A stretch of DNA of 64,000 nt from Arthrobacter bambusae. GTDB lineage: Bacteria; Actinomycetota; Actinomycetes; Actinomycetales; Micrococcaceae. Numbering within the stretch: the first letter of the stretch is position 1; every line of letters begins with the position of its first letter. Shown piece after piece: positions 1 through 64,000 of the stretch. Below the pieces are notes generated by a model. The model ran no database searches. It saw only the letters and a program-made list of their open reading frames with translations, and was not told the origin of the DNA. The position numbers and the translations under genes were made by a program. Location of the stretch: the NCBI RefSeq assembly GCF_030812595.1, contig NZ_JAUSSZ010000010.1:1-64000 (forward strand), given 5' to 3'.

Positions 1-85
1 TTGGCACACTATTGAGTTCTCAAACAACAGACACACCCGGCACCACCCAACCACAAGGCCAGACTCGCTCCGGAGCAACTTTCCA
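1..85 (-). other. Ribosomal RNA operon leader (boxA-like), running off the left edge
   Basis: On the complement strand, positions 27 down to 9 read TTGTTTGAGAACTCAATAG, the boxA-like antitermination element of actinobacterial pre-16S leaders and 16S-23S spacers. It is followed by GTGTGCC. Stacked promoters lie immediately upstream (86-221) with no gene in between, so a leader is more likely than a spacer, and 16S rRNA would begin left of position 1. The rRNA gene itself is not in the window. Confidence 0.6.
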
Positions 86-114
86 AACTTACCAGCTGCT
101 TGCCTCCTGGTCAA
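86..114 (-). promoter_or_regulatory. Strong housekeeping promoter, rrn-proximal
   Basis: The complement strand reads TTGACC (114-109), a 17-base spacer, then TAAGTT (91-86). This is a near-consensus sigma-70/HrdB-type promoter. It fires leftward into the boxA-like leader and fits an rRNA operon promoter. Confidence 0.6.
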
Positions 115-127
115 ACCGGCGTTCTTG

Positions 128-155
128 ACTTGATGTTCACGAGGAACGCAGTCAA
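128..155 (-). promoter_or_regulatory. Possible middle rrn promoter
   Basis: The complement strand reads TTGACT (155-150), a 16-base spacer, then TCAAGT (133-128). The -35 box is good but the -10 box is poor. It is listed because it lies between two better promoters of the same direction. Confidence 0.3.
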
Positions 156-192
156 CTTCACCGATCTCCACTGGGGAGCAGCGCGGTTAACA

Positions 193-221
193 ACTATACC
201 ACCAGTCCTCCGGGGAGGCAA
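193..221 (-). promoter_or_regulatory. Strong housekeeping promoter, distal rrn
   Basis: The complement strand reads TTGCCT (221-216), exactly 17 bases, then TATAGT (198-193). It points leftward like the promoter at 86-114, giving the tandem-promoter layout typical of rRNA operons. Confidence 0.55.
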
Positions 222-308
222 AACCCCGCCATACGGCGCCCCCGCCAGCCAAAACCCAGCCAGTGACGTACCCCGGGAGACACCCGCGAGACAGCACCCG
301 CGAACGCT

Positions 309-341
309 AAGGGTCCGGAAGCTCAGTGCTTCCGGACCCTC
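309..341 (-). terminator. Terminator of the glg operon
   Basis: GGGTCCGGAAGC (311-322) and GCTTCCGGACCC (328-339) form a perfect 12-bp stem with a 5-base loop, just downstream of the glgB stop codon. It separates the glucan operon from the rrn promoters. No long T run follows. The 11-base string TTCGGGCTAGC occurs twice nearby (346-371). Confidence 0.6.
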
Positions 342-380
342 CAGCATTCGGGCTAGCCAGCGTTCGGGCTAGCAGAACAG

Positions 381-3300
381 TTACTTCACCGGCGTGAACC
401 AGGAAGCTCCAAGCGGCGGCAACGTGACATTCAGCGCCGCAGGCTGTCCTTCCGCGCCCGGTGCAGTGGCAAGCAGCTCACCACTGTTGATCACGCCCGA
501 ACCCCCGAACTCCTCGGCGTCGGTGTTGAGTACTTCCTGCCATGCGCCGGCGGACGGGACGCCAAGCACATAGTCGTGGTGCGGACTTCCCGCGAAATTG
601 ACCGCGCATACCAGGGGGTTGCCGTCGTGGTCCCACCGGATAAAGGTAAGTACGTTGCGGTCCGCGTCCGCGCCGTTGATCCACTGGAAACCGCCGGGCT
701 CGTTGTCCCGGGCGTAAAGGGCCGGCGTCGAGCTGTACAGCGTGTTCAACTCGCGGGTAAGCAATTGCAGGCCACGGTGCGAGGGGATGTCGGCAAGGAA
801 CCAGTCGAGGCCGTGCTGTTCGGACCATTCGGCCTCTTGGCCGAATTCGGTACCCATGAAGATGAGCTGCTTGCCCGGGTGCGCCCACTGGTAAGCCATG
901 AACACCCGCAGGTTGGCGAGCTGCTGCCAGCGGTCCCCCGGCATCTTGCGCAGCATGGATCCCTTGCCGTGCACTACTTCATCGTGGCTGATGGGCAACA
1001 GGAAGTTTTCCGTGAAGGCATAGACCATGGAGAACGTCACCGTACCGTGGTGCCAGCGGCGGTTCACCGGGTTTTCGGAGATGTACTTGAGGGAATCGTG
1101 CATCCAGCCCATGTTCCACTTGAGGCCGAATCCCAGGCCGCCGTGGTTGGTGGGCGCGGTGACGCCGGGGAATGCCGTGGATTCCTCGGCAATGGTCACG
1201 GCCCCTGGGTGGGTCTTGTAGATGGTGGCATTGACTTCCTGGAGGAAGGAAATGGCCTCCAGGTTCTCGCGTCCGCCGTGGATGTTGGGGAACCACTCCC
1301 CTTCGTTGCGCGAGTAGTCCCGGTAGAGCATGGAGGCCACGGCGTCCACGCGAAGCCCGTCGATGTGGAATTCCTCGAGCCAGTACAGGGCGTTCGCGAC
1401 CAGGAAGTTGCGAACCTCGGAGCGGCCGAAGTCGAAGATGAGCGTGCCCCAGTCCGGGTGTTCGCCGAGGCGGGGATCGGAGTGTTCGTAGAGCGGTTCG
1501 CCGTCGAAGCGGGCGAGCGCCCAGGCATCCTTCGGGAAATGTGCGGGGACCCAGTCCAGAATGACGCCGATGCCCGCCTGGTGCAGCGAATCGACCAGGA
1601 ACCGGAACTCGTCGGGGTGCCCGAAGCGGGAGGTGGGAGCAAAGTAGGAAGTGACCTGGTAGCCCCATGAACCTCCGAAGGGGTGTTCGGCCACCGGCAT
1701 GAACTCGACGTGGGTGAAGCCAAGCCACTTCACGTACTCAACGAGTTCCTTGGCCAGTTCCTTGTACCCGAGGCCGAGGCGCCACGAACCAAGGTGGACT
1801 TCGTAGACGCTCATGGGCGAGTTGTGCGGATCCTTGTTGGCCCGTGCCGTCATCCAGGCGTCGTCCTTGAAGCGGTAGCCGGACTCCACCACGCGGGAGG
1901 CTGTCATTGGCGGAACCTCGGTGCCGAAGGCGAGCGGGTCGGCTTTCTCCACCCAGTGACCGGCCTTGGTGAGCAGCTCGAATTTGTAGCACGCCCCTGC
2001 TACAACGTCCGGGATGAAGACTTCCCAAACTCCTGAAGACCCGAGCGAACGCAAGGCGTGTTCCCGCCCGTCCCACGAGTTGAAATCACCCTTGACGCGG
2101 ACTGCCTGTGAATTCGGTGCCCAGACGGCGAAGGAGACCCCGTCCACGTCTCCGAGCGGGGAGCGGTAGTGCTGCACGTGGGAGCCCAAGGCGTCCCAGA
2201 GCCGTTCGTGCCGGCCTTCCCCAATGAGGTGCAGGTCCACTTCGCCAACGGTTGGAAGGTAGTGGTAGGGATCGTTGATCGTCACCGGTGCGGAATCGCC
2301 GTAGACAACTTCCAGGCGGTAGTCGGGCACATGGCCGGGTTGGAGCGGTTCGAGGACCGCCACCCAAATGCCGTCGGTCTCGTGGGTCATCGGCATGGAA
2401 CCGGCTTCGGTGACAACAGACACCTCCGACGCGAGGTGCTTGACGGTGCGGATGGTGACGTGGCCATGGTCGTCAAGGTGGGCGCCCAGCACCGAGTGCG
2501 GGGCATGATGCGCACCAGCGGCCACCCGGCCCAGGGTAGCGGCGTCCACATACAGCGGGACTCGGGGCCGTTCGGTACGTGCTGAGCCTGTCATTTCCTT
2601 ACCTTCCAATGTCGCCGCGGCATCCGTGCCGGGGCTCGTGTTTCCGAGGAGCTGCCGCGAAGCATTGACCGGAATGGGCAACCAGTCCGGCCTGTTCCGC
2701 AGCTCGTAGATCACCTCGTACAAGGCCTTGTCCAGCCACAATGCCACAAACAGGGGCGAGCGGCGGTCAATAGTGCCAGGAGTGATGTCGCTATAGCCGG
2801 CCAGGAATGCTTCGGCGCAGTCGTCAACCCAAGTGGCTGGCACCCGCGCATCCGGATTCTCCCGGACGGCCGCGCCGGCCGCGTAGTCAAAGGACCGCAG
2901 CATCCCCACGACGTCCCGCAGGGGGACGTCGGGGATATTCCGGTGTTCGATCGGCCTCAGGGGTTCGCCTTCAAAGTCCAGGATCGCCCACCGGCCCGGT
3001 TCGCCCGCGGCTCCGGGCACCAACAGGATCTGGCCCAGGTGAAGGTCGCCGTGGATGCGCTGCAGCGTCCCGGCTTCCGTGCCCGACAGTTGGGTCAGAA
3101 GTGCCTCAAGCTGCTGCTCATGGGGTCCGACGGCGGCGCCCGCCTGGGCCCACGACTGTCGGACGCGCCGGGCTACTTCCGGCGAGATGTCTTGGCCCGG
3201 AACGCGTTCCTGCGCGGTTCCCAGGGTTTCCGCGAGCCGCCGATGCACGGTTGCAGTCGCTTGGCCCAGCTGCCTGGCCTCGACGGTAAAGTCCTTGCCT

Positions 3301-4067
3301 GAAGCCGCAGCGTCGACGGCGAGGCGCCAAGCGTCCTGCCCCCCGGCGAGGAACTCGTGGGCAACAGCGAAATCCGCCGAAGCCGTGCCGTTCCGACCCA
3401 AGGGCGTCCGCACCTCCCATGTCCCCGTGATCCAGCCGAGCGTGGAGGGCACTTCCTTCGTTCCCGCGGACGTCAAGGCCGCCCCTACCTCCACCTCGGG
3501 ATTCTTGCCGACCGACAGGACCCGGAAGATCTTCACGATCCCCGCGGATTCGCCGTCGTCGACTATCACCGAAGTGTTGGACTGCTCGCCGGAGGAAACA
3601 CGCACCGAACCTGAAGCAGTGGGCAGCCGCAGGCTGCCTTGGACCGTGTGTCCGCTCGCGGTGCATTCCCCTTCCCCGGGCTCCGCGGACGCTTGGCCCC
3701 GGATGAGATCGAGCCATGCCGCCACGAAGTCAGGATCGTGGGGTGCGTCGTACACCCAGACGGGCGGATCCTGCTCGCTTGTTCCGCCGATCCGGCCCAC
3801 TGAAGCCTTTCCCAAGGCGGTAGAGGGCGCGGAACGGAAGCTCAGCGGCACTTGGATGATGTCGGTCTGCTTCCCGCCATCGGCCGTGGCATAAGCGACG
3901 GACAATAGTTGGACCTCCAAGGCCGTCCCGGCGGCGGGCGCAGGCAGTGAGAACGAGCCGACGAAATCCAGTTCGAATGACCCTGCCTTGACCGGAAACC
4001 AGCGCTGCCGGGGCAGCCATTCCTTGAGCAGGGAGGACAGGACGGTGGTGGGCGCCATGTGACTCAT
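381..4067 (-). CDS. glgB: Maltokinase-branching enzyme fusion (Mak-GlgB)
   Basis: Residues 1 to about 475 are a maltokinase (Mak/Pep2) with an aminoglycoside-phosphotransferase-like fold. The catalytic loop IHGDLHLGQ and the metal motif LDFEGEP are present, and the domain should make maltose-1-phosphate from maltose and ATP. Residues 492-1228 are a full-length GH13 branching enzyme that adds alpha-1,6 branches. Its catalytic residues appear to be Asp908 (GLRVDA), Glu961 (IAEEST) and the SHDEVVHGK aspartate. The chosen ATG start lies 1 base after the treS stop with GAAGG 5 bases upstream; a TTG at 4079 is the alternative. In mycobacteria Mak and GlgB are separate proteins, so the single 1228-residue chain is notable. 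The product acts in the cytoplasm. Confidence 0.9.
2595..2607 (-). promoter_or_regulatory. Internal ribosome-binding site in front of the GlgB half
   Basis: Inside the fused gene the complement strand reads GGAAGGT, then AAGGAA, then ATG (Met492). A strong Shine-Dalgarno site thus sits 6 bases before an in-frame ATG, exactly at the Mak/GlgB junction. Translation from here would give a 737-residue GlgB, the usual free-standing size. It is either a working internal start or a relic of separate genes. Confidence 0.5.
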
Positions 4068-4068
4068 A

Positions 4069-5865
4069 TCAGCCTTCAATGGAAAGGACCGGGATTGCCT
4101 GGGTGTACGGGGAGGATCCGGTGGAACCTGCCGAACGTACCCGGAGCCAGAAGAAGTCGTGGCTGCCGAGGGTGAGGGTCAGGGAGCCGTCGGCGGCGAT
4201 ACCGGGGAACGGTTGGCCTCCGAACACATCCCTTAGCCCCCTTCCGGCGTATTCAGGGACATCCAAAGTGGTGGCAACCGGATGTTGGGACAGGTTGAAA
4301 ACGCACAGGATGGATTCGGCATCCTCGCCTTCCGGATTGTCCTCCCGGAGCTCGCGCAAGTAGGCAAGAACCACCTCATGGTCTGCCGGAACGTGCCGGA
4401 AGTCACCAAGCCCGAAGGCCGGGTGGTTCTTCCGGACGCTCAGGATCTGGCGTGTCCAGCGCAGGAGCGATCCTGAGTGGGCTGCTTCGGCCTCGACGTT
4501 CGCCATGCTGTAGTTGTAGACCAGCGACTGGATGACGGGCAGGTAGAGCTTGCCGGGGTCGGCGTGGGAGAAACCTGCGTTGCGGTCCGGGTTCCATTGC
4601 ATCGGCGTGCGGACGGCGTCGCGATCGTCAAGCCAGATGTTATCCCCCATTCCGATTTCGTCCCCGTAGTACAAGAAGGGGCTGCCCGGAAGGGAAAGCA
4701 GCAACGCGTTGATGAGCTCGATCTCGGAGCGGGAGTTGTCAAGCAACGACGCAAGCCTGCGCCGGATGCCGATGTTGGCGCGCATTCGCGGGTCCGGGGC
4801 GTACCAGCCCAGCATGGCGGCACGTTCGTCGGCGGTGACCATCTCCAGGGTGAGCTCGTCGTGGTTGCGCAGGAAGGTACCCCATTGCGCACCGGCCGGG
4901 ATCCCCGGGGTATCCCGCAGGGTTTCGATGATGGGGGCGGCTTTCTGGTCCCGGAGGGCGTAGTACAGACGCGGCATGATCGGAAAGTGGAATGCCATGT
5001 GGCACTCCGGCTCTTCCTCCGTGCCAAAGTACTCGACGACGTCGTGCGGCGGCTGGTTGGCCTCGGCGATGATCACTCGGCCTGGGTAGTTCTCGTCGAC
5101 CATCTTGCGCAGGTCCCGCAGGAAAGCGTGGGTGGCCGGCAGGTTTTCGCAATTGGTGCCCTCTTCTTCGAAGAGGTACGGGATGGCGTCTGCCCGGAAT
5201 CCGTCAATGCCCTGGTCCAGCCAGAACCTTACGACGTCGTGAACTGCCTCGATGACCTTGGGGTTTTCGAAGTTCAAGTCGGGTTGGTGGCTGAAGAAGC
5301 GGTGCCAGAAGAACTGCCGGCGGATCGGATCGAAGGTCCAGTTCGACTCTTCGGTATCGACGAAGATGATGCGCGCGTCCTGGTACTTCTCGTCGGTGTC
5401 ACTCCACACGTAGAAGTCGCCGAACGGGCCGTCCGGGTTCTTGCGCGATTCCTGGAACCAGGGGTGTTGGTCCGAGGTGTGGTTCAACGGGAGGTCGATG
5501 ATGACCCGGACGCCCCTCGCGTGCGCTTCGGCAACGAGTCGCTTGAAGTCGCTGATGGTGCCGAACTCGTCCAACACGGACGTGTAATCGGAGATGTCGT
5601 AACCACCGTCACGCAACGGCGAATCGAAGAACGGCGGCAACCACAAGCAATCCACCCCGAGCCACTGAAGGTAGTCCAGTTTGTCGATCAGGCCATGGAA
5701 GTCGCCGGAACCGTCGCCGTTCGCGTCCGCGAAGGCCCTCACCAGAACCTCGTAGAAAACAGCCTTCCGGTACCAATGGGGATCATGTTGAAGACCCGGG
5801 GCGTTTAGCTCGAAAGTGTTCTTCGGCGTGAAGTACTGACTCTGACCCTGCGGATTAAAGCTCAC
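4069..5865 (-). CDS. treS: Trehalose synthase TreS (maltose alpha-D-glucosyltransferase)
   Basis: GH13 enzyme that interconverts trehalose and maltose and so feeds maltose to the maltokinase encoded next. The GH13 regions are visible: Asp226 in GFRADA, Glu268 in IIAEAN and Asp336 in RNHDEL. The start is the GTG at 5865, because GGAGG (5878-5874) lies 8 bases upstream and the protein then begins SFNPQGQ, the usual family N-terminus; a reading frame open to 5949 would run back through glgE. The length of 598 residues is normal. It starts 5 bases after the glgE stop and ends 1 base before mak-glgB, so translational coupling is likely. Confidence 0.93.
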
Positions 5866-5870
5866 TAAGG

Positions 5871-7949
5871 CTACCTCCGGATATTGAGAATGTGTGCCGG
5901 TTCCTGGTGCGCGTCCAGTCGGACGTAGTTGTACTCGCCCCACTCCCAACTTTCGCCGCTGACCAAATCATCCACCCAGAAGCGTCCGTTGGCGGTGAAG
6001 TCTGCCGGATCCAGCGAAAGTGCCGAGAGATCCAGGGTCACGGTGCTTTCCCTGGTGCTGTGGGGATCGACGTTGACCACAATGATCAAGGTGTCCTTGC
6101 TGCCGTCAGGCAAAGTCTTGTGCTTGGAAAACACGATGGTGGCGTCATCCGTGCTGTGATGCAGTGTCAGGTTCTGCAGGTCACCCAAAGCCGGGTGGGC
6201 CTTCCGAATGGCGTTAAGCCGTGTGATGTACGGGGCGAGACTGTGCCCCGAGGCCGCTGCGGCATCCCAGTCGCGGTTCTTGAACTCATATTTCTCGTTG
6301 TCGATGTACTCCTCGGCACCGGGACGCGCCACGTGCTCGTAGAGCTCAAATCCGGCGTATACGCCCCAGAGCGGGCTGGCCATGGCAGCCAGTGTTGCGC
6401 GGATGCGGAACGCGGCCGGGCCGCCGTACTGGAGGTATTCAGTGAGGATGTCCGGGGTGTTGACGAAGAAATTGGGCCGGAAGTACGCCGGAGTTTCGTG
6501 GCTGACCTCCTGGAAATACGATTCCAGTTCCGTTTTGGTGTTCCGCCAGGTGAAGTACGTGTACGACTGTTGGAAACCTGCCCGGCCGAGGGCGTGCATC
6601 ATCGCGGGGCGAGTGAACGCCTCGGCGAGGAAAACGACGTCGGGGTACTTTTTGTTGACCTTGCCGATCAGCCATTCCCAGAACCACACCGGTTTGGTGT
6701 GGGGGTTGTCCACGCGGAAAATCTTGACGCCGTGGCTTACCCAGAGGAAGACGATCCGCAGGATTTCCTTGGAGAGGCCGGCCGGATCGTTGTCGAAGTT
6801 CAGGGGGTAGATGTCCTGGTACTTCTTGGGCGGGTTTTCGGCATAGGCGATGCTGCCGTCCACCCGGGTGGTGAACCATTCCGGATTGGTCTTCACCCAG
6901 GGGTGGTCCGGGGCGGCCTGCAGCGCCAAGTCCAGCGCTACCTCGAGGCCCAGCTCGTTGGCACGGGCCACAAAAGCGTCGAAATCCTCGAACGATCCCA
7001 ATTCAGGGTGAATGGCGTCGTGGCCGCCGGCTTCGGAACCGATCGCCCACGGCGAGCCGGGATCCTGCGGACCCGGGGTCAAGGTGTTGTTGCGTCCCTT
7101 GCGGTGCTGGAAACCAATCGGGTGGATGGGCGGCAGGTAGATGACGTCGAAGCCCATGTCCGCAACGGCGTCGAGCCTCTTGGCCGCCGTCGTGAAGTTG
7201 CCGGAAGTCCACGTTCCCGTGGAGGGATCGAGAACGGCCCCTTCGGAGCGGGGGAAGAATTCGTACCAGGCTCCGCGCCCGGCGAGGTCACGCTCGACGA
7301 GGAGCGGGTACTGTTCCGAGACGGTCACCAGTTCACGGATCGGCTGGCGCTCGACGACGGCTGCGACCTCTGCGCTGAAGCCTGCGGCAAGGCGCTCCTC
7401 GGGTGTCTTCGAAGTATCGGCGAGAACTTCAGAGGCAGCGCGGAGGGTGCGCTTGTCCGCCCCGCTTCGCGTGCTGTCGCTGGCTGCTTCCGCAAGCAGT
7501 GCGACGCCCTCGGCGAGCATCAGCTCCACATCGATGCCAGCCTCGACCTTTACTTCGGCGTTGTGATGCCACGTGCCATAGCGGTCGTGCCAGGCTTCGA
7601 TCACGAAAGTCCAGGCTCCGGGAGACGTCGGGGTCAGCAAGCCCTCCCAACGGTCGGTTCCCTTGCCACGTTCACCTGGCGCCGGGGCAAGCCGCACCCG
7701 CTGGCGCTCTTTGCCCCTGGGGTCCAGCAGGACTGCACTCACCCCCAGTTGGTCGTGGCCCTCACGGAAGACCGTGGCGCCTACCACCAAATCTTCACCC
7801 GGCAAGGCCTTGGCCGGGAACCGGCCTTCCTCGATCACGGGCTGCACGGCCGTGATGGGGAATCTGCCGAATCTCAGGCCTTCGGGGATACCGTTCTTCT
7901 GCTTGGACTTGGATGCTGAGCTGGATCGCGGTGCTGCAGTAGTGGTCAC
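5871..7949 (-). CDS. glgE: Maltosyltransferase GlgE (alpha-1,4-glucan:maltose-1-phosphate)
   Basis: GH13 subfamily 3 enzyme that transfers maltose from maltose-1-phosphate to a growing alpha-1,4-glucan. The nucleophile Asp414 (FRVDNPHTK) and acid/base Glu443 (FLAEAF) are 29 residues apart, the same spacing as in Streptomyces GlgE (Asp394/Glu423). An N-terminal beta domain precedes the barrel. The start is uncertain: GTG 7949 has TAACGT 7 bases upstream (possible leaderless transcript), while GTG 7976 has no ribosome-binding site. It is the first gene of glgE-treS-mak/glgB and is divergent from glgP. Confidence 0.9.
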   Translation of the reverse strand: MTTTAAPRSSSASKSKQKNGIPEGLRFGRFPITAVQPVIEEGRFPAKALPGEDLVVGATVFREGHDQLGVSAVLLDPRGKERQRVRLAPAPGERGKGTDRWEGLLTPTSPGAWTFVIEAWHDRYGTWHHNAEVKVEAGIDVELMLAEGVALLAEAASDSTRSGADKRTLRAASEVLADTSKTPEERLAAGFSAEVAAVVERQPIRELVTVSEQYPLLVERDLAGRGAWYEFFPRSEGAVLDPSTGTWTSGNFTTAAKRLDAVADMGFDVIYLPPIHPIGFQHRKGRNNTLTPGPQDPGSPWAIGSEAGGHDAIHPELGSFEDFDAFVARANELGLEVALDLALQAAPDHPWVKTNPEWFTTRVDGSIAYAENPPKKYQDIYPLNFDNDPAGLSKEILRIVFLWVSHGVKIFRVDNPHTKPVWFWEWLIGKVNKKYPDVVFLAEAFTRPAMMHALGRAGFQQSYTYFTWRNTKTELESYFQEVSHETPAYFRPNFFVNTPDILTEYLQYGGPAAFRIRATLAAMASPLWGVYAGFELYEHVARPGAEEYIDNEKYEFKNRDWDAAAASGHSLAPYITRLNAIRKAHPALGDLQNLTLHHSTDDATIVFSKHKTLPDGSKDTLIIVVNVDPHSTRESTVTLDLSALSLDPADFTANGRFWVDDLVSGESWEWGEYNYVRLDAHQEPAHILNIRR

Positions 7950-8044
7950 AACCTCGACGTTAGCGAGAAAAATCACATTTTGCGAAGAGGTGCCGCAGAC
8001 TCATCCGCGCAATGTGTCATTTACCTAAAAGAAACCCAAAGCTG

Positions 8045-8073
8045 TTCCTGCCGTCCATCGAGTGGATTAGTGT
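8045..8073 (+). promoter_or_regulatory. Possible glgP promoter
   Basis: TTCCTG (8045-8050), 17 bases, then TAGTGT (8068-8073), which ends 7 bases before the GTG at 8081. There is no Shine-Dalgarno before that GTG, so a leaderless transcript is the simplest reading. The -35 box is weak. Confidence 0.3.
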
Positions 8074-8080
8074 GGCGCTC

Positions 8081-10699
8081 GTGAAGGCAATTCGAAGGTT
8101 TACAGTCCGTACTCTGCTCCCTGAACCGATCCGGCCACTGGCGCGTCTCGCGACGAATCTGCGCTGGTCGTGGCACCGGCCTACCCGCGAACTCTTTGCG
8201 GGCCTTGACCGGGAATTGTGGGAGGAAAGCGGTCACGATCCAATAAGCCTCCTCGGGTCAATCAGCCGCGATCAGCTGGACCAGCTTGCTTCCAACAATG
8301 AACTTGTGGAGCGTGTCCAGCACGCGGCTGCGGATCTGGACCGGTACTTGAGCGAACCGCGCTGGTACCAGGGGCTGGGGCCGGACGCTCCGTCGTGCAT
8401 CGCGTATTTTTCGCCCGAGTTCGGTATTACCGAGGTCCTTCCGCAGTATTCGGGTGGTTTGGGGATCCTGGCCGGGGATCATTTGAAGGCTGCCTCGGAT
8501 TTGGGTGTGCCGTTGATCGGGGTCGGGCTGTTGTACCAGGCGGGCTATTTCAAGCAGTCCCTGTCCCGGGATGCCTGGCAGCAGGAAACCTACCCGGTCC
8601 TTGACCCGGACGGCCTGCCCCTGACACTGCTGCGCGAACCGTCCGAGGACGGCACCGGCAAGCCGGTGACAATCTCGCTGCCGCTGCCGAACGGACGCAA
8701 GCTCAATGCGCACATTTGGCGGGCCGACGTCGGGCGGGTGCCGCTGTTGCTGCTCGATTCGAACGTTCCGGCCAACGACGACGCCGCGCGCGGGATCACG
8801 GACCGCCTTTACGGCGGGGGCGGGGACCACCGCCTGCAGCAGGAGCTGCTGCTGGGCATGGGCGGGGTGAAGGCGCTGCGGGTCTACCAGCGGCTCACCG
8901 GCACCCCGGCCCCGGAGGTCTTCCACACCAATGAAGGCCACGCCGGGTTCCTGGGCATCGAACGCATCCAGGAGCTGATGTCCTCCGAGGCGCCGCTGAG
9001 CTGGTCCGAGGCCCTGGCCGCCGGGCGGGCGTCCACGGTGTTCACCACCCACACCCCTGTGCCGGCAGGTATCGACCGTTTCGAGGCCGTGCAGATCAGG
9101 CATTTCTTCGACGCCGGCCTGGCCCCGGACGTGCCGGTGGAGAACGTCCTGGAACTGGGCCGGGAGAACTACGACGGCGGCAACCCCGCGGTGTTCAACA
9201 TGGCCGTCATGGGCCTGCGCCTGGCGCAGCGGGCCAACGGCGTGGCCAAACTCCACGGCGTGGTCTCCCGTGAGATGTTCTCCGGGCTCTGGCCAGGCTT
9301 CGACCACTCCGAAGTCCCCATCACCTCCGTCACCAACGGCGTCCACGTACCCACCTGGGTGGATCCGCGCATCTCTGCCCTGGCCCGCCAGCAGTTTGGA
9401 ACCGAGGCCGAGGCATCGGGACGTTGGGATCTCGCCTATAACGTCAGCGACGAGGACGTGTGGAGGCTTCGCCGGGAACTTCGCGTATCCCTCGTGGAGG
9501 ATGTCAGGCGTCGCTTGCGGGCGGCGTGGAAGACGCGCGGGGCCGCGGACGCCGAGCTGGCCTGGACGGACACCGTGCTGGACCCGGACGTGCTCACGAT
9601 CGGCTTCGCCCGGCGCGTGCCCACCTACAAGCGCCTGACCCTGATGCTGCGCGACCCGGCCCGGCTCAAGGCGCTGCTGCTGCACCCGAAGCACCCCATC
9701 CAGCTGGTCATCGCCGGCAAGTCCCACCCCGCGGACGACGCGGGCAAGAAAATGATCCAGGACCTGGTGAAGTTCACCGACGACCCCGCCGTGCGGCACC
9801 GGATCGTGTTCCTGCCCAACTACGACATCGCGATGGCCCGCACCCTGTTCCCGGGCTGCGACGTGTGGCTGAACAACCCCCTGCGGCCCCTGGAAGCCTG
9901 CGGGACCTCCGGGATGAAGGCGGCCATCAACGGCTCCCTGAACCTCTCGGTCCTGGACGGCTGGTGGGATGAGATGTACGACGGCGAGAACGGCTGGGCG
10001 ATCCCGACCGCGAACAACGACGCCTCGCCCACCGAACGCGACGACATCGAAGCCGCCGCGCTCTACGAGCTCCTGGAGACCCAGGTGGCCCCGCGTTTCT
10101 ACGGCTCCACGGTCTCCGAACACGCCGGCGCGGCCGGGCCTTCGCAGTCCGGCCCGGAAGCCGTCCCGACGCACTGGGTCTCCATGATCAAGCACACCCT
10201 CGCCCACCTCGGCCCGGCCGTCTCGGCCGAACGCATGCTCCAGGACTACGTCAACACCCTCTACCGCCCGGCAGCCGAGTCTGGACGGCGTGCCGTAGCT
10301 GGGTCGTTCAAGGAAGCCAAGGAACTCGCCGCGTGGATCACCAAGGTCCGCAACGCCTGGCCGCAACTGATCGTGGAACACGTTGACTCCGTGGGCGTCT
10401 CCGAGGAACCGCAGATTGGCGACATCCTCCAGGTCAACGCCTACATCGCCTTGCATACGCTGACACCGGAGGACGTCTGCGTCGAGGTGGCTTACGGTCG
10501 GGCTGAAGAAAGCGATGAGTTGGCGGACGTTACCATGGCCGAATTGAGCTCGTTCGAGGACCTCGGCAACGGGCGCCACCTGTTCACCGGATCCATCCTG
10601 ATCAACCGCTCCGGGTCCTTCGGCTACACCGTCCGCGTCTTCCCGAAACACCCCTCCCTGGCCTCAAAGGCCGAACTGGGGCTGATCGCCAACGCCTAG
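8081..10699 (+). CDS. glgP: Alpha-glucan phosphorylase GlgP
   Basis: GT35 phosphorylase that releases glucose-1-phosphate from the non-reducing ends of alpha-glucan. The pyridoxal-phosphate site is CGTSGMKAAING with the Schiff-base Lys613. The protein is 872 residues, the short actinobacterial type. The start at GTG 8081 gives the family N-terminus KAIRRFTVR; the frame open from 8012 has no support upstream. It is transcribed away from glgE with about 130 bases between, so synthesis and breakdown genes share one regulatory region. Confidence 0.93.
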   Translation: MKAIRRFTVRTLLPEPIRPLARLATNLRWSWHRPTRELFAGLDRELWEESGHDPISLLGSISRDQLDQLASNNELVERVQHAAADLDRYLSEPRWYQGLGPDAPSCIAYFSPEFGITEVLPQYSGGLGILAGDHLKAASDLGVPLIGVGLLYQAGYFKQSLSRDAWQQETYPVLDPDGLPLTLLREPSEDGTGKPVTISLPLPNGRKLNAHIWRADVGRVPLLLLDSNVPANDDAARGITDRLYGGGGDHRLQQELLLGMGGVKALRVYQRLTGTPAPEVFHTNEGHAGFLGIERIQELMSSEAPLSWSEALAAGRASTVFTTHTPVPAGIDRFEAVQIRHFFDAGLAPDVPVENVLELGRENYDGGNPAVFNMAVMGLRLAQRANGVAKLHGVVSREMFSGLWPGFDHSEVPITSVTNGVHVPTWVDPRISALARQQFGTEAEASGRWDLAYNVSDEDVWRLRRELRVSLVEDVRRRLRAAWKTRGAADAELAWTDTVLDPDVLTIGFARRVPTYKRLTLMLRDPARLKALLLHPKHPIQLVIAGKSHPADDAGKKMIQDLVKFTDDPAVRHRIVFLPNYDIAMARTLFPGCDVWLNNPLRPLEACGTSGMKAAINGSLNLSVLDGWWDEMYDGENGWAIPTANNDASPTERDDIEAAALYELLETQVAPRFYGSTVSEHAGAAGPSQSGPEAVPTHWVSMIKHTLAHLGPAVSAERMLQDYVNTLYRPAAESGRRAVAGSFKEAKELAAWITKVRNAWPQLIVEHVDSVGVSEEPQIGDILQVNAYIALHTLTPEDVCVEVAYGRAEESDELADVTMAELSSFEDLGNGRHLFTGSILINRSGSFGYTVRVFPKHPSLASKAELGLIANA

Positions 10700-10722
10700 C
10701 GGCCTAGCGGCCGCCGGGCGCG

Positions 10723-11082
10723 CTACTGCTGGAACACCGCTATGACGGCGAGGTCCCGCCGGGAGTAGGATTCGGCGTCCTGGAGGATTTCGCACACCAA
10801 TCCGAAGGACCGGTCCGTCCGGTAGGCCGCCGGAACCTGCCAAATCAGGGTGACGGGTGGTTGGCCATCCTCGGACACGCTGTCTGCGAAATCGTGGAGT
10901 GAATCGCTGAGTGCATCCAGGTCCACCCCGTAGTACTCGGGGAAATCGAGCACTTGGCCGAACACTTCCAAGACTGCCTTCTTGCCCGCCGCCGGCGGCA
11001 CCATGACGGTGCGGCGGCCGGCGTCGGACACTTGTTCCTGGAGTTCTTCCAGTGACCACGTGTCTGCGGAATAGATCTTCAT
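10723..11082 (-). CDS. Barstar-family protein
   Basis: A 119-residue protein of the barstar (barnase inhibitor) family, recognised from the central motif FPEYYGVDLDALSDSLHD, from the length, and from the C-terminal strand pattern. Barstars bind and block extracellular guanyl-specific ribonucleases inside the producing cell. No ribonuclease gene of the barnase type lies nearby, so this is an orphan inhibitor; a target elsewhere or a different partner is possible. It sits between glgP and glgX, which are unrelated in function. Confidence 0.75.
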   Translation of the reverse strand: MKIYSADTWSLEELQEQVSDAGRRTVMVPPAAGKKAVLEVFGQVLDFPEYYGVDLDALSDSLHDFADSVSEDGQPPVTLIWQVPAAYRTDRSFGLVCEILQDAESYSRRDLAVIAVFQQ

Positions 11083-11211
11083 GATTCCCTACTTGCCTTC
11101 GACGACGAACCTGAATGTAGCCTAGCGGCCCGGCGTGTAGAACTTGGCGATCCGCAGCCCGGCCAGGGTCAACGGCAGCCGGCTTCTGTGCCCGCTCAAC
11201 GGCGTTGGTTC

Positions 11212-13320
11212 CTAGGTACGGTAGACGCTGATGGTGTTGCCTTGGACGACTTCCCGCTCGCCTGCCGCAACGAGTGCTCCCTGCCGGCGGTCATTGAGCT
11301 CGGACGTAGTGAGGCGCAGCTCGAACATACGGCTTCCCGTGCCGGATTCGGCGATCAATTTGGGCAGGACCACCTTGTGGTCAGCCTTGTTGCCGTTGAT
11401 CACGATCAAGCCGCGATACGCGCCGCCCTCCGAGCTCACCAAGAGCTGCACAATCCGCAGGGAGGGATCGTGCCACTGGGCCTCGCTCATGGGCTGGCCC
11501 TTTTCATCGAACCACTCCAGGCCCGTACCGCTTTCCGGGAAACCTGGGTCCTGGGCGTGGAGGAATTCCTTCCTCAGCCGGATCACCCGCTTGGTGCTCC
11601 GCAACATCTCATGCGACTCGGGTGTCTGGGTCCAGTCGATCCACGTGAGCGGGTTGTCCTGGCAGTAGGCGTTGTTGTTGCCTTGCTGCGTACGTCCAAG
11701 TTCGTCGCCAGCTGTCATCATGGGGACGCCGATGGACAACATCAACGTGGTCATGAGGTTCCGCTTTGAAAGGGCACGCGCGGCGAGGATGGTCTCGTTT
11801 TCGGTGCGGCCTTCGAATCCGTGGTTGTAGCTGAGGCTGTGGGTCTGCCCGTCACGGTTTTGCTCGCCGTTGGCCTCGTTGTGTTTGCGGTCGTAGGACA
11901 CCAGATCCGTCAGGGTGAAACCGTCATGGGCCGTGACGAAGTTGAGCGAAGCGAGCCTGGAACGTCCGGAAGCTTCAAAGACCCGGGCCGAGCCCGTCAA
12001 GGCGTCGGCGAGATCTCCCATGGTGCTGCCGGAGATCCCGGCTTCCGCGCCACCGCGCTCTGAGAGCCAGAAACGGCGGACGCCGTCGCGGAAGTGATCG
12101 TTCCAGTCCACCCAGCCCTTGGGGAACCGCCCAGTCTGCCAGCCACCGTAGCCCACGTCCCACGGTTCGGAAATGAGCTTGGTCTTGGAGATCACCGGGT
12201 CTTCCGCGACGCGCTTGAGGAAAGGGTGCCCGGGATCGAACTCGTTGCCCGAGTTGCGGCACAGTGTCACGGCAAGGTCGAAACGGAATCCATCGATGTG
12301 GAACTCTTCCGCCCAATAGCGCAGCGAATCGATGGCCAGATCCACCACCCTGGGTTCGGCAAAATTGAGGGTGTTGCCGCAGCCGGTCGTGTCAAGGTAC
12401 CGGCCGTGGGCATCGTGCCGATAGTAGCGTTGCTCCCCGAGGCCCCTGAAACTGGTGGTGTCTCCGTCAGGGCCGCCTTCAGCGGTGTGGTTATAGACGA
12501 CGTCGAGGATCACCTCGAGGCCCGCGGCATGCAGAAGCTTCACCATCCCCTTGAACTCGTCCTGCACAGCGTGCGGACCGGCTTGCTGGGCGGCTTGCGT
12601 GGCGTAATCGCCGTGCGGAGCAAAGAATGCGGCGGTGTTGTATCCCCAGTAATTGGTCAGGCCCAAGTACTGCAGGTGCTGCTCGTCCATGTGGAAGTGG
12701 ACGGGCAGCAATTGAACGGCCGTCACTCCCAGGGAGTGGAAATGCTCGATCATGGCGGGGTGGGCCATTCCCGCGTAGGTGCCGCGCAGGTGCTCCGGGA
12801 TGTCCGGGTGCAGCATGCTCTGGCCGCGGACGTGTGCCTCATAAACAATGCTGTCCCGCCACGGCGTGCGCAACGGACGGTCCTCACCCCAATCGAAACC
12901 CGATTCCATCCGTACGGAAGTCAGCAGTTCCCCGTGCTGGTGCACCGCCCGACCGTAGGGATCCAGCAACAGCTGCTCGGCGCCGTCGGCATCAAAGTCC
13001 GGAACAGGCACGGACGCGGACAGCGTGTCCTCGGGGACCGCCGCGCGGAAGCCGTAGCGGGTGCCGGCCGGTAGCCCGTTCACAATCCCGTGGTGCACAC
13101 CGTCCTCAAGTTTGGGCAGCGTGTGGACTTTCCAGGAGTCACCGGGGGGCTTGTAGGCGATGTCGACCCGACTGAGTCCGGGTGCCCATACAGCGACGTT
13201 CACCTGGTCCCGGGAGGGGGTTTCGCGGGCGGACTTCCCAGGCAGCGGAACACTCAGCCCGAGCGGCGAGGGCCGCGAGGCGTCCACTGTGGATGCTGTG
13301 TCAAAAATCGGCATAACCAT
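11212..13320 (-). CDS. glgX: Glycogen debranching enzyme GlgX
   Basis: GH13 isoamylase-type debranching enzyme that cuts alpha-1,6 branches of phosphorylase-trimmed glucan. The N-terminal early-set domain (about residues 25-130) is followed by the barrel with Asp348 (FRFDLA), Glu385 (ISEPWD) and TAHDGFTL. The length of 702 residues is typical. The start codon lacks a Shine-Dalgarno; TAAACT (13334-13329) lies 8 bases upstream, suggesting a leaderless message, and a second ATG follows two codons later. It works with GlgP upstream. Confidence 0.92.
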   Translation of the reverse strand: MVMPIFDTASTVDASRPSPLGLSVPLPGKSARETPSRDQVNVAVWAPGLSRVDIAYKPPGDSWKVHTLPKLEDGVHHGIVNGLPAGTRYGFRAAVPEDTLSASVPVPDFDADGAEQLLLDPYGRAVHQHGELLTSVRMESGFDWGEDRPLRTPWRDSIVYEAHVRGQSMLHPDIPEHLRGTYAGMAHPAMIEHFHSLGVTAVQLLPVHFHMDEQHLQYLGLTNYWGYNTAAFFAPHGDYATQAAQQAGPHAVQDEFKGMVKLLHAAGLEVILDVVYNHTAEGGPDGDTTSFRGLGEQRYYRHDAHGRYLDTTGCGNTLNFAEPRVVDLAIDSLRYWAEEFHIDGFRFDLAVTLCRNSGNEFDPGHPFLKRVAEDPVISKTKLISEPWDVGYGGWQTGRFPKGWVDWNDHFRDGVRRFWLSERGGAEAGISGSTMGDLADALTGSARVFEASGRSRLASLNFVTAHDGFTLTDLVSYDRKHNEANGEQNRDGQTHSLSYNHGFEGRTENETILAARALSKRNLMTTLMLSIGVPMMTAGDELGRTQQGNNNAYCQDNPLTWIDWTQTPESHEMLRSTKRVIRLRKEFLHAQDPGFPESGTGLEWFDEKGQPMSEAQWHDPSLRIVQLLVSSEGGAYRGLIVINGNKADHKVVLPKLIAESGTGSRMFELRLTTSELNDRRQGALVAAGEREVVQGNTISVYRT

Positions 13321-13328
13321 TAGTTGAG

Positions 13329-13334
13329 AGTTTA
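13329..13334 (-). promoter_or_regulatory. -10 box of glgX
   Basis: TAAACT on the complement strand, 8 bases before the glgX ATG, with no ribosome-binding site between. No convincing -35 box was found, so the call rests on the -10 match and its spacing. Confidence 0.35.
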
Positions 13335-13601
13335 GTCTCCGGCACCAATTCTCCCCTGCCTGCGGCCCATATGACAGTGCCCGTGATCGGCGGTCAGAGC
13401 TGCACCGCCGCTCCCTGTAAAGGGCAACAAGCCGCTCACCTGCTGAAATGCCGTATGGGGCGGCTCATTGCGTTTTTCGCGAGAGCGATCGCTTGAATTG
13501 ATTGTGTCGGCCGCGCGCAATACGCCGCCCGCGTGCGGATGAGTTCGTATCCTCCGCGCGTCCGTTGCATACTTTGGCTATACACCAATGCGGAGGTAAC
13601 T

Positions 13602-14414
13602 GTGCGAATCGCCCTTGCTCAACTCATCAGCGGCCGCGAGCTGGCAGACAACCTGATCCTGGTGGAAGACTACGCCCGCCGGGCCAAGGAGGGCGGCGCC
13701 GAGCTCGTGGTATTCCCTGAAGCGACCATGCGGGCGTTCGGGAATTCCCTCCTCGACATCGCCGAGCCCTTGGATGGACCGTGGGCCACGCGGGTGAGGA
13801 AGATCGCCCAGGATCTCGGGATCGTGATCGTGGCCGGAATGTTCACCCCCGGACTGGCCGCCGGCGGCAATAGCAACGGCAAGGTCCGGAACACCCTGAT
13901 CGCCACCGGGCCCGGAGTGGAGACCAGCTACGACAAGATCCACCTCTTCGACGCCTTCGGCTTTGCGGAATCTGACACCGTCGACGCCGGCACCGATCCA
14001 GTGACGTTCGACGCCGGAGGCCTCACCTTTGGTTTGGCCACCTGCTACGACATCCGTTTCCCGGCCCTCTTCACGGCCAATGCCGACCGCGGAGCCGACG
14101 TGAATATCGTGTCCGCTTCCTGGGGAGCCGGGCCGGGGAAGGCGGAACAGTGGAAGCTGCTCGCGCGTGCCCGGGCGATCGACACAACGACCTTCGTGCT
14201 CGCATGCGGCCAGGCCGATCCCGCGACCCAGGGCCGTGAACCCAAGGGTGCGGCGCCGACGGGAGTGGGGCATTCCGTCGTCGTGTCCCCCTTGGGAAAC
14301 GTGGTGGAAGAGCTCGACGCCGAACCCGGCCTCCTGTTCGCGGAACTGGATGCGGCCGCCGTCGAGGAGGCGCGGGCCAAACTCCCGGTCCTGGCGAACC
14401 GCCGGGATTTCTGA
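13602..14414 (+). CDS. Carbon-nitrogen hydrolase (nitrilase superfamily)
   Basis: Nitrilase-superfamily amidase with the full Glu-Lys-Cys triad: Glu40 (VFPEAT), Lys112 (YDKIHLF) and Cys148 (ATCYDIRFP). The family hydrolyses amides such as omega-amino dicarboxylic acid amides; the sequence resembles the Nit2/deaminated-glutathione amidase branch, but the substrate cannot be read from sequence. The start is GTG 13602 because GGAGGT (13592-13597) lies just upstream, giving 270 residues; the frame open to 13533 has no start signal. It is probably monocistronic and faces rlmB tail to tail. Confidence 0.85.
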   Translation: MRIALAQLISGRELADNLILVEDYARRAKEGGAELVVFPEATMRAFGNSLLDIAEPLDGPWATRVRKIAQDLGIVIVAGMFTPGLAAGGNSNGKVRNTLIATGPGVETSYDKIHLFDAFGFAESDTVDAGTDPVTFDAGGLTFGLATCYDIRFPALFTANADRGADVNIVSASWGAGPGKAEQWKLLARARAIDTTTFVLACGQADPATQGREPKGAAPTGVGHSVVVSPLGNVVEELDAEPGLLFAELDAAAVEEARAKLPVLANRRDF

Positions 14415-14433
14415 ACACACATTCGCCACCCAC

Positions 14434-15429
14434 CTATTTGGCTGCGCGCTGCCTTGAGATTTCGTAGAGCGAGATGCCCACGGCCATGGAGGCGTTGAGC
14501 GATTCCATGGCGGAGTCGATCGGGATGGAGATGATCTGGTCGCAGTTTTCGCGGACCAGGCGGCTGAGACCCTTGCCCTCGGAACCCACAACGATGCACA
14601 CCGGATCGGTGGCCAGGGAGAGGTCCGGCAGCGAAACGTCGCCGTCGCCGTCCAGGCCCAATACGAAGATGCCCATCTGCTTGAACTGCTTGAGCGCGTT
14701 GTTCAGGTTGGCTGCGCGGGCCACGGGGACGCGGACTGCTGCGCCTGCGCTGGTCTTCCACGCCGAAGCGGTGACACCGACCGAGCGGCGCTCCGGCACG
14801 ATCACGCCGTGTCCGCTGAACGCCGAAACCGAGCGGATGATGGCGCCCAGGTTGCGGGGGTCTGTGATGCCGTCGAGGGCAACGAAGAGGGGTGCGTTGG
14901 CGATGTGGCCCTTCTTCCACTTGGCGACCGTTTCCTCGGCGAGCTCGTAGGCGTCCTCGTATTCGTACGGCGGAATCTGCAGCACGAGGCCTTGGTGGAC
15001 GGCGTCTTCGGTCATGCGGTCCAGCTCGGGCTTGCCGGTTTCCAGCAGCGGGATGCCACGCTCAGCAGCGAGCTTGAGGGACTCCTTGACGCGGTCGTCC
15101 ATCTCGATCCGGATGGCAACGTGCAGTGCCTTCGCGGGGATCCCTGCGCGCAGCGCCTCCACGACGGAGTTGCGTCCGGTGACTACTTCCTCGGTAGCGC
15201 GCCCCTTCGGGCCCGAGCGGGCGCCCGTGGTGGAGCGGGCAGCGCCGCCAGCGGCGCGCTTGGCCGCCGCGCGTTCAGCGAGCTGCTTGCTCTTGTGAGC
15301 CTTGTGGTACTCGCGGTCCTCGGCCTTGGGGGTTGGCCCCCTGCCTTCCAAGGCCTTCCGACCGTGGCCACCAGTTCCGGTGGTGGGGCCCTTCTTCTTT
15401 TTGACAGCCCGGCGACCGTTGTTGGCCAT
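14434..15429 (-). CDS. rlmB: 23S rRNA (guanosine-2'-O-)-methyltransferase RlmB, SpoU family
   Basis: SpoU/TrmH methyltransferase. The three motifs are present: NLGAIIRS, IVVGSEGKGLS and LNASMAVGISLYE, which form the trefoil-knot SAM site. A substrate-binding domain (about residues 95-165) precedes them. An Ala/Lys/Arg-rich tail of about 85 residues at the N-terminus is disordered-looking and common in actinobacterial members. The start is ATG 15429 (MANNGRR), with GGTGG upstream; an open frame reaches 15465. It lies downstream of cysS on the same strand, a common actinobacterial pairing. Confidence 0.9.
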   Translation of the reverse strand: MANNGRRAVKKKKGPTTGTGGHGRKALEGRGPTPKAEDREYHKAHKSKQLAERAAAKRAAGGAARSTTGARSGPKGRATEEVVTGRNSVVEALRAGIPAKALHVAIRIEMDDRVKESLKLAAERGIPLLETGKPELDRMTEDAVHQGLVLQIPPYEYEDAYELAEETVAKWKKGHIANAPLFVALDGITDPRNLGAIIRSVSAFSGHGVIVPERRSVGVTASAWKTSAGAAVRVPVARAANLNNALKQFKQMGIFVLGLDGDGDVSLPDLSLATDPVCIVVGSEGKGLSRLVRENCDQIISIPIDSAMESLNASMAVGISLYEISRQRAAK

Positions 15430-15508
15430 GAATTCCACCCTTGATTGTGTTGAGTAAGTCTGCAACCAAGTCTACTGAATCAACTTAAATCGGTACGACG
15501 GCGGAACG

Positions 15509-16972
15509 TCAGTCCCGTTTGAGGCTCCAGGTGGCGCCATCAGCGCCGTCCTCGACGGCGATACCCGCCGACGCGAGGGTGTCGCGGATGGCGTCTGATG
15601 CCGCCCAATCCTTGTTGGCACGTGCCTCGGCACGCGCCTTCAGCTGGGCTTCCACGAGGACCTCAAGGGCTTGGGCAGCCTCGGAGCTCTCTTGGACTTC
15701 GCCGCGGACGCCGTTCAGTCCAAGCACGGTGGTCATAGCCATCACGCCCTGGAGCGCCTGGCGCGCCCCGGCCTCGTCCCCGGATGCCAGCGCCGTATTT
15801 CCGGCGCGGACAGTCTCGTGCAGGGCGCCAAGGGCCTGCGGGACGTTGAGATCGTCATCCATGGCGGCAGCAAAGGCATCCGGCACGGGACTCGACTCAG
15901 GGTGCGCGGCGAAGTCGCCGCCGAACTTCTTGGAGGCTTTCGCGATGAACCCGTAGATGCGCTCGACGGCGGCCGCAGCCTCCTGAAGCGAGGTGGGACG
16001 GTAGTCCAGGATGGAGCGGTACTGCGCCTGGCCAAGGTAGTACCGGACAACCCGCGGGCTTGCGAGCTCGAGCATTTCTCCGGGGCTCACGGTATTGCCG
16101 ACCGATTTGGACATCTTTTCGCCCTCATAGGTGACCATGCCGTTGTGCAGCCAAAAGTTGGCGAATCCGTCACCCGCAGCCTGCGATTGTGCCATCTCGT
16201 TCTCGTGGTGCGGGAAGCGCAGGTCCAATCCACCGCCGTGGATGTCGAATTGCCGGCCCAAGTACTTCGTAGCCATGGCGGAGCATTCAAGATGCCAACC
16301 GGGCCGGCCGGTTCCCCACGGCGAAACCCAGCTCGCCGTCGTCGGCTCCCCGTCCTTGAAGCCCTTCCACAGCGCAAAGTCGCGCGGGTCGCGCTTCCTG
16401 TTGCTGAATTGAGGCTCGACGTCGGCGGCTCCCTGCATGTCGTCGATGTTCTGGCGGGTCAGCGAGCCGTACTTGCTCCAGGAGCGGACATCGAAGTAAA
16501 CGTCCCCGGAGTCGTCCAGCGCGGGGTAGGCGTGGCCGCGGTCGATGAGCCTTTGGATGAGGGCGTGCATCTCCGGGATGTGACCCGTGGCACGAGGTTC
16601 GTAGGTGGGACGCGAAACGCCCAGGACGTCATAGGCCTGTTCGAATTCCTGCTCGTAGCGGTAGGCAAGGGCCCACCATTCTTCCTCGGGCTTGGCCGTG
16701 GGTTCCTCTGCCCAGTCCGGCCCGAAGGACTGCGCAGACTTGGCGAGGATCTTGTCGTCGATGTCGGTGACGTTGCGGACAACTGTGACCCGCAGCCCGC
16801 GGTATTCAAGCCAGCGCGTCAATTGGTCGAACGCGATTGCAGAGCGGACATGTCCCACGTGAGGCATCCCCTGCACCGTGGCACCGCAGTAGTAGACGCT
16901 GGCCTTGCCGGCTTCAAGGGGAACGAAGTCACGGACTTCGGCGGATGCAGTGTCGTAAAAGCGCAGGGTCAC
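15509..16972 (-). CDS. cysS: Cysteinyl-tRNA synthetase
   Basis: Class I aminoacyl-tRNA synthetase that charges tRNA-Cys. The HIGH-type motif PHVGHVR and KMSKSVGN (Lys286) are intact, and zinc ligands appear in YYCGATVQG and ECSAMATK. The length of 487 residues is usual for CysS rather than for its mycothiol paralogue MshC. The start is GTG with GGAG just upstream. It is followed by rlmB and preceded by ispF, so carD-ispD-ispF-cysS-rlmB all run the same way. Confidence 0.95.
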
Positions 16973-17027
16973 CGCTCCAGATTAGCGGATGCGCACCATC
17001 GGCCTGTTGCACACCGTCCAGCACTGT

Positions 17028-17561
17028 CTAGGCGCTATCAGCTTGCTGTGCGACGGGCACGGCGTAGACGAGGGCCGTGGCGACGGCGGAGATGCCCTCG
17101 CCGCGCCCCGTGAAACCCAAGCCGTCGCTGGTGGTCGCCGTGACGCTGACGGGAGCTCCCGCGGCGGCGCTGAGGACACGCTGCGACTCTTCACGCCGCG
17201 GCCCGAATTTGGGCCTGTTGGCAACGAACTGCACCGCCACGTTCCCGATCTCGAAACCGGCGGCACGGACGATCCCCGCCGCTTCCCGGAGCAGCGTCAC
17301 TCCGGACGCACCCGCGTACTCGGGCCGGTCGGTGCCAAAATGCGTACCCAGATCACCAATGCCGCAGGCGGAAAAGAGCGCGTCCGCGGCTGCATGGGCG
17401 ACGCAATCGCCGTCGGAATGCCCTGAAAGTCCGCGCTCCCCCTCCCAGAACAGCCCTCCGAGCCACAACGGCTGGGGATCGTTCTCAGGGGCGTAGGCGT
17501 GTACGTCCACACCGATGCCCGTGCGCGGCAGAATCACCGGCGGGGTCCCGGAGGCGGCCAT
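17028..17561 (-). CDS. ispF: 2-C-methyl-D-erythritol 2,4-cyclodiphosphate synthase
   Basis: Fifth enzyme of the non-mevalonate (MEP) isoprenoid pathway. It shows the metal-binding GIGVDVHAY, the signature SGHSDGD and the C-terminal [13 protein letters not shown]. The 177-residue length is normal. The ATG overlaps the TGA of ispD by one base (TGATG), so the two are translated as a coupled pair. The product feeds isoprenoid, quinone and undecaprenyl phosphate synthesis; uppP elsewhere in the window recycles the last of these. Confidence 0.95.
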
Positions 17562-18343
17562 CAGCCCTCCACCCAGCGGACTCCGAGCGGGCCTTCGAGC
17601 AGCCCCTCGGCGATGATGAGATCCAACGGCGTGGTGATCTTCAGCGACTGGCTGGCACCACGGACTGCGTGGACGGGCACGCCCAGGAGCTCGACGAGCA
17701 TGGCGTCGTCCGTGACTGCCGCCGCCTGCGCGTCGTCGAACGTCGCGGCCGCCGCATGGGCGCGCATCAAAGTCTCAAAGTCGAATCCCTGCGGAGTCTG
17801 CACCGCACGCAGTTGTTCGCGAGGGGCGGTCCCGGTGACGATCTCCGGTGCTATTCCGGCGTCATCCCCGTCGGTTTCCGCGACCATCTTGACGGTATCC
17901 ACCACCGGCATGGCGGGGATGACCGCCTTGGCCCCCGACGAGAGCGCTACCGCGACGCGGTGGAAGACCCTATCGGGCGTCAGCGCACGCGCGGCGTCGT
18001 GGACCAGCACGGCGCGCGTTCCCTCAAGCACCGCCCCGAGGGCAGCCCGGACCGACGCGGCACGGGTTGGGCCGCCGTCGACCACTGTGATCCGCGGACC
18101 GTCGGCGCCCAGTTCTTTCCGGAAATCTTCGCAAAGCGCGTGCAGCTCCAGGTCTCCTGCGGGGATGGCCACGCAAATTTGGCGGGCAACGTCTGCCGTC
18201 GCCACGCCTCGAAGGGCGTGGGTCAGGATCGTTTCACCGCCCAGCGGAACTCTTGCCTTGGGCATGCCGTAGCCAAGCCGCTCCCCCGAGCCTGCCGCAA
18301 CGACGACGACGGCGGTGGCCTCGCGCTGGGATGGTGTAGTCAT
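17561..18343 (-). CDS. ispD: 2-C-methyl-D-erythritol 4-phosphate cytidylyltransferase
   Basis: Transfers CMP to methylerythritol phosphate in the MEP pathway. The nucleotide-binding N-terminus [15 protein letters not shown] and [10 protein letters not shown] are clear, as is the C-terminal DLIIAEGLL. It has 260 residues. It overlaps ispF by one base and lies downstream of carD on the same strand, the usual actinobacterial order. The carD terminator and a block of GC-rich tandem repeats separate it from carD, so it probably has its own promoter, but none was recognised inside the repeats. Confidence 0.95.
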
Positions 18344-18352
18344 GCGCCCAAG

Positions 18353-18473
18353 CCTACGTGGTGCTCACCGCCTACGTGGTGCTCACCGGCCCGGGCGCGG
18401 GCGGGTACGCGGCGCGAGCGGGCACGCGGCGCGGGCGGGCACGCGGCGCGGGCGGGCACGCGGCGCGGGCGGG
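18353..18473. repeat. Two tandem repeats upstream of ispD
   Basis: An 18-bp unit (CCTACGTGGTGCTCACCG) is repeated twice at 18353-18388. A 17-bp unit (CACGCGGCGCGGGCGGG) is then repeated three times exactly at 18423-18473, with a fourth diverged copy at 18406-18422. The block lies between the ispD start codon and the carD terminator, in what should be the ispD leader or promoter. Confidence 0.9.
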
Positions 18474-18477
18474 CAAA

Positions 18478-18512
18478 AAGAAACCCGGCGGCACGTTGCC
18501 ACCGGGGTTCAA
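18478..18512 (-). terminator. carD terminator
   Basis: On the complement strand an AACCCCGGTGGC / GCCGCCGGGTTT stem with a 5-base loop is followed by CTTTTT. This is a classic intrinsic terminator 15-50 bases after the carD stop. Confidence 0.8.
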
Positions 18513-18527
18513 TTCTTTGAATCTCTG

Positions 18528-19010
18528 TTAGGAAGCCAGAACTTCGTCGAGAACGCTTGCAGCCTTCTCTTCGTCGGTCTTCTCAGCCAATGCCAGTTCT
18601 GAAATCAGAATCTGGCGGGCTTTGGCCAGCATGCGCTTTTCACCTGCGGAAAGGCCGCGATCATGATCACGGCGCCAAAGGTCGCGGACGACCTCTGCAA
18701 CCTTAATGACGTCGCCGGAAGCAAGCTTCTCGAGGTTTGCCTTGTAGCGACGGGACCAGTTGGTGGGCTCTTCAGTGAACTCGGCACGGAGAACGTCAAA
18801 TACGTGCTCCAAGCCTTCCTTGCCCACTACGTCGCGGACCCCAACAAGGTCTACGTTTTCTGCTGGAACTTCAATGGTCAGATCACCCTGAGCCACCTTG
18901 AGCTTGAGATACATTTTCTCTTCGCCCTTGATGGTGCGCATCTTGATTTCTTCAATTTTTGCTGCACCGTGGTGAGGGTAAACTACTGTCTCGCCGACCT
19001 CAAAAACCAT
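18528..19010 (-). CDS. carD: CarD-family RNA polymerase-binding regulator
   Basis: CarD binds the RNA polymerase beta subunit and stabilises open complexes, notably at rRNA promoters; it is essential in mycobacteria. The N-terminal Tudor-like domain ([14 protein letters not shown]) and the C-terminal helical DNA-binding part ([14 protein letters not shown], then [13 protein letters not shown]) are complete in 160 residues. ATG 19010 is the start (MVFEVGE), with AAGGGGAAAG upstream; the open frame to 19358 has no family homology. A possible -10 TAAACT lies at 19042-19037. A terminator follows the gene. Confidence 0.95.
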
Positions 19011-19290
19011 GTGGACTTTCCCCTTTCCCGCAGACCAGTTTATCACGCTTAAGGCATACGATTGGCACGGAAAGGGGTCCTGAGCCCTGTAAATACGCGG
19101 AAAATGGCCTTTTCGGCCCTCTGGCACCCCCTTGACGGAAGGGCATAAAAGTGCATAGGACGCAGCGTTCCGGACGACCCTACTCCCTCCGGAGGGCCGC
19201 CACAATGGTGATCGGAATCCTTGTTCCTGCTGGTTTGCCGATAGGCTATGGCTGAAAAGTGTTCCAATGACTCTTAGAGGAGTACGTGTC

Positions 19291-19896
19291 GTGCGCATTA
19301 CTGCGATGAACCGTGTCCAGCGCGGCAAACTGGCCATGGCGACGGCCGCCATCGGCATCGGTCTCTTGTCCGTTACCGGCTGTGGCTATATCAACCCCCA
19401 GCAGACCAACCAGCAGTATGCTCCGTCTGATGGCGTCAGGGAAGACCTCGGTCCGCTCCAGCTGCGGAACATGCTCATCGTCTCCACGGATGCCAACAAG
19501 CCGGGCCGCGTCATAGGTGCCGTGTTCAACACCTCCACGAGCGATGCCACCCTCACCATCAGCGGCGCCGGCGGTTCACAGGCGACCATTCCGGTGAAGG
19601 CAAAGTCCGAGACCTACCTCAACGACACCACCGACCCCGTCATTCTGGGCACCACCGGCGGAGCCCCGGGTTCGTTGGTCCCTGTGACCATCAAGGATGG
19701 ATCTGATTCACGGACCGTGCAGTTCCCCGTCATGGATGCTTCGCTGAAGGATTACGCGAAGTACCTTCCCACCGCGTCCGCTTCGCCGAGCGCCTCGGCC
19801 AGCGGTTCCGCCACCGCGAGCAGCAGCGCGACCGCGACGCCCGGTGCGGGCAGCAGCGCGACCCCGACGCCTAGCGCGAGCAGCACAGGCCACTAA
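19291..19896 (+). CDS. Conserved actinobacterial lipoprotein, Ser/Ala/Thr-rich tail
   Basis: Predicted lipoprotein with N-terminal basic and hydrophobic segments and the lipobox VTGC (lipid-modified Cys31). A small beta-rich domain covers about residues 35-160. The last 45 residues are a low-complexity Ser/Ala/Thr/Pro tail, probably a cell-wall spacer. The start is GTG 19291, 8 bases after AGAGGAG. Homologues typically lie beside the regX3 region in actinobacteria, but their function is unknown. It converges with regX3 across a shared terminator. Confidence 0.75.
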
Positions 19897-19941
19897 GCGG
19901 GCCACCCCGCTCAGGGCGGCATCTAGCCGCCCCACGAAGAC

Positions 19942-19980
19942 AAAAGGAAAGGGCTCCCGCCATGGGAGCCCTTTCCTTTT
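19942..19980. terminator. Bidirectional terminator between lipoprotein gene and regX3
   Basis: AAAAGGAAAGGGCTCCC (19942-19958) and its exact complement (19964-19980) form a 17-bp perfect stem with a 5-base loop. A-rich and T-rich ends on both sides let it serve both converging genes. Confidence 0.85.
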
Positions 19981-20019
19981 GTTGTTGCCCTGGTAAGCCG
20001 CTGTTGCTCTCGCGGGCTC

Positions 20020-20700
20020 CTACGGCTCGAACTTGTAGCCCAGGCCCCGGACGGTCACGAGGTAGCGGGGAACCGAGGGATCGGGCTCGATCTTGCTGCG
20101 CAGACGCTTCACATGGACATCCAAAGTCTTGGTGTCACCCACGTAGTCGGAGCCCCAGACCCGATCGATCAACTGTCCACGGGTGAGCACGCGGCCCGAA
20201 TTGCGAAGGAGCATCTCGAGGAGTTCGAACTCCTTCAACGGAAGCGATACCTGTTCGCCGTTGACGCTCACTACATGCCGCTCGATGTCCATCCTGACCG
20301 GGCCTGCTTGCACGGTGGATGTGATGAGCTCCTCCGGCTCGCCTTGCCGGCGCAGGACAGCACGCACGCGCGCCACCAATTCCCTGGAAGAGTAAGGCTT
20401 GGTGACATAGTCGTCCGCGCCGAGCTCCAGGCCAACCACCTTGTCGATTTCCGAGTCCTTGGCCGTCAGCATGATGACCGGGACGCTGGAACGCTGGCGC
20501 AATTGCCGGCACACCTCGGTGCCGGGGGTCCCCGGAAGCTGCAAGTCGAGCAGCACCAGGTCGGCCCCGTTCCGGTCGAACTCCACCAAGGCGTCACTGC
20601 CGTTGTCCACCACCTGGACATCAAAGCCTTCCTTGCCCAGTAGGTAGGACAAGGGGTCGCTGAAAGACTCTTCGTCCTCCACGATCAAAATCCTGCTCAA
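20020..20700 (-). CDS. regX3: Phosphate response regulator RegX3 (OmpR family)
   Basis: Response regulator paired with SenX3. The receiver domain has the acidic pocket VEDEES, the phosphoacceptor Asp52 (LLDLQLPG), the TAKDS threonine and Lys in TKPYSSRE. The C-terminal winged helix ends RYLVTVRGLGYKFEP. The start is the TTG at 20700: AAGGAG lies 7 bases upstream and the TTG overlaps the senX3 stop (TTGA). This gives 226 residues, matching the 227 of M. tuberculosis RegX3. It should control the phosphate-starvation genes, including phoU opposite. Confidence 0.92.
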   Translation of the reverse strand: MSRILIVEDEESFSDPLSYLLGKEGFDVQVVDNGSDALVEFDRNGADLVLLDLQLPGTPGTEVCRQLRQRSSVPVIMLTAKDSEIDKVVGLELGADDYVTKPYSSRELVARVRAVLRRQGEPEELITSTVQAGPVRMDIERHVVSVNGEQVSLPLKEFELLEMLLRNSGRVLTRGQLIDRVWGSDYVGDTKTLDVHVKRLRSKIEPDPSVPRYLVTVRGLGYKFEP

Positions 20701-21911
20701 GCGCCAGCTCCTTGCTCTAGGGCGCGCGCAGCGCCCGTCGTTTGAATCACGCTTCGGGGCTTCGCCCCGGCGCCGTCGTCCTCTTGGCCTTCCATTTCCG
20801 GAAGGCGGATGGTGAAAGTCGAACCTTGGCCGGGCTGGGACCACACGGTGACCTCACCGCCATGGTTGGATACGACGTGTTTGACGATACTCAGGCCCAA
20901 ACCGGTTCCCCCGGTCTGCCGGGACCTCGCCGCATCGACGCGGTAGAAGCGTTCGAAGATGCGTTCCTGGTCCTCCGGGCTGAGACCCTCGCCCTGGTCT
21001 GTGACGGAAATGGCCACCACGCCCTCCTTGGCGCGGACCCCCACTCCCACCCGGGTGTTCTCCGGCGAATAACGGATGGCGTTGTCGATCAGGTTCCGCA
21101 GGGCTGTCACCAAAAGGTCCTGGTCGCCGAACACCATTGTTTCGGTGCGTCCGCCGACCACGATCTTGATGTTCTTGAGTTCGGCCGGGAGCTGCGAACG
21201 ATCCACGGCATCGGCGATCACCGTGTTGATATCCACGGCATGGCCTTGCTGTGCCACATTGGCGCCCTGAAGCCTGGACAGCTCAATGATGTCCTGCACG
21301 AGCGCGGCGAGCCGTGTCGATTCCTTGTGCATGCGCTTGGCGAAGCGGCGGACGGCTTCTTCGTCGTCCGGGCTTGCCTCGAGGGCCTCAGCGAGCAGCG
21401 AGATGGCACCAACCGGTGTCTTGAGTTCGTGCGAGACGTTCGCCACGAAGTCGTTGCGGATCTCTTCGGTGCGGGTGATTTCGGTGCGGTCATCGGCCAG
21501 CAGGACGATATATTCCCATCCGAGCATCGCTGCGCGTACCTGCACCACGATGGTTCCCTTGCCCAGTGGTCCGCGGGGCAACTCGAATGTCTCCTCCAGG
21601 ATCACGCCGTCGCGCCGCACCTTCGCGGTCATGTCGAGCAACTGCTTGTGCACCACCGTATGGCCCCGAACGAGGCCGTATGCATAAGCCGCGGGACTGG
21701 CCCGGACGACGCCGTCGATCGCATCCACCACCACGAATGCGCGCCCGACGACGGACAGCACCTCCGCCGCTCCCTCCGGAAGCAGGGGCTCGGTGACGTC
21801 CAGGTCCACGATCTTTCGCTGCCGTTCACTGAGCCTGAACGCGAGCACGCCAAAGACGCCGCACGACAGGCCGACGAGACCTGCGATGACACCGATGAGC
21901 ACTGGATCCAC
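20697..21911 (-). CDS. senX3: Phosphate sensor histidine kinase SenX3
   Basis: Membrane histidine kinase of 404 residues. One clear membrane segment (about 4-27) is followed by a PAS-like region (about 45-140), the HisKA motif VSHELKTP with His161, and the ATPase boxes NLIDNAIRYS, DQGEGLS and GTGLGLSIV. The start is GTG with no Shine-Dalgarno; TAAGCT lies 6 bases upstream, suggesting a leaderless transcript. It overlaps regX3 and is divergent from phoU, the layout seen across actinobacteria. Confidence 0.92.
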   Translation of the reverse strand: MDPVLIGVIAGLVGLSCGVFGVLAFRLSERQRKIVDLDVTEPLLPEGAAEVLSVVGRAFVVVDAIDGVVRASPAAYAYGLVRGHTVVHKQLLDMTAKVRRDGVILEETFELPRGPLGKGTIVVQVRAAMLGWEYIVLLADDRTEITRTEEIRNDFVANVSHELKTPVGAISLLAEALEASPDDEEAVRRFAKRMHKESTRLAALVQDIIELSRLQGANVAQQGHAVDINTVIADAVDRSQLPAELKNIKIVVGGRTETMVFGDQDLLVTALRNLIDNAIRYSPENTRVGVGVRAKEGVVAISVTDQGEGLSPEDQERIFERFYRVDAARSRQTGGTGLGLSIVKHVVSNHGGEVTVWSQPGQGSTFTIRLPEMEGQEDDGAGAKPRSVIQTTGAARALEQGAGA

Positions 21912-21981
21912 GGATCTAGCTTATGCGCTCGAAACACTGCAAAATATGGAACTGTCACCAAACGGCCCCGATTCAGCTAAC

Positions 21982-22010
21982 GTTCACCTAAAGGTGCGCA
22001 ATCGTTCATT
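21982..22010 (+). promoter_or_regulatory. Direct-repeat Pho box between senX3 and phoU
   Basis: GTTCACC at 21982-21988 and GTTCATT at 22004-22010 are 22 bases apart, that is 2 x 11. Streptomyces PhoP boxes are 11-base direct repeats of GTTCACC, and mycobacterial RegX3 uses related sites, so this fits a RegX3 site controlling phoU, senX3 or both. Confidence 0.5.
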
Positions 22011-22107
22011 GACCGCTGCCAGCCTTATTAGTTGGACCATAGTTTGCTGTGTTGATTTCGCCCCGCAAGAAGGGTGCGGAGGAGATTTCCAAGGAGAGGA
22101 CGCCACC

Positions 22108-22761
22108 GTGCGCAAGGTTTTTCAGGAGGAGCTCACCCAGGTCGGTGAGGACCTCATCGAGATCTCAAAGCTGGTCACTGAGGCGATTCAGAACGCGACC
22201 ACGGCCTTCGAGGGCGCCGACGTCGATCTTGCCCAGGAAGTCATTGCCGCGGATGCCCGGATCGATTTCCTGCAGAAGGGCCTCGACGAACGGGCCATCG
22301 ACATCCTCGCCCTGCAAGGCCCGGTGGCAAGCGATCTCCGGATGATTGTCGGTTCCCTGCGGATGAGCGCTTCCCTGGAGCGCATGGGTGACCTCGCCCG
22401 GCACGTGGCCCAGCTGGCCCGCCTGCGCTACCCGGCCACGGTCATCCCCGAGCAGCTGGCGGCAACATTCAAGGACATGGCCCGCCTCGACCTCGAAATC
22501 ATCCAGAAGGTCACCCTGCTCCTGGAGTCGCGCGACCTCGAAGTTGCCCGCGACATCCTCAAGCTCAACATCCGGGTGGACGAGCTGCACTCGAGCGTCT
22601 TCAAGGCCGTCGCAGATCCCGCCTGGGCCGAGACGGCAGCCACGACCGTGGATGTGGCCCTTGCCAGCCGCTACTTCGAACGATTCGCCGACCACGGCGT
22701 CTCGGTTGCCCGCAAGGTGACCTACCTGGTCACGGGTGAATGGCAGCCGGAAGGCTTCTAA
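22108..22761 (+). CDS. phoU: Phosphate transport regulator PhoU
   Basis: PhoU couples the Pst transporter to the SenX3 kinase and represses the phosphate regulon in high phosphate. Two three-helix repeats are visible, each with the metal-binding pattern of the family (ERMGDLARH and ERFADHGVS). It has 217 residues. The start is GTG 22108, 7 bases after AAGGAGAGGA; upstream frame has no homology. A Pho box lies about 100 bases upstream and a very strong terminator follows. No pst genes are in the window. Confidence 0.93.
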   Translation: MRKVFQEELTQVGEDLIEISKLVTEAIQNATTAFEGADVDLAQEVIAADARIDFLQKGLDERAIDILALQGPVASDLRMIVGSLRMSASLERMGDLARHVAQLARLRYPATVIPEQLAATFKDMARLDLEIIQKVTLLLESRDLEVARDILKLNIRVDELHSSVFKAVADPAWAETAATTVDVALASRYFERFADHGVSVARKVTYLVTGEWQPEGF

Positions 22762-22782
22762 CCAGGCTTAAGACACAAACAG

Positions 22783-22830
22783 CGACGCCGGCCGGCCCAC
22801 CTCGCGAGGTGGGCCGGCCGGCGTCGTTTT
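22783..22830. terminator. 44-bp perfect palindrome terminator
   Basis: Positions 22783-22804 are exactly complementary to 22805-22826, giving a 22-bp stem with no unpaired bases, followed by TTTT. It lies between the converging genes phoU and gpmA. The T run favours phoU as the main client. Confidence 0.85.
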
Positions 22831-22853
22831 CCCAGAAGCTTGTCTCGCCCGGC

Positions 22854-23600
22854 CTACTTCTTGCCTTGGGCAGCTACGGCCTTGATGGACTCGGCCGCTG
22901 CCTCGGGGTCGAGGTAGGTTCCACCGGGATTGATCGGCTGGAAGTCCTCATCCAAGTCGTAGACCAACGGGATGCCCGTGGGGATGTTGAGGCCTGCGAT
23001 GTCCTGGTCGCTGATGCCGTCGAGGTGCTTGACGAGGGCGCGCAGGGAATTGCCGTGGGCGGTGACCAGGACGGTCTTGCCCGCCTTGAGGTCTTCCTTG
23101 ATGTCCGATTCCCAGTACGGAAGGAGACGCACGAGGACGTCCTTCAGGCACTCGGTGCGCGGGAGGGCGTCGCCGAGGTCCGCGTAACGGGGATCGTGGG
23201 CCTGGGAGAATTCGCTGTCATCGGAAAGGGGCGGCGGCGGGGTGTCGTAGCTGCGGCGCCACTCCATGAACTGCTCTTCACCGAATTCGGCGAGGGTCTG
23301 GGCCTTGTCCTTGCCCTGCAGGGCGCCGTAGTGGCGTTCGTTGAGGCGCCAATCTCGCTTGACGTCGATCCAGCCGCGGTCAGCCTTGTCCAGTGCGATG
23401 TTGGCCGTGTTGATGGCACGCTTCAGGCGCGAGGTGTAGAGGATGTCCGGGAGAACGTCGTTCTCGACCAGGAGCTCTCCACCGCGGGCTGCTTCCTCGC
23501 GGCCTTGGTCGTTCAGGTCGACGTCCACCCAGCCGGTGAACAGGTTCTTGGCGTTCCAGTCGCTGTGGCCGTGGCGCAGCAGAATCAGCTTGTAAGTCAT
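22854..23600 (-). CDS. gpmA: 2,3-bisphosphoglycerate-dependent phosphoglycerate mutase
   Basis: Glycolytic enzyme interconverting 3- and 2-phosphoglycerate. The histidine phosphatase motif [10 protein letters not shown] holds the nucleophile His10; [20 protein letters not shown] and [14 protein letters not shown] are all typical. The length of 248 residues is normal. The gene neighbours senX3-regX3 in mycobacteria too, so the location is conserved. It converges with phoU. Confidence 0.95.
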
Positions 23601-23661
23601 GTTTTCATCCTAAGCGATGTGGCTCCGGGGTTGCCGGGCGTTACGCCGTCACCCTTTCATC

Positions 23662-23726
23662 CCAACGCGGGGTCACTTAGCGCCGGTGTTTGGGCCTCGG
23701 ATGGGCCGTAAGTGACCCCGCGTTGG
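23662..23726. repeat. Long inverted repeat upstream of methyltransferase-like gene
   Basis: CCAACGCGGGGTCACTTA (23662-23679) and its exact complement (23709-23726) are 18-bp arms around a 29-base spacer. The right arm ends 17 bases before the next start codon. It lacks a T run, so it is not an ordinary terminator; it resembles a dispersed REP-type palindrome. Confidence 0.85.
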
Positions 23727-23742
23727 ACGATAAAGTGGGCAG

Positions 23743-24555
23743 GTGGTGCAAAAAGCAGAGCGCGTGCAGGGAAGACGGGGCAAACCGGTCGGCAACATCA
23801 CCAGGGGCACCACCAACCCCAACCGCATGCGCCGCCTGGACCGCTGGTTGGCGGGTCCGCAAGCCTGGCGGCTGCGCGCCGCCGTCGACCCCCTGGTGGT
23901 GGACCTCGGCTACGGCGCTTCCCCGGCCACCGCCGTCGAACTCTTCGAAAGGCTGCAGGCCGTCCGCCCCGACGTGCGGCTGTGCGGGATCGAGATCGAA
24001 CCCGAACGCGTCAGGAGCGCGAAGTCCCTGGAAAGGCCCGGACTCAGCTTCCACGTAGGCGGGTTCGAGGTCCCCGTTCCAGGCGATCCCGTATTGGTGC
24101 GGGCGTTCAATGTCCTGCGGCAATACGAGGAATCGGACGTGCGCGGGATCTGGGCGCTGGTGCAGTCGCGGCTGGCACCGCAGGGATTGTTCATCGACGG
24201 CACGTGTGACGAAATCGGCCGCAGGGTGACGTGGGTTGCATTGGATTCGAACGGACCGTTGAGCCTGAGTCTTTCCATGCGGTTCGGCGCTTTCGAACTG
24301 CCCTCCGACGTGGCCGAACGACTGCCGAAGGCACTCATCCACCGCAATATCCCGGGTGAACGCATCCATGCATTCCTGAATGCCTTGGACCAGGCCTGGC
24401 TGGAGGCCGCACCGCTTGCCTCCTTCGGCAGCAAGCAGCGGTGGACCGCTATGTGCCAATCAATGCGCGACGCCGGTTGGCCGCTTCAGGACGGGCCGTC
24501 ACGGTGGCGATTGGGCGAACTTACCGTCGACTGGGCAGCGGTGGCCCCGGCCTGA
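23743..24555 (+). CDS. Class I SAM-dependent methyltransferase-like protein
   Basis: 270 residues. A Rossmann-type SAM site is suggested by VVDLGYGASPATAVELFERL (motif I, about residues 47-66) and the acidic IEIEPERV at the end of the next strand. The substrate is unknown, and the domain could be non-catalytic because later motifs are weak. The start is uncertain: GTG 23743 is used, but GTG 23764 is possible and neither has a strong ribosome-binding site. The long inverted repeat just upstream may affect expression. Confidence 0.6.
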   Translation: MVQKAERVQGRRGKPVGNITRGTTNPNRMRRLDRWLAGPQAWRLRAAVDPLVVDLGYGASPATAVELFERLQAVRPDVRLCGIEIEPERVRSAKSLERPGLSFHVGGFEVPVPGDPVLVRAFNVLRQYEESDVRGIWALVQSRLAPQGLFIDGTCDEIGRRVTWVALDSNGPLSLSLSMRFGAFELPSDVAERLPKALIHRNIPGERIHAFLNALDQAWLEAAPLASFGSKQRWTAMCQSMRDAGWPLQDGPSRWRLGELTVDWAAVAPA

Positions 24556-24563
24556 ACTTGCGC

Positions 24564-24923
24564 CTACCAGGGACCGTACGGCCCTTGGTTGCGGCCACTG
24601 TTGCCGATTTCCTTCACTGCGGGACGGACGTCCGCCAAGTAGACGCACGCCGCAGTGACGGCGGCGATGCCAAAGAGGCCCAGTCCCCCGCCGCCGCCGA
24701 GGACGGAAAGGCCACCTATGGCGGCCGCGACTCCGGTCAATGCCAGCCAGAAGGTCTTGGTGCGCTTGGACGCGGCTTCGAAGGAGGAGGGTTTGTGGCG
24801 CAGGCAGTCCACCAGCGCCCACAGCTCCAACGCGAAGGCAACCAGTCCCAGAATGAGCCAAATCCCATTCTGGATGTATGAAATCAAAAGTTTTCCGTCC
24901 ACGTCCTCCAGCCTAGCCGTCAA
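24564..24923 (-). CDS. DUF2516-family membrane protein
   Basis: Small membrane protein of about 119 residues with two or three hydrophobic segments (about 14-36, 58-75 and 80-97) separated by a basic loop (RHKPSSFEAASKRTKTFW). It matches the pattern of DUF2516, an actinobacterial family of unknown function. The start could instead be the GTG 8 codons in, though its GGAGG is only 3 bases away. The longest frame overlaps the metB stop by 11 bases, so it is probably in the metB operon. Confidence 0.7.
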   Translation of the reverse strand: MTARLEDVDGKLLISYIQNGIWLILGLVAFALELWALVDCLRHKPSSFEAASKRTKTFWLALTGVAAAIGGLSVLGGGGGLGLFGIAAVTAACVYLADVRPAVKEIGNSGRNQGPYGPW

Positions 24924-26097
24924 GCGCCTTGAGTGCTTGCTCCAAATCCGCCCAGAGGTCTTCTACGTTCTCGATCCCGACGCTCATCCTGACCAGGTTG
25001 TCCGGCACGCTGAGCGGTTCGGCCGTGTGCCGGCGTCGGCGTTCGATGAGGGATTCGACGCCGCCCAGGGACGTCGCGGGGATCCACAACTGCAATGCAC
25101 GGACCAGTTGATCCGCTGCGTCGGCGCCGCTGCGGGTTCCGTCTCCGGCCAATTGGATGCACAGGATGGAGCCGAAGCCCTTCATCTGGGACTTGGCCCG
25201 TTCGTGGCCGGGATCCCCGGGCAGGCCGGGGAAACGCACGGACTCGACCCGCGGGTGGGCACTCAGTCGCTCGGCCAAGGTCGCGGCAGAAGCTTGCGAG
25301 CGCTCGATCCGGAGCGCCAGCGTGCGCAGGCCGCGGAGCGCGAGCCACGCCTCAAAGGGACCCGCGATGCCGCCGTGGATGATCCGGTGGTGCAGGAGTT
25401 CCGCGCGGAGCCCGGCATTCGAGGTCACCAAGGCGCCGAGTACGACGTCGGAGTGTCCGGCCAGGTATTTGGTCACCGAATGGAGCACGACGTCGGAGCC
25501 GAGGCTGAGGGGCTGCTGAACCAGCGGCGTGGAGAAGGTGTTGTCCGTGACCACGATGGCGCCCGCCTCATGGGCCGCGGTGGCCAGGGCCCGGACGTCG
25601 GCGATGCCGAGCATCGGGTTGGTGGGGCTTTCAATCCACAGCATGCTGGCGGCCTTCCCATCCGCCGGGGCGAGCTGTGCCTTGACTGCGTCGGTGTCCG
25701 CGATGTCAACGGTCCGCAACTCAAGGATGCCCTTGGCCGCGAGTTCGGTGGCCATGACGAGCGATCCTGCGTAGCTGTGCGTGGGCATGACGAGCACTCC
25801 ACCCGCAGGCACTAGCGACAACGCGGAACTCACCGCGGCCAAGCCTGAGGCGTAGAGCAGACCGGGCAGCTCGGCGCCTTCCAGCTGGGCCAGCGCTTCC
25901 TCGAACGGATCCCAAGTTGGGTTGGCATAGCGTCCGTAGCCGCGGTCCCCGTCGCTCAGTGCTCCGGTGCCGAAATACGTTGAGGACAGAACGATGGGCG
26001 GGTTGACGGGCTGGTCATGGCTTCGTTCGGGACGGCCTGCCGCCACCACTACGGTGTCAGGGGACAGATCGTCGGCATGCTCTCGGGAAAGACTCAT
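24913..26097 (-). CDS. metB: Cystathionine gamma-synthase-like PLP enzyme
   Basis: Cys/Met-metabolism PLP enzyme of 394 residues. The Schiff-base lysine is Lys210 in HSVTKYLAGHSDVV; GYGRYANPT and LYASGLAAVSS form the substrate and cofactor pocket. Family members include cystathionine gamma-synthase, gamma-lyase and O-acylhomoserine sulfhydrylase. The end SLGGVESLIERRRRHT fits the synthase/lyase side, but exact activity cannot be set from sequence. It is followed by the DUF2516 gene and divergent from tmk. Confidence 0.85.
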   Translation of the reverse strand: MSLSREHADDLSPDTVVVAAGRPERSHDQPVNPPIVLSSTYFGTGALSDGDRGYGRYANPTWDPFEEALAQLEGAELPGLLYASGLAAVSSALSLVPAGGVLVMPTHSYAGSLVMATELAAKGILELRTVDIADTDAVKAQLAPADGKAASMLWIESPTNPMLGIADVRALATAAHEAGAIVVTDNTFSTPLVQQPLSLGSDVVLHSVTKYLAGHSDVVLGALVTSNAGLRAELLHHRIIHGGIAGPFEAWLALRGLRTLALRIERSQASAATLAERLSAHPRVESVRFPGLPGDPGHERAKSQMKGFGSILCIQLAGDGTRSGADAADQLVRALQLWIPATSLGGVESLIERRRRHTAEPLSVPDNLVRMSVGIENVEDLWADLEQALKALDG

Positions 26098-26234
26098 TGC
26101 CCCAGCCTACGGCGCGGCGAGCGGGCGCTGGAAGGTGTTACGGCTGAGCCTCGCCGGGCGGAAGGTTCCGTTCCGCCCGGGTGGGCATGCGCCGTCGTCG
26201 GGCACTGTCAGGGATCATCTGTACGCTTAGATCC

Positions 26235-26915
26235 GTGACTACGCAGCGCCTCGAGCAGGACCAGAGCCCCATACCGGACCAGCGCCCGGGACTCTTCATC
26301 GCGTTCGAGGGCGGGGACGGGGCCGGCAAGTCCACGCAGGCCGCCCGCCTGGCCGAAGCGCTCGAGGCCCTTGGCTTTTCCGTGCTGCGCACCCGCGAGC
26401 CAGGGGGCACGCCGATCGGCGAGAAGCTGCGTTCCCTGGTGTTGGACCACGGCCAAGGCACGATTGATCCCCGGACCGAAGCCCTCATGTTCGCGGCCTC
26501 CCGGGCCGCCCACGCAAGCCAAGTCATCCGACCGGCCTTGGCACAGGGCACGGTGGTGATCACAGACCGCTACATAGACTCCTCCGTCGCCTACCAAGGT
26601 GCCGGCAGGGACCTGGGAACCGTGGACGTCAGGCGGCTCAACGAATGGGCCACCGAGGGCCTCGAGCCGGACCTGACCGTGCTCCTCGATGTCCACCCAG
26701 GCGACGGCCGGGACCGCAGGACGGCCGGAGACTCCGCAGAGGACCGGCTCGAGTCGGAACCGGACGATTTCCACGCCCGCATCCGGGCGGCGTTCCTGGA
26801 GCTGGCCGGGGCCCGCCCGGAAACGTACCTCGTGCTGCCTGCCAAGGACGCTATCGAGGACCTCTCAATACGGATCCTCCGGCGCGTGCAGGACTTGCTT
26901 GGGAGCCGGACATGA
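26235..26915 (+). CDS. tmk: Thymidylate kinase
   Basis: Phosphorylates dTMP to dTDP for DNA synthesis. The P-loop FEGGDGAGKST, the TREPGG motif, the DRYIDSS motif and the lid region near DGRDRRT are all present. The start is GTG 26235: upstream frame has no homology, there is no Shine-Dalgarno, and TACGCT lies 7 bases upstream, so the message is probably leaderless. It has 226 residues. The stop codon overlaps the holB start (ATGA), the conserved tmk-holB pair. Confidence 0.95.
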   Translation: MTTQRLEQDQSPIPDQRPGLFIAFEGGDGAGKSTQAARLAEALEALGFSVLRTREPGGTPIGEKLRSLVLDHGQGTIDPRTEALMFAASRAAHASQVIRPALAQGTVVITDRYIDSSVAYQGAGRDLGTVDVRRLNEWATEGLEPDLTVLLDVHPGDGRDRRTAGDSAEDRLESEPDDFHARIRAAFLELAGARPETYLVLPAKDAIEDLSIRILRRVQDLLGSRT

Positions 26916-28060
26916 CCGTCTGGGACGAGCTCCAGGGCCAGGCGCCCGTCGTCGAACAGTTGCGCGCCGCCGCCGAAGGCGAGGGCCTGACGCACGCATG
27001 GTTGTTCACCGGACCACCGGGTTCGGGCCGTTCCAACGCGGCCAAGGCATTCGCGGCGGCATTGAACTGCGAACAGGACGACGTTTCGCTTCGCGGATGT
27101 GGAGAATGCGCATCGTGCCGGACCATCCTTGGCGAGACCCACTCCGACGTGACCTTTGTCCGCACGGAGAAAGTCACCATCACCATCGACGAAGCCCGCC
27201 AGCTGGTGTCCAAGGCCGGCGACCGTCCGGCGTCGGGCCGTTGGCGCATCGTCGTGGTGGAGGACGCGGACCGCATGGCCGAACGAACCACCAACGTACT
27301 CCTCAAGGCCATCGAGGAACCCACGCCCCGGACCATCTGGATGCTGTGCGCACCGTCGCCCGCGGACGTGCTGGTCACCATCCGCTCGCGCTGCCGCCCT
27401 GTGAGCCTCCGGATTCCGCCAGCCGCCGACGTCGCCGCGCTGCTCGTGAGGCGCGACGGCGTCGACCCGGCCCTTGCGGACCGGGCAGCCCGGGCTGCCC
27501 AAAGCCACATCGGAATTGCGCGCCGCCTGGCCCGCGATCCGGATGCCAGGGAGCGCCGGATGGAGACCGTCCGTTTCCCGCTGGGCCTGCGGGGCGTCTC
27601 TGCTGCTGTGATGATGGCCGAAAAACTGGTCAAGATAGCAAGCGATGAGGCCAACAGTTCCAACGATGAGCGGGATGCCGCCGAGAAGGTCGCGCTGCTC
27701 GCGAGCCTGGGCGCTCCGGAGTCAGGCACCCTGCCGCCGTCGATGCGAAGCCAAGTGAAGCAGCTTGAAGACGACCAGAAGCGGCGCGCCAAGCGCTCCA
27801 TCACGGATTCGCTCGACCGGACGCTGACCGACCTGCTGTCCTTCTACCGGGACGTCCTGGTCATCCAGATGGGGAACGCCGTGGAGTTGGTCAACGTTGA
27901 ACTCAGGAGCGAACTGGAGGCCTATGCGGCAGGCTCCACGCCTGAGATCACCTTGGCGCGCATGGATGCCATCAACAAGGCGCGCGTGCGGATCACCACC
28001 ACCAACGTGGCACCGCTCTTGGCCGTTGAGTCCATGGCGAGCGGCCTGATTCAGCAATAG
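26912..28060 (+). CDS. holB: DNA polymerase III delta' subunit
   Basis: Clamp-loader subunit of the replicative polymerase. The AAA+ fold starts with TGPPGSGRS (Arg replaces the usual Walker A lysine, common in actinobacterial delta'). A zinc-binding cluster LNCEQ...GCGECASC follows, then VVEDADRM and the sensor region TIRSRCRPV. It has 382 residues. The ATG overlaps the tmk stop by 4 bases and GGGAG lies 6 bases upstream, so it is translationally coupled to tmk. Confidence 0.9.
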   Translation: MTVWDELQGQAPVVEQLRAAAEGEGLTHAWLFTGPPGSGRSNAAKAFAAALNCEQDDVSLRGCGECASCRTILGETHSDVTFVRTEKVTITIDEARQLVSKAGDRPASGRWRIVVVEDADRMAERTTNVLLKAIEEPTPRTIWMLCAPSPADVLVTIRSRCRPVSLRIPPAADVAALLVRRDGVDPALADRAARAAQSHIGIARRLARDPDARERRMETVRFPLGLRGVSAAVMMAEKLVKIASDEANSSNDERDAAEKVALLASLGAPESGTLPPSMRSQVKQLEDDQKRRAKRSITDSLDRTLTDLLSFYRDVLVIQMGNAVELVNVELRSELEAYAAGSTPEITLARMDAINKARVRITTTNVAPLLAVESMASGLIQQ

Positions 28061-28109
28061 CCGGATAGTTTAGAAGTAGAACACGCTTCCCCACCCTGAG
28101 GAGAAACGC

Positions 28110-29711
28110 ATGACCCCCGCACGACGCCGGCCCGCCGGGTCCAGTTCCAGGACACGGTTCCCTTCCCTGCGGCGGGCCGCAGCGGCAGTGGCGGCCACGG
28201 TCTCCGTCGGCCTGCTACTGAGTGGCTGCGTATTCTCGGTGCCGGTGCCCAACGACGGCGCGGGCAATGGGGCCGGCAACGTCAGCAGCCCGGACCCGTC
28301 GATCGCCGCTGCGGCGCCGGCAGGACTGGAGAGTTTCTACTCGCAAAAAGTGGATTGGACGTCCTGTGAGCAGGGATTCCAGTGTGCCAACATCAAAGTG
28401 CCCGTGGACTATGCCAAACCCGACGGCGGCAGCATCTCCATCGCGGCTATCCGGCTCCAGAGCCAGGGCACAAAGAAGGGCTCGCTGCTGGTCAATCCCG
28501 GCGGCCCCGGTGCTTCGGGCTATGACTTCGTCAGGGACGCGGGGAAGACGCACTTCACCAGCAAGCTGCGGTCCGGTTTCGACCTCGTGGGCTTCGATCC
28601 CCGCGGCGTCAAGCGGTCGGCGCCGGTGACGTGCCTTAGCGACGCCGAGCGGGACGCTTCCCGCGAGAAGGTGTACAACTATGACACCGACCAGGGCGTC
28701 GCCGCCGCGCTGGCCGACACAAAGGCCATCAATGCCAAGTGCGTGGAAAAGTCCGGACCCGCGCTGCCGCACATTGACACTGCCAGTTCCGCGAAGGACA
28801 TGGACATCCTCCGGGCCGTGCTGAACGACGCAAAACTCAACTACCTGGGCTTCTCCTACGGCACCTTGCTCGGCGCCACCTACGCGTCCTTGTTCCCGAA
28901 CAACGTCGGGAAGCTTGCCCTGGACGGAGCGGTGGACCCGGCCCTCAACAACGAGGACCTCACCGCGGGGCAGGCAGAGGCGTTCGAAAAGGAACTCCAC
29001 ACTTATGTGGCGGATTGCCAATCAAAGTCCGGATGCCCCATGACAGGCAGCGTCGATAACGGCGTGCAGCAGCTCCGGGACCTCATTGCCGACGTCGAGC
29101 AGAATCCCAAACGGGCCAAGGACGGCCGCCTGGTCACTGGGTCGACGTTTGTCAGCGGTATCTTCACCCCCCTTTATGACAACGAATCCTGGCCTGTCCT
29201 GACCCAGGCCTTGGTGGCCGCGTTCAAGGGCGACGTGTCACTCATGCTCCGGATCGCCGACTTCGGCGCAGACCGGGACCCGAACGGCACCTACACTTCA
29301 AACACCGCGTTCGCGTTCAACGCCATCAACTGCCTCGACTACCCCATGGTCACGGACACCCCTGGCATGCGAGCCGAAGAAGCGCGTTTGAAGCAGCTCT
29401 CCCCCACCTTCGGCTACTACTTCTCCTACGGCGGCATCAACTGCAAGGACTGGCCGTATAAGCCCGTGCACACGCCGGCTCCCATCAAGTACACGGGCTC
29501 GGCGCCGATCGTGGTTATCGGCACCACCGGGGACCCCGCGACCCCTGTGGCCTGGGCAGGCTCCCTGCGGAAACAACTCGGCAACGCCTCCCTCGTGACG
29601 TGGAAAGGCGAAGGCCACACAGCCTACGGCCGCTCCAACCAATGCGTGTCCGACGCCGTGGACAACTACTTCGTGGACGGATCGGTGCCCTCGGACGGGA
29701 CTATGTGCTGA
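28110..29711 (+). CDS. Secreted alpha/beta-hydrolase, tripeptidyl aminopeptidase-like lipoprotein
   Basis: Predicted lipoprotein with a basic N-terminus and lipobox LSGC (Cys40). The alpha/beta-hydrolase fold has the oxyanion-region motif NPGGPGASG, the nucleophile Ser249 in GFSYGT and a C-terminal TAP-like part with GTTGDPATPVAWA (Asp) and GEGHTAYG (His). It is related to Streptomyces SlpD/SlpE and tripeptidyl aminopeptidases, which cleave small peptides outside the cell. 533 residues; GAGGAG precedes the ATG. A probable promoter lies in the 50 bases after holB. Confidence 0.85.
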   Translation: MTPARRRPAGSSSRTRFPSLRRAAAAVAATVSVGLLLSGCVFSVPVPNDGAGNGAGNVSSPDPSIAAAAPAGLESFYSQKVDWTSCEQGFQCANIKVPVDYAKPDGGSISIAAIRLQSQGTKKGSLLVNPGGPGASGYDFVRDAGKTHFTSKLRSGFDLVGFDPRGVKRSAPVTCLSDAERDASREKVYNYDTDQGVAAALADTKAINAKCVEKSGPALPHIDTASSAKDMDILRAVLNDAKLNYLGFSYGTLLGATYASLFPNNVGKLALDGAVDPALNNEDLTAGQAEAFEKELHTYVADCQSKSGCPMTGSVDNGVQQLRDLIADVEQNPKRAKDGRLVTGSTFVSGIFTPLYDNESWPVLTQALVAAFKGDVSLMLRIADFGADRDPNGTYTSNTAFAFNAINCLDYPMVTDTPGMRAEEARLKQLSPTFGYYFSYGGINCKDWPYKPVHTPAPIKYTGSAPIVVIGTTGDPATPVAWAGSLRKQLGNASLVTWKGEGHTAYGRSNQCVSDAVDNYFVDGSVPSDGTMC

Positions 29712-29715
29712 GTCT

Positions 29716-29769
29716 TTAGGTTTCGGGGGCCCGTTAGGTTCGGGGGTCCCTTAGGTTTCGGGGGTCCCT
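29716..29769. repeat. Three tandem copies of an 18-bp unit
   Basis: TTAGGTTTCGGGGGTCCC is repeated three times with small changes, directly after the hydrolase stop codon and leading into the inverted repeat at 29772-29863. Confidence 0.8.
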
Positions 29770-29771
29770 CG

Positions 29772-29863
29772 ACAAATGACCACCATTGGACTCGCCTGAC
29801 TGCTTCATTCCCCGGATTGGCGCGTCCGTAAGGCGCCTGGCCTGGGCAAAGGTGGTCATTTGT
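29772..29863. repeat. Inverted repeat overlapping a stop codon
   Basis: ACAAATGACCACC (29772-29784) and its exact complement (29851-29863) flank 66 bases; similarity continues for a few bases on both sides. The right arm contains the TGA stop codon of the AbiEi-like gene. It looks like a mobile or dispersed palindromic element rather than a terminator. Confidence 0.75.
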
Positions 29864-30695
29864 AGAGGCGTAGCTTGGCTTGATGGGCCCTTATGGCGGC
29901 CTGCACTTCAGCCACCATGGACTCCGGATGGTGAACGACGTCTTCGTAGAAGTACCTCAGCACCGTGAAGCCGCCGGCCACGGACGTGTTGTCCCGCCGT
30001 CGGTCCTTCTTGATGGCCCGGGGTTCGAAGTGCGTCTTGCCGTCCACCTCGACAATCAAGAAGCGCTCGACGACGAAGTCAACTTCCCCGACCCCCGGCA
30101 ATTCCACGTGTTGCTCAAACGCGAGCCCAGCCCGCCTGAAATGCATGGCCGCCAAGGGTTCGAGCAAGGAATCGGCTCTTCGGCCGACGAAATCCAGCAC
30201 GCCCCGTGCCTTGCCATTCCGGTTGCCGGGCAACCTTCCGCGCAGAAACTCCACGGTGATATCGCCGCGGGCAACGGCACTTTGCACCATGACAAGCGCT
30301 TCCTCGGCCGGCCGGCAGCGCAGGACATGCACCAACACGTCGGCCAAGGCGGCAAGGGGTCTGCCGGGCACGGGCGGCAACGACAAGGTCCTGTGCGGCA
30401 CCACGCCCTCGCGCTCTAACCCGTTGCCACAGACCAAATGGAGCTCCTTGGCCGGATACAGCTGCCAGAGTCCGTGGTATGGGGCTGCCGAGATACAGGT
30501 GAGGACGCCACCATGCCGGTAGGCCTCAGCCAATTCCGGCGGTGCGCCCGCCAGAGCAACAACCCCTCGATAGGGAACGATGACCCCGTCCCGTCGTGCC
30601 GCAGTCCGCAGCTGCCACGAGCCGACGCCGGCTTTGAGGAGGTCCCTCCGGGTGACCGTGCCTCCCCGTGCACGAAGGGCAGCTGTGAGATCCAT
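29856..30695 (-). CDS. AbiEi-antitoxin-domain/DUF559 protein
   Basis: 279 residues in two parts. The N-terminal 50 residues match the winged-helix AbiEi antitoxin domain (GTVTRRDLLKAGVGSWQLRTAARRD region). The C-terminal 120 residues match DUF559, a Vsr/endonuclease-like fold, with the conserved core VDFVVERFLIVEVDGKTHF and a terminal helix. This two-domain family is widespread in actinobacteria, often without any toxin partner, and none is seen here. Its function is unproven. The final 3 codons and stop lie in an inverted repeat. Confidence 0.75.
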   Translation of the reverse strand: MDLTAALRARGGTVTRRDLLKAGVGSWQLRTAARRDGVIVPYRGVVALAGAPPELAEAYRHGGVLTCISAAPYHGLWQLYPAKELHLVCGNGLEREGVVPHRTLSLPPVPGRPLAALADVLVHVLRCRPAEEALVMVQSAVARGDITVEFLRGRLPGNRNGKARGVLDFVGRRADSLLEPLAAMHFRRAGLAFEQHVELPGVGEVDFVVERFLIVEVDGKTHFEPRAIKKDRRRDNTSVAGGFTVLRYFYEDVVHHPESMVAEVQAAIRAHQAKLRLYK

Positions 30696-30886
30696 GGCTC
30701 CACGATGCCTTGGTGTCTGGCGGCCGCGAAGGCCTGGGTTCAGCTATGTGGAGAACTTCCTGCTTTTGGGGCCTTTCGCGCCTCCACTTCCTACCAGTAT
30801 TGCCTTGTGCTCTGGCACCCGAGCGGCAGAATGACGGCCTTCGAGGCGCGGCTTCCAAGGGAAAAGTAGTAGATCGTTGCGGCGCG

Positions 30887-31630
30887 TTACAGCCGTGCCG
30901 CGCGGGGCTCCAGCTGCGCTGGAAGGTCCTTGACAGAGGGCACGACGGCGGTGGCGCCGGCCGCGCGCAAGGCCGCCTCGGAGTGGAAACCAGTAAGCAC
31001 GCCCACCACGGCCGAGGCGCCGGAACGAACGCCGGACAGCATATCCGAGCTCGTGTCCCCCACCACGGCGACCTCGCGGACATCATCGAGGTCGAGGGCA
31101 AGTACTGCGGTAAGAATCATGTCCGGGTAGGGCCGCCCTCGGCCGGCATCCGCGGGGCACAGGCTCAGATCGGCCTTGCCCATCCAGCCCAAGGACTCAA
31201 GCACCATGTTCTGCGTATGCCGCCCGAAGCCAGTGGCCAGGCAGACTTTCACACCGGCGTCCCGCAACCAGTCGATGGTTTCCTCGGCGCCTGGGATAGC
31301 CCGGACGCCGCCGTCGGCAATCAGCTCGTCGTAGGCCCGTTCGAAGGCCTTGTTGGCGCTCTGGGCCCTCTCGGTTTCTTCGAAAAGGTCGCTGAAAACG
31401 GTCAGCTTCGAAAAGCCCATGGTGTCCAAGGCGTAGCCGAGCATGCTTTCGAAACGGGGCGAACCAGGCTCGACGCCGGCCTCCTGCAGGGCGAGGGACA
31501 TCGCACGCTCGCTACGGCCGTCGTCGGTAATCGTTGTGCCCACCATGTCCAAGACAGCAAGCCGGAGCCGCTGCGCACGATGTGCCCCGGCGTCGTCCGT
31601 GTTGATCCTCATGCTGCTGTCCATGCTCAT
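30887..31630 (-). CDS. Phosphonatase-like HAD hydrolase
   Basis: HAD-superfamily phosphatase of about 247 residues. Motif I is LDMVGTTI with the nucleophile Asp, motif II is LATGFGR, motif III includes GRPYPDM and motif IV is VVGDTSSDM. The GRPYPDM pattern and the helical cap point to the phosphonatase-like subfamily related to phosphonoacetaldehyde hydrolase, but no phosphonate genes lie nearby and the substrate is unknown. The start may be a few codons later. It stands alone upstream of tRNA-Thr. Confidence 0.8.
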   Translation of the reverse strand: MSMDSSMRINTDDAGAHRAQRLRLAVLDMVGTTITDDGRSERAMSLALQEAGVEPGSPRFESMLGYALDTMGFSKLTVFSDLFEETERAQSANKAFERAYDELIADGGVRAIPGAEETIDWLRDAGVKVCLATGFGRHTQNMVLESLGWMGKADLSLCPADAGRGRPYPDMILTAVLALDLDDVREVAVVGDTSSDMLSGVRSGASAVVGVLTGFHSEAALRAAGATAVVPSVKDLPAQLEPRAARL

Positions 31631-31852
31631 GGCGCCCCTTCGCTGGTTGATGGCCGGAATCGTGCGGCCACATTAGTCCGCCCAGCTTGCCTCCGGTCCG
31701 CGACAACGGCCTGAACCCGGCACGACGCGCGGGTGAATTCCGCAACAACGGCGCCACGGGAGCTCCTCTTTGGGCTGTTTTGACCGGGACGAGGTGACTC
31801 TATTACAGTTGTATCTTGCGTGATTCAGCCGGTACCCGGACGATAACGCGGT

Positions 31853-31925
31853 GCTTCCTTAGCTCAGTCGGTAGAGCGTTTCACTCGTAATGAAAAGGTC
31901 ATCAGTTCGATTCTGATAGGAAGCT
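31853..31925 (+). tRNA. tRNA-Thr (anticodon CGT)
   Basis: A complete cloverleaf: acceptor GCTTCCT/AGGAAGC, D arm GCTC/GAGC, anticodon stem TTTCA/TGAAA with loop CTCGTAA (anticodon CGT), and T arm ATCAG/CTGAT with loop TTCGATT. CCA is not encoded. The 3' half is the attachment site of the genomic island that follows. Confidence 0.95.
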
Positions 31926-31930
31926 CTGAC
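31887..31930. repeat. attL: tRNA-Thr 3' half
   Basis: A 44-bp segment from the anticodon loop through the acceptor stem and six bases beyond. It recurs without a mismatch at 38565-38608. Integrases commonly use such tRNA 3' ends as core sites, and integration restores the intact tRNA on one side, as seen here. Confidence 0.9.
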
Positions 31931-31969
31931 AGCCCCGCCATTCCAAGGATTTGGCGGGGCTTGCTTTTT
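31931..31969 (+). terminator. Terminator after tRNA-Thr (island side)
   Basis: AGCCCCGCCA / TGGCGGGGCT stem with an 11-base loop, followed by TGCTTTTTC. It directly follows the tRNA and attL core and was presumably brought in by the element. Confidence 0.8.
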
Positions 31970-32066
31970 CATTCCGAACGGGTCTTCCCGCGCGTTCCCT
32001 GAGATTTCGCTCGTCGTACGGCGTCTTCATCACTTTTTCGTCACATTCCTGGCCGGGGCACGTACC

Positions 32067-32497
32067 ATGTGGGTAGGCATACTCGAGGCGAAAACCTACC
32101 CGAGCGAGGAACAGACCGCCACCTTCCAGTTTCTCGCCATCCGCGACCAACTCGTGGCCGATACCCGGCGTCCACGGCCCCATGGAACGCATCCTGCTCG
32201 CCCACACCCTCGACAAACCGCAATGGTCCCGCGTTACGTGGGCCGAGCAGCTCCTCCTCCATTGCCTACACCCACAGCAGCACTAAACACTCGGCTCCCC
32301 TACTCGCGGCCATCGCCTACATCAACTGGTACGGCCGGGGCAGCAAAGCCCACCAATACCTCGAGCTCGCCCTGGAAGCAGACCCCGGCTACCGCCTGGC
32401 CAAACTCAGCGCACAACTCATGGGCAATGGAATGATCGCCGGCTGGAACACGGACAAGAGCACGGCACACCTGACGCGTGGGGTTGACCCGTACTGA
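32067..32497 (+). pseudogene. DUF4192 relic, frameshifted across three frames
   Basis: DUF4192-like sequence continues through all three forward frames in order. The frame from 32067 gives ILEAKTYPSEEQTATFQF; the next piece is MERILLAHTLDKPQWSRVTW (from about 32181); the last is LLAAIAYINWYGRGSKAHQ followed by ALEADPGYRLAKL (about 32305-32400). At least two frameshifts and loss of the N-terminal half show that the gene is dead. DUF4192 is an actinobacterial domain of unknown function. It is the first item of the tRNA-Thr island. Confidence 0.6.
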
Positions 32498-33091
32498 ACA
32501 TGGATCCCTTGACCGGGACTGCTCCAAGGCAAGCTGACAAAACGTCCATCATCGGCGTTCGGACCAGGGACGAGTTGCATCTAATACAAGAACTCGTCCT
32601 CCCACATCAATTAGGCGTTTAAGCAGGTCAGGTCAGCCTTCCTGGGCAATACTCTCTCCGCGACGACTCGAATTGAACTTTTCGCCAATTCCATGCCCTT
32701 TGCCCATGAAAGAGTCGGGGTCGGTGACGTCCGCATGAAGGTAAGCGGCGCCGATCTCGGCGGCGTCATCAATCGGCGGGACCGAGTAGAACACATTGTG
32801 TTTGGGCCCAGGGGTTGTTGCGCTCCATTGCTGGAACGTCGGTCCGAAGCAACTTTCTATCTAAGTGTGGGTCCGTCCTTAACGTCCAAGGCACTAGCCC
32901 GTGACGCGGTTGATGCTCGGACTGCGGCAAATATTGCGGTCACTTGAACGTCTGTTGCCTAGTGAGCATCATCTGTTGTTTAATCGGGAACAATCAGTGA
33001 TCTAGCTCACATGTTTGGGCTGTGACACGCCAACAGTTTGGAATGAGCCGGCCGATGGAGACCGGTGTCCTTCCCCTATCGCTGGAGAACC
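32498..33091. other. Gene-poor island sequence
   Basis: No convincing gene. On the complement strand a 73-codon frame (about 32864-32640) reads, in part, HNVFYSVPPIDDAAEIGAAY and then HADVTDPDSFMGKGHGIGEK. It looks protein-like but has no start codon and matches no family I recognise. It may be another gene fragment. Confidence 0.3.
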
Positions 33092-33505
33092 ATGGGGACT
33101 ACCCTCACCGAACAAGAAGTCATGGAAGCTGCCGGGCAGATTGTGCGGGCCTACGCGGCAATGGATGCCCAAGCCTATTTCACAGCCTTTGATCCGAAAG
33201 CCACCTTCCTCTTCCACAGCAGCCCGTCGCGTCTGGGTAGCAGGCGCGAATACGAAGAACAGTGGGATTCCTGGGTGTCCGGGGGCTGGAAAGTAGTCAG
33301 CTGCCACAGCACCGACCCTTTCGTGCAGCTGCTCGGTAGCGTTGCGATCTTCTCTCATTCGGTGCACACCGTCATCGAAGAGGGCGGCGTTTCAGCCTCC
33401 ACCACGGAACGCGAAACCATCGTCTTTTCCCGCACCGGAGACGCCGGGATCACCGCCGTCCACGAACACCTTTCGCCGACTCTTGCTGAAGGGGCCGAGC
33501 AGTGA
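33092..33505 (+). CDS. NTF2-like (SnoaL/DUF4440-type) protein
   Basis: 137 residues with the cone-shaped NTF2-like pattern: an N-terminal helix pair (TEQEVMEAAGQIVRAYAAMD), then strands with ATFLFHSSPSRLGSRREYEE and a final HEHLSPT. Family members are enzymes or binding proteins with no common reaction; none can be assigned here. The start is ATG 33092 after CTGGAG. Its TGA overlaps the GTG of the permease gene, so they are co-translated, and a role tied to the transported compound is a reasonable inference. Confidence 0.7.
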   Translation: MGTTLTEQEVMEAAGQIVRAYAAMDAQAYFTAFDPKATFLFHSSPSRLGSRREYEEQWDSWVSGGWKVVSCHSTDPFVQLLGSVAIFSHSVHTVIEEGGVSASTTERETIVFSRTGDAGITAVHEHLSPTLAEGAEQ

Positions 33506-34986
33506 CAAACATCAAAAGTTCCGTTCCGGCGTTGAAAGGCAGTGCGCCGCTCATTGAGGTCCGTTCGATTGACTGGGTGCCGGAGAGCGAACGGCATGGC
33601 AAACTCTGGCACCAGGCTCCGCTGTGGTTCTTGGGGAATTTCCAGTACTTCTCGATCCCGATCGGGTTCATCGGGCCTTCTCTTGGCCTGTCCTTGGGAT
33701 GGACTATCGTTGCCAGCATCCTCGGCATCGGTGTCGGAACGATCTTCATGGCGTTCCATGCCTCCCAAGGACCCACCATGGGCCTGCCGCAAATGATCCA
33801 GTCCCGCGCTCAATTCGGCTACCGCGGCGTCGTTGTCCCCCTCATCGCAACGCTGTTCACGTACCTTGCATTCAATGTGGCCGATACTGTCCTGCTCGGC
33901 GATGGCCTCATGAGTTCCTTTGGATGGAACCCCACCGCTATCGCCGTCATCGCTGCGCTGGGCGCGGCTGCCTTGGCCATCTTTGGACATGACTGGCTGC
34001 ACAAGGCCTTCCGAGTCCTGCTATACATCTCATTTCCTCTGATGACGATTCTGACGATAGGGGTGCTCACCGGGAGCGCAGGCGGCGGAGGCCACAGCAC
34101 TATCCAATACGGATTCACCTGGGGGGCGTTCATGGCCCAATTCGCAGCCTCGGCCGCATACAACATCACATATGCACCGTACGTCTCCGACTACTCGCGC
34201 TACCTGCCCTCAAAGACCAAGAGCAGGTCCGTGATCGCCGCGGTATTCTTCGGTGCGTCTTCCTCCGCCATCTGGCTCATCGCATTGGGGGCATGGCTGG
34301 CGATCCAGCTGGGAGCAACCGACGGCCTGGCCGGCCTACAACTGGCAGGAAACAACGTCTTCATCCACCTCGGCGACGCCGCGGCACTGTTCTCCGCCCT
34401 CGCACTCGCAGCCACCATGGGCATGAACGCCTACGGCGGCATGCTCACCGTGCTGACGACCATCGACTCGATCCGGCCCATCAACCCAACCCGGAAAGCA
34501 CGCGTCATAACCATCCTCGTCCTCACCGTCATGTGGTACCTCGCTGCCAGCCTCATCAGCTCCGATTCCGTCACGACCGTCTTCTCGGCACTTACGCTGA
34601 TGCTGTACCTGCTCGTTCCATGGACGGCAACCAACCTGACAGACTACTTCTTCGTCCGCAAAGGCCACTACGCGATCGCCGATCTCTTCAGCACCAAAGG
34701 AATCTACGGGACATGGTCCTGGCGCGGGTTGCTGGCATTCGCTATCGGCCTCGCCGCCGAAATTCCTTTCATGGTGCTACCCCAGATTGGGTCCTGGACC
34801 TACACCGGCCCTCTCGCGAACCTCATCGGCGGAGTCGATATCGCGTGGCTGGTCGGGTTGATCATGACATCGATTGCGTACGTGATATTCAGCCGATCTC
34901 TGGATCGAAACATTGAACACGCCGCTGAAGCGCGAAGCGAGCATCAACTCGGTCACAACGGACAAGCCACTCCCGCAAACACCTAA
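33502..34986 (+). CDS. NCS1-family nucleobase/cytosine permease
   Basis: Membrane transporter of 494 residues with about 12 hydrophobic segments. It matches the nucleobase:cation symporter-1 family, the CodB/cytosine-purine branch: the N-terminal signature around LWFLGNFQYFSIPIGFIGPSL, a GYRGVVVPL loop and YVSDYSRYLP in the middle. Substrates in this family include cytosine, purines, hydantoins, allantoin and thiamine precursors; the exact one is unknown. GTG start, with GAAGGGG upstream, overlaps the NTF2-like gene. It is the only large intact gene of the tRNA-Thr island. Confidence 0.85.
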   Translation: MTNIKSSVPALKGSAPLIEVRSIDWVPESERHGKLWHQAPLWFLGNFQYFSIPIGFIGPSLGLSLGWTIVASILGIGVGTIFMAFHASQGPTMGLPQMIQSRAQFGYRGVVVPLIATLFTYLAFNVADTVLLGDGLMSSFGWNPTAIAVIAALGAAALAIFGHDWLHKAFRVLLYISFPLMTILTIGVLTGSAGGGGHSTIQYGFTWGAFMAQFAASAAYNITYAPYVSDYSRYLPSKTKSRSVIAAVFFGASSSAIWLIALGAWLAIQLGATDGLAGLQLAGNNVFIHLGDAAALFSALALAATMGMNAYGGMLTVLTTIDSIRPINPTRKARVITILVLTVMWYLAASLISSDSVTTVFSALTLMLYLLVPWTATNLTDYFFVRKGHYAIADLFSTKGIYGTWSWRGLLAFAIGLAAEIPFMVLPQIGSWTYTGPLANLIGGVDIAWLVGLIMTSIAYVIFSRSLDRNIEHAAEARSEHQLGHNGQATPANT

Positions 34987-35968
34987 TCCGGGACCCGGGC
35001 TCCCCCAAATGGCGAAGCCGCCCGCGACAGCAACGATTTGTAGCCATGGCTGATTCGGAGTCGCCAAAGTTGTATGAACTTCGGCGGGATGCGTCTCACT
35101 CAACTTGGCAGAAACCATGCCGGAATTGCCAACAACACTGAGACCGGACATCGTGACCTCCAGCCGGAGCTTCGGCGTGGCCCTGCGCCGTTATTCCGCA
35201 TTGGGGGTTTCATGTTCCTAGGCCAGTTCCTCGCATGCAACGTCCTCCTGTCCCTGGCCGAACTGCAGGCTTCCTGCCAAGACCACCCGCATCATGAGGC
35301 ACTGGTGCGGACGGTGAGAACTGCTAAATCCGCCATTCAGACAGCGGCCGTCATGCTGCTAACCGAGCTGAGGCTAGGCGGGAATCACTACCGTACGGCT
35401 TGGCTGTAGGTCCCCTTTTTCCCGCTGCAATCGGCACGCGGTTTGTGAGAGCTTTCCAGGGGTTAGCGCGACGACCGGACTCTCGCCACTGCAGTCGTAT
35501 GTTCTGGCTGCGAACCGCTAGGGCCCGATAGGCCAAATGCGGGCGGTTTCGTCTAGCCTCCGGTGCTTCTCGGGGCGCTGTCTGCAGCCTTATGTGCCGG
35601 TCATTGGTCGGCGACCGCCTCGAAACGGCGTGCTTGCTGCCGGGCCTCTGGGCTCCGGCAGAAACGCGGTCATCGGCACAGCCAGAACTTCGGCTATGTC
35701 CCGTACGCGGCACCGTAGCCGCAACCAGCGACGCTGCCGCGTACGTGACCGGGCCGCCGGCAGGCGGCCGATCCCCTTGGTCCGCATTCAGGGGATGGGA
35801 CCGCCCGCCTACGCACTACCCAAGCTTTGCTGGGCCAGTAACATCCGGAAGCCCGGACATCACTGAAACACAATCCGGAACGCAAGGCGGGAGACATCTC
35901 ATGGCTGCAACGGTTCATTCCAGAGCTTGCAAGTTTCCATGCGGCCTCGGGGTCGTCTATCGCGAACA
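34987..35968. other. Low-information island stretch
   Basis: No gene can be supported with confidence. Codon usage is poor in all frames. A possible fragment of an XRE-type helix-turn-helix protein (VRDIAEVLAVPMTAFL) is readable on the complement strand near 35690, without a start or the rest of the domain. Confidence 0.4.
35212..35409 (+). CDS. Possible small protein, unknown
   Basis: A 65-residue frame starting at ATG 35212 with GGGGG just upstream. It is predicted mostly helical (FLACNVLLSLAELQASCQ, then SAIQTAAVMLLTEL) and has no recognisable domain. It could be a real small gene, a fragment, or chance. It sits alone in a gene-poor part of the island. Confidence 0.25.
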   Translation: MFLGQFLACNVLLSLAELQASCQDHPHHEALVRTVRTAKSAIQTAAVMLLTELRLGGNHYRTAWL

Positions 35969-36083
35969 TGATGGCAGCCCAAGTGCCCCGCTTGTAGCAG
36001 TTCGCACAACGGATGTCGCACTCGGCAATCTCAGCGGCGAGCCGCTCGATGGAGTATCTCTTGGCGCTCCCCACGGCGTAGAC
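35969..36083 (-). pseudogene. HNH endonuclease C-terminal relic
   Basis: The complement strand encodes YSIERLAAEIAECDIRCANC followed by YKRGTW. This matches the C-terminal zinc-binding end of small actinobacterial HNH endonucleases, usually ending CANCHRRxTW; the histidine is replaced by Tyr here. The N-terminal two-thirds are missing, and the lipoprotein gene stop at 36146 lies where they would be. It is a remnant. Confidence 0.5.
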
Positions 36084-36145
36084 CGGCGGCAACGGTCACG
36101 CTCCCGCCGGTTTCGCTCGCCGGATCATTCGACAGGCCAGAACAC

Positions 36146-36571
36146 CTACTGCCCAGGCTTCGTCACATGGGCGACGATGGTCTTAGTCAGGGGGACGCTT
36201 TCCCCTGCTTTCTCCAAACTGGTCACCGTCCAATTCGACAGCAGGAACACGGAGTTGCCCGTGTCTGAATTCCAAACAACATGCTTAAACCCGAGTGCTT
36301 GGAGTTCATCACTGAGAGCCTGTGCATTTTGCCCTGCGGCATCAGCCGGCAATACGGCGGCAGCGGGAGCGGGCGGGGCAGCTGGAGCAGATACGGCAGC
36401 AGGTTCCACTGTTTGGACGACTGTAACTGTCGGCGCAGGAGCGGTGACAGTCTGAGTGGCCGTGACCGTTTGGATGGTGGTCACTGTTGGGGCCGACTGC
36501 GGACTCCCTCCACAACCGGCGAGTCCGACGGCCGATCCTGCAATGCCCAAAGCCAGGACATATTTTTTCAA
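36146..36571 (-). CDS. Small lipoprotein with PASTA-like C-terminal domain
   Basis: 141 residues. The signal peptide ends in the lipobox LAGC (Cys20). A Thr/Val/Pro/Ala-rich spacer follows (about 25-75). The last 60 residues (SDELQALGFKHVVW, then SNWTVTSLEKAGESVPLTK) resemble a PASTA-like repeat, a fold that often binds cell-wall fragments in kinases and penicillin-binding proteins. The start is a TTG with AAGGGG 7 bases upstream. Similar small secreted proteins are common in actinobacteria and their phages. Function unknown. Confidence 0.7.
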   Translation of the reverse strand: MKKYVLALGIAGSAVGLAGCGGSPQSAPTVTTIQTVTATQTVTAPAPTVTVVQTVEPAAVSAPAAPPAPAAAVLPADAAGQNAQALSDELQALGFKHVVWNSDTGNSVFLLSNWTVTSLEKAGESVPLTKTIVAHVTKPGQ

Positions 36572-37040
36572 CTGATCCCCTTATTACAAAACGAGTGATT
36601 TGTACTGCGAACAACGACAGGCGTCGATGCAGGTGCAGTTTCTCATCTTCATCGCAAAACCGATAAACGCGTGCATCGAATATCGGGCGGCAAGCCTTAT
36701 ACAAACGGTTACATTAAAGCCTGATAGTTCGTCAGCATCTCGGCGCCGCCGGGCCGCGTCATTGGATTGCATGACGATGGGAGGCCAAGCCCGAGCTTGA
36801 CCTCCATCCTTATAGCTGCAGATGCGGCTCTAATGACTCAGAGTCGCCACGACAGACCTTTGCCCAAGCGGATCGTAATCCTGCCCCGACTGTTCACCGT
36901 CACCGGACCCGCCTTACGCGAAAGTGACACCCCGCTTTTGGAAAAGTTCAACCTCGTGTTCTTGCCAAGCTTCTTTGTGCGTCGAAAAAAAATACCCACC
37001 GACTTCCCTTCCTATGAAATGCACAACGCGCTTACGCGCG
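36572..37040. other. Non-coding stretch
   Basis: No gene, RNA or repeat was recognised. The sequence is less GC-rich than the flanks, with A/T-rich tracts near 36590-36720 and 36985-37000. Confidence 0.5.
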
Positions 37041-37928
37041 CTACTTGTACCACACAGAAACGCCACCGTGGTAGGAGCACGTTCCCCGATGATTGGCAGA
37101 AAAGGACAGAGTGCCATCGGCACATAGCGCTGTAGCGCCGCTCGCATTCTGCTGGGGCGCTCCCTGGTTTGCTGTTTGTTGGGCTGCCGCAGCTTGATCC
37201 GCTGCTGCTTGCTGGTCGGCTGCCTGCTGCGCTGCCAGCGCGTCGGCGGCTGCCTTGTCCGCAGTCGCCTTATCGGCAGCAACTTTGTCTGCCGCGGCTT
37301 TATCCGCAGCCGCCTTATCGGCAGCAACTTTGTCTGCCGCAGCTTTATCCGCGGCCGCCTTGTCCGCAGCCGCTTTATCCGCAGCAACCTTGTCCGCCGC
37401 GGCTTTATCCGCAGCTGCCTTCTGGGCTACGACCCGTTTGGAGTCCGACTCGGCCAGCCACACCAGACGCTGGTCGCTACCCATGGTGCAGATGAAGAGG
37501 TTGTTGTTGTAATTCCGTGTCTCACTCGGGGTAAGACACGCCGAGTTTGCCGGGTTCGTGGCGGTCGGCGTTGCAGTCACCGACTCCCGGGAGGAAGCCC
37601 CAAAGGCAGACTTATCAGGGACGCTGCCAGGCGTGGCTGTAGCGGAGGCCACACCTGCGCCCACGATGAAAGCAACAACGCCTGCCGCGGCTACCAAGGC
37701 CGCCGACTTCCGATGCGGAAGTCCCACCCAGGATTGCCGCTTGAAGATCAAGGCATACAAACCAGTGATCACAGCCACGAGTCCGAGAAGGAAAAGGAAG
37801 CCGCCGAACCCGGAAGATGCCGTGAAGAGTATGGCCAGGAGCAGCACCAGTGCCGCAACGATCCAGAAAGACTTTGAAGGCTGCCAGCGGCGCTTGGGGC
37901 GCGCTACAGCACTGGGACGATCAAGCAT
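37041..37928 (-). CDS. Membrane-anchored DUF3761 protein with Ala-Ala-Asp-Lys repeats
   Basis: 295 residues. A basic start is followed by two or three membrane segments (about 20-62 and 75-97), then a short cysteine-containing region (ACLTPSETRNYNNNLF). Next come about 13 four- to five-residue repeats of the type AADKA/AADKV (about 165-230), probably one long charged helix. It ends in a DUF3761 domain (TALCADGTLSFSANHRGTCS, then HGG). The repeat helix would hold the DUF3761 domain away from the membrane. Function unknown. The ATG follows GGGGGAA. It is near the right end of the island. Confidence 0.7.
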   Translation of the reverse strand: MLDRPSAVARPKRRWQPSKSFWIVAALVLLLAILFTASSGFGGFLFLLGLVAVITGLYALIFKRQSWVGLPHRKSAALVAAAGVVAFIVGAGVASATATPGSVPDKSAFGASSRESVTATPTATNPANSACLTPSETRNYNNNLFICTMGSDQRLVWLAESDSKRVVAQKAAADKAAADKVAADKAAADKAAADKAAADKVAADKAAADKAAADKVAADKATADKAAADALAAQQAADQQAAADQAAAAQQTANQGAPQQNASGATALCADGTLSFSANHRGTCSYHGGVSVWYK

Positions 37929-38278
37929 TGTTCCCCCATGGAAGATTCGACGCGGTTTGCGCTCGGGTCAGAATAACACCGGAGGCCCATAATCACGGCA
38001 CACATGAGCGCGGCCTTCCGGGCAGCCACTCACCGGAAACACCCACAGGTGCACTGGCGAAGAAACTGGAACCGGCAGCATAAACAGCCCAACTTGGCTT
38101 TGCGTGCTTGCCCGGCCGTGACGGCGCCCGCTGTGCCGTACGAGTTGAGAAAGATTCTCAATAACAAATGGAGGCATCTAAGATTGCCGAGGCTAGCCCC
38201 TGCAGCTGGCGCTTCTCCATCGCCCCTCCGGTCCGGTCGGCGCCGTCACTACTCCCCCCGCTATCGATGAAGTTAGGG

Positions 38279-38467
38279 CTGCCGGACCCCGAATTCCCCC
38301 GCCCGACGCTCCACGACCTTCACCCCACCGCCGTAAGCCTGGCGGTAAGCGCCAGCTTCAACGTCAAAGTCATCCAACGAATCGCCGGACACGCCAGCGC
38401 CACCATGACGCTGGACACCTACACTGGCCTTTCGACCACGATCTTCACGACAGTGCGTGCCGTCTGA
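38279..38467 (+). pseudogene. Tyrosine integrase C-terminal relic
   Basis: The frame reads LHDLHPTAVSLAVSASFNVK, then VIQRIAGHASATMTLDTY. This is the C-terminal catalytic part of a phage-type integrase. The usual HDLRHTA is changed to HDLHPTA, so the second catalytic Arg is lost, while the later GH and the nucleophile Tyr remain. The N-terminal domain is absent in every frame. Its place 98 bases from attR shows that it is the decayed integrase of this island. Confidence 0.7.
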
Positions 38468-38564
38468 ACGATGCTCTAGCTCGGTTGGACTCGAAATAGT
38501 TCGTCACTTTTTCGTCACCAAGCGTGGCAGATTCCCTGCCACCAGAGGACAAAACACTGTGGCT

Positions 38565-38608
38565 GTAATGAAAAGGTCATCAGTTCGATTCTGATAGGAA
38601 GCTCTGAC
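38565..38608. repeat. attR: second copy of the tRNA-Thr 3' half
   Basis: Identical over 44 bp to 31887-31930. The base before the core differs (T here, C in the tRNA), so the repeat starts exactly inside the anticodon. No tRNA 5' half is present, so this copy is not a gene. Confidence 0.9.
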
Positions 38609-38612
38609 CCGA

Positions 38613-38656
38613 AAAAGGCCCGCATCCCAGTATTCACAAGGGATGCGGGCCTTTCT
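38613..38656 (+). terminator. Ancestral tRNA-Thr terminator, now after attR
   Basis: AAAGGCCCGCATCCC / GGGATGCGGGCCTTT stem (15 bp) with an 11-base loop, directly after the attR core. Before integration it would have followed tRNA-Thr. Confidence 0.8.
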
Positions 38657-38861
38657 CATTTCTGGAGGCAACTGCCCGAAGTGCCCTAGCCGTGTACCCG
38701 TTGGTGTACTCAACACCGCTCCCCCGGCGGCCTGCTTCACCATCCCTGCTCAGAGTCTCGGCAGACCCGATTTGGTCGCTTGGCACGCGCGAAGAACCTC
38801 AACGTCCGACAGTGAAAGCTAGTTCCGACACGCCGCATCGAAATTTCATCTGCGGTACAAC

Positions 38862-38888
38862 TTGACAGATCCTTTGGACCCCTACGAT
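38862..38888 (+). promoter_or_regulatory. Promoter of the DUF805 gene
   Basis: Consensus TTGACA (38862-38867) and TACGAT (38883-38888), separated by a short 15-base spacer, lie 34 bases before the DUF805 start codon. Confidence 0.45.
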
Positions 38889-38922
38889 GAAGCGTCATCA
38901 CTCGTCTATTTAGGAGATCCAT

Positions 38923-39396
38923 TTGTCGTACCAGCAGCAACAGACCACTCAGTTCGGCAATGCCGTCCCGCTTTGGGCGCCCTATTACGGCGCGCCCATC
39001 GGCGAGGCAGCACGTCGGTTCTTCAAGAAGTACGCCACCTTCACCGGCCGCGCCAGCCGCAGCGAATACTGGTGGTGGACCCTCATCTCCTTCGTCGTGG
39101 GCATCGTCCTGAACATCATCATGTCAGTGGCCGGCTCCGCTGGGGCGACTGTCAGCGACTCGGGAGCGACTGTCCCGGGACCGGGAATGGCGGTCGGCGT
39201 CATTCTTCTCGTAATTTGGGGGCTGGCCGTCATCGTCCCGTCCCTGGCCCTCACCGTCCGTCGCCTGCACGATGCAAACTTCAGCGGCTGGATGATCCTC
39301 ATCGGGCTCGTTCCGTTCCTCGGCAGCGTGGCACTGCTCATCTTCATGTGCCTTCCGCCCAAGCTCGAAGGCCAGCGGTTCGACGTCCCCGCCTAA
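38923..39396 (+). CDS. DUF805 membrane protein
   Basis: 157 residues with about three membrane segments. The DUF805 (YhaH-like) signature is intact: ATFTGRASRSEYWWWTL near the first segment, SLALTVRRLHDANFSGWM in the middle, and the end LEGQRFDVPA. Function unknown; members are inner-membrane proteins. The start is TTG 38923, 6 bases after AGGAG. It lies just outside the right border of the tRNA-Thr island. A decayed copy of the same gene is at 43885-44290. Confidence 0.85.
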   Translation: MSYQQQQTTQFGNAVPLWAPYYGAPIGEAARRFFKKYATFTGRASRSEYWWWTLISFVVGIVLNIIMSVAGSAGATVSDSGATVPGPGMAVGVILLVIWGLAVIVPSLALTVRRLHDANFSGWMILIGLVPFLGSVALLIFMCLPPKLEGQRFDVPA

Positions 39397-39516
39397 GTCC
39401 ACACCAGAGGACAGCCTGAAGGGTCACTGGTGTCAGAAGGCCTTAGCACGAAGGCTTTGGCTCGCTCCGGCCGGTTACCCGGCGTGCCGAACCCAACGAT
39501 GCCCTGGCAACAGGAT

Positions 39517-39560
39517 AGAAAAGACGGGCGGGAGCTACCGGCTTCCGCCCGTCTTTTCCC
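39517..39560 (+). terminator. Terminator, 36 bases before the next gene
   Basis: AAAAGACGGGCGGGAGC pairs with GCTTCCGCCCGTCTTTT across a short loop, with one mismatch. T-rich end. It should end the DUF805 transcript but sits very close to the next start codon (39595). Confidence 0.8.
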
Positions 39561-39594
39561 TTTTCCAGGGAGAGTCTTCCAAGCCGCCGAACAC

Positions 39595-40284
39595 ATGAGA
39601 GTCATGAACCCCCGCAAGCATTTCGCCCTGCCCTCCGCATTCCTCCTTGCCGCATTGGCCCTCAGCGGATGCCAGCCGGGGTCTCACCCCTCCACCGAAA
39701 CGACGACCAACGCCGCGCCACCGGCAGTTCCCCGGGCAGTTGGAGCCGCTCCCGGGGAACTGCCCTCGGGTGCGTCGGCGACAGCAGTGAAGTCCATCCA
39801 CTCCCCCGGCCTCGTTGCCACCGACGAGCAGCTTGCCGCCGGGCAGTGCTCCGCCAAGACGGTCGACGCCGCCACCGGCGAGTACCTGCCGGACCCGGCC
39901 TGTACCCCGGGAGCCGCAGATCCGGCAGTTACCCAAGAGAACATCGACTCAACCATCTGCGCGAGCGGCTACACGGCCACGGTTCGGCCACCCGCCTCGA
40001 ACACGGATAAGGCGAAGGCCGAGAGCCTGCGCGAATACGGACAGACCGCAATGAAAACCACGGAATACGATCACCTGATCAGCCTGGAACTCGGCGGCAC
40101 CAATTCGGTATCGAACCTATGGCCTGAGCCGAACAAGGCGAGCGCCACGGGCACCACGAACCCGAAAGACGCTATCGAAAACACCCTGCACAAAGCCGTC
40201 TGCACCCACAAGGTCACCCTGTCAGCGGCCCAGAAGGCGATCGCCCACAACTGGGTCACTGCGGTCAAAGACCTCGGTTTGTAG
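39595..40284 (+). CDS. Secreted lipoprotein with HNH-like motif
   Basis: 229 residues. Signal peptide with lipobox LSGC (Cys26), a Thr/Pro/Ala-rich linker, then a domain with paired cysteines (GQCSAKTVDAATG, DPACTPG, TICASG). The motif EYDHLISLELGGTNSVSNLW resembles the HNH/His-Me finger pattern of small secreted nuclease-like proteins (DHL-x-LELGG...NLWPE). Nuclease activity is an inference. ATG 39595 and ATG 39604 are both possible starts; the frame open to 39430 passes through a terminator. Confidence 0.65.
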   Translation: MRVMNPRKHFALPSAFLLAALALSGCQPGSHPSTETTTNAAPPAVPRAVGAAPGELPSGASATAVKSIHSPGLVATDEQLAAGQCSAKTVDAATGEYLPDPACTPGAADPAVTQENIDSTICASGYTATVRPPASNTDKAKAESLREYGQTAMKTTEYDHLISLELGGTNSVSNLWPEPNKASATGTTNPKDAIENTLHKAVCTHKVTLSAAQKAIAHNWVTAVKDLGL

Positions 40285-40354
40285 CTCAACGAAATGCGCC
40301 GAGCGAGGTGCCGGGAACGGAGGCGCGTGCGCGATTCCGCAACGAAGTGGCGCG

Positions 40355-40795
40355 TCAGCTGATGCGCTCGGCGAGGGCCACGATGATTCCCTCCGGGCCT
40401 CTCACGTACGCCATCCGCCAGGCCCGCTCATACTGGCCGATGCCACCGACCAGCGAGTATCCCTCAGCGGCCAGCCGGTCGACGTGTCCCTGAAGATCGT
40501 CGACTTCGAAGGACAGACTGCGCAGTCCGAGTTCGTTGGCCATAGCGGCGGGCGATCCCGGCTGCGGGTCCGGCCTGGTGAAACTGGAAAGCTCCACCCC
40601 TGTTCCCCCGTCAGGTGTTCGCAACATGACGATCTCTGTACGGGAATCAGGGATCGCAATGACCGTATCGATGAACTCGCCCTCCACAAACGTCCGTCCT
40701 TCGACCTCGAGCCCGAGTCCAACGAAGAACGCCGTCACCCGGTCGAGGTCCTCAACTGTGACACCGACGTGGTCAAACCGCATGATGGGCGACAT
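40355..40795 (-). CDS. VOC-family (glyoxalase/dioxygenase fold) protein
   Basis: 146 residues with two beta-alpha-beta-beta-beta modules. The N-terminal MRFDHVGVTVEDLDRVTAFF contains the usual first metal-ligand His, and a Glu lies near the end (GPEGIIVALAE). The family includes glyoxalases, dioxygenases and resistance proteins; the substrate is unknown. The start is ATG 40795, with GGAGG about 9 bases upstream; a longer frame reaches 40831. It lies downstream of the BTAD regulator on the same strand. Confidence 0.8.
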   Translation of the reverse strand: MSPIMRFDHVGVTVEDLDRVTAFFVGLGLEVEGRTFVEGEFIDTVIAIPDSRTEIVMLRTPDGGTGVELSSFTRPDPQPGSPAAMANELGLRSLSFEVDDLQGHVDRLAAEGYSLVGGIGQYERAWRMAYVRGPEGIIVALAERIS

Positions 40796-40855
40796 GGGAT
40801 AAGCCTCCAAGTGTTGGTTTGCACGGCCCACGACGAAGCCTACCGCGGACCAAGG

Positions 40856-41608
40856 TCAGGTCCGGCCGAGGAGCTCCTGGTAAAGCGCGCGGGTCGTAGG
40901 GCTGGGCGAGACGCCGAGCTGTTCCCGCAGAAGCTCGGACAGCTGCACGTACACCGCCAGCGCCTCGGCCAAGTTGTCCTGGGCGGCCAGCGCCTGCATC
41001 AGGTAGCGATGGCCGCTTTCACGCAGGGGGTCCAGGGAGATGAGCCGGCGGCCGGCGCGGACGGCACCAGCGACTTCGGCGCCGCCGACCCCGAGCTCGG
41101 CGGCGGCATAACATTCCAGGGCTCGCAGCCGGATCTCAGCAAGCCGATTGCGGGTCCGGTCGATCCATTCCGCATCCTCTCCAGGCAGGAATCCGCGCTC
41201 GGCGACGAACAAGGCCAGCAGGACCGGTCCCCAGGCACGGGTCCAGTCCTGCTGAGCGACGGCGGACTCCGCGCGGTGGATTGCCTCCACGGCGGCTTCG
41301 AGGTCGATCCACGCATCGGGAAGGTGAAGCTGGACAGTGACGCGTCCATCCACGGCATCCGGACCAAAGACGTGGCGAAGCTTCGAGATCAACGGGTTGA
41401 GGCGTGCATCGGTACCGACGGAACCGGGAGAGCGCCACAGCGCCTCGACGAGCTCGTCGCGAGGCACCTGTCGGTGCCGGTTGACGACAAGGTACGTAAA
41501 CATCAGGCGTCCCTGACGACCGGGCAAGCCCTGATCTAGCCTCAGCCCGTCCCGCTCCACAACCAGCGGCCCGCAGATCTGGATATGCAGCGCTGACTGC
41601 ACCGTCAT
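40856..41608 (-). CDS. BTAD-domain (SARP-like) transcriptional regulator
   Basis: About 250 residues. The N-terminal winged helix of the OmpR/SARP type (LVVERDGLRLDQGLPGRQ, then VPRDELVEALWR) is followed by the helical bacterial transcriptional activator domain (about 95-250). It lacks the ATPase and TPR parts of large SARP regulators. The start is uncertain: ATG 41608 and an upstream frame to 41656 are both open. It is divergent from the DUF1059 gene with 64 bases between, and the VOC gene follows it, so one or both may be its targets. Confidence 0.8.
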   Translation of the reverse strand: MTVQSALHIQICGPLVVERDGLRLDQGLPGRQGRLMFTYLVVNRHRQVPRDELVEALWRSPGSVGTDARLNPLISKLRHVFGPDAVDGRVTVQLHLPDAWIDLEAAVEAIHRAESAVAQQDWTRAWGPVLLALFVAERGFLPGEDAEWIDRTRNRLAEIRLRALECYAAAELGVGGAEVAGAVRAGRRLISLDPLRESGHRYLMQALAAQDNLAEALAVYVQLSELLREQLGVSPSPTTRALYQELLGRT

Positions 41609-41672
41609 GACACCATGATCGCATAAGGTCCTCATCACTTCGGAGGGCCCGAGCAAGGTTCAGGAGGGCGTT

Positions 41673-41831
41673 ATGGCGAAGCTCATCCGATGCGAATGTG
41701 GGTTCGTCGTCCGCGGCGACACCGACGAGGAAGTGATCGGAGCAATCCGCGGGCACATTGCCAGCGACCACCCTGCGCTCCTGCGCGCAGTCAGTCGCGA
41801 GGACCTGCTGGGATGGATCCAACTGGAATAG
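41673..41831 (+). CDS. DUF1059 small protein
   Basis: A 52-residue gene. AKLIRCECGFVVRGDTDEEV, then IRGHIASDHP, match DUF1059, a small family with a Cys-x-Cys-Gly start and a His near the middle that suggest metal binding. GGAGGG lies 5 to 9 bases before the ATG. It is divergent from the BTAD regulator and upstream of the rhodanese gene. Its function is not known. Confidence 0.75.
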   Translation: MAKLIRCECGFVVRGDTDEEVIGAIRGHIASDHPALLRAVSREDLLGWIQLE

Positions 41832-41908
41832 GCAGGCAGAGCCGAACGCCAAGGTATCGCCAATGTTGAGCCAACCCTGTCCCAACAACAGGCGGCCAGA
41901 CTATAGAC

Positions 41909-42769
41909 ATGCTCATCGAACCCAGCTGGCTGGCACATCACCTGCACGATCCTGCGGTCCGCGTCGTCGAAGTGGACGTTTCCGCAACCGCCTACAATCA
42001 ATGGCACATCGACGGCGCCGTACTCTGGAACGTCTATGCCGACCTCAAAGACGAAGGATATCGCCCGGTCGGCAGGCAAACGATCGAACGACTGTTGGCT
42101 CGATCCGGAATCGGTCGGGAATCGACGGTGGTGTGTTACGGCTACGCTCCGGCGCTCGGCTATTGGCTGCTCAAGCTGTACGGTCATGCCGACGTCCGCA
42201 TCCTGAACTGTTCCCGCGATGCCTGGCGCGCCGACGGGCATCCCTGCGTTACGGCGCCGTCCCATCCGGAAGCGGTGCCGTCCCATCCGGAAGCGGTGCC
42301 GTACCAACTCCCCGAACGCGTTCAAAGACTCTTCGCCGACATCCCGGCCGTGCGGCAGGCCATCGGGCGCCCAGGAACAACGATTGTGGATGTCCGTTCC
42401 GAGGCCGAGTACGCCGGTGAGCGGTTCTGGCCATCCGGTGGAATGGAACCGGGCGGGCGCGCGGGCCACGTCCCGACGGCGGTCCACCGACCGTTCGGCG
42501 ATCTCTACGATCAGAAAGGTGCATTCCGCCCGGTCACCGAACTGCGCCAGGCGATGCCCCTGCCAGAGCTCGAGGGAGAAGACGAGCTGATCACGTACTG
42601 CACCGTAGGCGGCCGCGCGGCTACCGCGTGGTATGTGCTCACCGAACTTCTCGGGCGCGAGCGTGTCCGGGTCTATGACGGATCGTGGGCCGAATGGGGA
42701 CTTAGCCCCGACACCCCTGTCGAAACATCGCATGCCATCCCCGCACACAACGGAGGAGTCAACGCCTGA
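41909..42769 (+). CDS. Sulfurtransferase with two rhodanese domains
   Basis: 286 residues. The first rhodanese domain (about 1-115) is the non-catalytic type. The second has the active-site Cys231 in TYCTVGGRA, which carries the persulfide in sulfur transfer, for example from thiosulfate to cyanide or a thiol. Between them the peptide PSHPEAV is duplicated in tandem because of an 18-bp repeat in the DNA (about 42257-42300). The start lacks a good ribosome-binding site. Substrate unproven. Confidence 0.85.
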   Translation: MLIEPSWLAHHLHDPAVRVVEVDVSATAYNQWHIDGAVLWNVYADLKDEGYRPVGRQTIERLLARSGIGRESTVVCYGYAPALGYWLLKLYGHADVRILNCSRDAWRADGHPCVTAPSHPEAVPSHPEAVPYQLPERVQRLFADIPAVRQAIGRPGTTIVDVRSEAEYAGERFWPSGGMEPGGRAGHVPTAVHRPFGDLYDQKGAFRPVTELRQAMPLPELEGEDELITYCTVGGRAATAWYVLTELLGRERVRVYDGSWAEWGLSPDTPVETSHAIPAHNGGVNA

Positions 42770-42848
42770 ACCAAGCGGCGAGAATATGCCCCGCCACTGG
42801 ACGTGGCCAGCCGGGGATCTCGTCATCGGATTGATCTGCCGGCCGGAC

Positions 42849-42879
42849 TTGAAATCCAAACCCGAAGCATGCTTAGGAT
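42849..42879 (+). promoter_or_regulatory. Possible csbD promoter
   Basis: TTGAAA (42849-42854) and TAGGAT (42874-42879) with a 19-base spacer, about 50 bases before the CsbD start. Reasonable match with a long spacer. Confidence 0.35.
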
Positions 42880-42927
42880 ATAGCAACGGCCGTATCGATC
42901 GGCTGCCGATCCAGAGGAGGAAACACC

Positions 42928-43104
42928 ATGGGACTAGGCGACAAGATTGAGAACGCTGCTGAGAAGGCTGGCGGCAAGGGCAAGGAAGCTGCCGGTAACG
43001 TCACGGGCGATGACAGCCTGAAGGCGGAAGGCAAGGCTGACCAGGCCAAGGGCGATTTGAAGCAGGCAGGCGAGAAGGTCAAGGACGCCTTCAAGAAGGA
43101 CTGA
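42928..43104 (+). CDS. CsbD-family stress protein
   Basis: 58 residues: GLGDKIENAAEKAGGKGKEA followed by AGNVTGDDSLKAEGKADQ and a Lys-rich end. This is the CsbD family, small hydrophilic proteins induced by general stress in Bacillus and in many actinobacteria; their biochemical role is unknown. AGGAGG lies 7 bases before the ATG. A strong terminator follows, so it is a single-gene transcript. Confidence 0.9.
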   Translation: MGLGDKIENAAEKAGGKGKEAAGNVTGDDSLKAEGKADQAKGDLKQAGEKVKDAFKKD

Positions 43105-43116
43105 CCCGACCGTACA

Positions 43117-43160
43117 GCGAAGGGCGCATCCCATCGGGGTGCGCCCTTCGTCGGTTTTCA
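43117..43160 (+). terminator. csbD terminator
   Basis: GCGAAGGGCGCA / TGCGCCCTTCGT hairpin with a 10-base loop, followed by CGGTTTTC, 13 bases after the stop codon. Confidence 0.8.
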
Positions 43161-43360
43161 GGCCCGGGAGCGCCGCTCCGCGCCTATGAGCCGCTGGCTC
43201 GGTCCGCCAAGCCTAGGACATAGGCCCGTAGGACATGGACGCCGGACATGGACGCGACGACATAGACGCCGGGCATCCTCGACGGTATTGTGATCTGCAC
43301 CCGGCACTGGTCCGGGAACTGCGACGACGGGGTCGCCGCGGATTCACATTGGGGGATTTG

Positions 43361-43864
43361 ATGACGACGCTGGTCCAGCCCGAGGATGAACTGCAACTTG
43401 CCACCGAGGTCAACACCGTCTCCGATGTGGACGGCGGTGGAGCGTGGTTCAGTTCAAATCATGAAAACGCCAGGCTCGAGGACGCGGGTGACGGGATCCT
43501 CAGGATCACATTGCGCCCAGGTGGCCGAATCACGGCGAAGGACGGAGCTCTCGTCCAGGAGCGGTGCCTCGCCCTGACGGGCGGAACGGGCGCCGCGGTG
43601 CTGCTGCAGGTGATCGGCGTCGAGTCGATCGACCGCGACGCCGTCCGGTTCTTCAGCGAGGCCGTTACGATCAAGGCCTTCGCGATCTTGGGCAGCACGC
43701 CGGTGGACCGTGTCATTGCCCATGCCAGGCACGGGCTCCCGGCACCGCAGTGCCCAACCCGGTATTTTTCCGACGAACAAGAAGCCTTGGGGTGGCTGCG
43801 CGGCCTCCTTGCTGAGCGGGCCCCCGGACCCCAGGAGGGACAAGGGGCCCCGGCATTTGTCTGA
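43361..43864 (+). CDS. STAS/SpoIIAA-like protein (DUF7793 type)
   Basis: 167 residues. After a variable 45-residue start, an alternating strand-helix fold appears: ILRITLRPGGRITAKDG, AVLLQVIGVESIDRDAVRFF, then AFAILGSTPVDRVIAHARHG and CPTRYFSDEQEALGWL. This matches actinobacterial STAS/SEC14-like proteins of unknown function. A GGGGGA precedes the ATG. An upstream open frame to 43235 contains tandemly repeated GGACATGGACGCC-like sequence and is not supported. It converges with the decayed DUF805 copy. Confidence 0.65.
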   Translation: MTTLVQPEDELQLATEVNTVSDVDGGGAWFSSNHENARLEDAGDGILRITLRPGGRITAKDGALVQERCLALTGGTGAAVLLQVIGVESIDRDAVRFFSEAVTIKAFAILGSTPVDRVIAHARHGLPAPQCPTRYFSDEQEALGWLRGLLAERAPGPQEGQGAPAFV

Positions 43865-43884
43865 CTGCCGTGCTGTGGAGCGGA

Positions 43885-44290
43885 CTAAGCGCGACCCGCC
43901 TGCCGTTTCCAGGCTGCGCGGGGGACGTCGAAGCGCTGGCCTTCCGGCTTGGGTCCAAGAAACATGAATACGAGAAGGACGATGGCTCCAAGGATGGGAC
44001 AAGGCCGATCAGGATCATCCAGCCGCTGAAGTTCGCATCGTGCAGGCGGCGGACGATAAGAGCCAGCGACGGGATCAGGGTAGCCAGCGTCCAGATGCCC
44101 GCCAGAACGAAGCCGGCCAACGCCACAGGCCCTGGAGCGGTCGCTCCGGCGTTAACGACGGTCGAACCGTCGGAACCGCCCATCATCACGACGATTTCCA
44201 GAATGAATCCAACAACACCGGAAACCAGGGTCCACAACCAGTATTCGCTGCGGCTCTTCCGGTGGGGACGATCTGCTGCTGATACGACAA
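43885..44290 (-). pseudogene. Decayed DUF805 paralogue
   Basis: A broken copy of the DUF805 gene at 38923. The complement strand starts with AAGGA and TTGTCGTATCAGCAGCAG, the same beginning as the intact gene, then jumps directly to the GRASRSEYW region. About 90 bases are lost in between, and a further 5 bases at the join shift the frame. A second shift, one base missing after GLVPSL, ends the frame again; restoring it gives AIVLLVFMFLGPKPEGQRFD and a stop at 43885. The middle (VRRLHDANFSGWMILIGLVP) is unchanged. Confidence 0.75.
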
Positions 44291-44387
44291 TCGATTTCCT
44301 TCGTGGACGATTGGCAAGGCCCCTGTCTGTTGGCAAGGCCCCTGCTGTGAGCACACCGGAATCATCAGTTTACTTAGCTCTTAAGGC

Positions 44388-44423
44388 AAGAACACCCCGC
44401 ACCGGCAGGTGCGGGGTGTTCTT
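44388..44423. terminator. Terminator between DUF805 relic and aldo/keto reductase
   Basis: AAGAACACCCCGCACC (44388-44403) and its exact complement (44408-44423), a 16-bp stem with a 4-base loop. It can serve the reductase gene on the complement strand. The bases TTGGCAAGGCCCCTG are also repeated twice nearby (44310-44345). Confidence 0.8.
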
Positions 44424-44448
44424 GTTGGGAAACGACGCGAGTCGGAAA

Positions 44449-45288
44449 CTATGCGAAGTCTGAAACTGCCGGATCCGGTCCGATGCGGCCCTCGGCGCCT
44501 CGGTCCAGGCCGTTAATGGCCGCAATGTCGGCCTCATCCAAGGTGACGCCAAGTGCAGCGAAGTTCTCCTGGATCCGGGACTCGGTCACGGACTTGGGGA
44601 TCACGACGTTGCCGATCGCCAGGTGCCAGGCGATAACCACCTGCGCCGGAGTGGCGTCGTGCTTGGCAGCGATCTGGACGACGGTGGCGTCCTCGAGGAG
44701 CTCGCCGCCCTGGCCCAGAGGCGACCAGGCCTGCGTCAAAATGCCGCGGGCGGCAGCGAACTCACGCAGTTCCGACTGGTTGAAGAACGGATGCAGTTCG
44801 ATCTGGTGGATGGCCGGCACAACGCCGGTCTCGTCGATCAGGCGCTGCAGGCCCTCCTTGCTGAAGTTGGAGACGCCGATGGACTTCACGCGTCCGCGCT
44901 TCTGGAGCTCAATGAGCGCCTTCCAGGTGTCCACGAACTTGTCCTGCTTGGGCTGCATCCAGTGAATCAGGTACAGGTCAAGGGTTTCCAGGCCGAGACG
45001 GTTCATGGATTCTTCGAAAGCGGCGAGCGTGGACTCGTAGCCTTGGTCCGCGTTCCACAATTTGGTGGTGACGAAGATTTCCTCGGGCTTGAGGCCGGAG
45101 GATGCGATGGCGCGTCCCACGCCGGCCTCGTTGCCGTAGATCTTGGCGGTATCAATGTGGCGGAAGCCGGCGTCGAAGGCCTGACGCACAACCTTTTCGG
45201 CTACATCGTCCTCAACCTGCCACACCCCGTAGCCGAGCTGGGGGATGGAGTTGCCGTCGTTAAAAGTAAGGTTCGGTGACGAAGTCAT
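44449..45288 (-). CDS. Aldo/keto reductase
   Basis: NADPH-dependent oxidoreductase with a TIM barrel, 279 residues. The tetrad is visible: Asp in HIDTAKIYGNE, the Tyr of the same motif, Lys in VTTKLWN and His in YLIHWMQ. The C-terminal VIPKSVTESRIQEN binds NADPH. It resembles 2,5-diketo-D-gluconate reductases, but these enzymes are promiscuous. The start is ATG 45288. Probably monocistronic, ended by the hairpin downstream. Confidence 0.9.
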   Translation of the reverse strand: MTSSPNLTFNDGNSIPQLGYGVWQVEDDVAEKVVRQAFDAGFRHIDTAKIYGNEAGVGRAIASSGLKPEEIFVTTKLWNADQGYESTLAAFEESMNRLGLETLDLYLIHWMQPKQDKFVDTWKALIELQKRGRVKSIGVSNFSKEGLQRLIDETGVVPAIHQIELHPFFNQSELREFAAARGILTQAWSPLGQGGELLEDATVVQIAAKHDATPAQVVIAWHLAIGNVVIPKSVTESRIQENFAALGVTLDEADIAAINGLDRGAEGRIGPDPAVSDFA

Positions 45289-45402
45289 GGCTTCAATCCT
45301 GCCAGCCGGGCACACCGGGTGGCTACGGGTTCCGGACCCTCTAAGCTAGGCGCTTAATAGTTTCCATGTGGGAATAGACGCGCCTGCACCTAAAGCAGGC
45401 TC

Positions 45403-45855
45403 CTAAGGGCCGGCGTTCGACCCCAGCAGCCGCTCGGCTTCCTCGACATGCTCGTAAACGGCCTCGGCGCGTCGGCGCACCGAAGCCGCTCCTACGGGAA
45501 CGGGCCCGACGGCGAGACGCAGCATCGCGGCCGCCTCCGCCGTGGTGGCAAGGGAGTTTCCCGCTTTGGACAGCGCGCGGTGCACGCCTGCGAGCGATCC
45601 GGGAATGTCCAGCCCCTCACTGGGTGCACGGAGCTGGGCCTCCATGCAGATGGCACGCACCCTGGACAACAAATCCGCCAGTTCGTTGGCAATTACTACG
45701 AGCTCACCGTAGAGCTGCTCGTCCTCGACACCTTCCAGCACCTGGTGGTACCGATCAAGGCCCCGTTGAAAACGGTCATGGGCCCGCCGCCACAATCCTT
45801 TGCCGAGTTCAGCATCATCCTTCCGCCCCTGCCGGACGGCCCCGAAGAATCCCAA
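45403..45855 (-). CDS. Conserved actinobacterial protein, unknown function
   Basis: 150 residues, mainly helical and charged, with heptad-like segments (RAHDRFQRGLDRYHQVL, YGELVVIANELADLLSRVR). No known domain recognised. The TTG start lies 8 bases after the bpa stop, so the two genes are an operon; genes beside bpa have this pattern in related actinobacteria. A role linked to the proteasome is possible but not shown. Confidence 0.65.
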   Translation of the reverse strand: MGFFGAVRQGRKDDAELGKGLWRRAHDRFQRGLDRYHQVLEGVEDEQLYGELVVIANELADLLSRVRAICMEAQLRAPSEGLDIPGSLAGVHRALSKAGNSLATTAEAAAMLRLAVGPVPVGAASVRRRAEAVYEHVEEAERLLGSNAGP

Positions 45856-45863
45856 CCCAGCGC

Positions 45864-46514
45864 TCAGAGGTACTGGCCTGGACCGTGGTCCGGTTCCACG
45901 CGATCGGGCTTGCCGGGTTCCGCGTCCTGACCGGGAAGGCGGGCACGCTGAGGCTCACCATTCTCGCCAATAACGACGCCCGGGGCGATCATGGTCCCGG
46001 GTGGCAGCTGGCGAAGCTGCAACTGGGCCACCGCGTGCTCGCGGGCTGCCTGCTGGGCGGCAATGGCGGTCTGGATTCCATGGAACAGCCCCTCAAGCCA
46101 GCCGACCAGCTGGGCCTGCGCGATCCGGAGCTCGGCGTCTGAGGGCGTGGCGTTTTCAGGGAAGGGTAGGCTGATGCGTTCCAGCTCCTCCACGAGTTCC
46201 GGAGCGAGGCCCTCTTCCAGTTCCTTGATGGAGCGTTCGTGGATTTCGGCAAGCCGTCCGCGTGCGGCGTCGTCCAAGGGAGCGCTCTTCACTTCTTCGA
46301 GGAGCTGCCGGATCATGGTGCCGATCCGCATGACCTTGGCGGGTTCGTCAACGAGGTCCTGCAGAGTGGCGCCTTTCTTGACGCCGGGCTTCCCTTCGTC
46401 CTTGGGACCCACTTCCGATTCGCTCTGTGCCGTGCCAGCGTCCAAGGTTGTGCCCTCCACCGGGATGTCGTCAAAACTCTCGCCACTGGGTTGAGTATCG
46501 TCCTGATCGCTCAT
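45864..46514 (-). CDS. bpa: Bacterial proteasome activator Bpa (PafE)
   Basis: 216 residues. The core helical region (VMRIGTMIRQLLEEVKSAPL, PELVEELERISLPFPENATP) matches Bpa/PafE, which forms a 12-subunit ring and opens the 20S proteasome gate without ATP so that certain unfolded proteins are degraded. The C-terminal GQYL is the conserved tail that docks into the proteasome. An acidic disordered N-terminus of about 45 residues is usual. No prcBA genes are in this window; they would be elsewhere. Start ATG 46514. Confidence 0.88.
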   Translation of the reverse strand: MSDQDDTQPSGESFDDIPVEGTTLDAGTAQSESEVGPKDEGKPGVKKGATLQDLVDEPAKVMRIGTMIRQLLEEVKSAPLDDAARGRLAEIHERSIKELEEGLAPELVEELERISLPFPENATPSDAELRIAQAQLVGWLEGLFHGIQTAIAAQQAAREHAVAQLQLRQLPPGTMIAPGVVIGENGEPQRARLPGQDAEPGKPDRVEPDHGPGQYL

Positions 46515-46540
46515 GCGTTCATACTCTCACGCGCCGCAAC

Positions 46541-47008
46541 TCAGCTCAGCGCCTTGACGAGTATTTCGCCTTCGTCCTTAGCGAAACCACATTTTTCATA
46601 GAAGGCCGTGGCATAGACATTGGCCGGGACCCAGACTTCCCTTATCCGGTGTTCCCGCATCCACTCCTCCATGACGGCCAAGAGGGACCGTCCCACACCG
46701 CGGCGGCGCCAATCCACATGAGTCCCCATTTCCATGAGGAGCAGCTCAGCCCAAGGGCCGGCATTGCGGCGGCGCTGAATGCAGCAGTGCAGGAATCCGA
46801 CTAACCCGCCATCGAGCTCGGCCAGCCAAACCAGCACGGTGGGGTCGCCCAAAAAGGAGCGGGCGGCGTCGTACGTCAATGCGCCGGACGGCGCCACTGA
46901 AGGATCCTCGTCGAACAGGTTATCCATCTCCGCGAGACGGATCAGCGCGTCGGAGTCGTCGGGGCCGAGCAGCCGGATTCGGACGTCGGCATTCGTCGGT
47001 GTTTCGAT
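46541..47008 (-). CDS. GNAT acetyltransferase, apparent ATC start
   Basis: GNAT-fold N-acetyltransferase with the acetyl-CoA loop WRRRGVGRSLL and a terminal VPANVYATAFYEKCGF. The first normal start codon in frame (ATG 46927) has its GGAG touching the ATG and cuts off the first strand. In-frame sequence RIRLLGPDDSDALIRLAEMD, a typical GNAT N-terminus, extends upstream with no ATG, GTG or TTG. An AGGGGAGG site at 47023-47016 is 7 bases before an ATC codon (47008-47006). I therefore propose 47008, 155 residues. The substrate is unknown. The site lies 25 bases after the padR stop. Confidence 0.65.
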   Translation of the reverse strand: METPTNADVRIRLLGPDDSDALIRLAEMDNLFDEDPSVAPSGALTYDAARSFLGDPTVLVWLAELDGGLVGFLHCCIQRRRNAGPWAELLLMEMGTHVDWRRRGVGRSLLAVMEEWMREHRIREVWVPANVYATAFYEKCGFAKDEGEILVKALS

Positions 47009-47033
47009 GTCAGCACCTCCCCTGCAGAGCAGT

Positions 47034-47615
47034 CTATGCCGTGGGTGTCCCCGTACCTCGGACGGTCCCGTTCATGCCGTTGCTGGCGCCATTGGCCTGC
47101 TGGACCAACCTGGCTTCGCAAAGATCCAGCCAGCGGACCTCCGCCTCGGCATGGAAGACCAGGGAGTCAAGGACGAGCAGCCTGGCTGTATCCGTCATCC
47201 GTTGGTTGGCCGCCACATCCTTGCGGTCCTGGGTGTATACCTGCAGTTCGCGCAGGGAAATCTCACGTTGGGCCTGGATCAATGCCGGGACGTCGGCGCC
47301 TGCCGTCGTGACCGCCAGCGCCAGCTTGATGGCCAATTCATTCCTTGGCGGAGCTCCGCGTTCCACTGCGGTCGTAAACCATCGGCGGATCTCCGCCGTC
47401 CCGGCGTCGGTGATACTGAAGAGCACGTGGCCGCGGCCGTCGTCGCCCTCTTTGCGGACCAAAGCGTCGCGCTCCAGCCGGTTCAGGGTGGTGTACACCT
47501 GTCCGATGTTCAGCGGCCAGACAGCTCCCGTGCGATCCTCGAACGCTGATCGCAATTGGTAGCCGTAGCGTGGCTGCTCCTGAAGCAATGCCAGGATGCC
47601 GTACCGGATCGACAT
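47034..47615 (-). CDS. PadR-family transcriptional regulator
   Basis: 193 residues. The N-terminal winged helix RYGILALLQEQPRYGYQLRS, then NIGQVYTTLNRLERDALV, is the PadR signature; a C-terminal helical dimer domain (about 95-175) follows. PadR proteins usually repress a nearby transporter or detoxification gene. Here the GNAT gene follows at 25 bases and the quinone oxidoreductase lies just upstream on the same strand, so either could be its target. AAGGAG precedes the ATG. Confidence 0.88.
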   Translation of the reverse strand: MSIRYGILALLQEQPRYGYQLRSAFEDRTGAVWPLNIGQVYTTLNRLERDALVRKEGDDGRGHVLFSITDAGTAEIRRWFTTAVERGAPPRNELAIKLALAVTTAGADVPALIQAQREISLRELQVYTQDRKDVAANQRMTDTARLLVLDSLVFHAEAEVRWLDLCEARLVQQANGASNGMNGTVRGTGTPTA

Positions 47616-47658
47616 CGCTCTCCTTCGTACTTGCCGGTTTGCCGGGCGCCGGTCGCCG

Positions 47659-48642
47659 CTAGAGCAAGAGCAGGACTTTGCCCATGTGCTCGCCGGAATC
47701 GAAGTATTCGTGTGCTTCGCGGACCTGCTCCACCGGGAAGGACTTGGCCACGAACGGCTTGATCCGGCCGTCGGCCAGCATCGGCCAGACCGATTCGCGG
47801 ACGGCCCTCATGATGACACCCTTTTCCGCGACGGGCCGCGGGCGCAGCGCCGTGCCGATGATCGCCGCGCGTTTACTGACCAACTGGCCGAGGTTGAGTT
47901 CACCCTTGACACCACCCTGCAGCCCAATCACCACCAGCCGGCCGTACTCGGCGAGTGCTTCCACGTTTTGCTGCAGGTATTTGGCACCGACGACGTCGAG
48001 AATCACGTCAGCGCCTTTGCCGCCGTTTTGTGCCTTGAGGCTTTCGGCGAAATCTTCTTCCGCGTAATTGATGGCAATATCGGCCCCGAGGAAGGCTTTC
48101 GCGGTTCCGACCTTTTCGGCCGTTCCGGCCGTCGCCGCCACAGTGGCACCGTACGCCTTGGCGAGTTGGATGGCCATGGTGCCGATGCCGCCAGTGGCGC
48201 CATGGATCAGCACCGTCTCACCCGCTTGCAGTTGAGCAGTCATGATGAGGTTCGAGTACACCGTTGCGGCTACCTCAGGCAAGGACGCGGCGGTGATCAG
48301 GTCCACGCCGTCGGGCAATCGCAAAACCTGCTCCGCCGGGACGGCAACCTGCTGTGCGTACCCGCCGCCCGAAAGCAAGGCAACTACCTTGTCCCCCACG
48401 GAAAACGGCTTGCTCACCCCGGGCCCGAACGCGGCAATCCTGCCGGAGACTTCGAGGCCCGGAATTTCGGACGCTCCCGGTGGTGGCGGGTAGAAACCGC
48501 GGCGCTGCTGGACATCCGCCCTGTTGAGCCCGGCAGCGACGACGTCGATGAGAACCTCGCCGGGGCCGGGAACCGGAGCGGGTACGTCGCGAATTTCCAG
48601 AACCTCGGGCCCGCCCGGTTCGGAGATGTAGACGGCTTTCAT
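47659..48642 (-). CDS. NAD(P)H:quinone oxidoreductase (zeta-crystallin/PIG3 type)
   Basis: Medium-chain dehydrogenase without zinc ligands, 327 residues. The N-terminal GroES-like part (NRADVQQRRGFYPPPP) and the NADPH-binding IHGATGGIGTMAIQLAK are typical of the quinone oxidoreductase family related to human PIG3. It reduces quinones or enones with one hydride from NADPH. GGGAG lies upstream of the ATG. The padR gene follows 43 bases downstream on the same strand. Confidence 0.9.
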   Translation of the reverse strand: MKAVYISEPGGPEVLEIRDVPAPVPGPGEVLIDVVAAGLNRADVQQRRGFYPPPPGASEIPGLEVSGRIAAFGPGVSKPFSVGDKVVALLSGGGYAQQVAVPAEQVLRLPDGVDLITAASLPEVAATVYSNLIMTAQLQAGETVLIHGATGGIGTMAIQLAKAYGATVAATAGTAEKVGTAKAFLGADIAINYAEEDFAESLKAQNGGKGADVILDVVGAKYLQQNVEALAEYGRLVVIGLQGGVKGELNLGQLVSKRAAIIGTALRPRPVAEKGVIMRAVRESVWPMLADGRIKPFVAKSFPVEQVREAHEYFDSGEHMGKVLLLL

Positions 48643-48756
48643 AGAGTTCTCCCGATCCCTTGCTCAACGCAGTTGGCCTTTCAGACACCTTAACCGCGTT
48701 AATCGCGGAGGCAGGTTTTTGGCGCAGCCAACTCCCTATGAAACACTACTAGGCAG

Positions 48757-48844
48757 GGAAGGTTGTCCGAGCGGCCTAAGGAGCTGGTCTTGAAAACCAG
48801 TGTGCGGTAACCCCGCACCAAGGGTTCAAATCCCTTACCTTCCG
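48757..48844 (+). tRNA. tRNA-Ser (anticodon TGA)
   Basis: Class II tRNA of 88 bases. Acceptor GGAAGGT/ACCTTCC, anticodon stem CTGGT/ACCAG with loop CTTGAAA (anticodon TGA), long variable arm TGCGG...CCGCA and T arm AAGGG/CCCTT with TTCAAAT. CCA is not encoded. Confidence 0.95.
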
Positions 48845-48925
48845 CGTGGCGCATTGTTTGCACAGCTATAGAGGTCGGTTCATGGGATCTTCGGGTTCCA
48901 TGTCCGGCCTCTTTTGCGTTAAGTG

Positions 48926-49699
48926 TTACGGCGACGACGCGTGGTCCCCGCCGGTTCCGGCCACGCCGCCCCGCATCCCGCCGTCGGCGTTTTCCAGAAG
49001 CGCGCTCAGGCGCTCGACCTGCTCGGCCAGCCGGCGAACCTCCTGCCTCACCGGCTCCTCGGCGACTGTCGCGGCAGCCGCAGCTCCCGAGGAGACCTGT
49101 TCAACCAGCCACGAGGCAACCGAGGCGGTGACGACGCCCAAGACCGCTATTCCACAGACCATCAAACCGCCGGCAACACAGCGGCCCACCACCGTCACCG
49201 GGTAGTGGTCCCCGTAGCCAACGGTGGTGATCGTGACCATCGCCCACCAGATGGCATCGCCGAAGTTGGTGATGTTGGCGCCCGCGGCGTTCTCCTCGGC
49301 ATCGAGCACGGCGAGCGCACCACAGTACGTCAGGAGGGCGGCGGACCCTAAAACAAAGGTGAGGATTCGGCCCCGCATGGCGTTCCCGGCGGTGCGATGA
49401 AGCAGCTTCAGCAGTGTCACCAGCCGCAACAACCTCAAGGGCCGGAGGACCGGGAGGGCAAGAATCAGCAATTCGTGCAGGTTCCGCACGAACCACCGGG
49501 CGCGATGCCGCGCCAGGACGAGGCACATCGCGTAGTCCAGGGCAAACGCCAGCCACGTAACCCAGATGATGGTGTCAACCACCGTGGATTGGGCCTCGCT
49601 GAGATTGGCGATCACCTGGAATGAATAGGCAACCAGGAACACCACCGCTGCCGCCACCATGGGCCATTCGGAAACCTGCCGCCATCGCTCTTGGGTCAT
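48926..49699 (-). CDS. Voltage-gated-type potassium channel
   Basis: 257 residues with six predicted membrane segments. The fourth has a row of arginines (LRPLRLLRLVTLLKLL), as in voltage sensors. The pore carries the potassium-selective filter TVGYGD (about residues 158-163). The C-terminal tail is a coiled coil (RQEVRRLAEQVERLSALLEN) that may hold the tetramer together. It would conduct potassium across the cytoplasmic membrane. It converges with the tRNA-Ser gene and is divergent from uppP. Confidence 0.88.
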   Translation of the reverse strand: MTQERWRQVSEWPMVAAAVVFLVAYSFQVIANLSEAQSTVVDTIIWVTWLAFALDYAMCLVLARHRARWFVRNLHELLILALPVLRPLRLLRLVTLLKLLHRTAGNAMRGRILTFVLGSAALLTYCGALAVLDAEENAAGANITNFGDAIWWAMVTITTVGYGDHYPVTVVGRCVAGGLMVCGIAVLGVVTASVASWLVEQVSSGAAAAATVAEEPVRQEVRRLAEQVERLSALLENADGGMRGGVAGTGGDHASSP

Positions 49700-49795
49700 T
49701 CGTCGATATTAGCCAGCTGGCCATCTGACCGCGCTCACCGGCCGCCACCCGGCTGCCTCCCAGCGAACGTTCACCGTCCAGTAACCGATAATGGC

Positions 49796-49801
49796 TAGGA
49801 T
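49796..49801 (+). promoter_or_regulatory. -10 box of uppP
   Basis: TAGGAT, 7 bases before the ATG at 49809, with no ribosome-binding site between: the pattern of a leaderless transcript. TTCACC (49770-49775) lies 20 bases upstream. Confidence 0.4.
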
Positions 49802-49808
49802 CGAACCC

Positions 49809-50693
49809 ATGATTAATATGATCCAGGCCATCGTTATGGGCCTGCTGCAGGGAATCACCGAGCTCTTCCCGATTTCCAGCCTTGGCCACAGCGTCATCCT
49901 GCCCAAACTCTTCGGTTGGGGCCTGGACCAGCAGGCGCCGGCATTCCTGAACTTCCTCATAGCCACACACCTTGCCACCGCGCTGGTGCTCTTCTTCTTC
50001 TTCCTCCGGGACTGGATTGAAATCGCCAAGGGGCTTGGCCGTTCCATCCGGGACAGGAAGATTGCTCCGTCAGACACGTATGCAAAGCTCGGCTGGCTCC
50101 TGGTCGTTGGAACCGTTCCTGCCGGAATCATCGGTTTGGTCCTCGAAAAGCCAATTCGGAACCTCTTCGGTTCGCCCCTGATCGCCGCCGCATTCCTGGT
50201 GGTCAACGGTCTCGTGCTTTTCGGGGCCGAACGCTTGCGCTCACGCGAAAGGCAGCTCACGTCCGCGCGCCACGTCAATACAACGGCAACGGCGTCCGAC
50301 GAGGAGATCGCCACTTTGTCTTGGAAACGCGCCTTCGGAATCGGAACCGCGCAGGCCGCGGCCCTCATACCCGGAATCTCCCGCTCTGGCTCTTCCATGG
50401 CCGGCGGCCTGCTCTCAGGGCTGAACAACGAGAACGCCGCGCGCTTCAGCTTCCTGCTCGCAACGCCCATCATCGGTGCCGCGGCCGTGCTCAAGCTGCC
50501 TGAGCTGTTCACCCCCGACATGGCTGACGAGCGCGGCGTGTTCCTGGTGGGGGCACTGTGTGCGGGTGTGGCCGCGTGGTTCGCCACCAAGTTCCTGCTT
50601 CGCTTCTTTGAGACCCGCACCCTGACGCCCTTCGCTATCTACTCGGTGGTCGGCGGAGTGGTCTACTTCGTCTTGATGCTCGTCATGGGATAG
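49809..50693 (+). CDS. uppP: Undecaprenyl-diphosphatase UppP (BacA)
   Basis: Membrane phosphatase that removes a phosphate from undecaprenyl diphosphate, recycling the lipid carrier for peptidoglycan; extra copies give bacitracin resistance. Both signatures are present: GLLQGITELFPISSLGHS near the N-terminus and IPGISRSGSSMAGG in the middle. About eight membrane segments, 294 residues. The start is ATG 49809, which a -10 box 7 bases upstream and the family N-terminus support over ATG 49791. Confidence 0.95.
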   Translation: MINMIQAIVMGLLQGITELFPISSLGHSVILPKLFGWGLDQQAPAFLNFLIATHLATALVLFFFFLRDWIEIAKGLGRSIRDRKIAPSDTYAKLGWLLVVGTVPAGIIGLVLEKPIRNLFGSPLIAAAFLVVNGLVLFGAERLRSRERQLTSARHVNTTATASDEEIATLSWKRAFGIGTAQAAALIPGISRSGSSMAGGLLSGLNNENAARFSFLLATPIIGAAAVLKLPELFTPDMADERGVFLVGALCAGVAAWFATKFLLRFFETRTLTPFAIYSVVGGVVYFVLMLVMG

Positions 50694-50805
50694 AAACCCT
50701 CGAAGGCATTGAAACCGTCAGGGGCCCCGCATAGGGTTTTGACTGTCTCCAACACCCACTCACGAAACCGTGGCAACAACCGCGGCAACGACACAGGAGC
50801 AAATC

Positions 50806-51585
50806 ATGCCCACGCCTGACATCACCCCCGGCTCGCCTTGCTGGATTGACCTGATAACCTCAGACCCGGAGAAGGCAAAGTCCTTCTACAACACGCTCTT
50901 CGGCTGGACCTACGAGACCGGGGACCAGGAAAAATACGGCGGCTACATCACGGCTTCCAAGGACGGCAAACTGGTGGCCGGCATCATGCAGAAGCAGGAG
51001 GACATGGGCCAGATGCCCGATGTCTGGTCCACATACCTGCGCACTGATGACATCAAGGCAACCACCGAAGCGGCCGTCGCCAACGGCGGCCAGGTCTACA
51101 TGGAACCCATGGAAGTTCCTGAGCAGGGAACCATGGCCATGTACGCGGATTCCTCCGGAGCAGCAATCGGCGCCTGGCAATTCGGCGAGATGAAGGGCTA
51201 TCAGCTGGCTGCCGAACCAGGCGCACCCGCCTGGCACGAGCTCTTCGCCAAGGAGTACGACTCGGCGGTTTCCTTCTACCAGAACGTCTTCGGCTGGGAA
51301 ACCGCCGTCGTGGGCGACTCCCCGGAGTTCCGTTACACCACGCTCGGGGAGGGCGACAACGCCAAGGCAGGCATCATGGACGCCTCCGGTTTCCTCCCAG
51401 CCGAGGTGCCGTCCTACTGGGGCGTCTACTTCGCGGTGGACAACGTCGATTCAACCATCGAGCAGGCCGTCTCGCTTGGCGCCACCGTGGTCCAAGCGGC
51501 TGAGGACACTCCCTATGGCCGGATGGCCACCCTGACCGACCCGACGGGTGCGATCTTCAAGCTCACCCAAAACCTGGCTTCGTAA
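50806..51585 (+). CDS. Two-domain VOC-family protein
   Basis: 259 residues made of two similar VOC halves: SPCWIDLITSDPEKAKSFYN starts the first and PAWHELFAKEYDSAVSFYQN the second. Each half forms part of a metal site in glyoxalase-like enzymes. Members with this layout include hydroxylase-like and putative antibiotic-resistance proteins; no substrate can be named. The start is ATG 50806 with AGGAG 6 bases upstream. The gene ends just before the GCATGC repeat array. Confidence 0.82.
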   Translation: MPTPDITPGSPCWIDLITSDPEKAKSFYNTLFGWTYETGDQEKYGGYITASKDGKLVAGIMQKQEDMGQMPDVWSTYLRTDDIKATTEAAVANGGQVYMEPMEVPEQGTMAMYADSSGAAIGAWQFGEMKGYQLAAEPGAPAWHELFAKEYDSAVSFYQNVFGWETAVVGDSPEFRYTTLGEGDNAKAGIMDASGFLPAEVPSYWGVYFAVDNVDSTIEQAVSLGATVVQAAEDTPYGRMATLTDPTGAIFKLTQNLAS

Positions 51586-51622
51586 GACCACAGCCTCCAG
51601 GCGCAGCCCGCCACCCACCAGA

Positions 51623-52000
51623 GAGCATGCTCTCCCCACGACTCGGGGAATGGACATATTGGGATTATGTCCAACCCGCGCTTCAAAGGGAGGGCATGCT
51701 CTCTCCTGGTCCCGGCGGACTCGGATGAGCATGCTCTCCCCTGGTCCCGGCGGACTCGGAGGAGCATGCTCTCCCCACGACTCGGGGAATGGACATATTG
51801 GGATTATGTCCAACCCGCGCTTCAAAGGGAGGGCATGCTCTCCCCTGGTCCCGGCGGACTCGGATGAGCATGCTCTCCCCTGGTCCCACCGGCACGGATG
51901 AGCATGCTCTCCCCTGGTCCCGGCGAATGGACATATCAGGGTTATGTCCACTCGGGGGAACGGGCGGGGGGCATGCTCCTTTGCTGAGGGGAGCATGCTC
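51623..52000. repeat. Array of nine GAGCATGCTC palindromes with a 139-bp period
   Basis: Nine copies of G(A/G)GCATGCTC lie at 51623, 51692, 51727, 51762, 51831, 51866, 51900, 51969 and 51991. The gaps are 69, 35, 35, 69, 35, 34, 69 and 22, so a 69-35-35 super-unit of 138-139 bp is repeated about 2.5 times. Each 69-bp segment also holds a small hairpin (GGACATA/TATGTCC). The last palindrome includes the TGA stop of the FAD-protein gene. No start codon or protein family explains it. Confidence 0.9.
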
Positions 52001-53981
52001 ATTCTTGGAGGGGAAGGCCGAGCATGTCCCTGGCGATTTCGTCCGCGTCGCGGAGCGTCCGTTGGCCGCTTCGGTAAATAGTGCCCTCGGCAGGCCGGGC
52101 CTCCGCGGCAATGGCCGTCCCCCATTGGGTGGAGGAAAGCTGGAGGCCAAGGGCGTACATCCCCGGGGTTACGGAACCGTTGGCGCCAACCAGCCGGTAG
52201 GGGTGCGGCTGGACATCCAAACCGGAGGTCTGCACCGGCATACCTTCTGCGGTCATCATGACCTTGGGCCGCGCCAACCCGTCGAGGAGCAGCTGCAGCA
52301 GCAACGGAGAAACGCTCATGCCTACCCGGTTCGCTGGGGACATGGCCTCTATCAGCGTCCTGGCTTCCGCGGCGTCGCCGTGCACCCACGGAGACACAGC
52401 CCGGAAGACGCGTTTGGAGCGATCCGCGCTGAATCGCGGATCCGGGCCCACGAAACTTACGACGCCGGCACGCGCCAAAGCGGCCAACTGTTCGGCGCGC
52501 AGGGCCGGAGGACCGCTGGCTAGTCCCTCGACGAAGGATTCGAACCATCCCCGCAGCTCGCCCACCCACGATTCGTCCGTGATGCCGCCGTCGGCCACCG
52601 CGCTTTTGAGGATCGCCCGTCCAGCGTGCAAAGCACCGATGGCCATCTTCACGGGGTCGGTTTCTCCGAGTGCGGAGCGGCGGGCGTCGTCGTCCAGATA
52701 GTCCACGACGGCGGCGTCGAGCTCCTTCCTGGACGCGAAGGAACGCCCGGCCAAGGGCGCCGCGAGGCCCAGCAGGTCAAGGCGGCGCGATGCTGCAACG
52801 TGGTTTGAGACCAACTCCCCCACCTGATTTTCCCATCGGCTGGTGGCATGCGCGTGTGGCTGCAGCAAATCGTCGAGGGCAGCCAGGAATTCCGTCGCAT
52901 CCGACACGGCGACGGGTTCCGCCACCACCAGCGTTGAGTAGTAGGCCCACAGGGCGTCCCGGTACAGGAGGGGCCAAAGATCGTGGTCGAAGCCAGGCTG
53001 GATTCCCGCCACGGCGAAGCGTTCCACTGCGTCCTCAGTCAGATACCGCAAGCGCACCGACTTGGGATAGTAACCGTCCAGCCCGGCCTTGGCCCGGTAC
53101 GGAGTGCCACGCCTGGATGCCGCGATGATCTTCGGTTCCCGGCCCGAAGGCAGGTACCTGAGCTTCCCTTGGAGCCGGTCCCCGGCCGGCACGAATTGTC
53201 CCCCGCGGCCCTCAGTCAACTGGCCCATGACGTCGAAGAAGTTCAGTCCCATTCCGCGTACCAGGACCGTCTCGCCGTCCGGGACCAGGGACCAGTCGAC
53301 GTCGGCAGGAGCGGCTGGCGGCACGTACAGCAGACCGAGGTCCGCGGCAACCTCGCTGAATGAACGCTGCTCGGGGTTGAGGCGTGATTCGAGGTGGCCC
53401 AGCGCGAGGACGAGGGAGTCCACTGTGAGCCGTCCGCCGTCGTCGAGTTCGACGTCGAACCCCCCGTGCGCTTCCCCGCCCGGGCCGGCTGGCAAGGGAT
53501 GCGCGGCCACGGCGTTTGCCCGGTGGAACGCGATCTCGACGCCTGCCGGGACGCGGTCCAGCAGTTCCTCCAGCGTGGAGCGCAGATACCGCCCGTAAAG
53601 GGCACGGCTGGGAAAGTCGTGGGAGGCGAGCGCGGCAAGTTCGGCCCGTTCCTCAGGGCTCAGGCCAGGCGCGCCGCCGGACCGTTGTTCCGCCCGCCAC
53701 TGCTCAAAAGAGCCCCCGGCCAAGGGTGGCGCGAGCCGCTCGTCTTCGGGGATCAGTGTGGGGTAGAACGACTGCGTGTTCATGAGGTACAGCCGGGACT
53801 GCCCGGGCTGCCAGACGTGCCCTGGACCGGCGGGATAGGGGTCCACGACGTCGATATGCAGGGAACGCGATTGGTTTTCCGTCGCAGCCCAATTGGCGAG
53901 CAAACGCTCCAGCACACTGGTGCCGCGGGGGCCTGCCCCGATCAGCCCGACCCGAATGTTCTGCGATTTACCCACGCCCAA
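51999..53981 (-). CDS. Large FAD/NAD(P)-binding protein
   Basis: 660 residues. The N-terminal dinucleotide-binding motif VGLIGAGPRGTSVLERLL is followed by DVVDPYPAGPGHVW, then a long region with LVRGMGLNFFDVMGQL and VLALGHLES. It matches the actinobacterial FAD-NAD(P)-binding family whose role is undetermined; it is unlike the usual monooxygenases in length. Its stop codon is inside the last unit of the palindrome array. It is divergent from the S9 peptidase gene. Confidence 0.8.
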   Translation of the reverse strand: MGVGKSQNIRVGLIGAGPRGTSVLERLLANWAATENQSRSLHIDVVDPYPAGPGHVWQPGQSRLYLMNTQSFYPTLIPEDERLAPPLAGGSFEQWRAEQRSGGAPGLSPEERAELAALASHDFPSRALYGRYLRSTLEELLDRVPAGVEIAFHRANAVAAHPLPAGPGGEAHGGFDVELDDGGRLTVDSLVLALGHLESRLNPEQRSFSEVAADLGLLYVPPAAPADVDWSLVPDGETVLVRGMGLNFFDVMGQLTEGRGGQFVPAGDRLQGKLRYLPSGREPKIIAASRRGTPYRAKAGLDGYYPKSVRLRYLTEDAVERFAVAGIQPGFDHDLWPLLYRDALWAYYSTLVVAEPVAVSDATEFLAALDDLLQPHAHATSRWENQVGELVSNHVAASRRLDLLGLAAPLAGRSFASRKELDAAVVDYLDDDARRSALGETDPVKMAIGALHAGRAILKSAVADGGITDESWVGELRGWFESFVEGLASGPPALRAEQLAALARAGVVSFVGPDPRFSADRSKRVFRAVSPWVHGDAAEARTLIEAMSPANRVGMSVSPLLLQLLLDGLARPKVMMTAEGMPVQTSGLDVQPHPYRLVGANGSVTPGMYALGLQLSSTQWGTAIAAEARPAEGTIYRSGQRTLRDADEIARDMLGLPLQE

Positions 53982-54034
53982 GCCTAACTTCTTATGACTT
54001 GCTTCCTGCTCAGACAGTCACTCTAGGATGAGGG

Positions 54035-56296
54035 ATGACCACCACAGCAGCTGATCAAGCGCCCGCGCCCGACAACGAAACTGCCCAGGGAACCGCAACC
54101 GCCCCCGAACCTGTCGACGAGAATATCTGGCTCGAAGACATTCACGGCGAGGAACAGCTGGCCTGGGTGCGGGAGCAAAATGCCCGCACCGAAGACTTGC
54201 TCGACGACGGCGAGTACGCCGCCTTGGAAGCCGGAATCCTGGAGGTTCTGGACTCCACGGACAGGATCGCCATGGTCAACAAGCGCGGCGAGCACTACTA
54301 CAACTTCTGGAAAGACCAGCAGAACCCCAAGGGACTCTGGCGCCGGACCACGTGGGAAAGCTACCTCAGCGAGGCGCCGGAGTGGGACGTACTGCTGGAT
54401 ATCGACGCCCTGGCCGCCGCCGAGGACGAAGAATGGGTTTTCCACGGGGCCAACTTCCTGCGTCCTGCTGAAGGGGAACCGCACCGCCTCGCCATCATCG
54501 CCCTGTCCCCCGACGGCGGTGACGCCAACCGCCATCGAGAGTTCGACGTCGAGACCCGCACCTTCGTGGACCCGGCCGCGGGCGGCTTCGACCTTCCGAC
54601 CGCGAAGGGCAACGTGAGTTGGCTCGACGCCGACACCCTACTCGTCGCCACGACCGCCGACGGCCTGCCGAAAACCAGCTCGTCCTATTCGCGCACGGGG
54701 GTGAAGCTTCGCCGCGGCCAAAGCCTGGCTGAAGCCGAGCGGATCTTCGAGATCCCCGAAGACCACATGATGGCACTCGTCGCGCACGACTCGACGCCTG
54801 GATTCGAGCGCACCTTCGCCGTGGACTGGATCGACTTCTTCAACCGGACCACCTCGGTGCTGCGCGACGACGCGTGGCTCGCCATCGATGTCCCCACCGA
54901 CGTCAACCTGAGTTCCCACCGCGAATGGCTCATGTTCCGTCCGCGGCAGGACTGGAACGTGGGTGGAACCAGCTATCCCGCCGGTTCTCTACTGGCTGCC
55001 GACTTCGAGGGCTATCTGTCCGGAGCACGCGAGTTCACGGTGCTTTTCACCCCGGATGAGCACACGTCCCTCCAGTCGTGGAGTTGGACCCGGGACTACC
55101 TCCTCCTGAACCTGCTGCACGATGTTTCTTCCGAAATCAGGGTTCTCGACCCAGCCCGCAAGGACTCGACCGGCGGGTGGTCCTCGACTTTGTTGGATGC
55201 GTGCCCGCCTCTGCACGATGTGAACGCCTACGCCGTCGACGACGAGGACGAAGCGGAAGGCGACGACGCCGGCAACGACTACTGGCTCGTCGCTACGGGA
55301 TTCACCACCCCCACGACGCTCATGCGGGGCACCTTGTCCCGCGGGATCTCCGGCTACACCCTCGGTGCAGGCCACGACGGCGGGGTGTCCAGTACGCACT
55401 CCGTGGTGAAGTCCTCGCCATCGTTCTTCAACGAGGCGGACTACGAGGTCCAGCAGCACTTCGCCACCTCGGCAGACGGCACACGCGTGCCCTATTTCCA
55501 GGTGGCCTCCAAAGATCTGGACCTCGACGGCGAGAACCCCACACAGCTCTCGGGCTACGGCGGGTTCGAGGTTTCAAGGACCCCGGCCTACAGCGGAGCC
55601 ATCGGGCGCGCCTGGCTGGAGCGCCGGAGCGAAAGCATCGCGTCCGACGACGGCTCGGCACCGCACTCACGCGGCGGCGTCTACGTCGTGGCCAACATCC
55701 GCGGCGGCGGCGAGTACGGTCCCGCTTGGCACCGCGCGGCCGTGCAAGCAAATCGCCACCGTGCTTTCGAAGACTTCGCCGCCGTGGCGCAGCACCTCAT
55801 TTCGCGGGGCGTGACCAGTCCGCGCCGGCTCGGCTGCGTAGGCGGCTCCAACGGCGGACTGCTGGTGGGCAACATGCTGACGCGGTACCCGGAGTTGTTC
55901 GGAGCGATCTCCTGCGGCGTCCCGTTGCTGGACATGCGCCGGTACACCAAGCTTTCAGCCGGCTACTCGTGGATTGCGGAGTACGGCGATCCCGACGTCC
56001 CGAACCAGTGGGAGTACATCCGCACCTTCTCGCCCTACCACCTGCTGCACGACGGAGTGGAGTACCCGGAGACGTTCATCTGGACGGCCACCTCCGATGA
56101 CCGCGTGGGCCCGGTCCAGGCGCGGAAGATGGCCGCCCGGATGCAGGCGATGGGTATCCGGAACGTGTGGTTCCACGAAGCACTTGAAGGCGGTCACGCG
56201 GGAGCATCGGACAACCGCCAGGCGGCCTCACTCCAAGCCCGCAGCCAGCATTTCCTATGGCGGGCGCTTGCGGGCAAGGAGGGCTCGGGGCACTAG
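54035..56296 (+). CDS. S9-family serine peptidase (prolyl oligopeptidase type)
   Basis: 753 residues. An N-terminal beta-propeller (about 80-470) gates a C-terminal alpha/beta-hydrolase. The nucleophile is Ser605 in GGSNGGLLVG; the Asp is in the TSDDRVGP region and the His is in EGGHAG. Members cleave short peptides after proline or act as oligopeptidases. No signal peptide is seen, so it is cytoplasmic. TAGGAT ends 5 bases before the ATG, which suggests a leaderless transcript, with TTGCTT 19 bases upstream. Confidence 0.9.
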   Translation: MTTTAADQAPAPDNETAQGTATAPEPVDENIWLEDIHGEEQLAWVREQNARTEDLLDDGEYAALEAGILEVLDSTDRIAMVNKRGEHYYNFWKDQQNPKGLWRRTTWESYLSEAPEWDVLLDIDALAAAEDEEWVFHGANFLRPAEGEPHRLAIIALSPDGGDANRHREFDVETRTFVDPAAGGFDLPTAKGNVSWLDADTLLVATTADGLPKTSSSYSRTGVKLRRGQSLAEAERIFEIPEDHMMALVAHDSTPGFERTFAVDWIDFFNRTTSVLRDDAWLAIDVPTDVNLSSHREWLMFRPRQDWNVGGTSYPAGSLLAADFEGYLSGAREFTVLFTPDEHTSLQSWSWTRDYLLLNLLHDVSSEIRVLDPARKDSTGGWSSTLLDACPPLHDVNAYAVDDEDEAEGDDAGNDYWLVATGFTTPTTLMRGTLSRGISGYTLGAGHDGGVSSTHSVVKSSPSFFNEADYEVQQHFATSADGTRVPYFQVASKDLDLDGENPTQLSGYGGFEVSRTPAYSGAIGRAWLERRSESIASDDGSAPHSRGGVYVVANIRGGGEYGPAWHRAAVQANRHRAFEDFAAVAQHLISRGVTSPRRLGCVGGSNGGLLVGNMLTRYPELFGAISCGVPLLDMRRYTKLSAGYSWIAEYGDPDVPNQWEYIRTFSPYHLLHDGVEYPETFIWTATSDDRVGPVQARKMAARMQAMGIRNVWFHEALEGGHAGASDNRQAASLQARSQHFLWRALAGKEGSGH

Positions 56297-56313
56297 AGCC
56301 CTGGACGAGCGGA

Positions 56314-56425
56314 GCGCCCCACGGCGGCCCGCGCCAGGTCTGGCAGGCAGCGGCGCGGCGCCCGACGGCGGCCCGCGTCAGGTCTGACCCGCCGTGGCGC
56401 GGCGCCCGACGGCGGCCCGCGTCCC
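56314..56425. repeat. GC-rich tandem repeat, 44-bp period
   Basis: GCGCCC(C/G)ACGGCGGCCCGCG starts at 56314, 56358 and 56402, each 44 bases after the last, giving about 2.6 units. It lies between the peptidase stop codon and tRNA-Ser. Confidence 0.85.
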
Positions 56426-56479
56426 CGTTTTGCGCTGGGTGCCCAGTTCTGCGTATCCTTGGTTGGCTAGCAATAGCAA

Positions 56480-56567
56480 CTGGAGACGTGCCAGAGCGGC
56501 CGAATGGGCTTCACTGCTAATGAAGTGTGGGGCACAACTCCACCGGGGGTTCAAATCCCCCCGTCTC
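56480..56567 (+). tRNA. tRNA-Ser (anticodon GCT)
   Basis: Class II tRNA of 88 bases. Acceptor GGAGACG/CGTCTCC, anticodon stem CTTCA/TGAAG with loop CTGCTAA (anticodon GCT), a long variable arm, and T arm GGGGG/CCCCC with TTCAAAT. CCA is not encoded. Confidence 0.95.
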
Positions 56568-56573
56568 CGCGTT

Positions 56574-56602
56574 TTGGCCCCGGTCCTTGGACCGGGGCCT
56601 TT
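56574..56602 (+). terminator. tRNA-Ser terminator
   Basis: GGCCCCGGTCC / GGACCGGGGCC stem with a 2-base loop followed by TTTTT, 7 bases after the tRNA. Confidence 0.9.
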
Positions 56603-56730
56603 TTGCGTTACAGGCCCCTTGCAGAATGACAAACAAGCGCCGGTTTCGGGGGCCGAGCGGCGGCGGACACGGTCTTCGACATTGCGCGGCCTCCCTCTGG
56701 CCCCGTAGCCTCACCCCGGCTCCGCCGTCT

Positions 56731-58164
56731 CTAGGATTTGCTCACAACGCTGCGGCTGACTTCAGCCCCGGCGTGCCGGTGCAGCGTGAGGCTGTCGACT
56801 GTGCTCAAGAGCATCGCAGCGGCCATGGCGAGGAACGCGCCACGGTAGGCCGCGGAAGGGCCGCCGCCGAAGAACGAGACATGGTCGAAGAGGCGCACGA
56901 AGAACGCCCCCACGGCAATGCCAGCCCCAGCAGCTAACTGCACGAGGGTGGCCGAAACAGCATTGGCCGAGGGAAGCTGCTCCGGAACGATGTCCGCATA
57001 CTGCACGGAGGCGTACGCCGAGAATCCGATCGAACGGAAGGCTCCGCTGGCCAACAGCAACACAAAAATCAACGGTTCCGGGGTCCCCGCGTTGAGCGCG
57101 GCACAAGCGGCAAAAGTGACAGCCGAGGCAAAAGAGGCGAAGACCAACACGGGTTTGAAGCCAAACCGCCGGATGAGGGGCGTGGTAGCCGGCTTGATGC
57201 CGATGTTCCCGATGAAGACGGCCGCCACCATGGCCCCGGACTTGAGCGGATCCCACCCGAAACCGTTCTGGAACAGCAACGGAAGCAGAAAAGGCACCGA
57301 GCTGATGGTCAGCCGATAAACAAAACCTCCAGTGGAGGTAGCCCGGAACGTGCGGGTGGCGAAGACGCGAAGGTTGAAAAGCGGCGCCCTGGCCTTGAGC
57401 ATCCACCAGGCCGAACCCGCCAAAGCCAGTGCTCCGGCCAGCAGCAAACCGGCCGGAACCAGGCCAGCGCCACGGCCACCGAACCCTTCCAGACCGACAA
57501 CGAGGGACCCAACGCCTAACGTAATCAGCGTTAACCCGAGCCAGTCGAGGCGCCGGCCCGTGTCGCCTCCCGTACGGGGAACCAGTCTCAAGGCTGCGAT
57601 GAATGCCGCAAGTCCCAGCGGTACGTTGACCAGGAAGATCCAGTGCCAGGAAAGATAGGTGGTGAAAGCTCCGCCCACGAGAGGTGCCAAAACGGGTGCC
57701 AACAAGCCGGGCCACACAAGAAATGCCGTAGCTCGGAGGAGCTCCGATTTGGGGGTACCTCGCAGCACCACCAGGGTTCCAACGGGCACCATCATGGCCC
57801 CGCCGGCCCCCTGCGCCACGCGGCTCAGGGTCAGCCAGATGAGGTCCTGACTTACCGCGCACAGCAGCGATGCCACCGTGAACACTGCAATCGCCAGACA
57901 GAATATCCGACGTGCCCCGAAGCGTTCCGCTAGCCAACTGCTAAGCGGGATTCCCATGGCCACGGTCACCAGGTAGGCAGTCATCGTGACGTTGACATCA
58001 GCCGAAGCGACTCTGAAGTCGGCCGCGATGCTCGGCATGGCGGTGGTGAGGACCGTGCCGTCAAGGAACTCCATGAAGAAGGTGGCGGCAACCAGCAACG
58101 CGAGCCGCGGTTGCCATGTGGACGCTGTGGACCCGGACGGGACGTCCGGGGCTGCCCCGTTCAA
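56731..58164 (-). CDS. MFS exporter, DHA2 (EmrB/QacA) type
   Basis: Major facilitator drug:proton antiporter of 477 residues with about 14 membrane segments. Motif A-like WLAERFGARRIF and the early LDGTVLTTAMPSIAADF are typical of the DHA2 family. It probably exports a toxic small molecule; the substrate is unknown. The TTG start overlaps the recQ stop (TTGA), so the two are translationally coupled, although their roles are unrelated. Confidence 0.87.
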   Translation of the reverse strand: MNGAAPDVPSGSTASTWQPRLALLVAATFFMEFLDGTVLTTAMPSIAADFRVASADVNVTMTAYLVTVAMGIPLSSWLAERFGARRIFCLAIAVFTVASLLCAVSQDLIWLTLSRVAQGAGGAMMVPVGTLVVLRGTPKSELLRATAFLVWPGLLAPVLAPLVGGAFTTYLSWHWIFLVNVPLGLAAFIAALRLVPRTGGDTGRRLDWLGLTLITLGVGSLVVGLEGFGGRGAGLVPAGLLLAGALALAGSAWWMLKARAPLFNLRVFATRTFRATSTGGFVYRLTISSVPFLLPLLFQNGFGWDPLKSGAMVAAVFIGNIGIKPATTPLIRRFGFKPVLVFASFASAVTFAACAALNAGTPEPLIFVLLLASGAFRSIGFSAYASVQYADIVPEQLPSANAVSATLVQLAAGAGIAVGAFFVRLFDHVSFFGGGPSAAYRGAFLAMAAAMLLSTVDSLTLHRHAGAEVSRSVVSKS

Positions 58165-60329
58165 CCTGCTTGACCGAGGACTAGAGGCAACACCGAGCCC
58201 ACTCCGGCTTGCCTGAGCGCACGGCCGGCTACGGTCACAGTCCAGCGACTGTCCGCGAGGTCATCGACCAGGAGGATGCCTTGACCGTCCAGCGAGGCGA
58301 GGCTCTGTCCAAGTTCCGAGCCCACTACGAGGCGGTCCCAGACACCGGCCAGCCGGTATGCGCTGTTGCCACCCCTCCCGCCGGCGGGTCCGCCGTGCTG
58401 GAGTTGGAGGGGACCCAAATACGGCATCTGGCCGATCCCTGCTATGCCGCGGGCCAAGGATTCGACCAGCCGCGGCTTGTTCCTGGACGGGATGCTCACG
58501 ACGGCTGCCGGACGCCCTTGGCCGCTCCACCCGGCAGATCGGCCATCTCCGGCGGACCATTCACGCAGCACCTGCACACAGGCCTGCAGCATGGCGGGGT
58601 CGACTTCGCGGTCAGCCGCGCCCGCCGCGAACAGTTCGCGAAGGGCCCCTCCCCAGCCGAGATCGGTCAGGCGGGCCAGGACACGGCCTTCTGCCAGCAA
58701 CTCATCGGGCTTGATCTTGCCCTTCACCGCGACGCCCAGCCGGTCCATGCCGCTTGGCCACTGCAGCCGTGGTTCGAGCACGAGACCCGCGCGCCGGAGT
58801 GTTTGCCCTGCGGCGTCTGCGGCGGCTGCCGCCACGTCAGCCGCAAACCACTGGCCAGCGCAATTGTCGCAGCGACCGCACGCGGTGGCGGACTCGTCGT
58901 CCAGGACCGCGGTGATGTATTCCATGCGGCATCCGGCGGTGTCCTGGTAAATCACCATGGAGTCTTGTTCGTCCACCCGCGCTTCGGCAATGCGGGCATA
59001 GCGTTCGGCGTCGTAGATCCAAGGACGCCCGGTGGACCTCCAGCCGCCGCCAACGCGCTCCACTGCACCATCCACCGCAAGGACCTTCAACAGGAGTTCC
59101 AATGGCGTCCGGCGCAGGTCCACCCTCGCCTCGAGGGCAACGGTGGACAGGGCCGAGCCCGAATCGGCCAAGACCTCGAGGACGGCTGCGGCCTTCTCCT
59201 CCGAAGGCATGGAAGCGGTGGCAAAGTATTGCCAGATCTCGCGATCCTCGGATCCAGGCAGGAGGAGCACGTCGGCGTTTGCGGCGCCACGGCCCGCGCG
59301 GCCCACTTGTTGGTAGTAGGCCACCGGGGATGACGGGGCGCCAAGGTGGATGACGAAACCGAGATCCGGTTTATCGAAGCCCATGCCAAGCGCAGAGGTG
59401 GCCACGAGTGCCTTAACCTGGTTGTCCTTGAGAAGTTGCTCGGCCCGTTCGCGGTCCGCCGGGTCGGTGCGTCCTGTGTACGACAAGACGTCATGGCCCA
59501 CCTCGGAGAGAAGCCGGGCGGTGTCCTCCGCGGCGGAAACAGTCAGGGTGTAGATGATTCCGCTGCCTGGCATGTCCGCAAGATGGGTCAGCAACCAGCC
59601 GAGGCGATCCCGCGAGTCGGCAAGCTTGAGGACACCAAAGCGCAGGGACTCGCGGCCAAGCGCGCCGCGGATGGTGAGGACGCCGGCGCCGAGTTGTTCC
59701 TCGATGTCATGGACCACCCGGGAGTTGGCCGTAGCGGTGGTCGCCAGGACGGGGACGCTTCCCGGCAGTTGTTCGATGAGATCGGAGATGCGCCGGTAGT
59801 CGGGGCGGAAATCGTGGCCCCAGTCCGAAATGCAGTGTGCTTCGTCAATGACCAAGAGACCGGTACGTCGGATGAGCTCGGGAAGCTGGTTTTCCCGGAA
59901 CGCAGGATTGGTGAGCCGCTCCGGCGAAACCAGGAGGACATCCACCTCGTCAGCGGCCAGTTGCTCGCGGACGTTGTCCCACTCAAGCTGGTTGGCTGAG
60001 TTGATCGCCACGGCTCGCACGCCGGCACGTGCGGCTGCCGCTACTTGGTCCCGCATAAGTGCAAGCAGTGGCGAAACGATCAGCGTGGGTCCGGCTCCCC
60101 TGCGCCTCAGCAACAACGACGAGACGAAGTACACTGCCGATTTGCCCCAACCGGTCCGCTGTACCACCAAAGCGCGCCGTCCGGCGTCGACGAGTGCCTC
60201 GATCGCCTCATACTGGCCATCGTGGAATTGCGCCTCCGGGTTCCCCACAAGCTCCCGCAGAACCTCAAGGGCCTGCAGCCGGGTGGTTGATTGTTCTGCG
60301 AGGAGGGCTGCATCCGGGTTGTTGGGCAT
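58161..60329 (-). CDS. recQ: RecQ-family ATP-dependent DNA helicase
   Basis: 722 residues. Helicase motifs: RTGWGKSAVYF (Walker A), VIDEAHCISDWGHDFRPDYR (DEAH box), LATTATAN and QVGRAGRG. A cysteine set near the middle (GRCDNC) forms the RecQ zinc-binding part. The C-terminal 200 residues end with a DDLADSRWTVTVAGRALRQA region instead of a standard HRDC domain, a form seen in actinobacteria. It unwinds DNA in repair. The start is ATG 60329: GATACT lies 6 bases upstream and there is no ribosome-binding site. Confidence 0.85.
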   Translation of the reverse strand: MPNNPDAALLAEQSTTRLQALEVLRELVGNPEAQFHDGQYEAIEALVDAGRRALVVQRTGWGKSAVYFVSSLLLRRRGAGPTLIVSPLLALMRDQVAAAARAGVRAVAINSANQLEWDNVREQLAADEVDVLLVSPERLTNPAFRENQLPELIRRTGLLVIDEAHCISDWGHDFRPDYRRISDLIEQLPGSVPVLATTATANSRVVHDIEEQLGAGVLTIRGALGRESLRFGVLKLADSRDRLGWLLTHLADMPGSGIIYTLTVSAAEDTARLLSEVGHDVLSYTGRTDPADRERAEQLLKDNQVKALVATSALGMGFDKPDLGFVIHLGAPSSPVAYYQQVGRAGRGAANADVLLLPGSEDREIWQYFATASMPSEEKAAAVLEVLADSGSALSTVALEARVDLRRTPLELLLKVLAVDGAVERVGGGWRSTGRPWIYDAERYARIAEARVDEQDSMVIYQDTAGCRMEYITAVLDDESATACGRCDNCAGQWFAADVAAAAADAAGQTLRRAGLVLEPRLQWPSGMDRLGVAVKGKIKPDELLAEGRVLARLTDLGWGGALRELFAAGAADREVDPAMLQACVQVLREWSAGDGRSAGWSGQGRPAAVVSIPSRNKPRLVESLARGIAGIGQMPYLGPLQLQHGGPAGGRGGNSAYRLAGVWDRLVVGSELGQSLASLDGQGILLVDDLADSRWTVTVAGRALRQAGVGSVLPLVLGQAG

Positions 60330-60440
60330 GGTTTCAGTATCCCAGCACCCGCAGACAGCAAGCACCCGCGGCTTCATCTATGTGGACAAACGTTTTCCGC
60401 CTTGAGGAAGCCCCGGCCTAGTGTCGACCGCGCTCCACAG

Positions 60441-60446
60441 TAAGAT
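60441..60446 (+). promoter_or_regulatory. -10 box of the phosphomannomutase gene
   Basis: TAAGAT, 7 bases before the GTG at 60454, with no Shine-Dalgarno in between. No clear -35 box. Confidence 0.4.
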
Positions 60447-60453
60447 TGAGCGC

Positions 60454-61872
60454 GTGACTAGCGAGCAGAACAAGACATTCGACCTCTCGGCGTCCTTCAA
60501 GGCCTATGACGTCCGGGGAATCGTCGGCGAATCCATCACGGCCCACATCGTGGAGTCTGTCGGCGCGGCGTTCGTCGACACCCTCGGCCTTGCGGGTGAG
60601 ACGGTGCTGGTGGGCGGAGACATGCGCCCGTCATCTCCCGAATTCATCAAGGCATTCGCCGACGGCGCCGCCCGCCGCGGCGCCAATGTCCAGCTCCTGG
60701 ACCTCATCTCCACTGATGAGCTCTATTACGCTTGCGGTGCGCTCAACGCGGCCGGTGCCACGTTCACCGCGAGCCACAACCCGGCCGAATACAACGGCAT
60801 CAAGATGGCCAAGGCCGGCGCTCAGCCGATCTCGTCCGAGACTGGCCTCAAGGAAATCCAGGCACTCGCGGAGGAGTACCTGAACCAGGGCAGTATCCCG
60901 GCTGCGGCGTCCCAAGGCGTGATCAGCTCCCGCGATGTCTTGAAGGAGTACTCGGAGTACCTTCGCAGCTTGGTTGACCTCAAGGGCTCCCGTCCGTTGA
61001 AGATCGTGGTCGACGCCGGCAATGGCATGGCCGGACTGACCACTCCCGCAGTGCTTGGTGACCAGTTGCTTCCTGCCCTGCCGTTCGAGATTGTCCCCTT
61101 GTACTTCGAGCTGGACGGCTCCTTCCCGAACCACCCGGCCAACCCGCTTGAGCCCGAAAACCTGCGCGATCTGCAAGCCGCAGTCATCGAGCACGGTGCC
61201 GATATCGGCCTGGCGTTCGACGGCGACGCCGACCGTTGCTTTGTGATCGATGAGAAGGGCGAACCGGTGTCTCCGTCCGCGATCACCGGGATGGTCGCTC
61301 GCCGGGAAATCGCCCGTGCACGGGCCGCGGGTGAAGAGACCCCCGTGATCATCCACAACCTGCTGACCTCGCGGGCCGTCCCGGAGCTCGTGGCGACGGA
61401 TGGTGGCAGGGCCGTGCGCACGCGTGTGGGCCACTCGTTCATCAAGGCTGTCATGGCCGAGGAAGGAGCCGTCTTCGGCGGCGAGCACTCCGCGCACTTC
61501 TACTTCCGCGATTTTTGGAACGCGGACACCGGCATGCTGGCAGCCATGCATGTCCTGGCGGCATTGGGCGAGCAAGACGGCCCGTTGTCAGAGCTTGGCC
61601 GCCAGTACGAGCCTTACGTCTCTTCCGGTGAGATCAATTCCGAAATCGAAGACAAGGCGGGAGCCATCGAGCGGGTCCGCGTCGATTTTGACGGCGAAGA
61701 CGTCGAGGTGGACACCATGGACGGCAGCACCTTCACCTCGAAGGATGGCAGCTGGTGGTTCAATCTTCGTCCGTCCAACACGGAGCCGTTCCTGCGCCTG
61801 AACGCAGAGGCGAAGGACGTTGCCACCATGGAAAAGGTGCGCGATCGCGTCCTCGCGCTGGTCCGGTCCTAG
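60454..61872 (+). CDS. manB: Phosphomannomutase/phosphoglucomutase
   Basis: Alpha-D-phosphohexomutase of 472 residues, interconverting mannose- or glucose-6-phosphate and the 1-phosphates. The active-site Ser107 (TASHNPAEYNGIK), the metal loop FDGDADR (from Asp256) and the phosphate-binding RPSNTEPFLR are all present. The product supports GDP-mannose and cell-wall glycans. The start is GTG 60454 from the leaderless-type -10; the frame is open to 60421. The next gene starts 24 bases after its stop. Confidence 0.92.
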   Translation: MTSEQNKTFDLSASFKAYDVRGIVGESITAHIVESVGAAFVDTLGLAGETVLVGGDMRPSSPEFIKAFADGAARRGANVQLLDLISTDELYYACGALNAAGATFTASHNPAEYNGIKMAKAGAQPISSETGLKEIQALAEEYLNQGSIPAAASQGVISSRDVLKEYSEYLRSLVDLKGSRPLKIVVDAGNGMAGLTTPAVLGDQLLPALPFEIVPLYFELDGSFPNHPANPLEPENLRDLQAAVIEHGADIGLAFDGDADRCFVIDEKGEPVSPSAITGMVARREIARARAAGEETPVIIHNLLTSRAVPELVATDGGRAVRTRVGHSFIKAVMAEEGAVFGGEHSAHFYFRDFWNADTGMLAAMHVLAALGEQDGPLSELGRQYEPYVSSGEINSEIEDKAGAIERVRVDFDGEDVEVDTMDGSTFTSKDGSWWFNLRPSNTEPFLRLNAEAKDVATMEKVRDRVLALVRS

Positions 61873-61896
61873 CTGGCAGCGCCGAAGGCGAGCAAC

Positions 61897-62349
61897 ATGA
61901 ACTCCCAGATCGACAGTCTCGAAAGCACGGAGGAACGCGAACTCCGCGAAGTGCGTGAAACCCTTGGAGCCGCCTTGGCGACGGCGCAGGAACACTTGGA
62001 ACAAAACGGTGGCTTCCTGCCTTTTGCAGTCACGCTCGCGGTGGACAACGAACTTCGGATCGTCTTAATCACGCCTGGAGAGCCGGACGACGAGGGAAAC
62101 GTGGACACGGAGTCGATGCTGGCAGACATCCGCGAATTGCTGCGACAAGGCCGTGACGAATACCGCGCAGTGGCGATTGCCAGCGATGTCATCCTTCCGG
62201 AACACGGATCGGACGGGATTCACGCCGCGGCCGAACATCGCAGCGGCGGCCTGATGGCAGCAGTCGTGCCCTATGTCCAGACCGCCGAAGGCTTCGTCTT
62301 TGACAGCGCCGAGGCCGACACCAATGAATCCGTAGTATGGGTGGACTAG
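61897..62349 (+). CDS. Conserved protein of unknown function
   Basis: 150 residues, acidic, mixed alpha/beta. Segments such as ALATAQEHLEQNGGFLPFAV and RAVAIASDVILPE show a regular fold; no family I can name with confidence. It follows the phosphomannomutase gene by 24 bases and may be cotranscribed, and the Rrf2 regulator follows 24 bases later. No signal peptide or membrane segment. Confidence 0.65.
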   Translation: MNSQIDSLESTEERELREVRETLGAALATAQEHLEQNGGFLPFAVTLAVDNELRIVLITPGEPDDEGNVDTESMLADIRELLRQGRDEYRAVAIASDVILPEHGSDGIHAAAEHRSGGLMAAVVPYVQTAEGFVFDSAEADTNESVVWVD

Positions 62350-62373
62350 ACCTTACTCCGTAAGCTTGAGGGC

Positions 62374-62865
62374 ATGAAGATCAATGCCTTCGCGGATGTG
62401 AGCCTGCGTGCGCTCCTGGTTCTCTCGTCCGCGCCCGCAGGTGAACTCCTGACGACCCAAAACATCGCGGACGCTGTGGGGACTCCCTACCACCATGTCA
62501 GCAAGGCCATCGTTCGGCTTCGGGAGCTCGGCCTCATTGACGTCGAGCGTGGCCGAAACGGCGGATCCCGGATCAGTGCGGCCGGACAGGAAGCCACTGT
62601 GGGCCAACTCCTGCGGCGACTTGACACCAGGTCGGATCCCGCGGAGTGCCAATCCGCCCACGGCGACTGCCCGATGATCACCGAATGCGGCCTGCGCGTT
62701 GCCCTGGCCCGCGCGCGGGAGGCCTTCTACCGGGAGCTGGACGGCGTCGTCGTCTCTTCCCTGCCGCACCTGCGGCAAATGACGCCCGTATTTCAGGCGA
62801 TCGGGCTAAACCCCAGGCTGCAAAAGCCCGGCCCTCGATCGACCAACCCCTTTTACAACGCGTAG
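62374..62865 (+). CDS. nsrR: Rrf2-family iron-sulfur regulator, NsrR-like
   Basis: 163 residues. Winged helix (ADVSLRALLVLSSAPAGELL; YHHVSKAIVRLRELGLIDV) with the Rrf2 wing RGRNGGSRI. Three cysteines, Cys92, Cys99 and Cys105 in ECQSAHGDCPMITEC, match the cluster ligands of NsrR, which senses nitric oxide and in Streptomyces represses flavohaemoglobin genes. No such gene is in the window. A short palindrome CTTAC-TCC-GTAAG lies upstream of the ATG and could be part of an operator. Confidence 0.82.
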   Translation: MKINAFADVSLRALLVLSSAPAGELLTTQNIADAVGTPYHHVSKAIVRLRELGLIDVERGRNGGSRISAAGQEATVGQLLRRLDTRSDPAECQSAHGDCPMITECGLRVALARAREAFYRELDGVVVSSLPHLRQMTPVFQAIGLNPRLQKPGPRSTNPFYNA

Positions 62866-62969
62866 CGTCACCTCGTCCACGACGTGCACCACTAAATCGT
62901 CACCGATCGGCACTGCGGAAAGACGAACCGCAGGTCGACGGCGCTCCGGAAACTCGGCGCTCCGGAAAC

Positions 62970-64000
62970 TCAAGGTCTCTGCGCGGTAGCGGCGGCCCGG
63001 ACCACCCCCATGGTCCCGTCCACGAGCACATACTGCCCGTCGGCCAAAGTGCTCGTGCCCGAACCCGTGCCCATAACGGCCGGAATTCCGTATTCCCTTG
63101 CGACGATCGCCGCATGCGAACCGAGTCCCCCGGCGTCCACCACTACAGCCGCGGCCCGCTGGAACAGGGGTGTCCAAGCGGGGTTGGTGTAGGGGCAGAC
63201 GAGGACCTCTCCGCTGCGCAGCAGTCCGAACTCCGACGGTCCACGGATCACACGGACCGGCCCGGTCGCTTGGCCGCGGCTGGCGGCCGTGCCGGAGACG
63301 AGGGCTCCCTCGATCTGGCTGGCTCGAGCGAAGAGCAAGGCCGGATCGAGCAGCGGGATGCCGTCGAGCTCATGCCGCTTTGCCGCCCGAGCCAGCACGA
63401 GCGGCCGGAAACGGTCACGAATGGAAGCCGGCAACGCGCCGTCGTCGTCGTCAGTGATGGACTCTAGTTCTTCGAACCGCAGGTGATAGATTTCGTCCGG
63501 CTCATCGATCACGCCGGCCAGCACCAGCCGTCGGCCGAGCTCCCGGTAGGCCCGGCGAATCGGCGGGATGGCTTTGGTGGCGTAGAAGTGGCTGTCCTCG
63601 CGGAACGCCATTCCGGCCTGGGCGGACTCGACGGCGGCAAGTACCCTTCGTCGCAGTGCTTGGAAGCGGAGAGCCGGGTGACGTTTCAATTCCGCAAGCG
63701 CATTCCCCGCCTGGTTGATTGTTCTGGGTCGCTCTCCGGACATGGCCTTCACCAGCCCCAAAACCACTTCCGGGGCGTCGGACCACGTGGGCGAACTACT
63801 GAGGACAACGCTCGTGGTTTCGCGGTGGCCGTACTCGAGCTGGAACGCCTCGAAAGCCTCGCGGAAAGCACGATGTCCAGGGCCATTTTCCACCAACTCA
63901 CGGAGCTCACGGGGTCCTAGAACAACCAGGGCGCGGGACAGCTCCGGATCGGCCGCCGCGATGGACGCGAGCCGTTCTATAGCCTTGTTCGCCTGGCTCG
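62970..64000 (-). CDS. PEP-utilising enzyme, cut by the window edge
   Basis: The frame is open to the right edge, so the gene is truncated. The visible 343 residues are the C-terminal part of a phosphoenolpyruvate-utilising enzyme: a helical linker (FYATKAIPPIRRAYRELGRR) and then the swivelling phosphohistidine domain with GGLGSHAAIVAREYGIPAVM, whose His carries the phosphate. The family includes PEP synthase and rifampicin phosphotransferase. The gap between linker and swivel resembles rifampicin phosphotransferase, but the N-terminus is needed to decide. Any GTG near 63896 is internal. Confidence 0.8.
   Translation of the reverse strand, partial: SQANKAIERLASIAAADPELSRALVVLGPRELRELVENGPGHRAFREAFEAFQLEYGHRETTSVVLSSSPTWSDAPEVVLGLVKAMSGERPRTINQAGNALAELKRHPALRFQALRRRVLAAVESAQAGMAFREDSHFYATKAIPPIRRAYRELGRRLVLAGVIDEPDEIYHLRFEELESITDDDDGALPASIRDRFRPLVLARAAKRHELDGIPLLDPALLFARASQIEGALVSGTAASRGQATGPVRVIRGPSEFGLLRSGEVLVCPYTNPAWTPLFQRAAAVVVDAGGLGSHAAIVAREYGIPAVMGTGSGTSTLADGQYVLVDGTMGVVRAAATAQRP

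Follow-up and report, generated by a model that had tools for sequence, protein, structure and literature searches.

The window (the whole 64,000-nucleotide stretch of Arthrobacter bambusae DNA analysed here) harbors a tRNA-Thr(CGT) gene at 31853-31926 (+, ARAGORN), in which an island of 6.7 kb is sited between two 44-bp repeats. The first repeat, at 31887-31930 (+), represents the attL core, the second, at 38565-38608 (+), the attR core. The two are identical at 44 of 44 positions and directly oriented, and the same core recurs in the intact islands described below. A displaced tRNA 3' fragment, as left by tRNA-targeted tyrosine-integrase islands, is thus present in the form of a direct repeat. 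The complete genome sequence (4.28 Mb, 39 contigs) contains the core in exactly two copies, with no match to its reversed-pattern control, so that the exact att repeats proposed by the initial annotation are well founded. The sole further direct repeat of at least 20 bp found between 30 and 41 kb is coding and has a spacing of 15 bp. The initial annotation also named two observations that would contradict an island, namely a commonly dispersed repeat and the lack of a boundary at the repeat in related genomes. Neither was made: the tRNA-Thr tail is present in at least two copies in only 18 of 206 genus genomes, and intact islands do show a boundary at the repeat. In two of those 18 genomes (G061 and G193) both tail copies are whole tRNAs; these two and G045, also among the 18, are known from tables alone.

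Each core is followed by a terminator-like hairpin on the forward strand. The one in the left arm of the element (31931-31974) folds at -22.8 kcal/mol (z -3.7); the host hairpin, displaced beyond the island (38613-38656), folds at -32.1 kcal/mol (z -6.9). Neither is listed in the terminator scan, because its loop limit is 8 bases; the promoter/terminator scan gave 8 terminator-like sites versus 6.1 in shuffles, i.e. no excess. Judging from the anatomy of tRNA islands, the 3' half of tRNA-Thr(CGT), from the anticodon onward, would be supplied by the element, and the 31931-31974 hairpin would restore termination after the gene.

The interior begins with a relic at 32069-32497 (+), a C-terminal piece of a DUF4192 gene (Pfam E 3.7e-5, below cut-off), which covers positions 274-318 of the 321 in the profile and matches a different locus in G161 at 83% on the DNA level. 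Two intact genes follow: a SnoaL-like gene (33065-33505, +; SnoaL_3, E 8.9e-12) and an NCS1 permease of cytosine/purine type (33502-34986, +; PF02133, E 1e-45), the start of which overlaps the SnoaL stop. The pair is found together at other loci too. A relic at 35599-35709 (-) was detected by tblastn with an ORF of the G051 island (51% over 37 aa, E 1.5e-5) as a fragment of an XRE-type regulator; this ORF is XRE-like as read from its sequence rather than by family search. Further intact are a putative lipoprotein ORF (36146-36571, -; weak lipid-attachment match, E 0.22, below cut-off), which has a 47% homologue in G042, and a putative membrane protein with an Ala/Lys/Asp repeat and a DUF3761 C-terminus (37041-37928, -; 33.7 bits, cut-off 29). 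An HNH-like peptide at 35697-36092 (-) is not claimed (best E 2e-3, no NCBIfam match). Originally, two relics and a single good operon had been counted here; the SnoaL-permease pair is indeed intact, but the count omits the XRE-like fragment as well as the ORFs at 36146-36571 and 37041-37928. Comparison with distant homologues gave dN/dS values of 0.14-0.23 for the DUF3761 protein, 0.13-0.24 for the SnoaL-like gene and 0.08-0.11 for the permease, with synonymous sites of the latter two close to saturation. These values reflect constraint on the gene families over long times and do not bear on selection after the insertion.

The integrase relic and its intact relatives

Inside the right end, at 38258-38499 (+), lies a tyrosine integrase gene in the form of a truncated pseudogene, of which only the last ~80 codons (~302-381 of 381) survive. 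The match to Pfam Phage_integrase (E 0.0038) is below the curated cut-off; compared with six full-length integrases, the relic shows 69-81% identity to their C-termini. The originally noticed change of the HxxR arginine to histidine was confirmed by comparison, as all eight full-length relatives carry HxLRHT and the window HDLHPT (HxxR to HxxH). Further, the homology switches frame at 38431, indicating a frameshift just after the tyrosine. Six of the 39 columns that are invariant in the eight full-length integrases are altered in the relic, as against 0-2 in leave-one-out controls. The relic is thus probably inactive, and the integration genes are lost, as is typical for CIMEs (see below).

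The initial annotation suggested a search for intact integrases and the same core elsewhere, which led to the same tRNA. The eight full-length integrases are 62-100% identical to the query, which was taken from G138. Those at least 74% identical occur in 6 of 206 genus genomes, G138 included; two further ones show 69% and 62% identity. In all eight cases, a copy of this tRNA-Thr 3' end follows ~70 bp after the integrase gene, and the close relatives lie in islands inserted in this tRNA-Thr with the same core repeat. Plasmids yielded one integrase relative (48%) under E 1e-50, and the plasmid DNA search matches of the permease and of repeats only, among the best 20 of 49 records.

The islands of this family are hosted by Arthrobacter/Pseudarthrobacter, and a limited literature search found no description of them. 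Several intact ones carry anti-phage genes, type IIG R-M, DISARM, a TIR protein or NACHT as cargo; in the small ones, the proteins scanned include R-M, NACHT, HNH and recombinase genes. The intact relatives look like defence-carrying islands. Their backbone genes are those of an HTH_17-like protein, which is a candidate excisionase, HNH, a second recombinase and a conserved protein of 217-266 aa, none of which is found in all six islands compared. The 108 ORFs of these six islands (G154 and H5 not included), picked mechanically as non-overlapping ORFs and possibly including spurious ones, were compared with the window island at E 1e-3. It was matched only by the six integrases and one XRE-type ORF, so that no family backbone gene other than the integrase was recognized in it.

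Candidate arm-type sites, empty sites and polarity

All seven islands readable at both ends contain a motif close to CGTCACTTTTTCGTCACC (0-4 mismatches), a candidate arm-type site, at offsets of +149 to +151 relative to the attL core and of -61 relative to the attR core. Between core and arm site, intact islands show inverted repeats that by eye resemble the 31931-31974 hairpin. In the window, the left candidate site CACTTTTTCGTCAC (32031-32044, +) lies at +144 from the core start and has 2 mismatches to the 18-bp motif. The right site (38502-38519, +) is CGTCACTTTTTCGTCACC itself, with 0 mismatches; the distance from the start of its CAC to the core is 60 bp. Apart from deviations of 5-7 and 1 bp, these offsets agree with those of the intact islands; both 14-bp inner motifs are exact. 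Since the motif is kept at +144 and -60, recognizable cis sites survive. By chance, 0.03 occurrences of the left site would be expected in the window at 1 mismatch. A scan of the genus at 1 mismatch gave 17 motif sites in 12 of 206 genomes, 15 of them adjoining the tRNA-Thr core, and none for the reversed pattern. A point against the proposed account is that the left copies of zg-Y844 (4 mismatches) and G154 (3) are degenerate. We hypothesize that the motif serves as an integrase binding site.

Relatives lacking the island were expected by the initial annotation to show tRNA-Thr followed directly by the 38613-38656 terminator. Among 11 chosen genomes, this is clearly the case in two, G220 and G078, in which the hairpin (97% and 95% over 37 bp) directly follows tRNA-Thr and the right-flank gene is found 1.1-1.35 kb past the hairpin, with no island between. 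A model in which the flanks of the island are joined aligns with G220 over 1122 bp (87%), a stretch that spans the tRNA and reaches into the hairpin. The right flank is imperfectly collinear, because the distance from the hairpin to the DUF805 region is 1.35 kb (G220) and 1.13 kb (G078) versus 0.13 kb here. When 38609-39450 was used as a query, 26 of the 59 genomes searched gave matches, away from tRNA-Thr in those compared by position (G022, G016, G023 and others), and no empty site was recognized among the 59. G090, in which 0.94 kb separate the start of the tRNA from the 44449 block, was a candidate for the best empty site; it is not relied on because its hairpin resembles that of attR weakly (score 39 vs shuffle maximum 29).

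Hairpins after tRNA-Thr differ widely between relatives: 60 loci were tried, two gave no tRNA at threshold, and the remaining 58, among them that of the window, contain 51 distinct sequences. The attL-type hairpin follows the tRNA in G161 and G064, which are among the closest relatives and contain neither a second core nor an arm motif within 1 mismatch; similar hairpins are present in G145 and G127. Reading polarity from the type of terminator alone is therefore rejected. The original argument that the ancestral terminator follows attR agrees with G220 and G078, but the attL-type hairpin of G161 and G064 cuts across its use of terminators. Polarity is based on the positions of the candidate arm sites together with G220 and G078. 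A deletion scar of the same insertion in G161 and G064 is disfavoured, because at a synonymous divergence of 0.40-0.61, as measured in two flank genes, chance would hardly leave a 44-bp copy unaltered; a scar there could come from an earlier element.

Proposed history and alternative explanations

Sequence comparison confirms the locus as the remnant of a tyrosine-integrase island in tRNA-Thr(CGT). The decayed island of the initial annotation is supported by empty sites, full-length integrase relatives in the same tRNA and the broken integrase relic. We are highly confident of the following account as a whole. The island would have entered the 3' half of tRNA-Thr(CGT) and replaced it by its own version plus a terminator (attL), so that the original half and the terminator of the host came to lie at its other end (attR). 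Strand exchange would take place in the tRNA core common to both ends, with the intact integrase bound at two arm-type sites of the form CGTCAC-T5-CGTCAC, one within either end. Later, most of the integrase gene was lost, the catalytic HxxR changed and the tail frameshifted, leaving a segment presumably unable to excise itself. Because cores and arm sites remain, an incoming related integrase could in principle move it.

The alternative that survives best, though we consider it rather unlikely, is that the 6.7 kb are not one element. In this view, homologous recombination would have exchanged most of an inserted island for chromosomal genes, and island DNA would be limited to the ends (core, arms, integrase tail). 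The DUF4192, SnoaL-permease and DUF3761 genes do have relatives at other loci in genus genomes, and the integrase tail is the sole backbone gene left to tie the cargo to the element. However, foreign cargo is normal here, since the intact islands of the family carry variable cargo as well, and the initial 1.2 kb of the island, DUF4192 piece included, occurs only once in the genome.

Continued mobility, in which integrases from related islands would act on the remnant in trans and selection or use would preserve its att and arm sites, is improbable. Such mobility would account for the 44/44 core, the right arm without mismatches and the exact inner motifs beside a broken integrase. But a search of this genome at E 1e-90 gave no related integrase, and the exact core is accounted for by a recent insertion: with 0.05 neutral changes per site, the chance that all 44 bp are still unaltered is 0.11, and the decay of the integrase (6/39 columns) fits a similarly small age by our estimate. 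We likewise doubt that the segment is a live passenger among Arthrobacter strains, whose metabolic cargo spreads by borrowing the integrases of defence islands at the same tRNA-Thr.

An origin as a temperate phage or phage satellite, with the other genes since lost, is disfavoured as very unlikely. It could draw on a phage tail/endolysin-type segment beside the same tRNA in G154 (4 of 4 ORFs scanned match such PHROGs families), on distant integrase relatives in actinophages (at most 33.5% identical among the best 20 of 28 records) and on a weak match (E 0.0051) of the repetitive window protein to a virion structural family. Against it, PHROGs searches with six window ORFs assigned the integrase piece to integrases and gave two weak matches for the repetitive protein and none for the other four; no integrase relative was found in 31 viral-contig stretches matching the patterns, and no capsid or packaging genes among the proteins scanned from small intact islands. 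The phage DNA search returned repeat matches only (5 records). Beyond the E 0.0051 match, no capsid-remodelling, packaging or helper-interference genes were recognized by PHROGs in the six window ORFs or in the scanned part of the intact relatives. The satellite-like nature suggested initially is thus not borne out, as the sole phage-structure match in the island proteins scanned is weak and falls in the repeat region.

pSAM2 and pSE101 are actinomycete integrative conjugative elements that have tyrosine integrases and reside in tRNA genes. Unlike such elements (AICE), seven island ORFs and ten intact-island ORFs contain no Rep or FtsK/TraSA-type gene by Pfam; a winged-helix protein of G002 weakly matches replication initiators in PHROGs (E 5.6e-4 to 2.1e-3). 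Another parallel is the CIME, a cis-mobilizable element which, according to PMC5704250, arises by decay of an ICE or IME. The island would work like a CIME, being an integrase-less remnant with att sites kept and intact in sequence. No transfer genes were recognized by Pfam in its seven ORFs or among the small intact relatives scanned, so that a descent from a conjugative or mobilizable element, as for CIMEs, would be hypothetical here. The regenerated tRNA, displaced 3' fragment and tyrosine integrase resemble the tRNA-targeted islands of the Islander database (PMC4383910), except that the integrase is a pseudogene. Similarly, the Dehalococcoides ssrA islands (PMC3146451) show target-gene repeats, no integration module and relatives having one; they involve a serine recombinase and tmRNA instead of a tyrosine integrase and tRNA-Thr.

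Taken together, the remnant belongs to a known kind of element and is itself ordinary as a single remnant. It is a clean example of island decay, in which empty, intact, tandem and relic states of one integrase family are found at one tRNA. It also belongs to a small Arthrobacter/Pseudarthrobacter island family with variable anti-phage cargo and a candidate arm-site pair, and these candidate sites could help to find further members and to test trans-mobilization.

The tRNA-Thr target and its flanks

The tRNA-Thr(CGT) gene lies at 31853-31926, and its last 40 bases together with TGAC (31887-31930) recur with 0 mismatches at 38565-38608. In its own 4.28-Mb genome this 44-bp core is present in exactly two copies, which bears out the exact att repeat described in the initial annotation. 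That annotation would have been undermined by a dispersed repeat. Although the 43-base tRNA tail is matched (at most 3 mismatches) in 172 of 206 genus genomes, just 18 of the 206 contain at least two copies, so the repeat is not a dispersed one; for two of these 18, G061 and G193, the two copies are complete tRNA genes. Both hairpins, one following the tRNA (31931-31974) and one following attR (38613-38656), fold better than 200 of 200 shuffled sequences.

Relatives devoid of the island were predicted to show tRNA-Thr followed directly by the attR-type hairpin, and two of the genus genomes, G220 and G078, do so (97% and 95% identity of the hairpin over 37 bases). They gave the best scores (72 and 68, the next being G154 with 64; shuffle maximum 29) when the 55 bases after attR were compared with the DNA following tRNA-Thr at 58 loci, representing 51 distinct sequences with the window's own included. 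Beyond the hairpin, both genomes go on to match 38778-39423 of the window, the region of the DUF805 gene, at 85-86% and then 40852-42731 at 88-89%. A model of the island-free locus, made by joining the window flanks, gives an 1122-base alignment with G220 (87%) that crosses the tRNA and reaches into the hairpin. The distance from hairpin to DUF805 region is 1.35 kb in G220, 1.13 kb in G078 and 0.13 kb in the window. In a comparison of 38609-39450 with 59 genomes, 26 matched and none was seen to adjoin tRNA-Thr.

In two other relatives, G161 and G064 (88% and 91% left-flank identity), it is the attL-type hairpin that follows the tRNA, with no second core and no arm motif. This may reflect an exchange of terminators or be left over from some other element, and it counts against the island reading. 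In the layout shared with the intact islands, the attL hairpin belongs to the element, since it is positioned between core and arm site.

The right flank (38609-44448) is a mosaic, which likewise counts against the island reading. G220 and G078 are collinear with it over the DUF805 region and 40852-42731; over 39507-40285 and 42844-43814 the collinear genomes are G161, G064 and a further relative, G012. Several pieces sit at other places in other relatives. A stretch 72% alike to the DUF805 gene (38923-39396) lies inverted some 5 kb from it, at 43921-44255. In 16 of 20 relatives a conserved block starting at 44449 is reached, separated from the tRNA by variable DNA of 0.9 to about 15 kb.

Integrase relic and candidate arm sites

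The window relic corresponds by homology to the C-terminal ~80 residues of a 381-residue tyrosine integrase. As initially annotated, the arginine of its catalytic HxxR is changed to histidine (HxxH); the tyrosine codon is retained and the frame is shifted at 38431. Full-length relatives at least 74% identical to the G138 query are encoded in 6 of 206 genomes (query included), and a seventh match, in G148, has 46% identity. Two further relatives come from named records, Arthrobacter sp. zg-Y844 (69%) and H5 (62%), and neither has an internal stop. The suggested search for intact integrases and the same core elsewhere was productive: in all eight close relatives a copy of the tRNA-Thr tail follows about 70 bases behind the integrase. 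Seven other named-record matches (28-48% identity) lie near tRNA-Phe (five), tRNA-Ser (one) or no detected tRNA (one). Among 39 columns invariant in the eight full-length proteins, the relic is altered in six; leaving out each of the eight in turn gives 0-2.

In the seven islands whose two ends can both be read, a candidate arm motif near CGTCACTTTTTCGTCACC occurs at each end, with its CAC +149 to +151 from the attL core and -61 from the attR core. For H5, whose tRNA side falls outside the stretch examined, the right end alone is readable; its motif is likewise at -61. Right-hand sites have 0-2 mismatches and left-hand sites 0-4, the worst left sites being those of zg-Y844 (4) and G154 (3). 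The window has the motif at +144 (2 mismatches) and -60 (0 mismatches), with the 14-base centre exact at both ends; by chance, 0.03 window matches are expected at 1 mismatch. At 1 mismatch, the 18-base motif finds 17 sites in 12 of 206 genus genomes and its reversed pattern none. Fifteen of the 17 adjoin a tRNA-Thr core; the other two (G149 and G094) represent one shared site with no core nearby. Judged from sequence, this shared layout of arms and core places the window island into the family.

As a control served a core-bounded 4.4-kb segment of genome G152 (L168, 3859 to ~8318 of the reverse complement), which has exact core repeats at the same tRNA. Its best site at either end has at least 7 mismatches, no arm motif is present, and its ORF list holds no match to the family integrase. 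It may likewise be an island without an integrase, but from a separate family.

Intact islands and their cargo

Measured core to core, the intact islands span 7.5 kb in zg-Y844, 9.2 kb in Arthrobacter ipis IA7 (G002), 9.6 kb in Pseudarthrobacter sulfonivorans RIT817 (G197), 12.0 kb in Arthrobacter sp. EPSL27 (G124), 31.4 kb in G051, 31.8 kb in G154 and 32.0 kb in Pseudarthrobacter sp. AL07 (G138). G154 (stretches L109, L110, L111 and L040) has a tandem arrangement of tRNA, a 38.7-kb segment, a third core and then the family island; the tRNA-side segment, in which four ORFs were scanned, carries phage tail and endolysin-type genes.

Judged by protein similarity, the integrase is common to all six islands compared (those listed, G154 aside). 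An HTH_17-like protein (22 bits, under the Pfam cut-off of 27), a candidate excisionase, occurs in G002, G197, G124 and G138, and an HNH-type protein in G002, G197, G124 and zg-Y844. A second tyrosine recombinase is present in G002, G197 and zg-Y844, with a short piece in G051. Four islands (G124, G138, G051 and zg-Y844) share a conserved protein of 217-266 residues, encoded just upstream of the integrase (L112:6256-6906 in G124, and homologues); the G124 copy has no Pfam match, and the protein is possibly a directionality or control factor.

Type IIG restriction-methylation enzymes are among the cargo of G002, G197 and G124, the last of which also carries a NACHT protein. G051 has a TIR (PDC-S35) protein and, like zg-Y844, PDC-M02A candidates. 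The G138 island (L103/L104) encodes DISARM DrmD, DrmMI, DrmA and DrmB and a defence-type helicase. No phage structural gene and no conjugation gene was found among the proteins scanned, which cover the large islands in part and exclude the cargo of G154 and H5. No published description of the family turned up in a limited literature search, which weakly suggests its absence from print.

Decay and age of the window island

Intact genes of the window island encode a SnoaL-like protein, an NCS1 permease, a putative lipoprotein and a repeat-rich protein with DUF3761; relics are a DUF4192 C-terminus, an XRE-type fragment and the integrase tail. The SnoaL-permease pair also occurs together at other loci in relatives, G012 and G159 among them. 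When 108 ORFs from the six intact islands were compared with the window island, only the integrases and one XRE-type ORF matched.

Other decay states exist as well, since three genomes (G088, G011 and G156) have the family left end, and the 19-40 kb examined contain neither another core or arm nor an integrase. The left ends (core and arm motif) of G011 (L197) and G156 (L198) are not accompanied by a tRNA 5´ half and may be orphan island ends, tandem junctions or rearrangements.

CIMEs, as characterized in PMC5704250, have lost integration and transfer genes and kept attL and attR. The anatomy of the window island fits this, a likeness read from sequence that claims no CIME membership. Dehalococcoides ssrA islands without an integration module (PMC3146451) are a close parallel to the remnant.

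In two flank genes, the divergence at synonymous sites between the window and the close species G012, G064 and G161 amounts to 0.34-0.61. Under neutrality, a 44-bp copy would escape any change with a probability of 0.11 if there were 0.05 changes per site, and of 0.012 if there were 0.1. We infer that the insertion postdates the split from these three species and was followed by loss of the integrase, which fits an exact core beside a decayed integrase.
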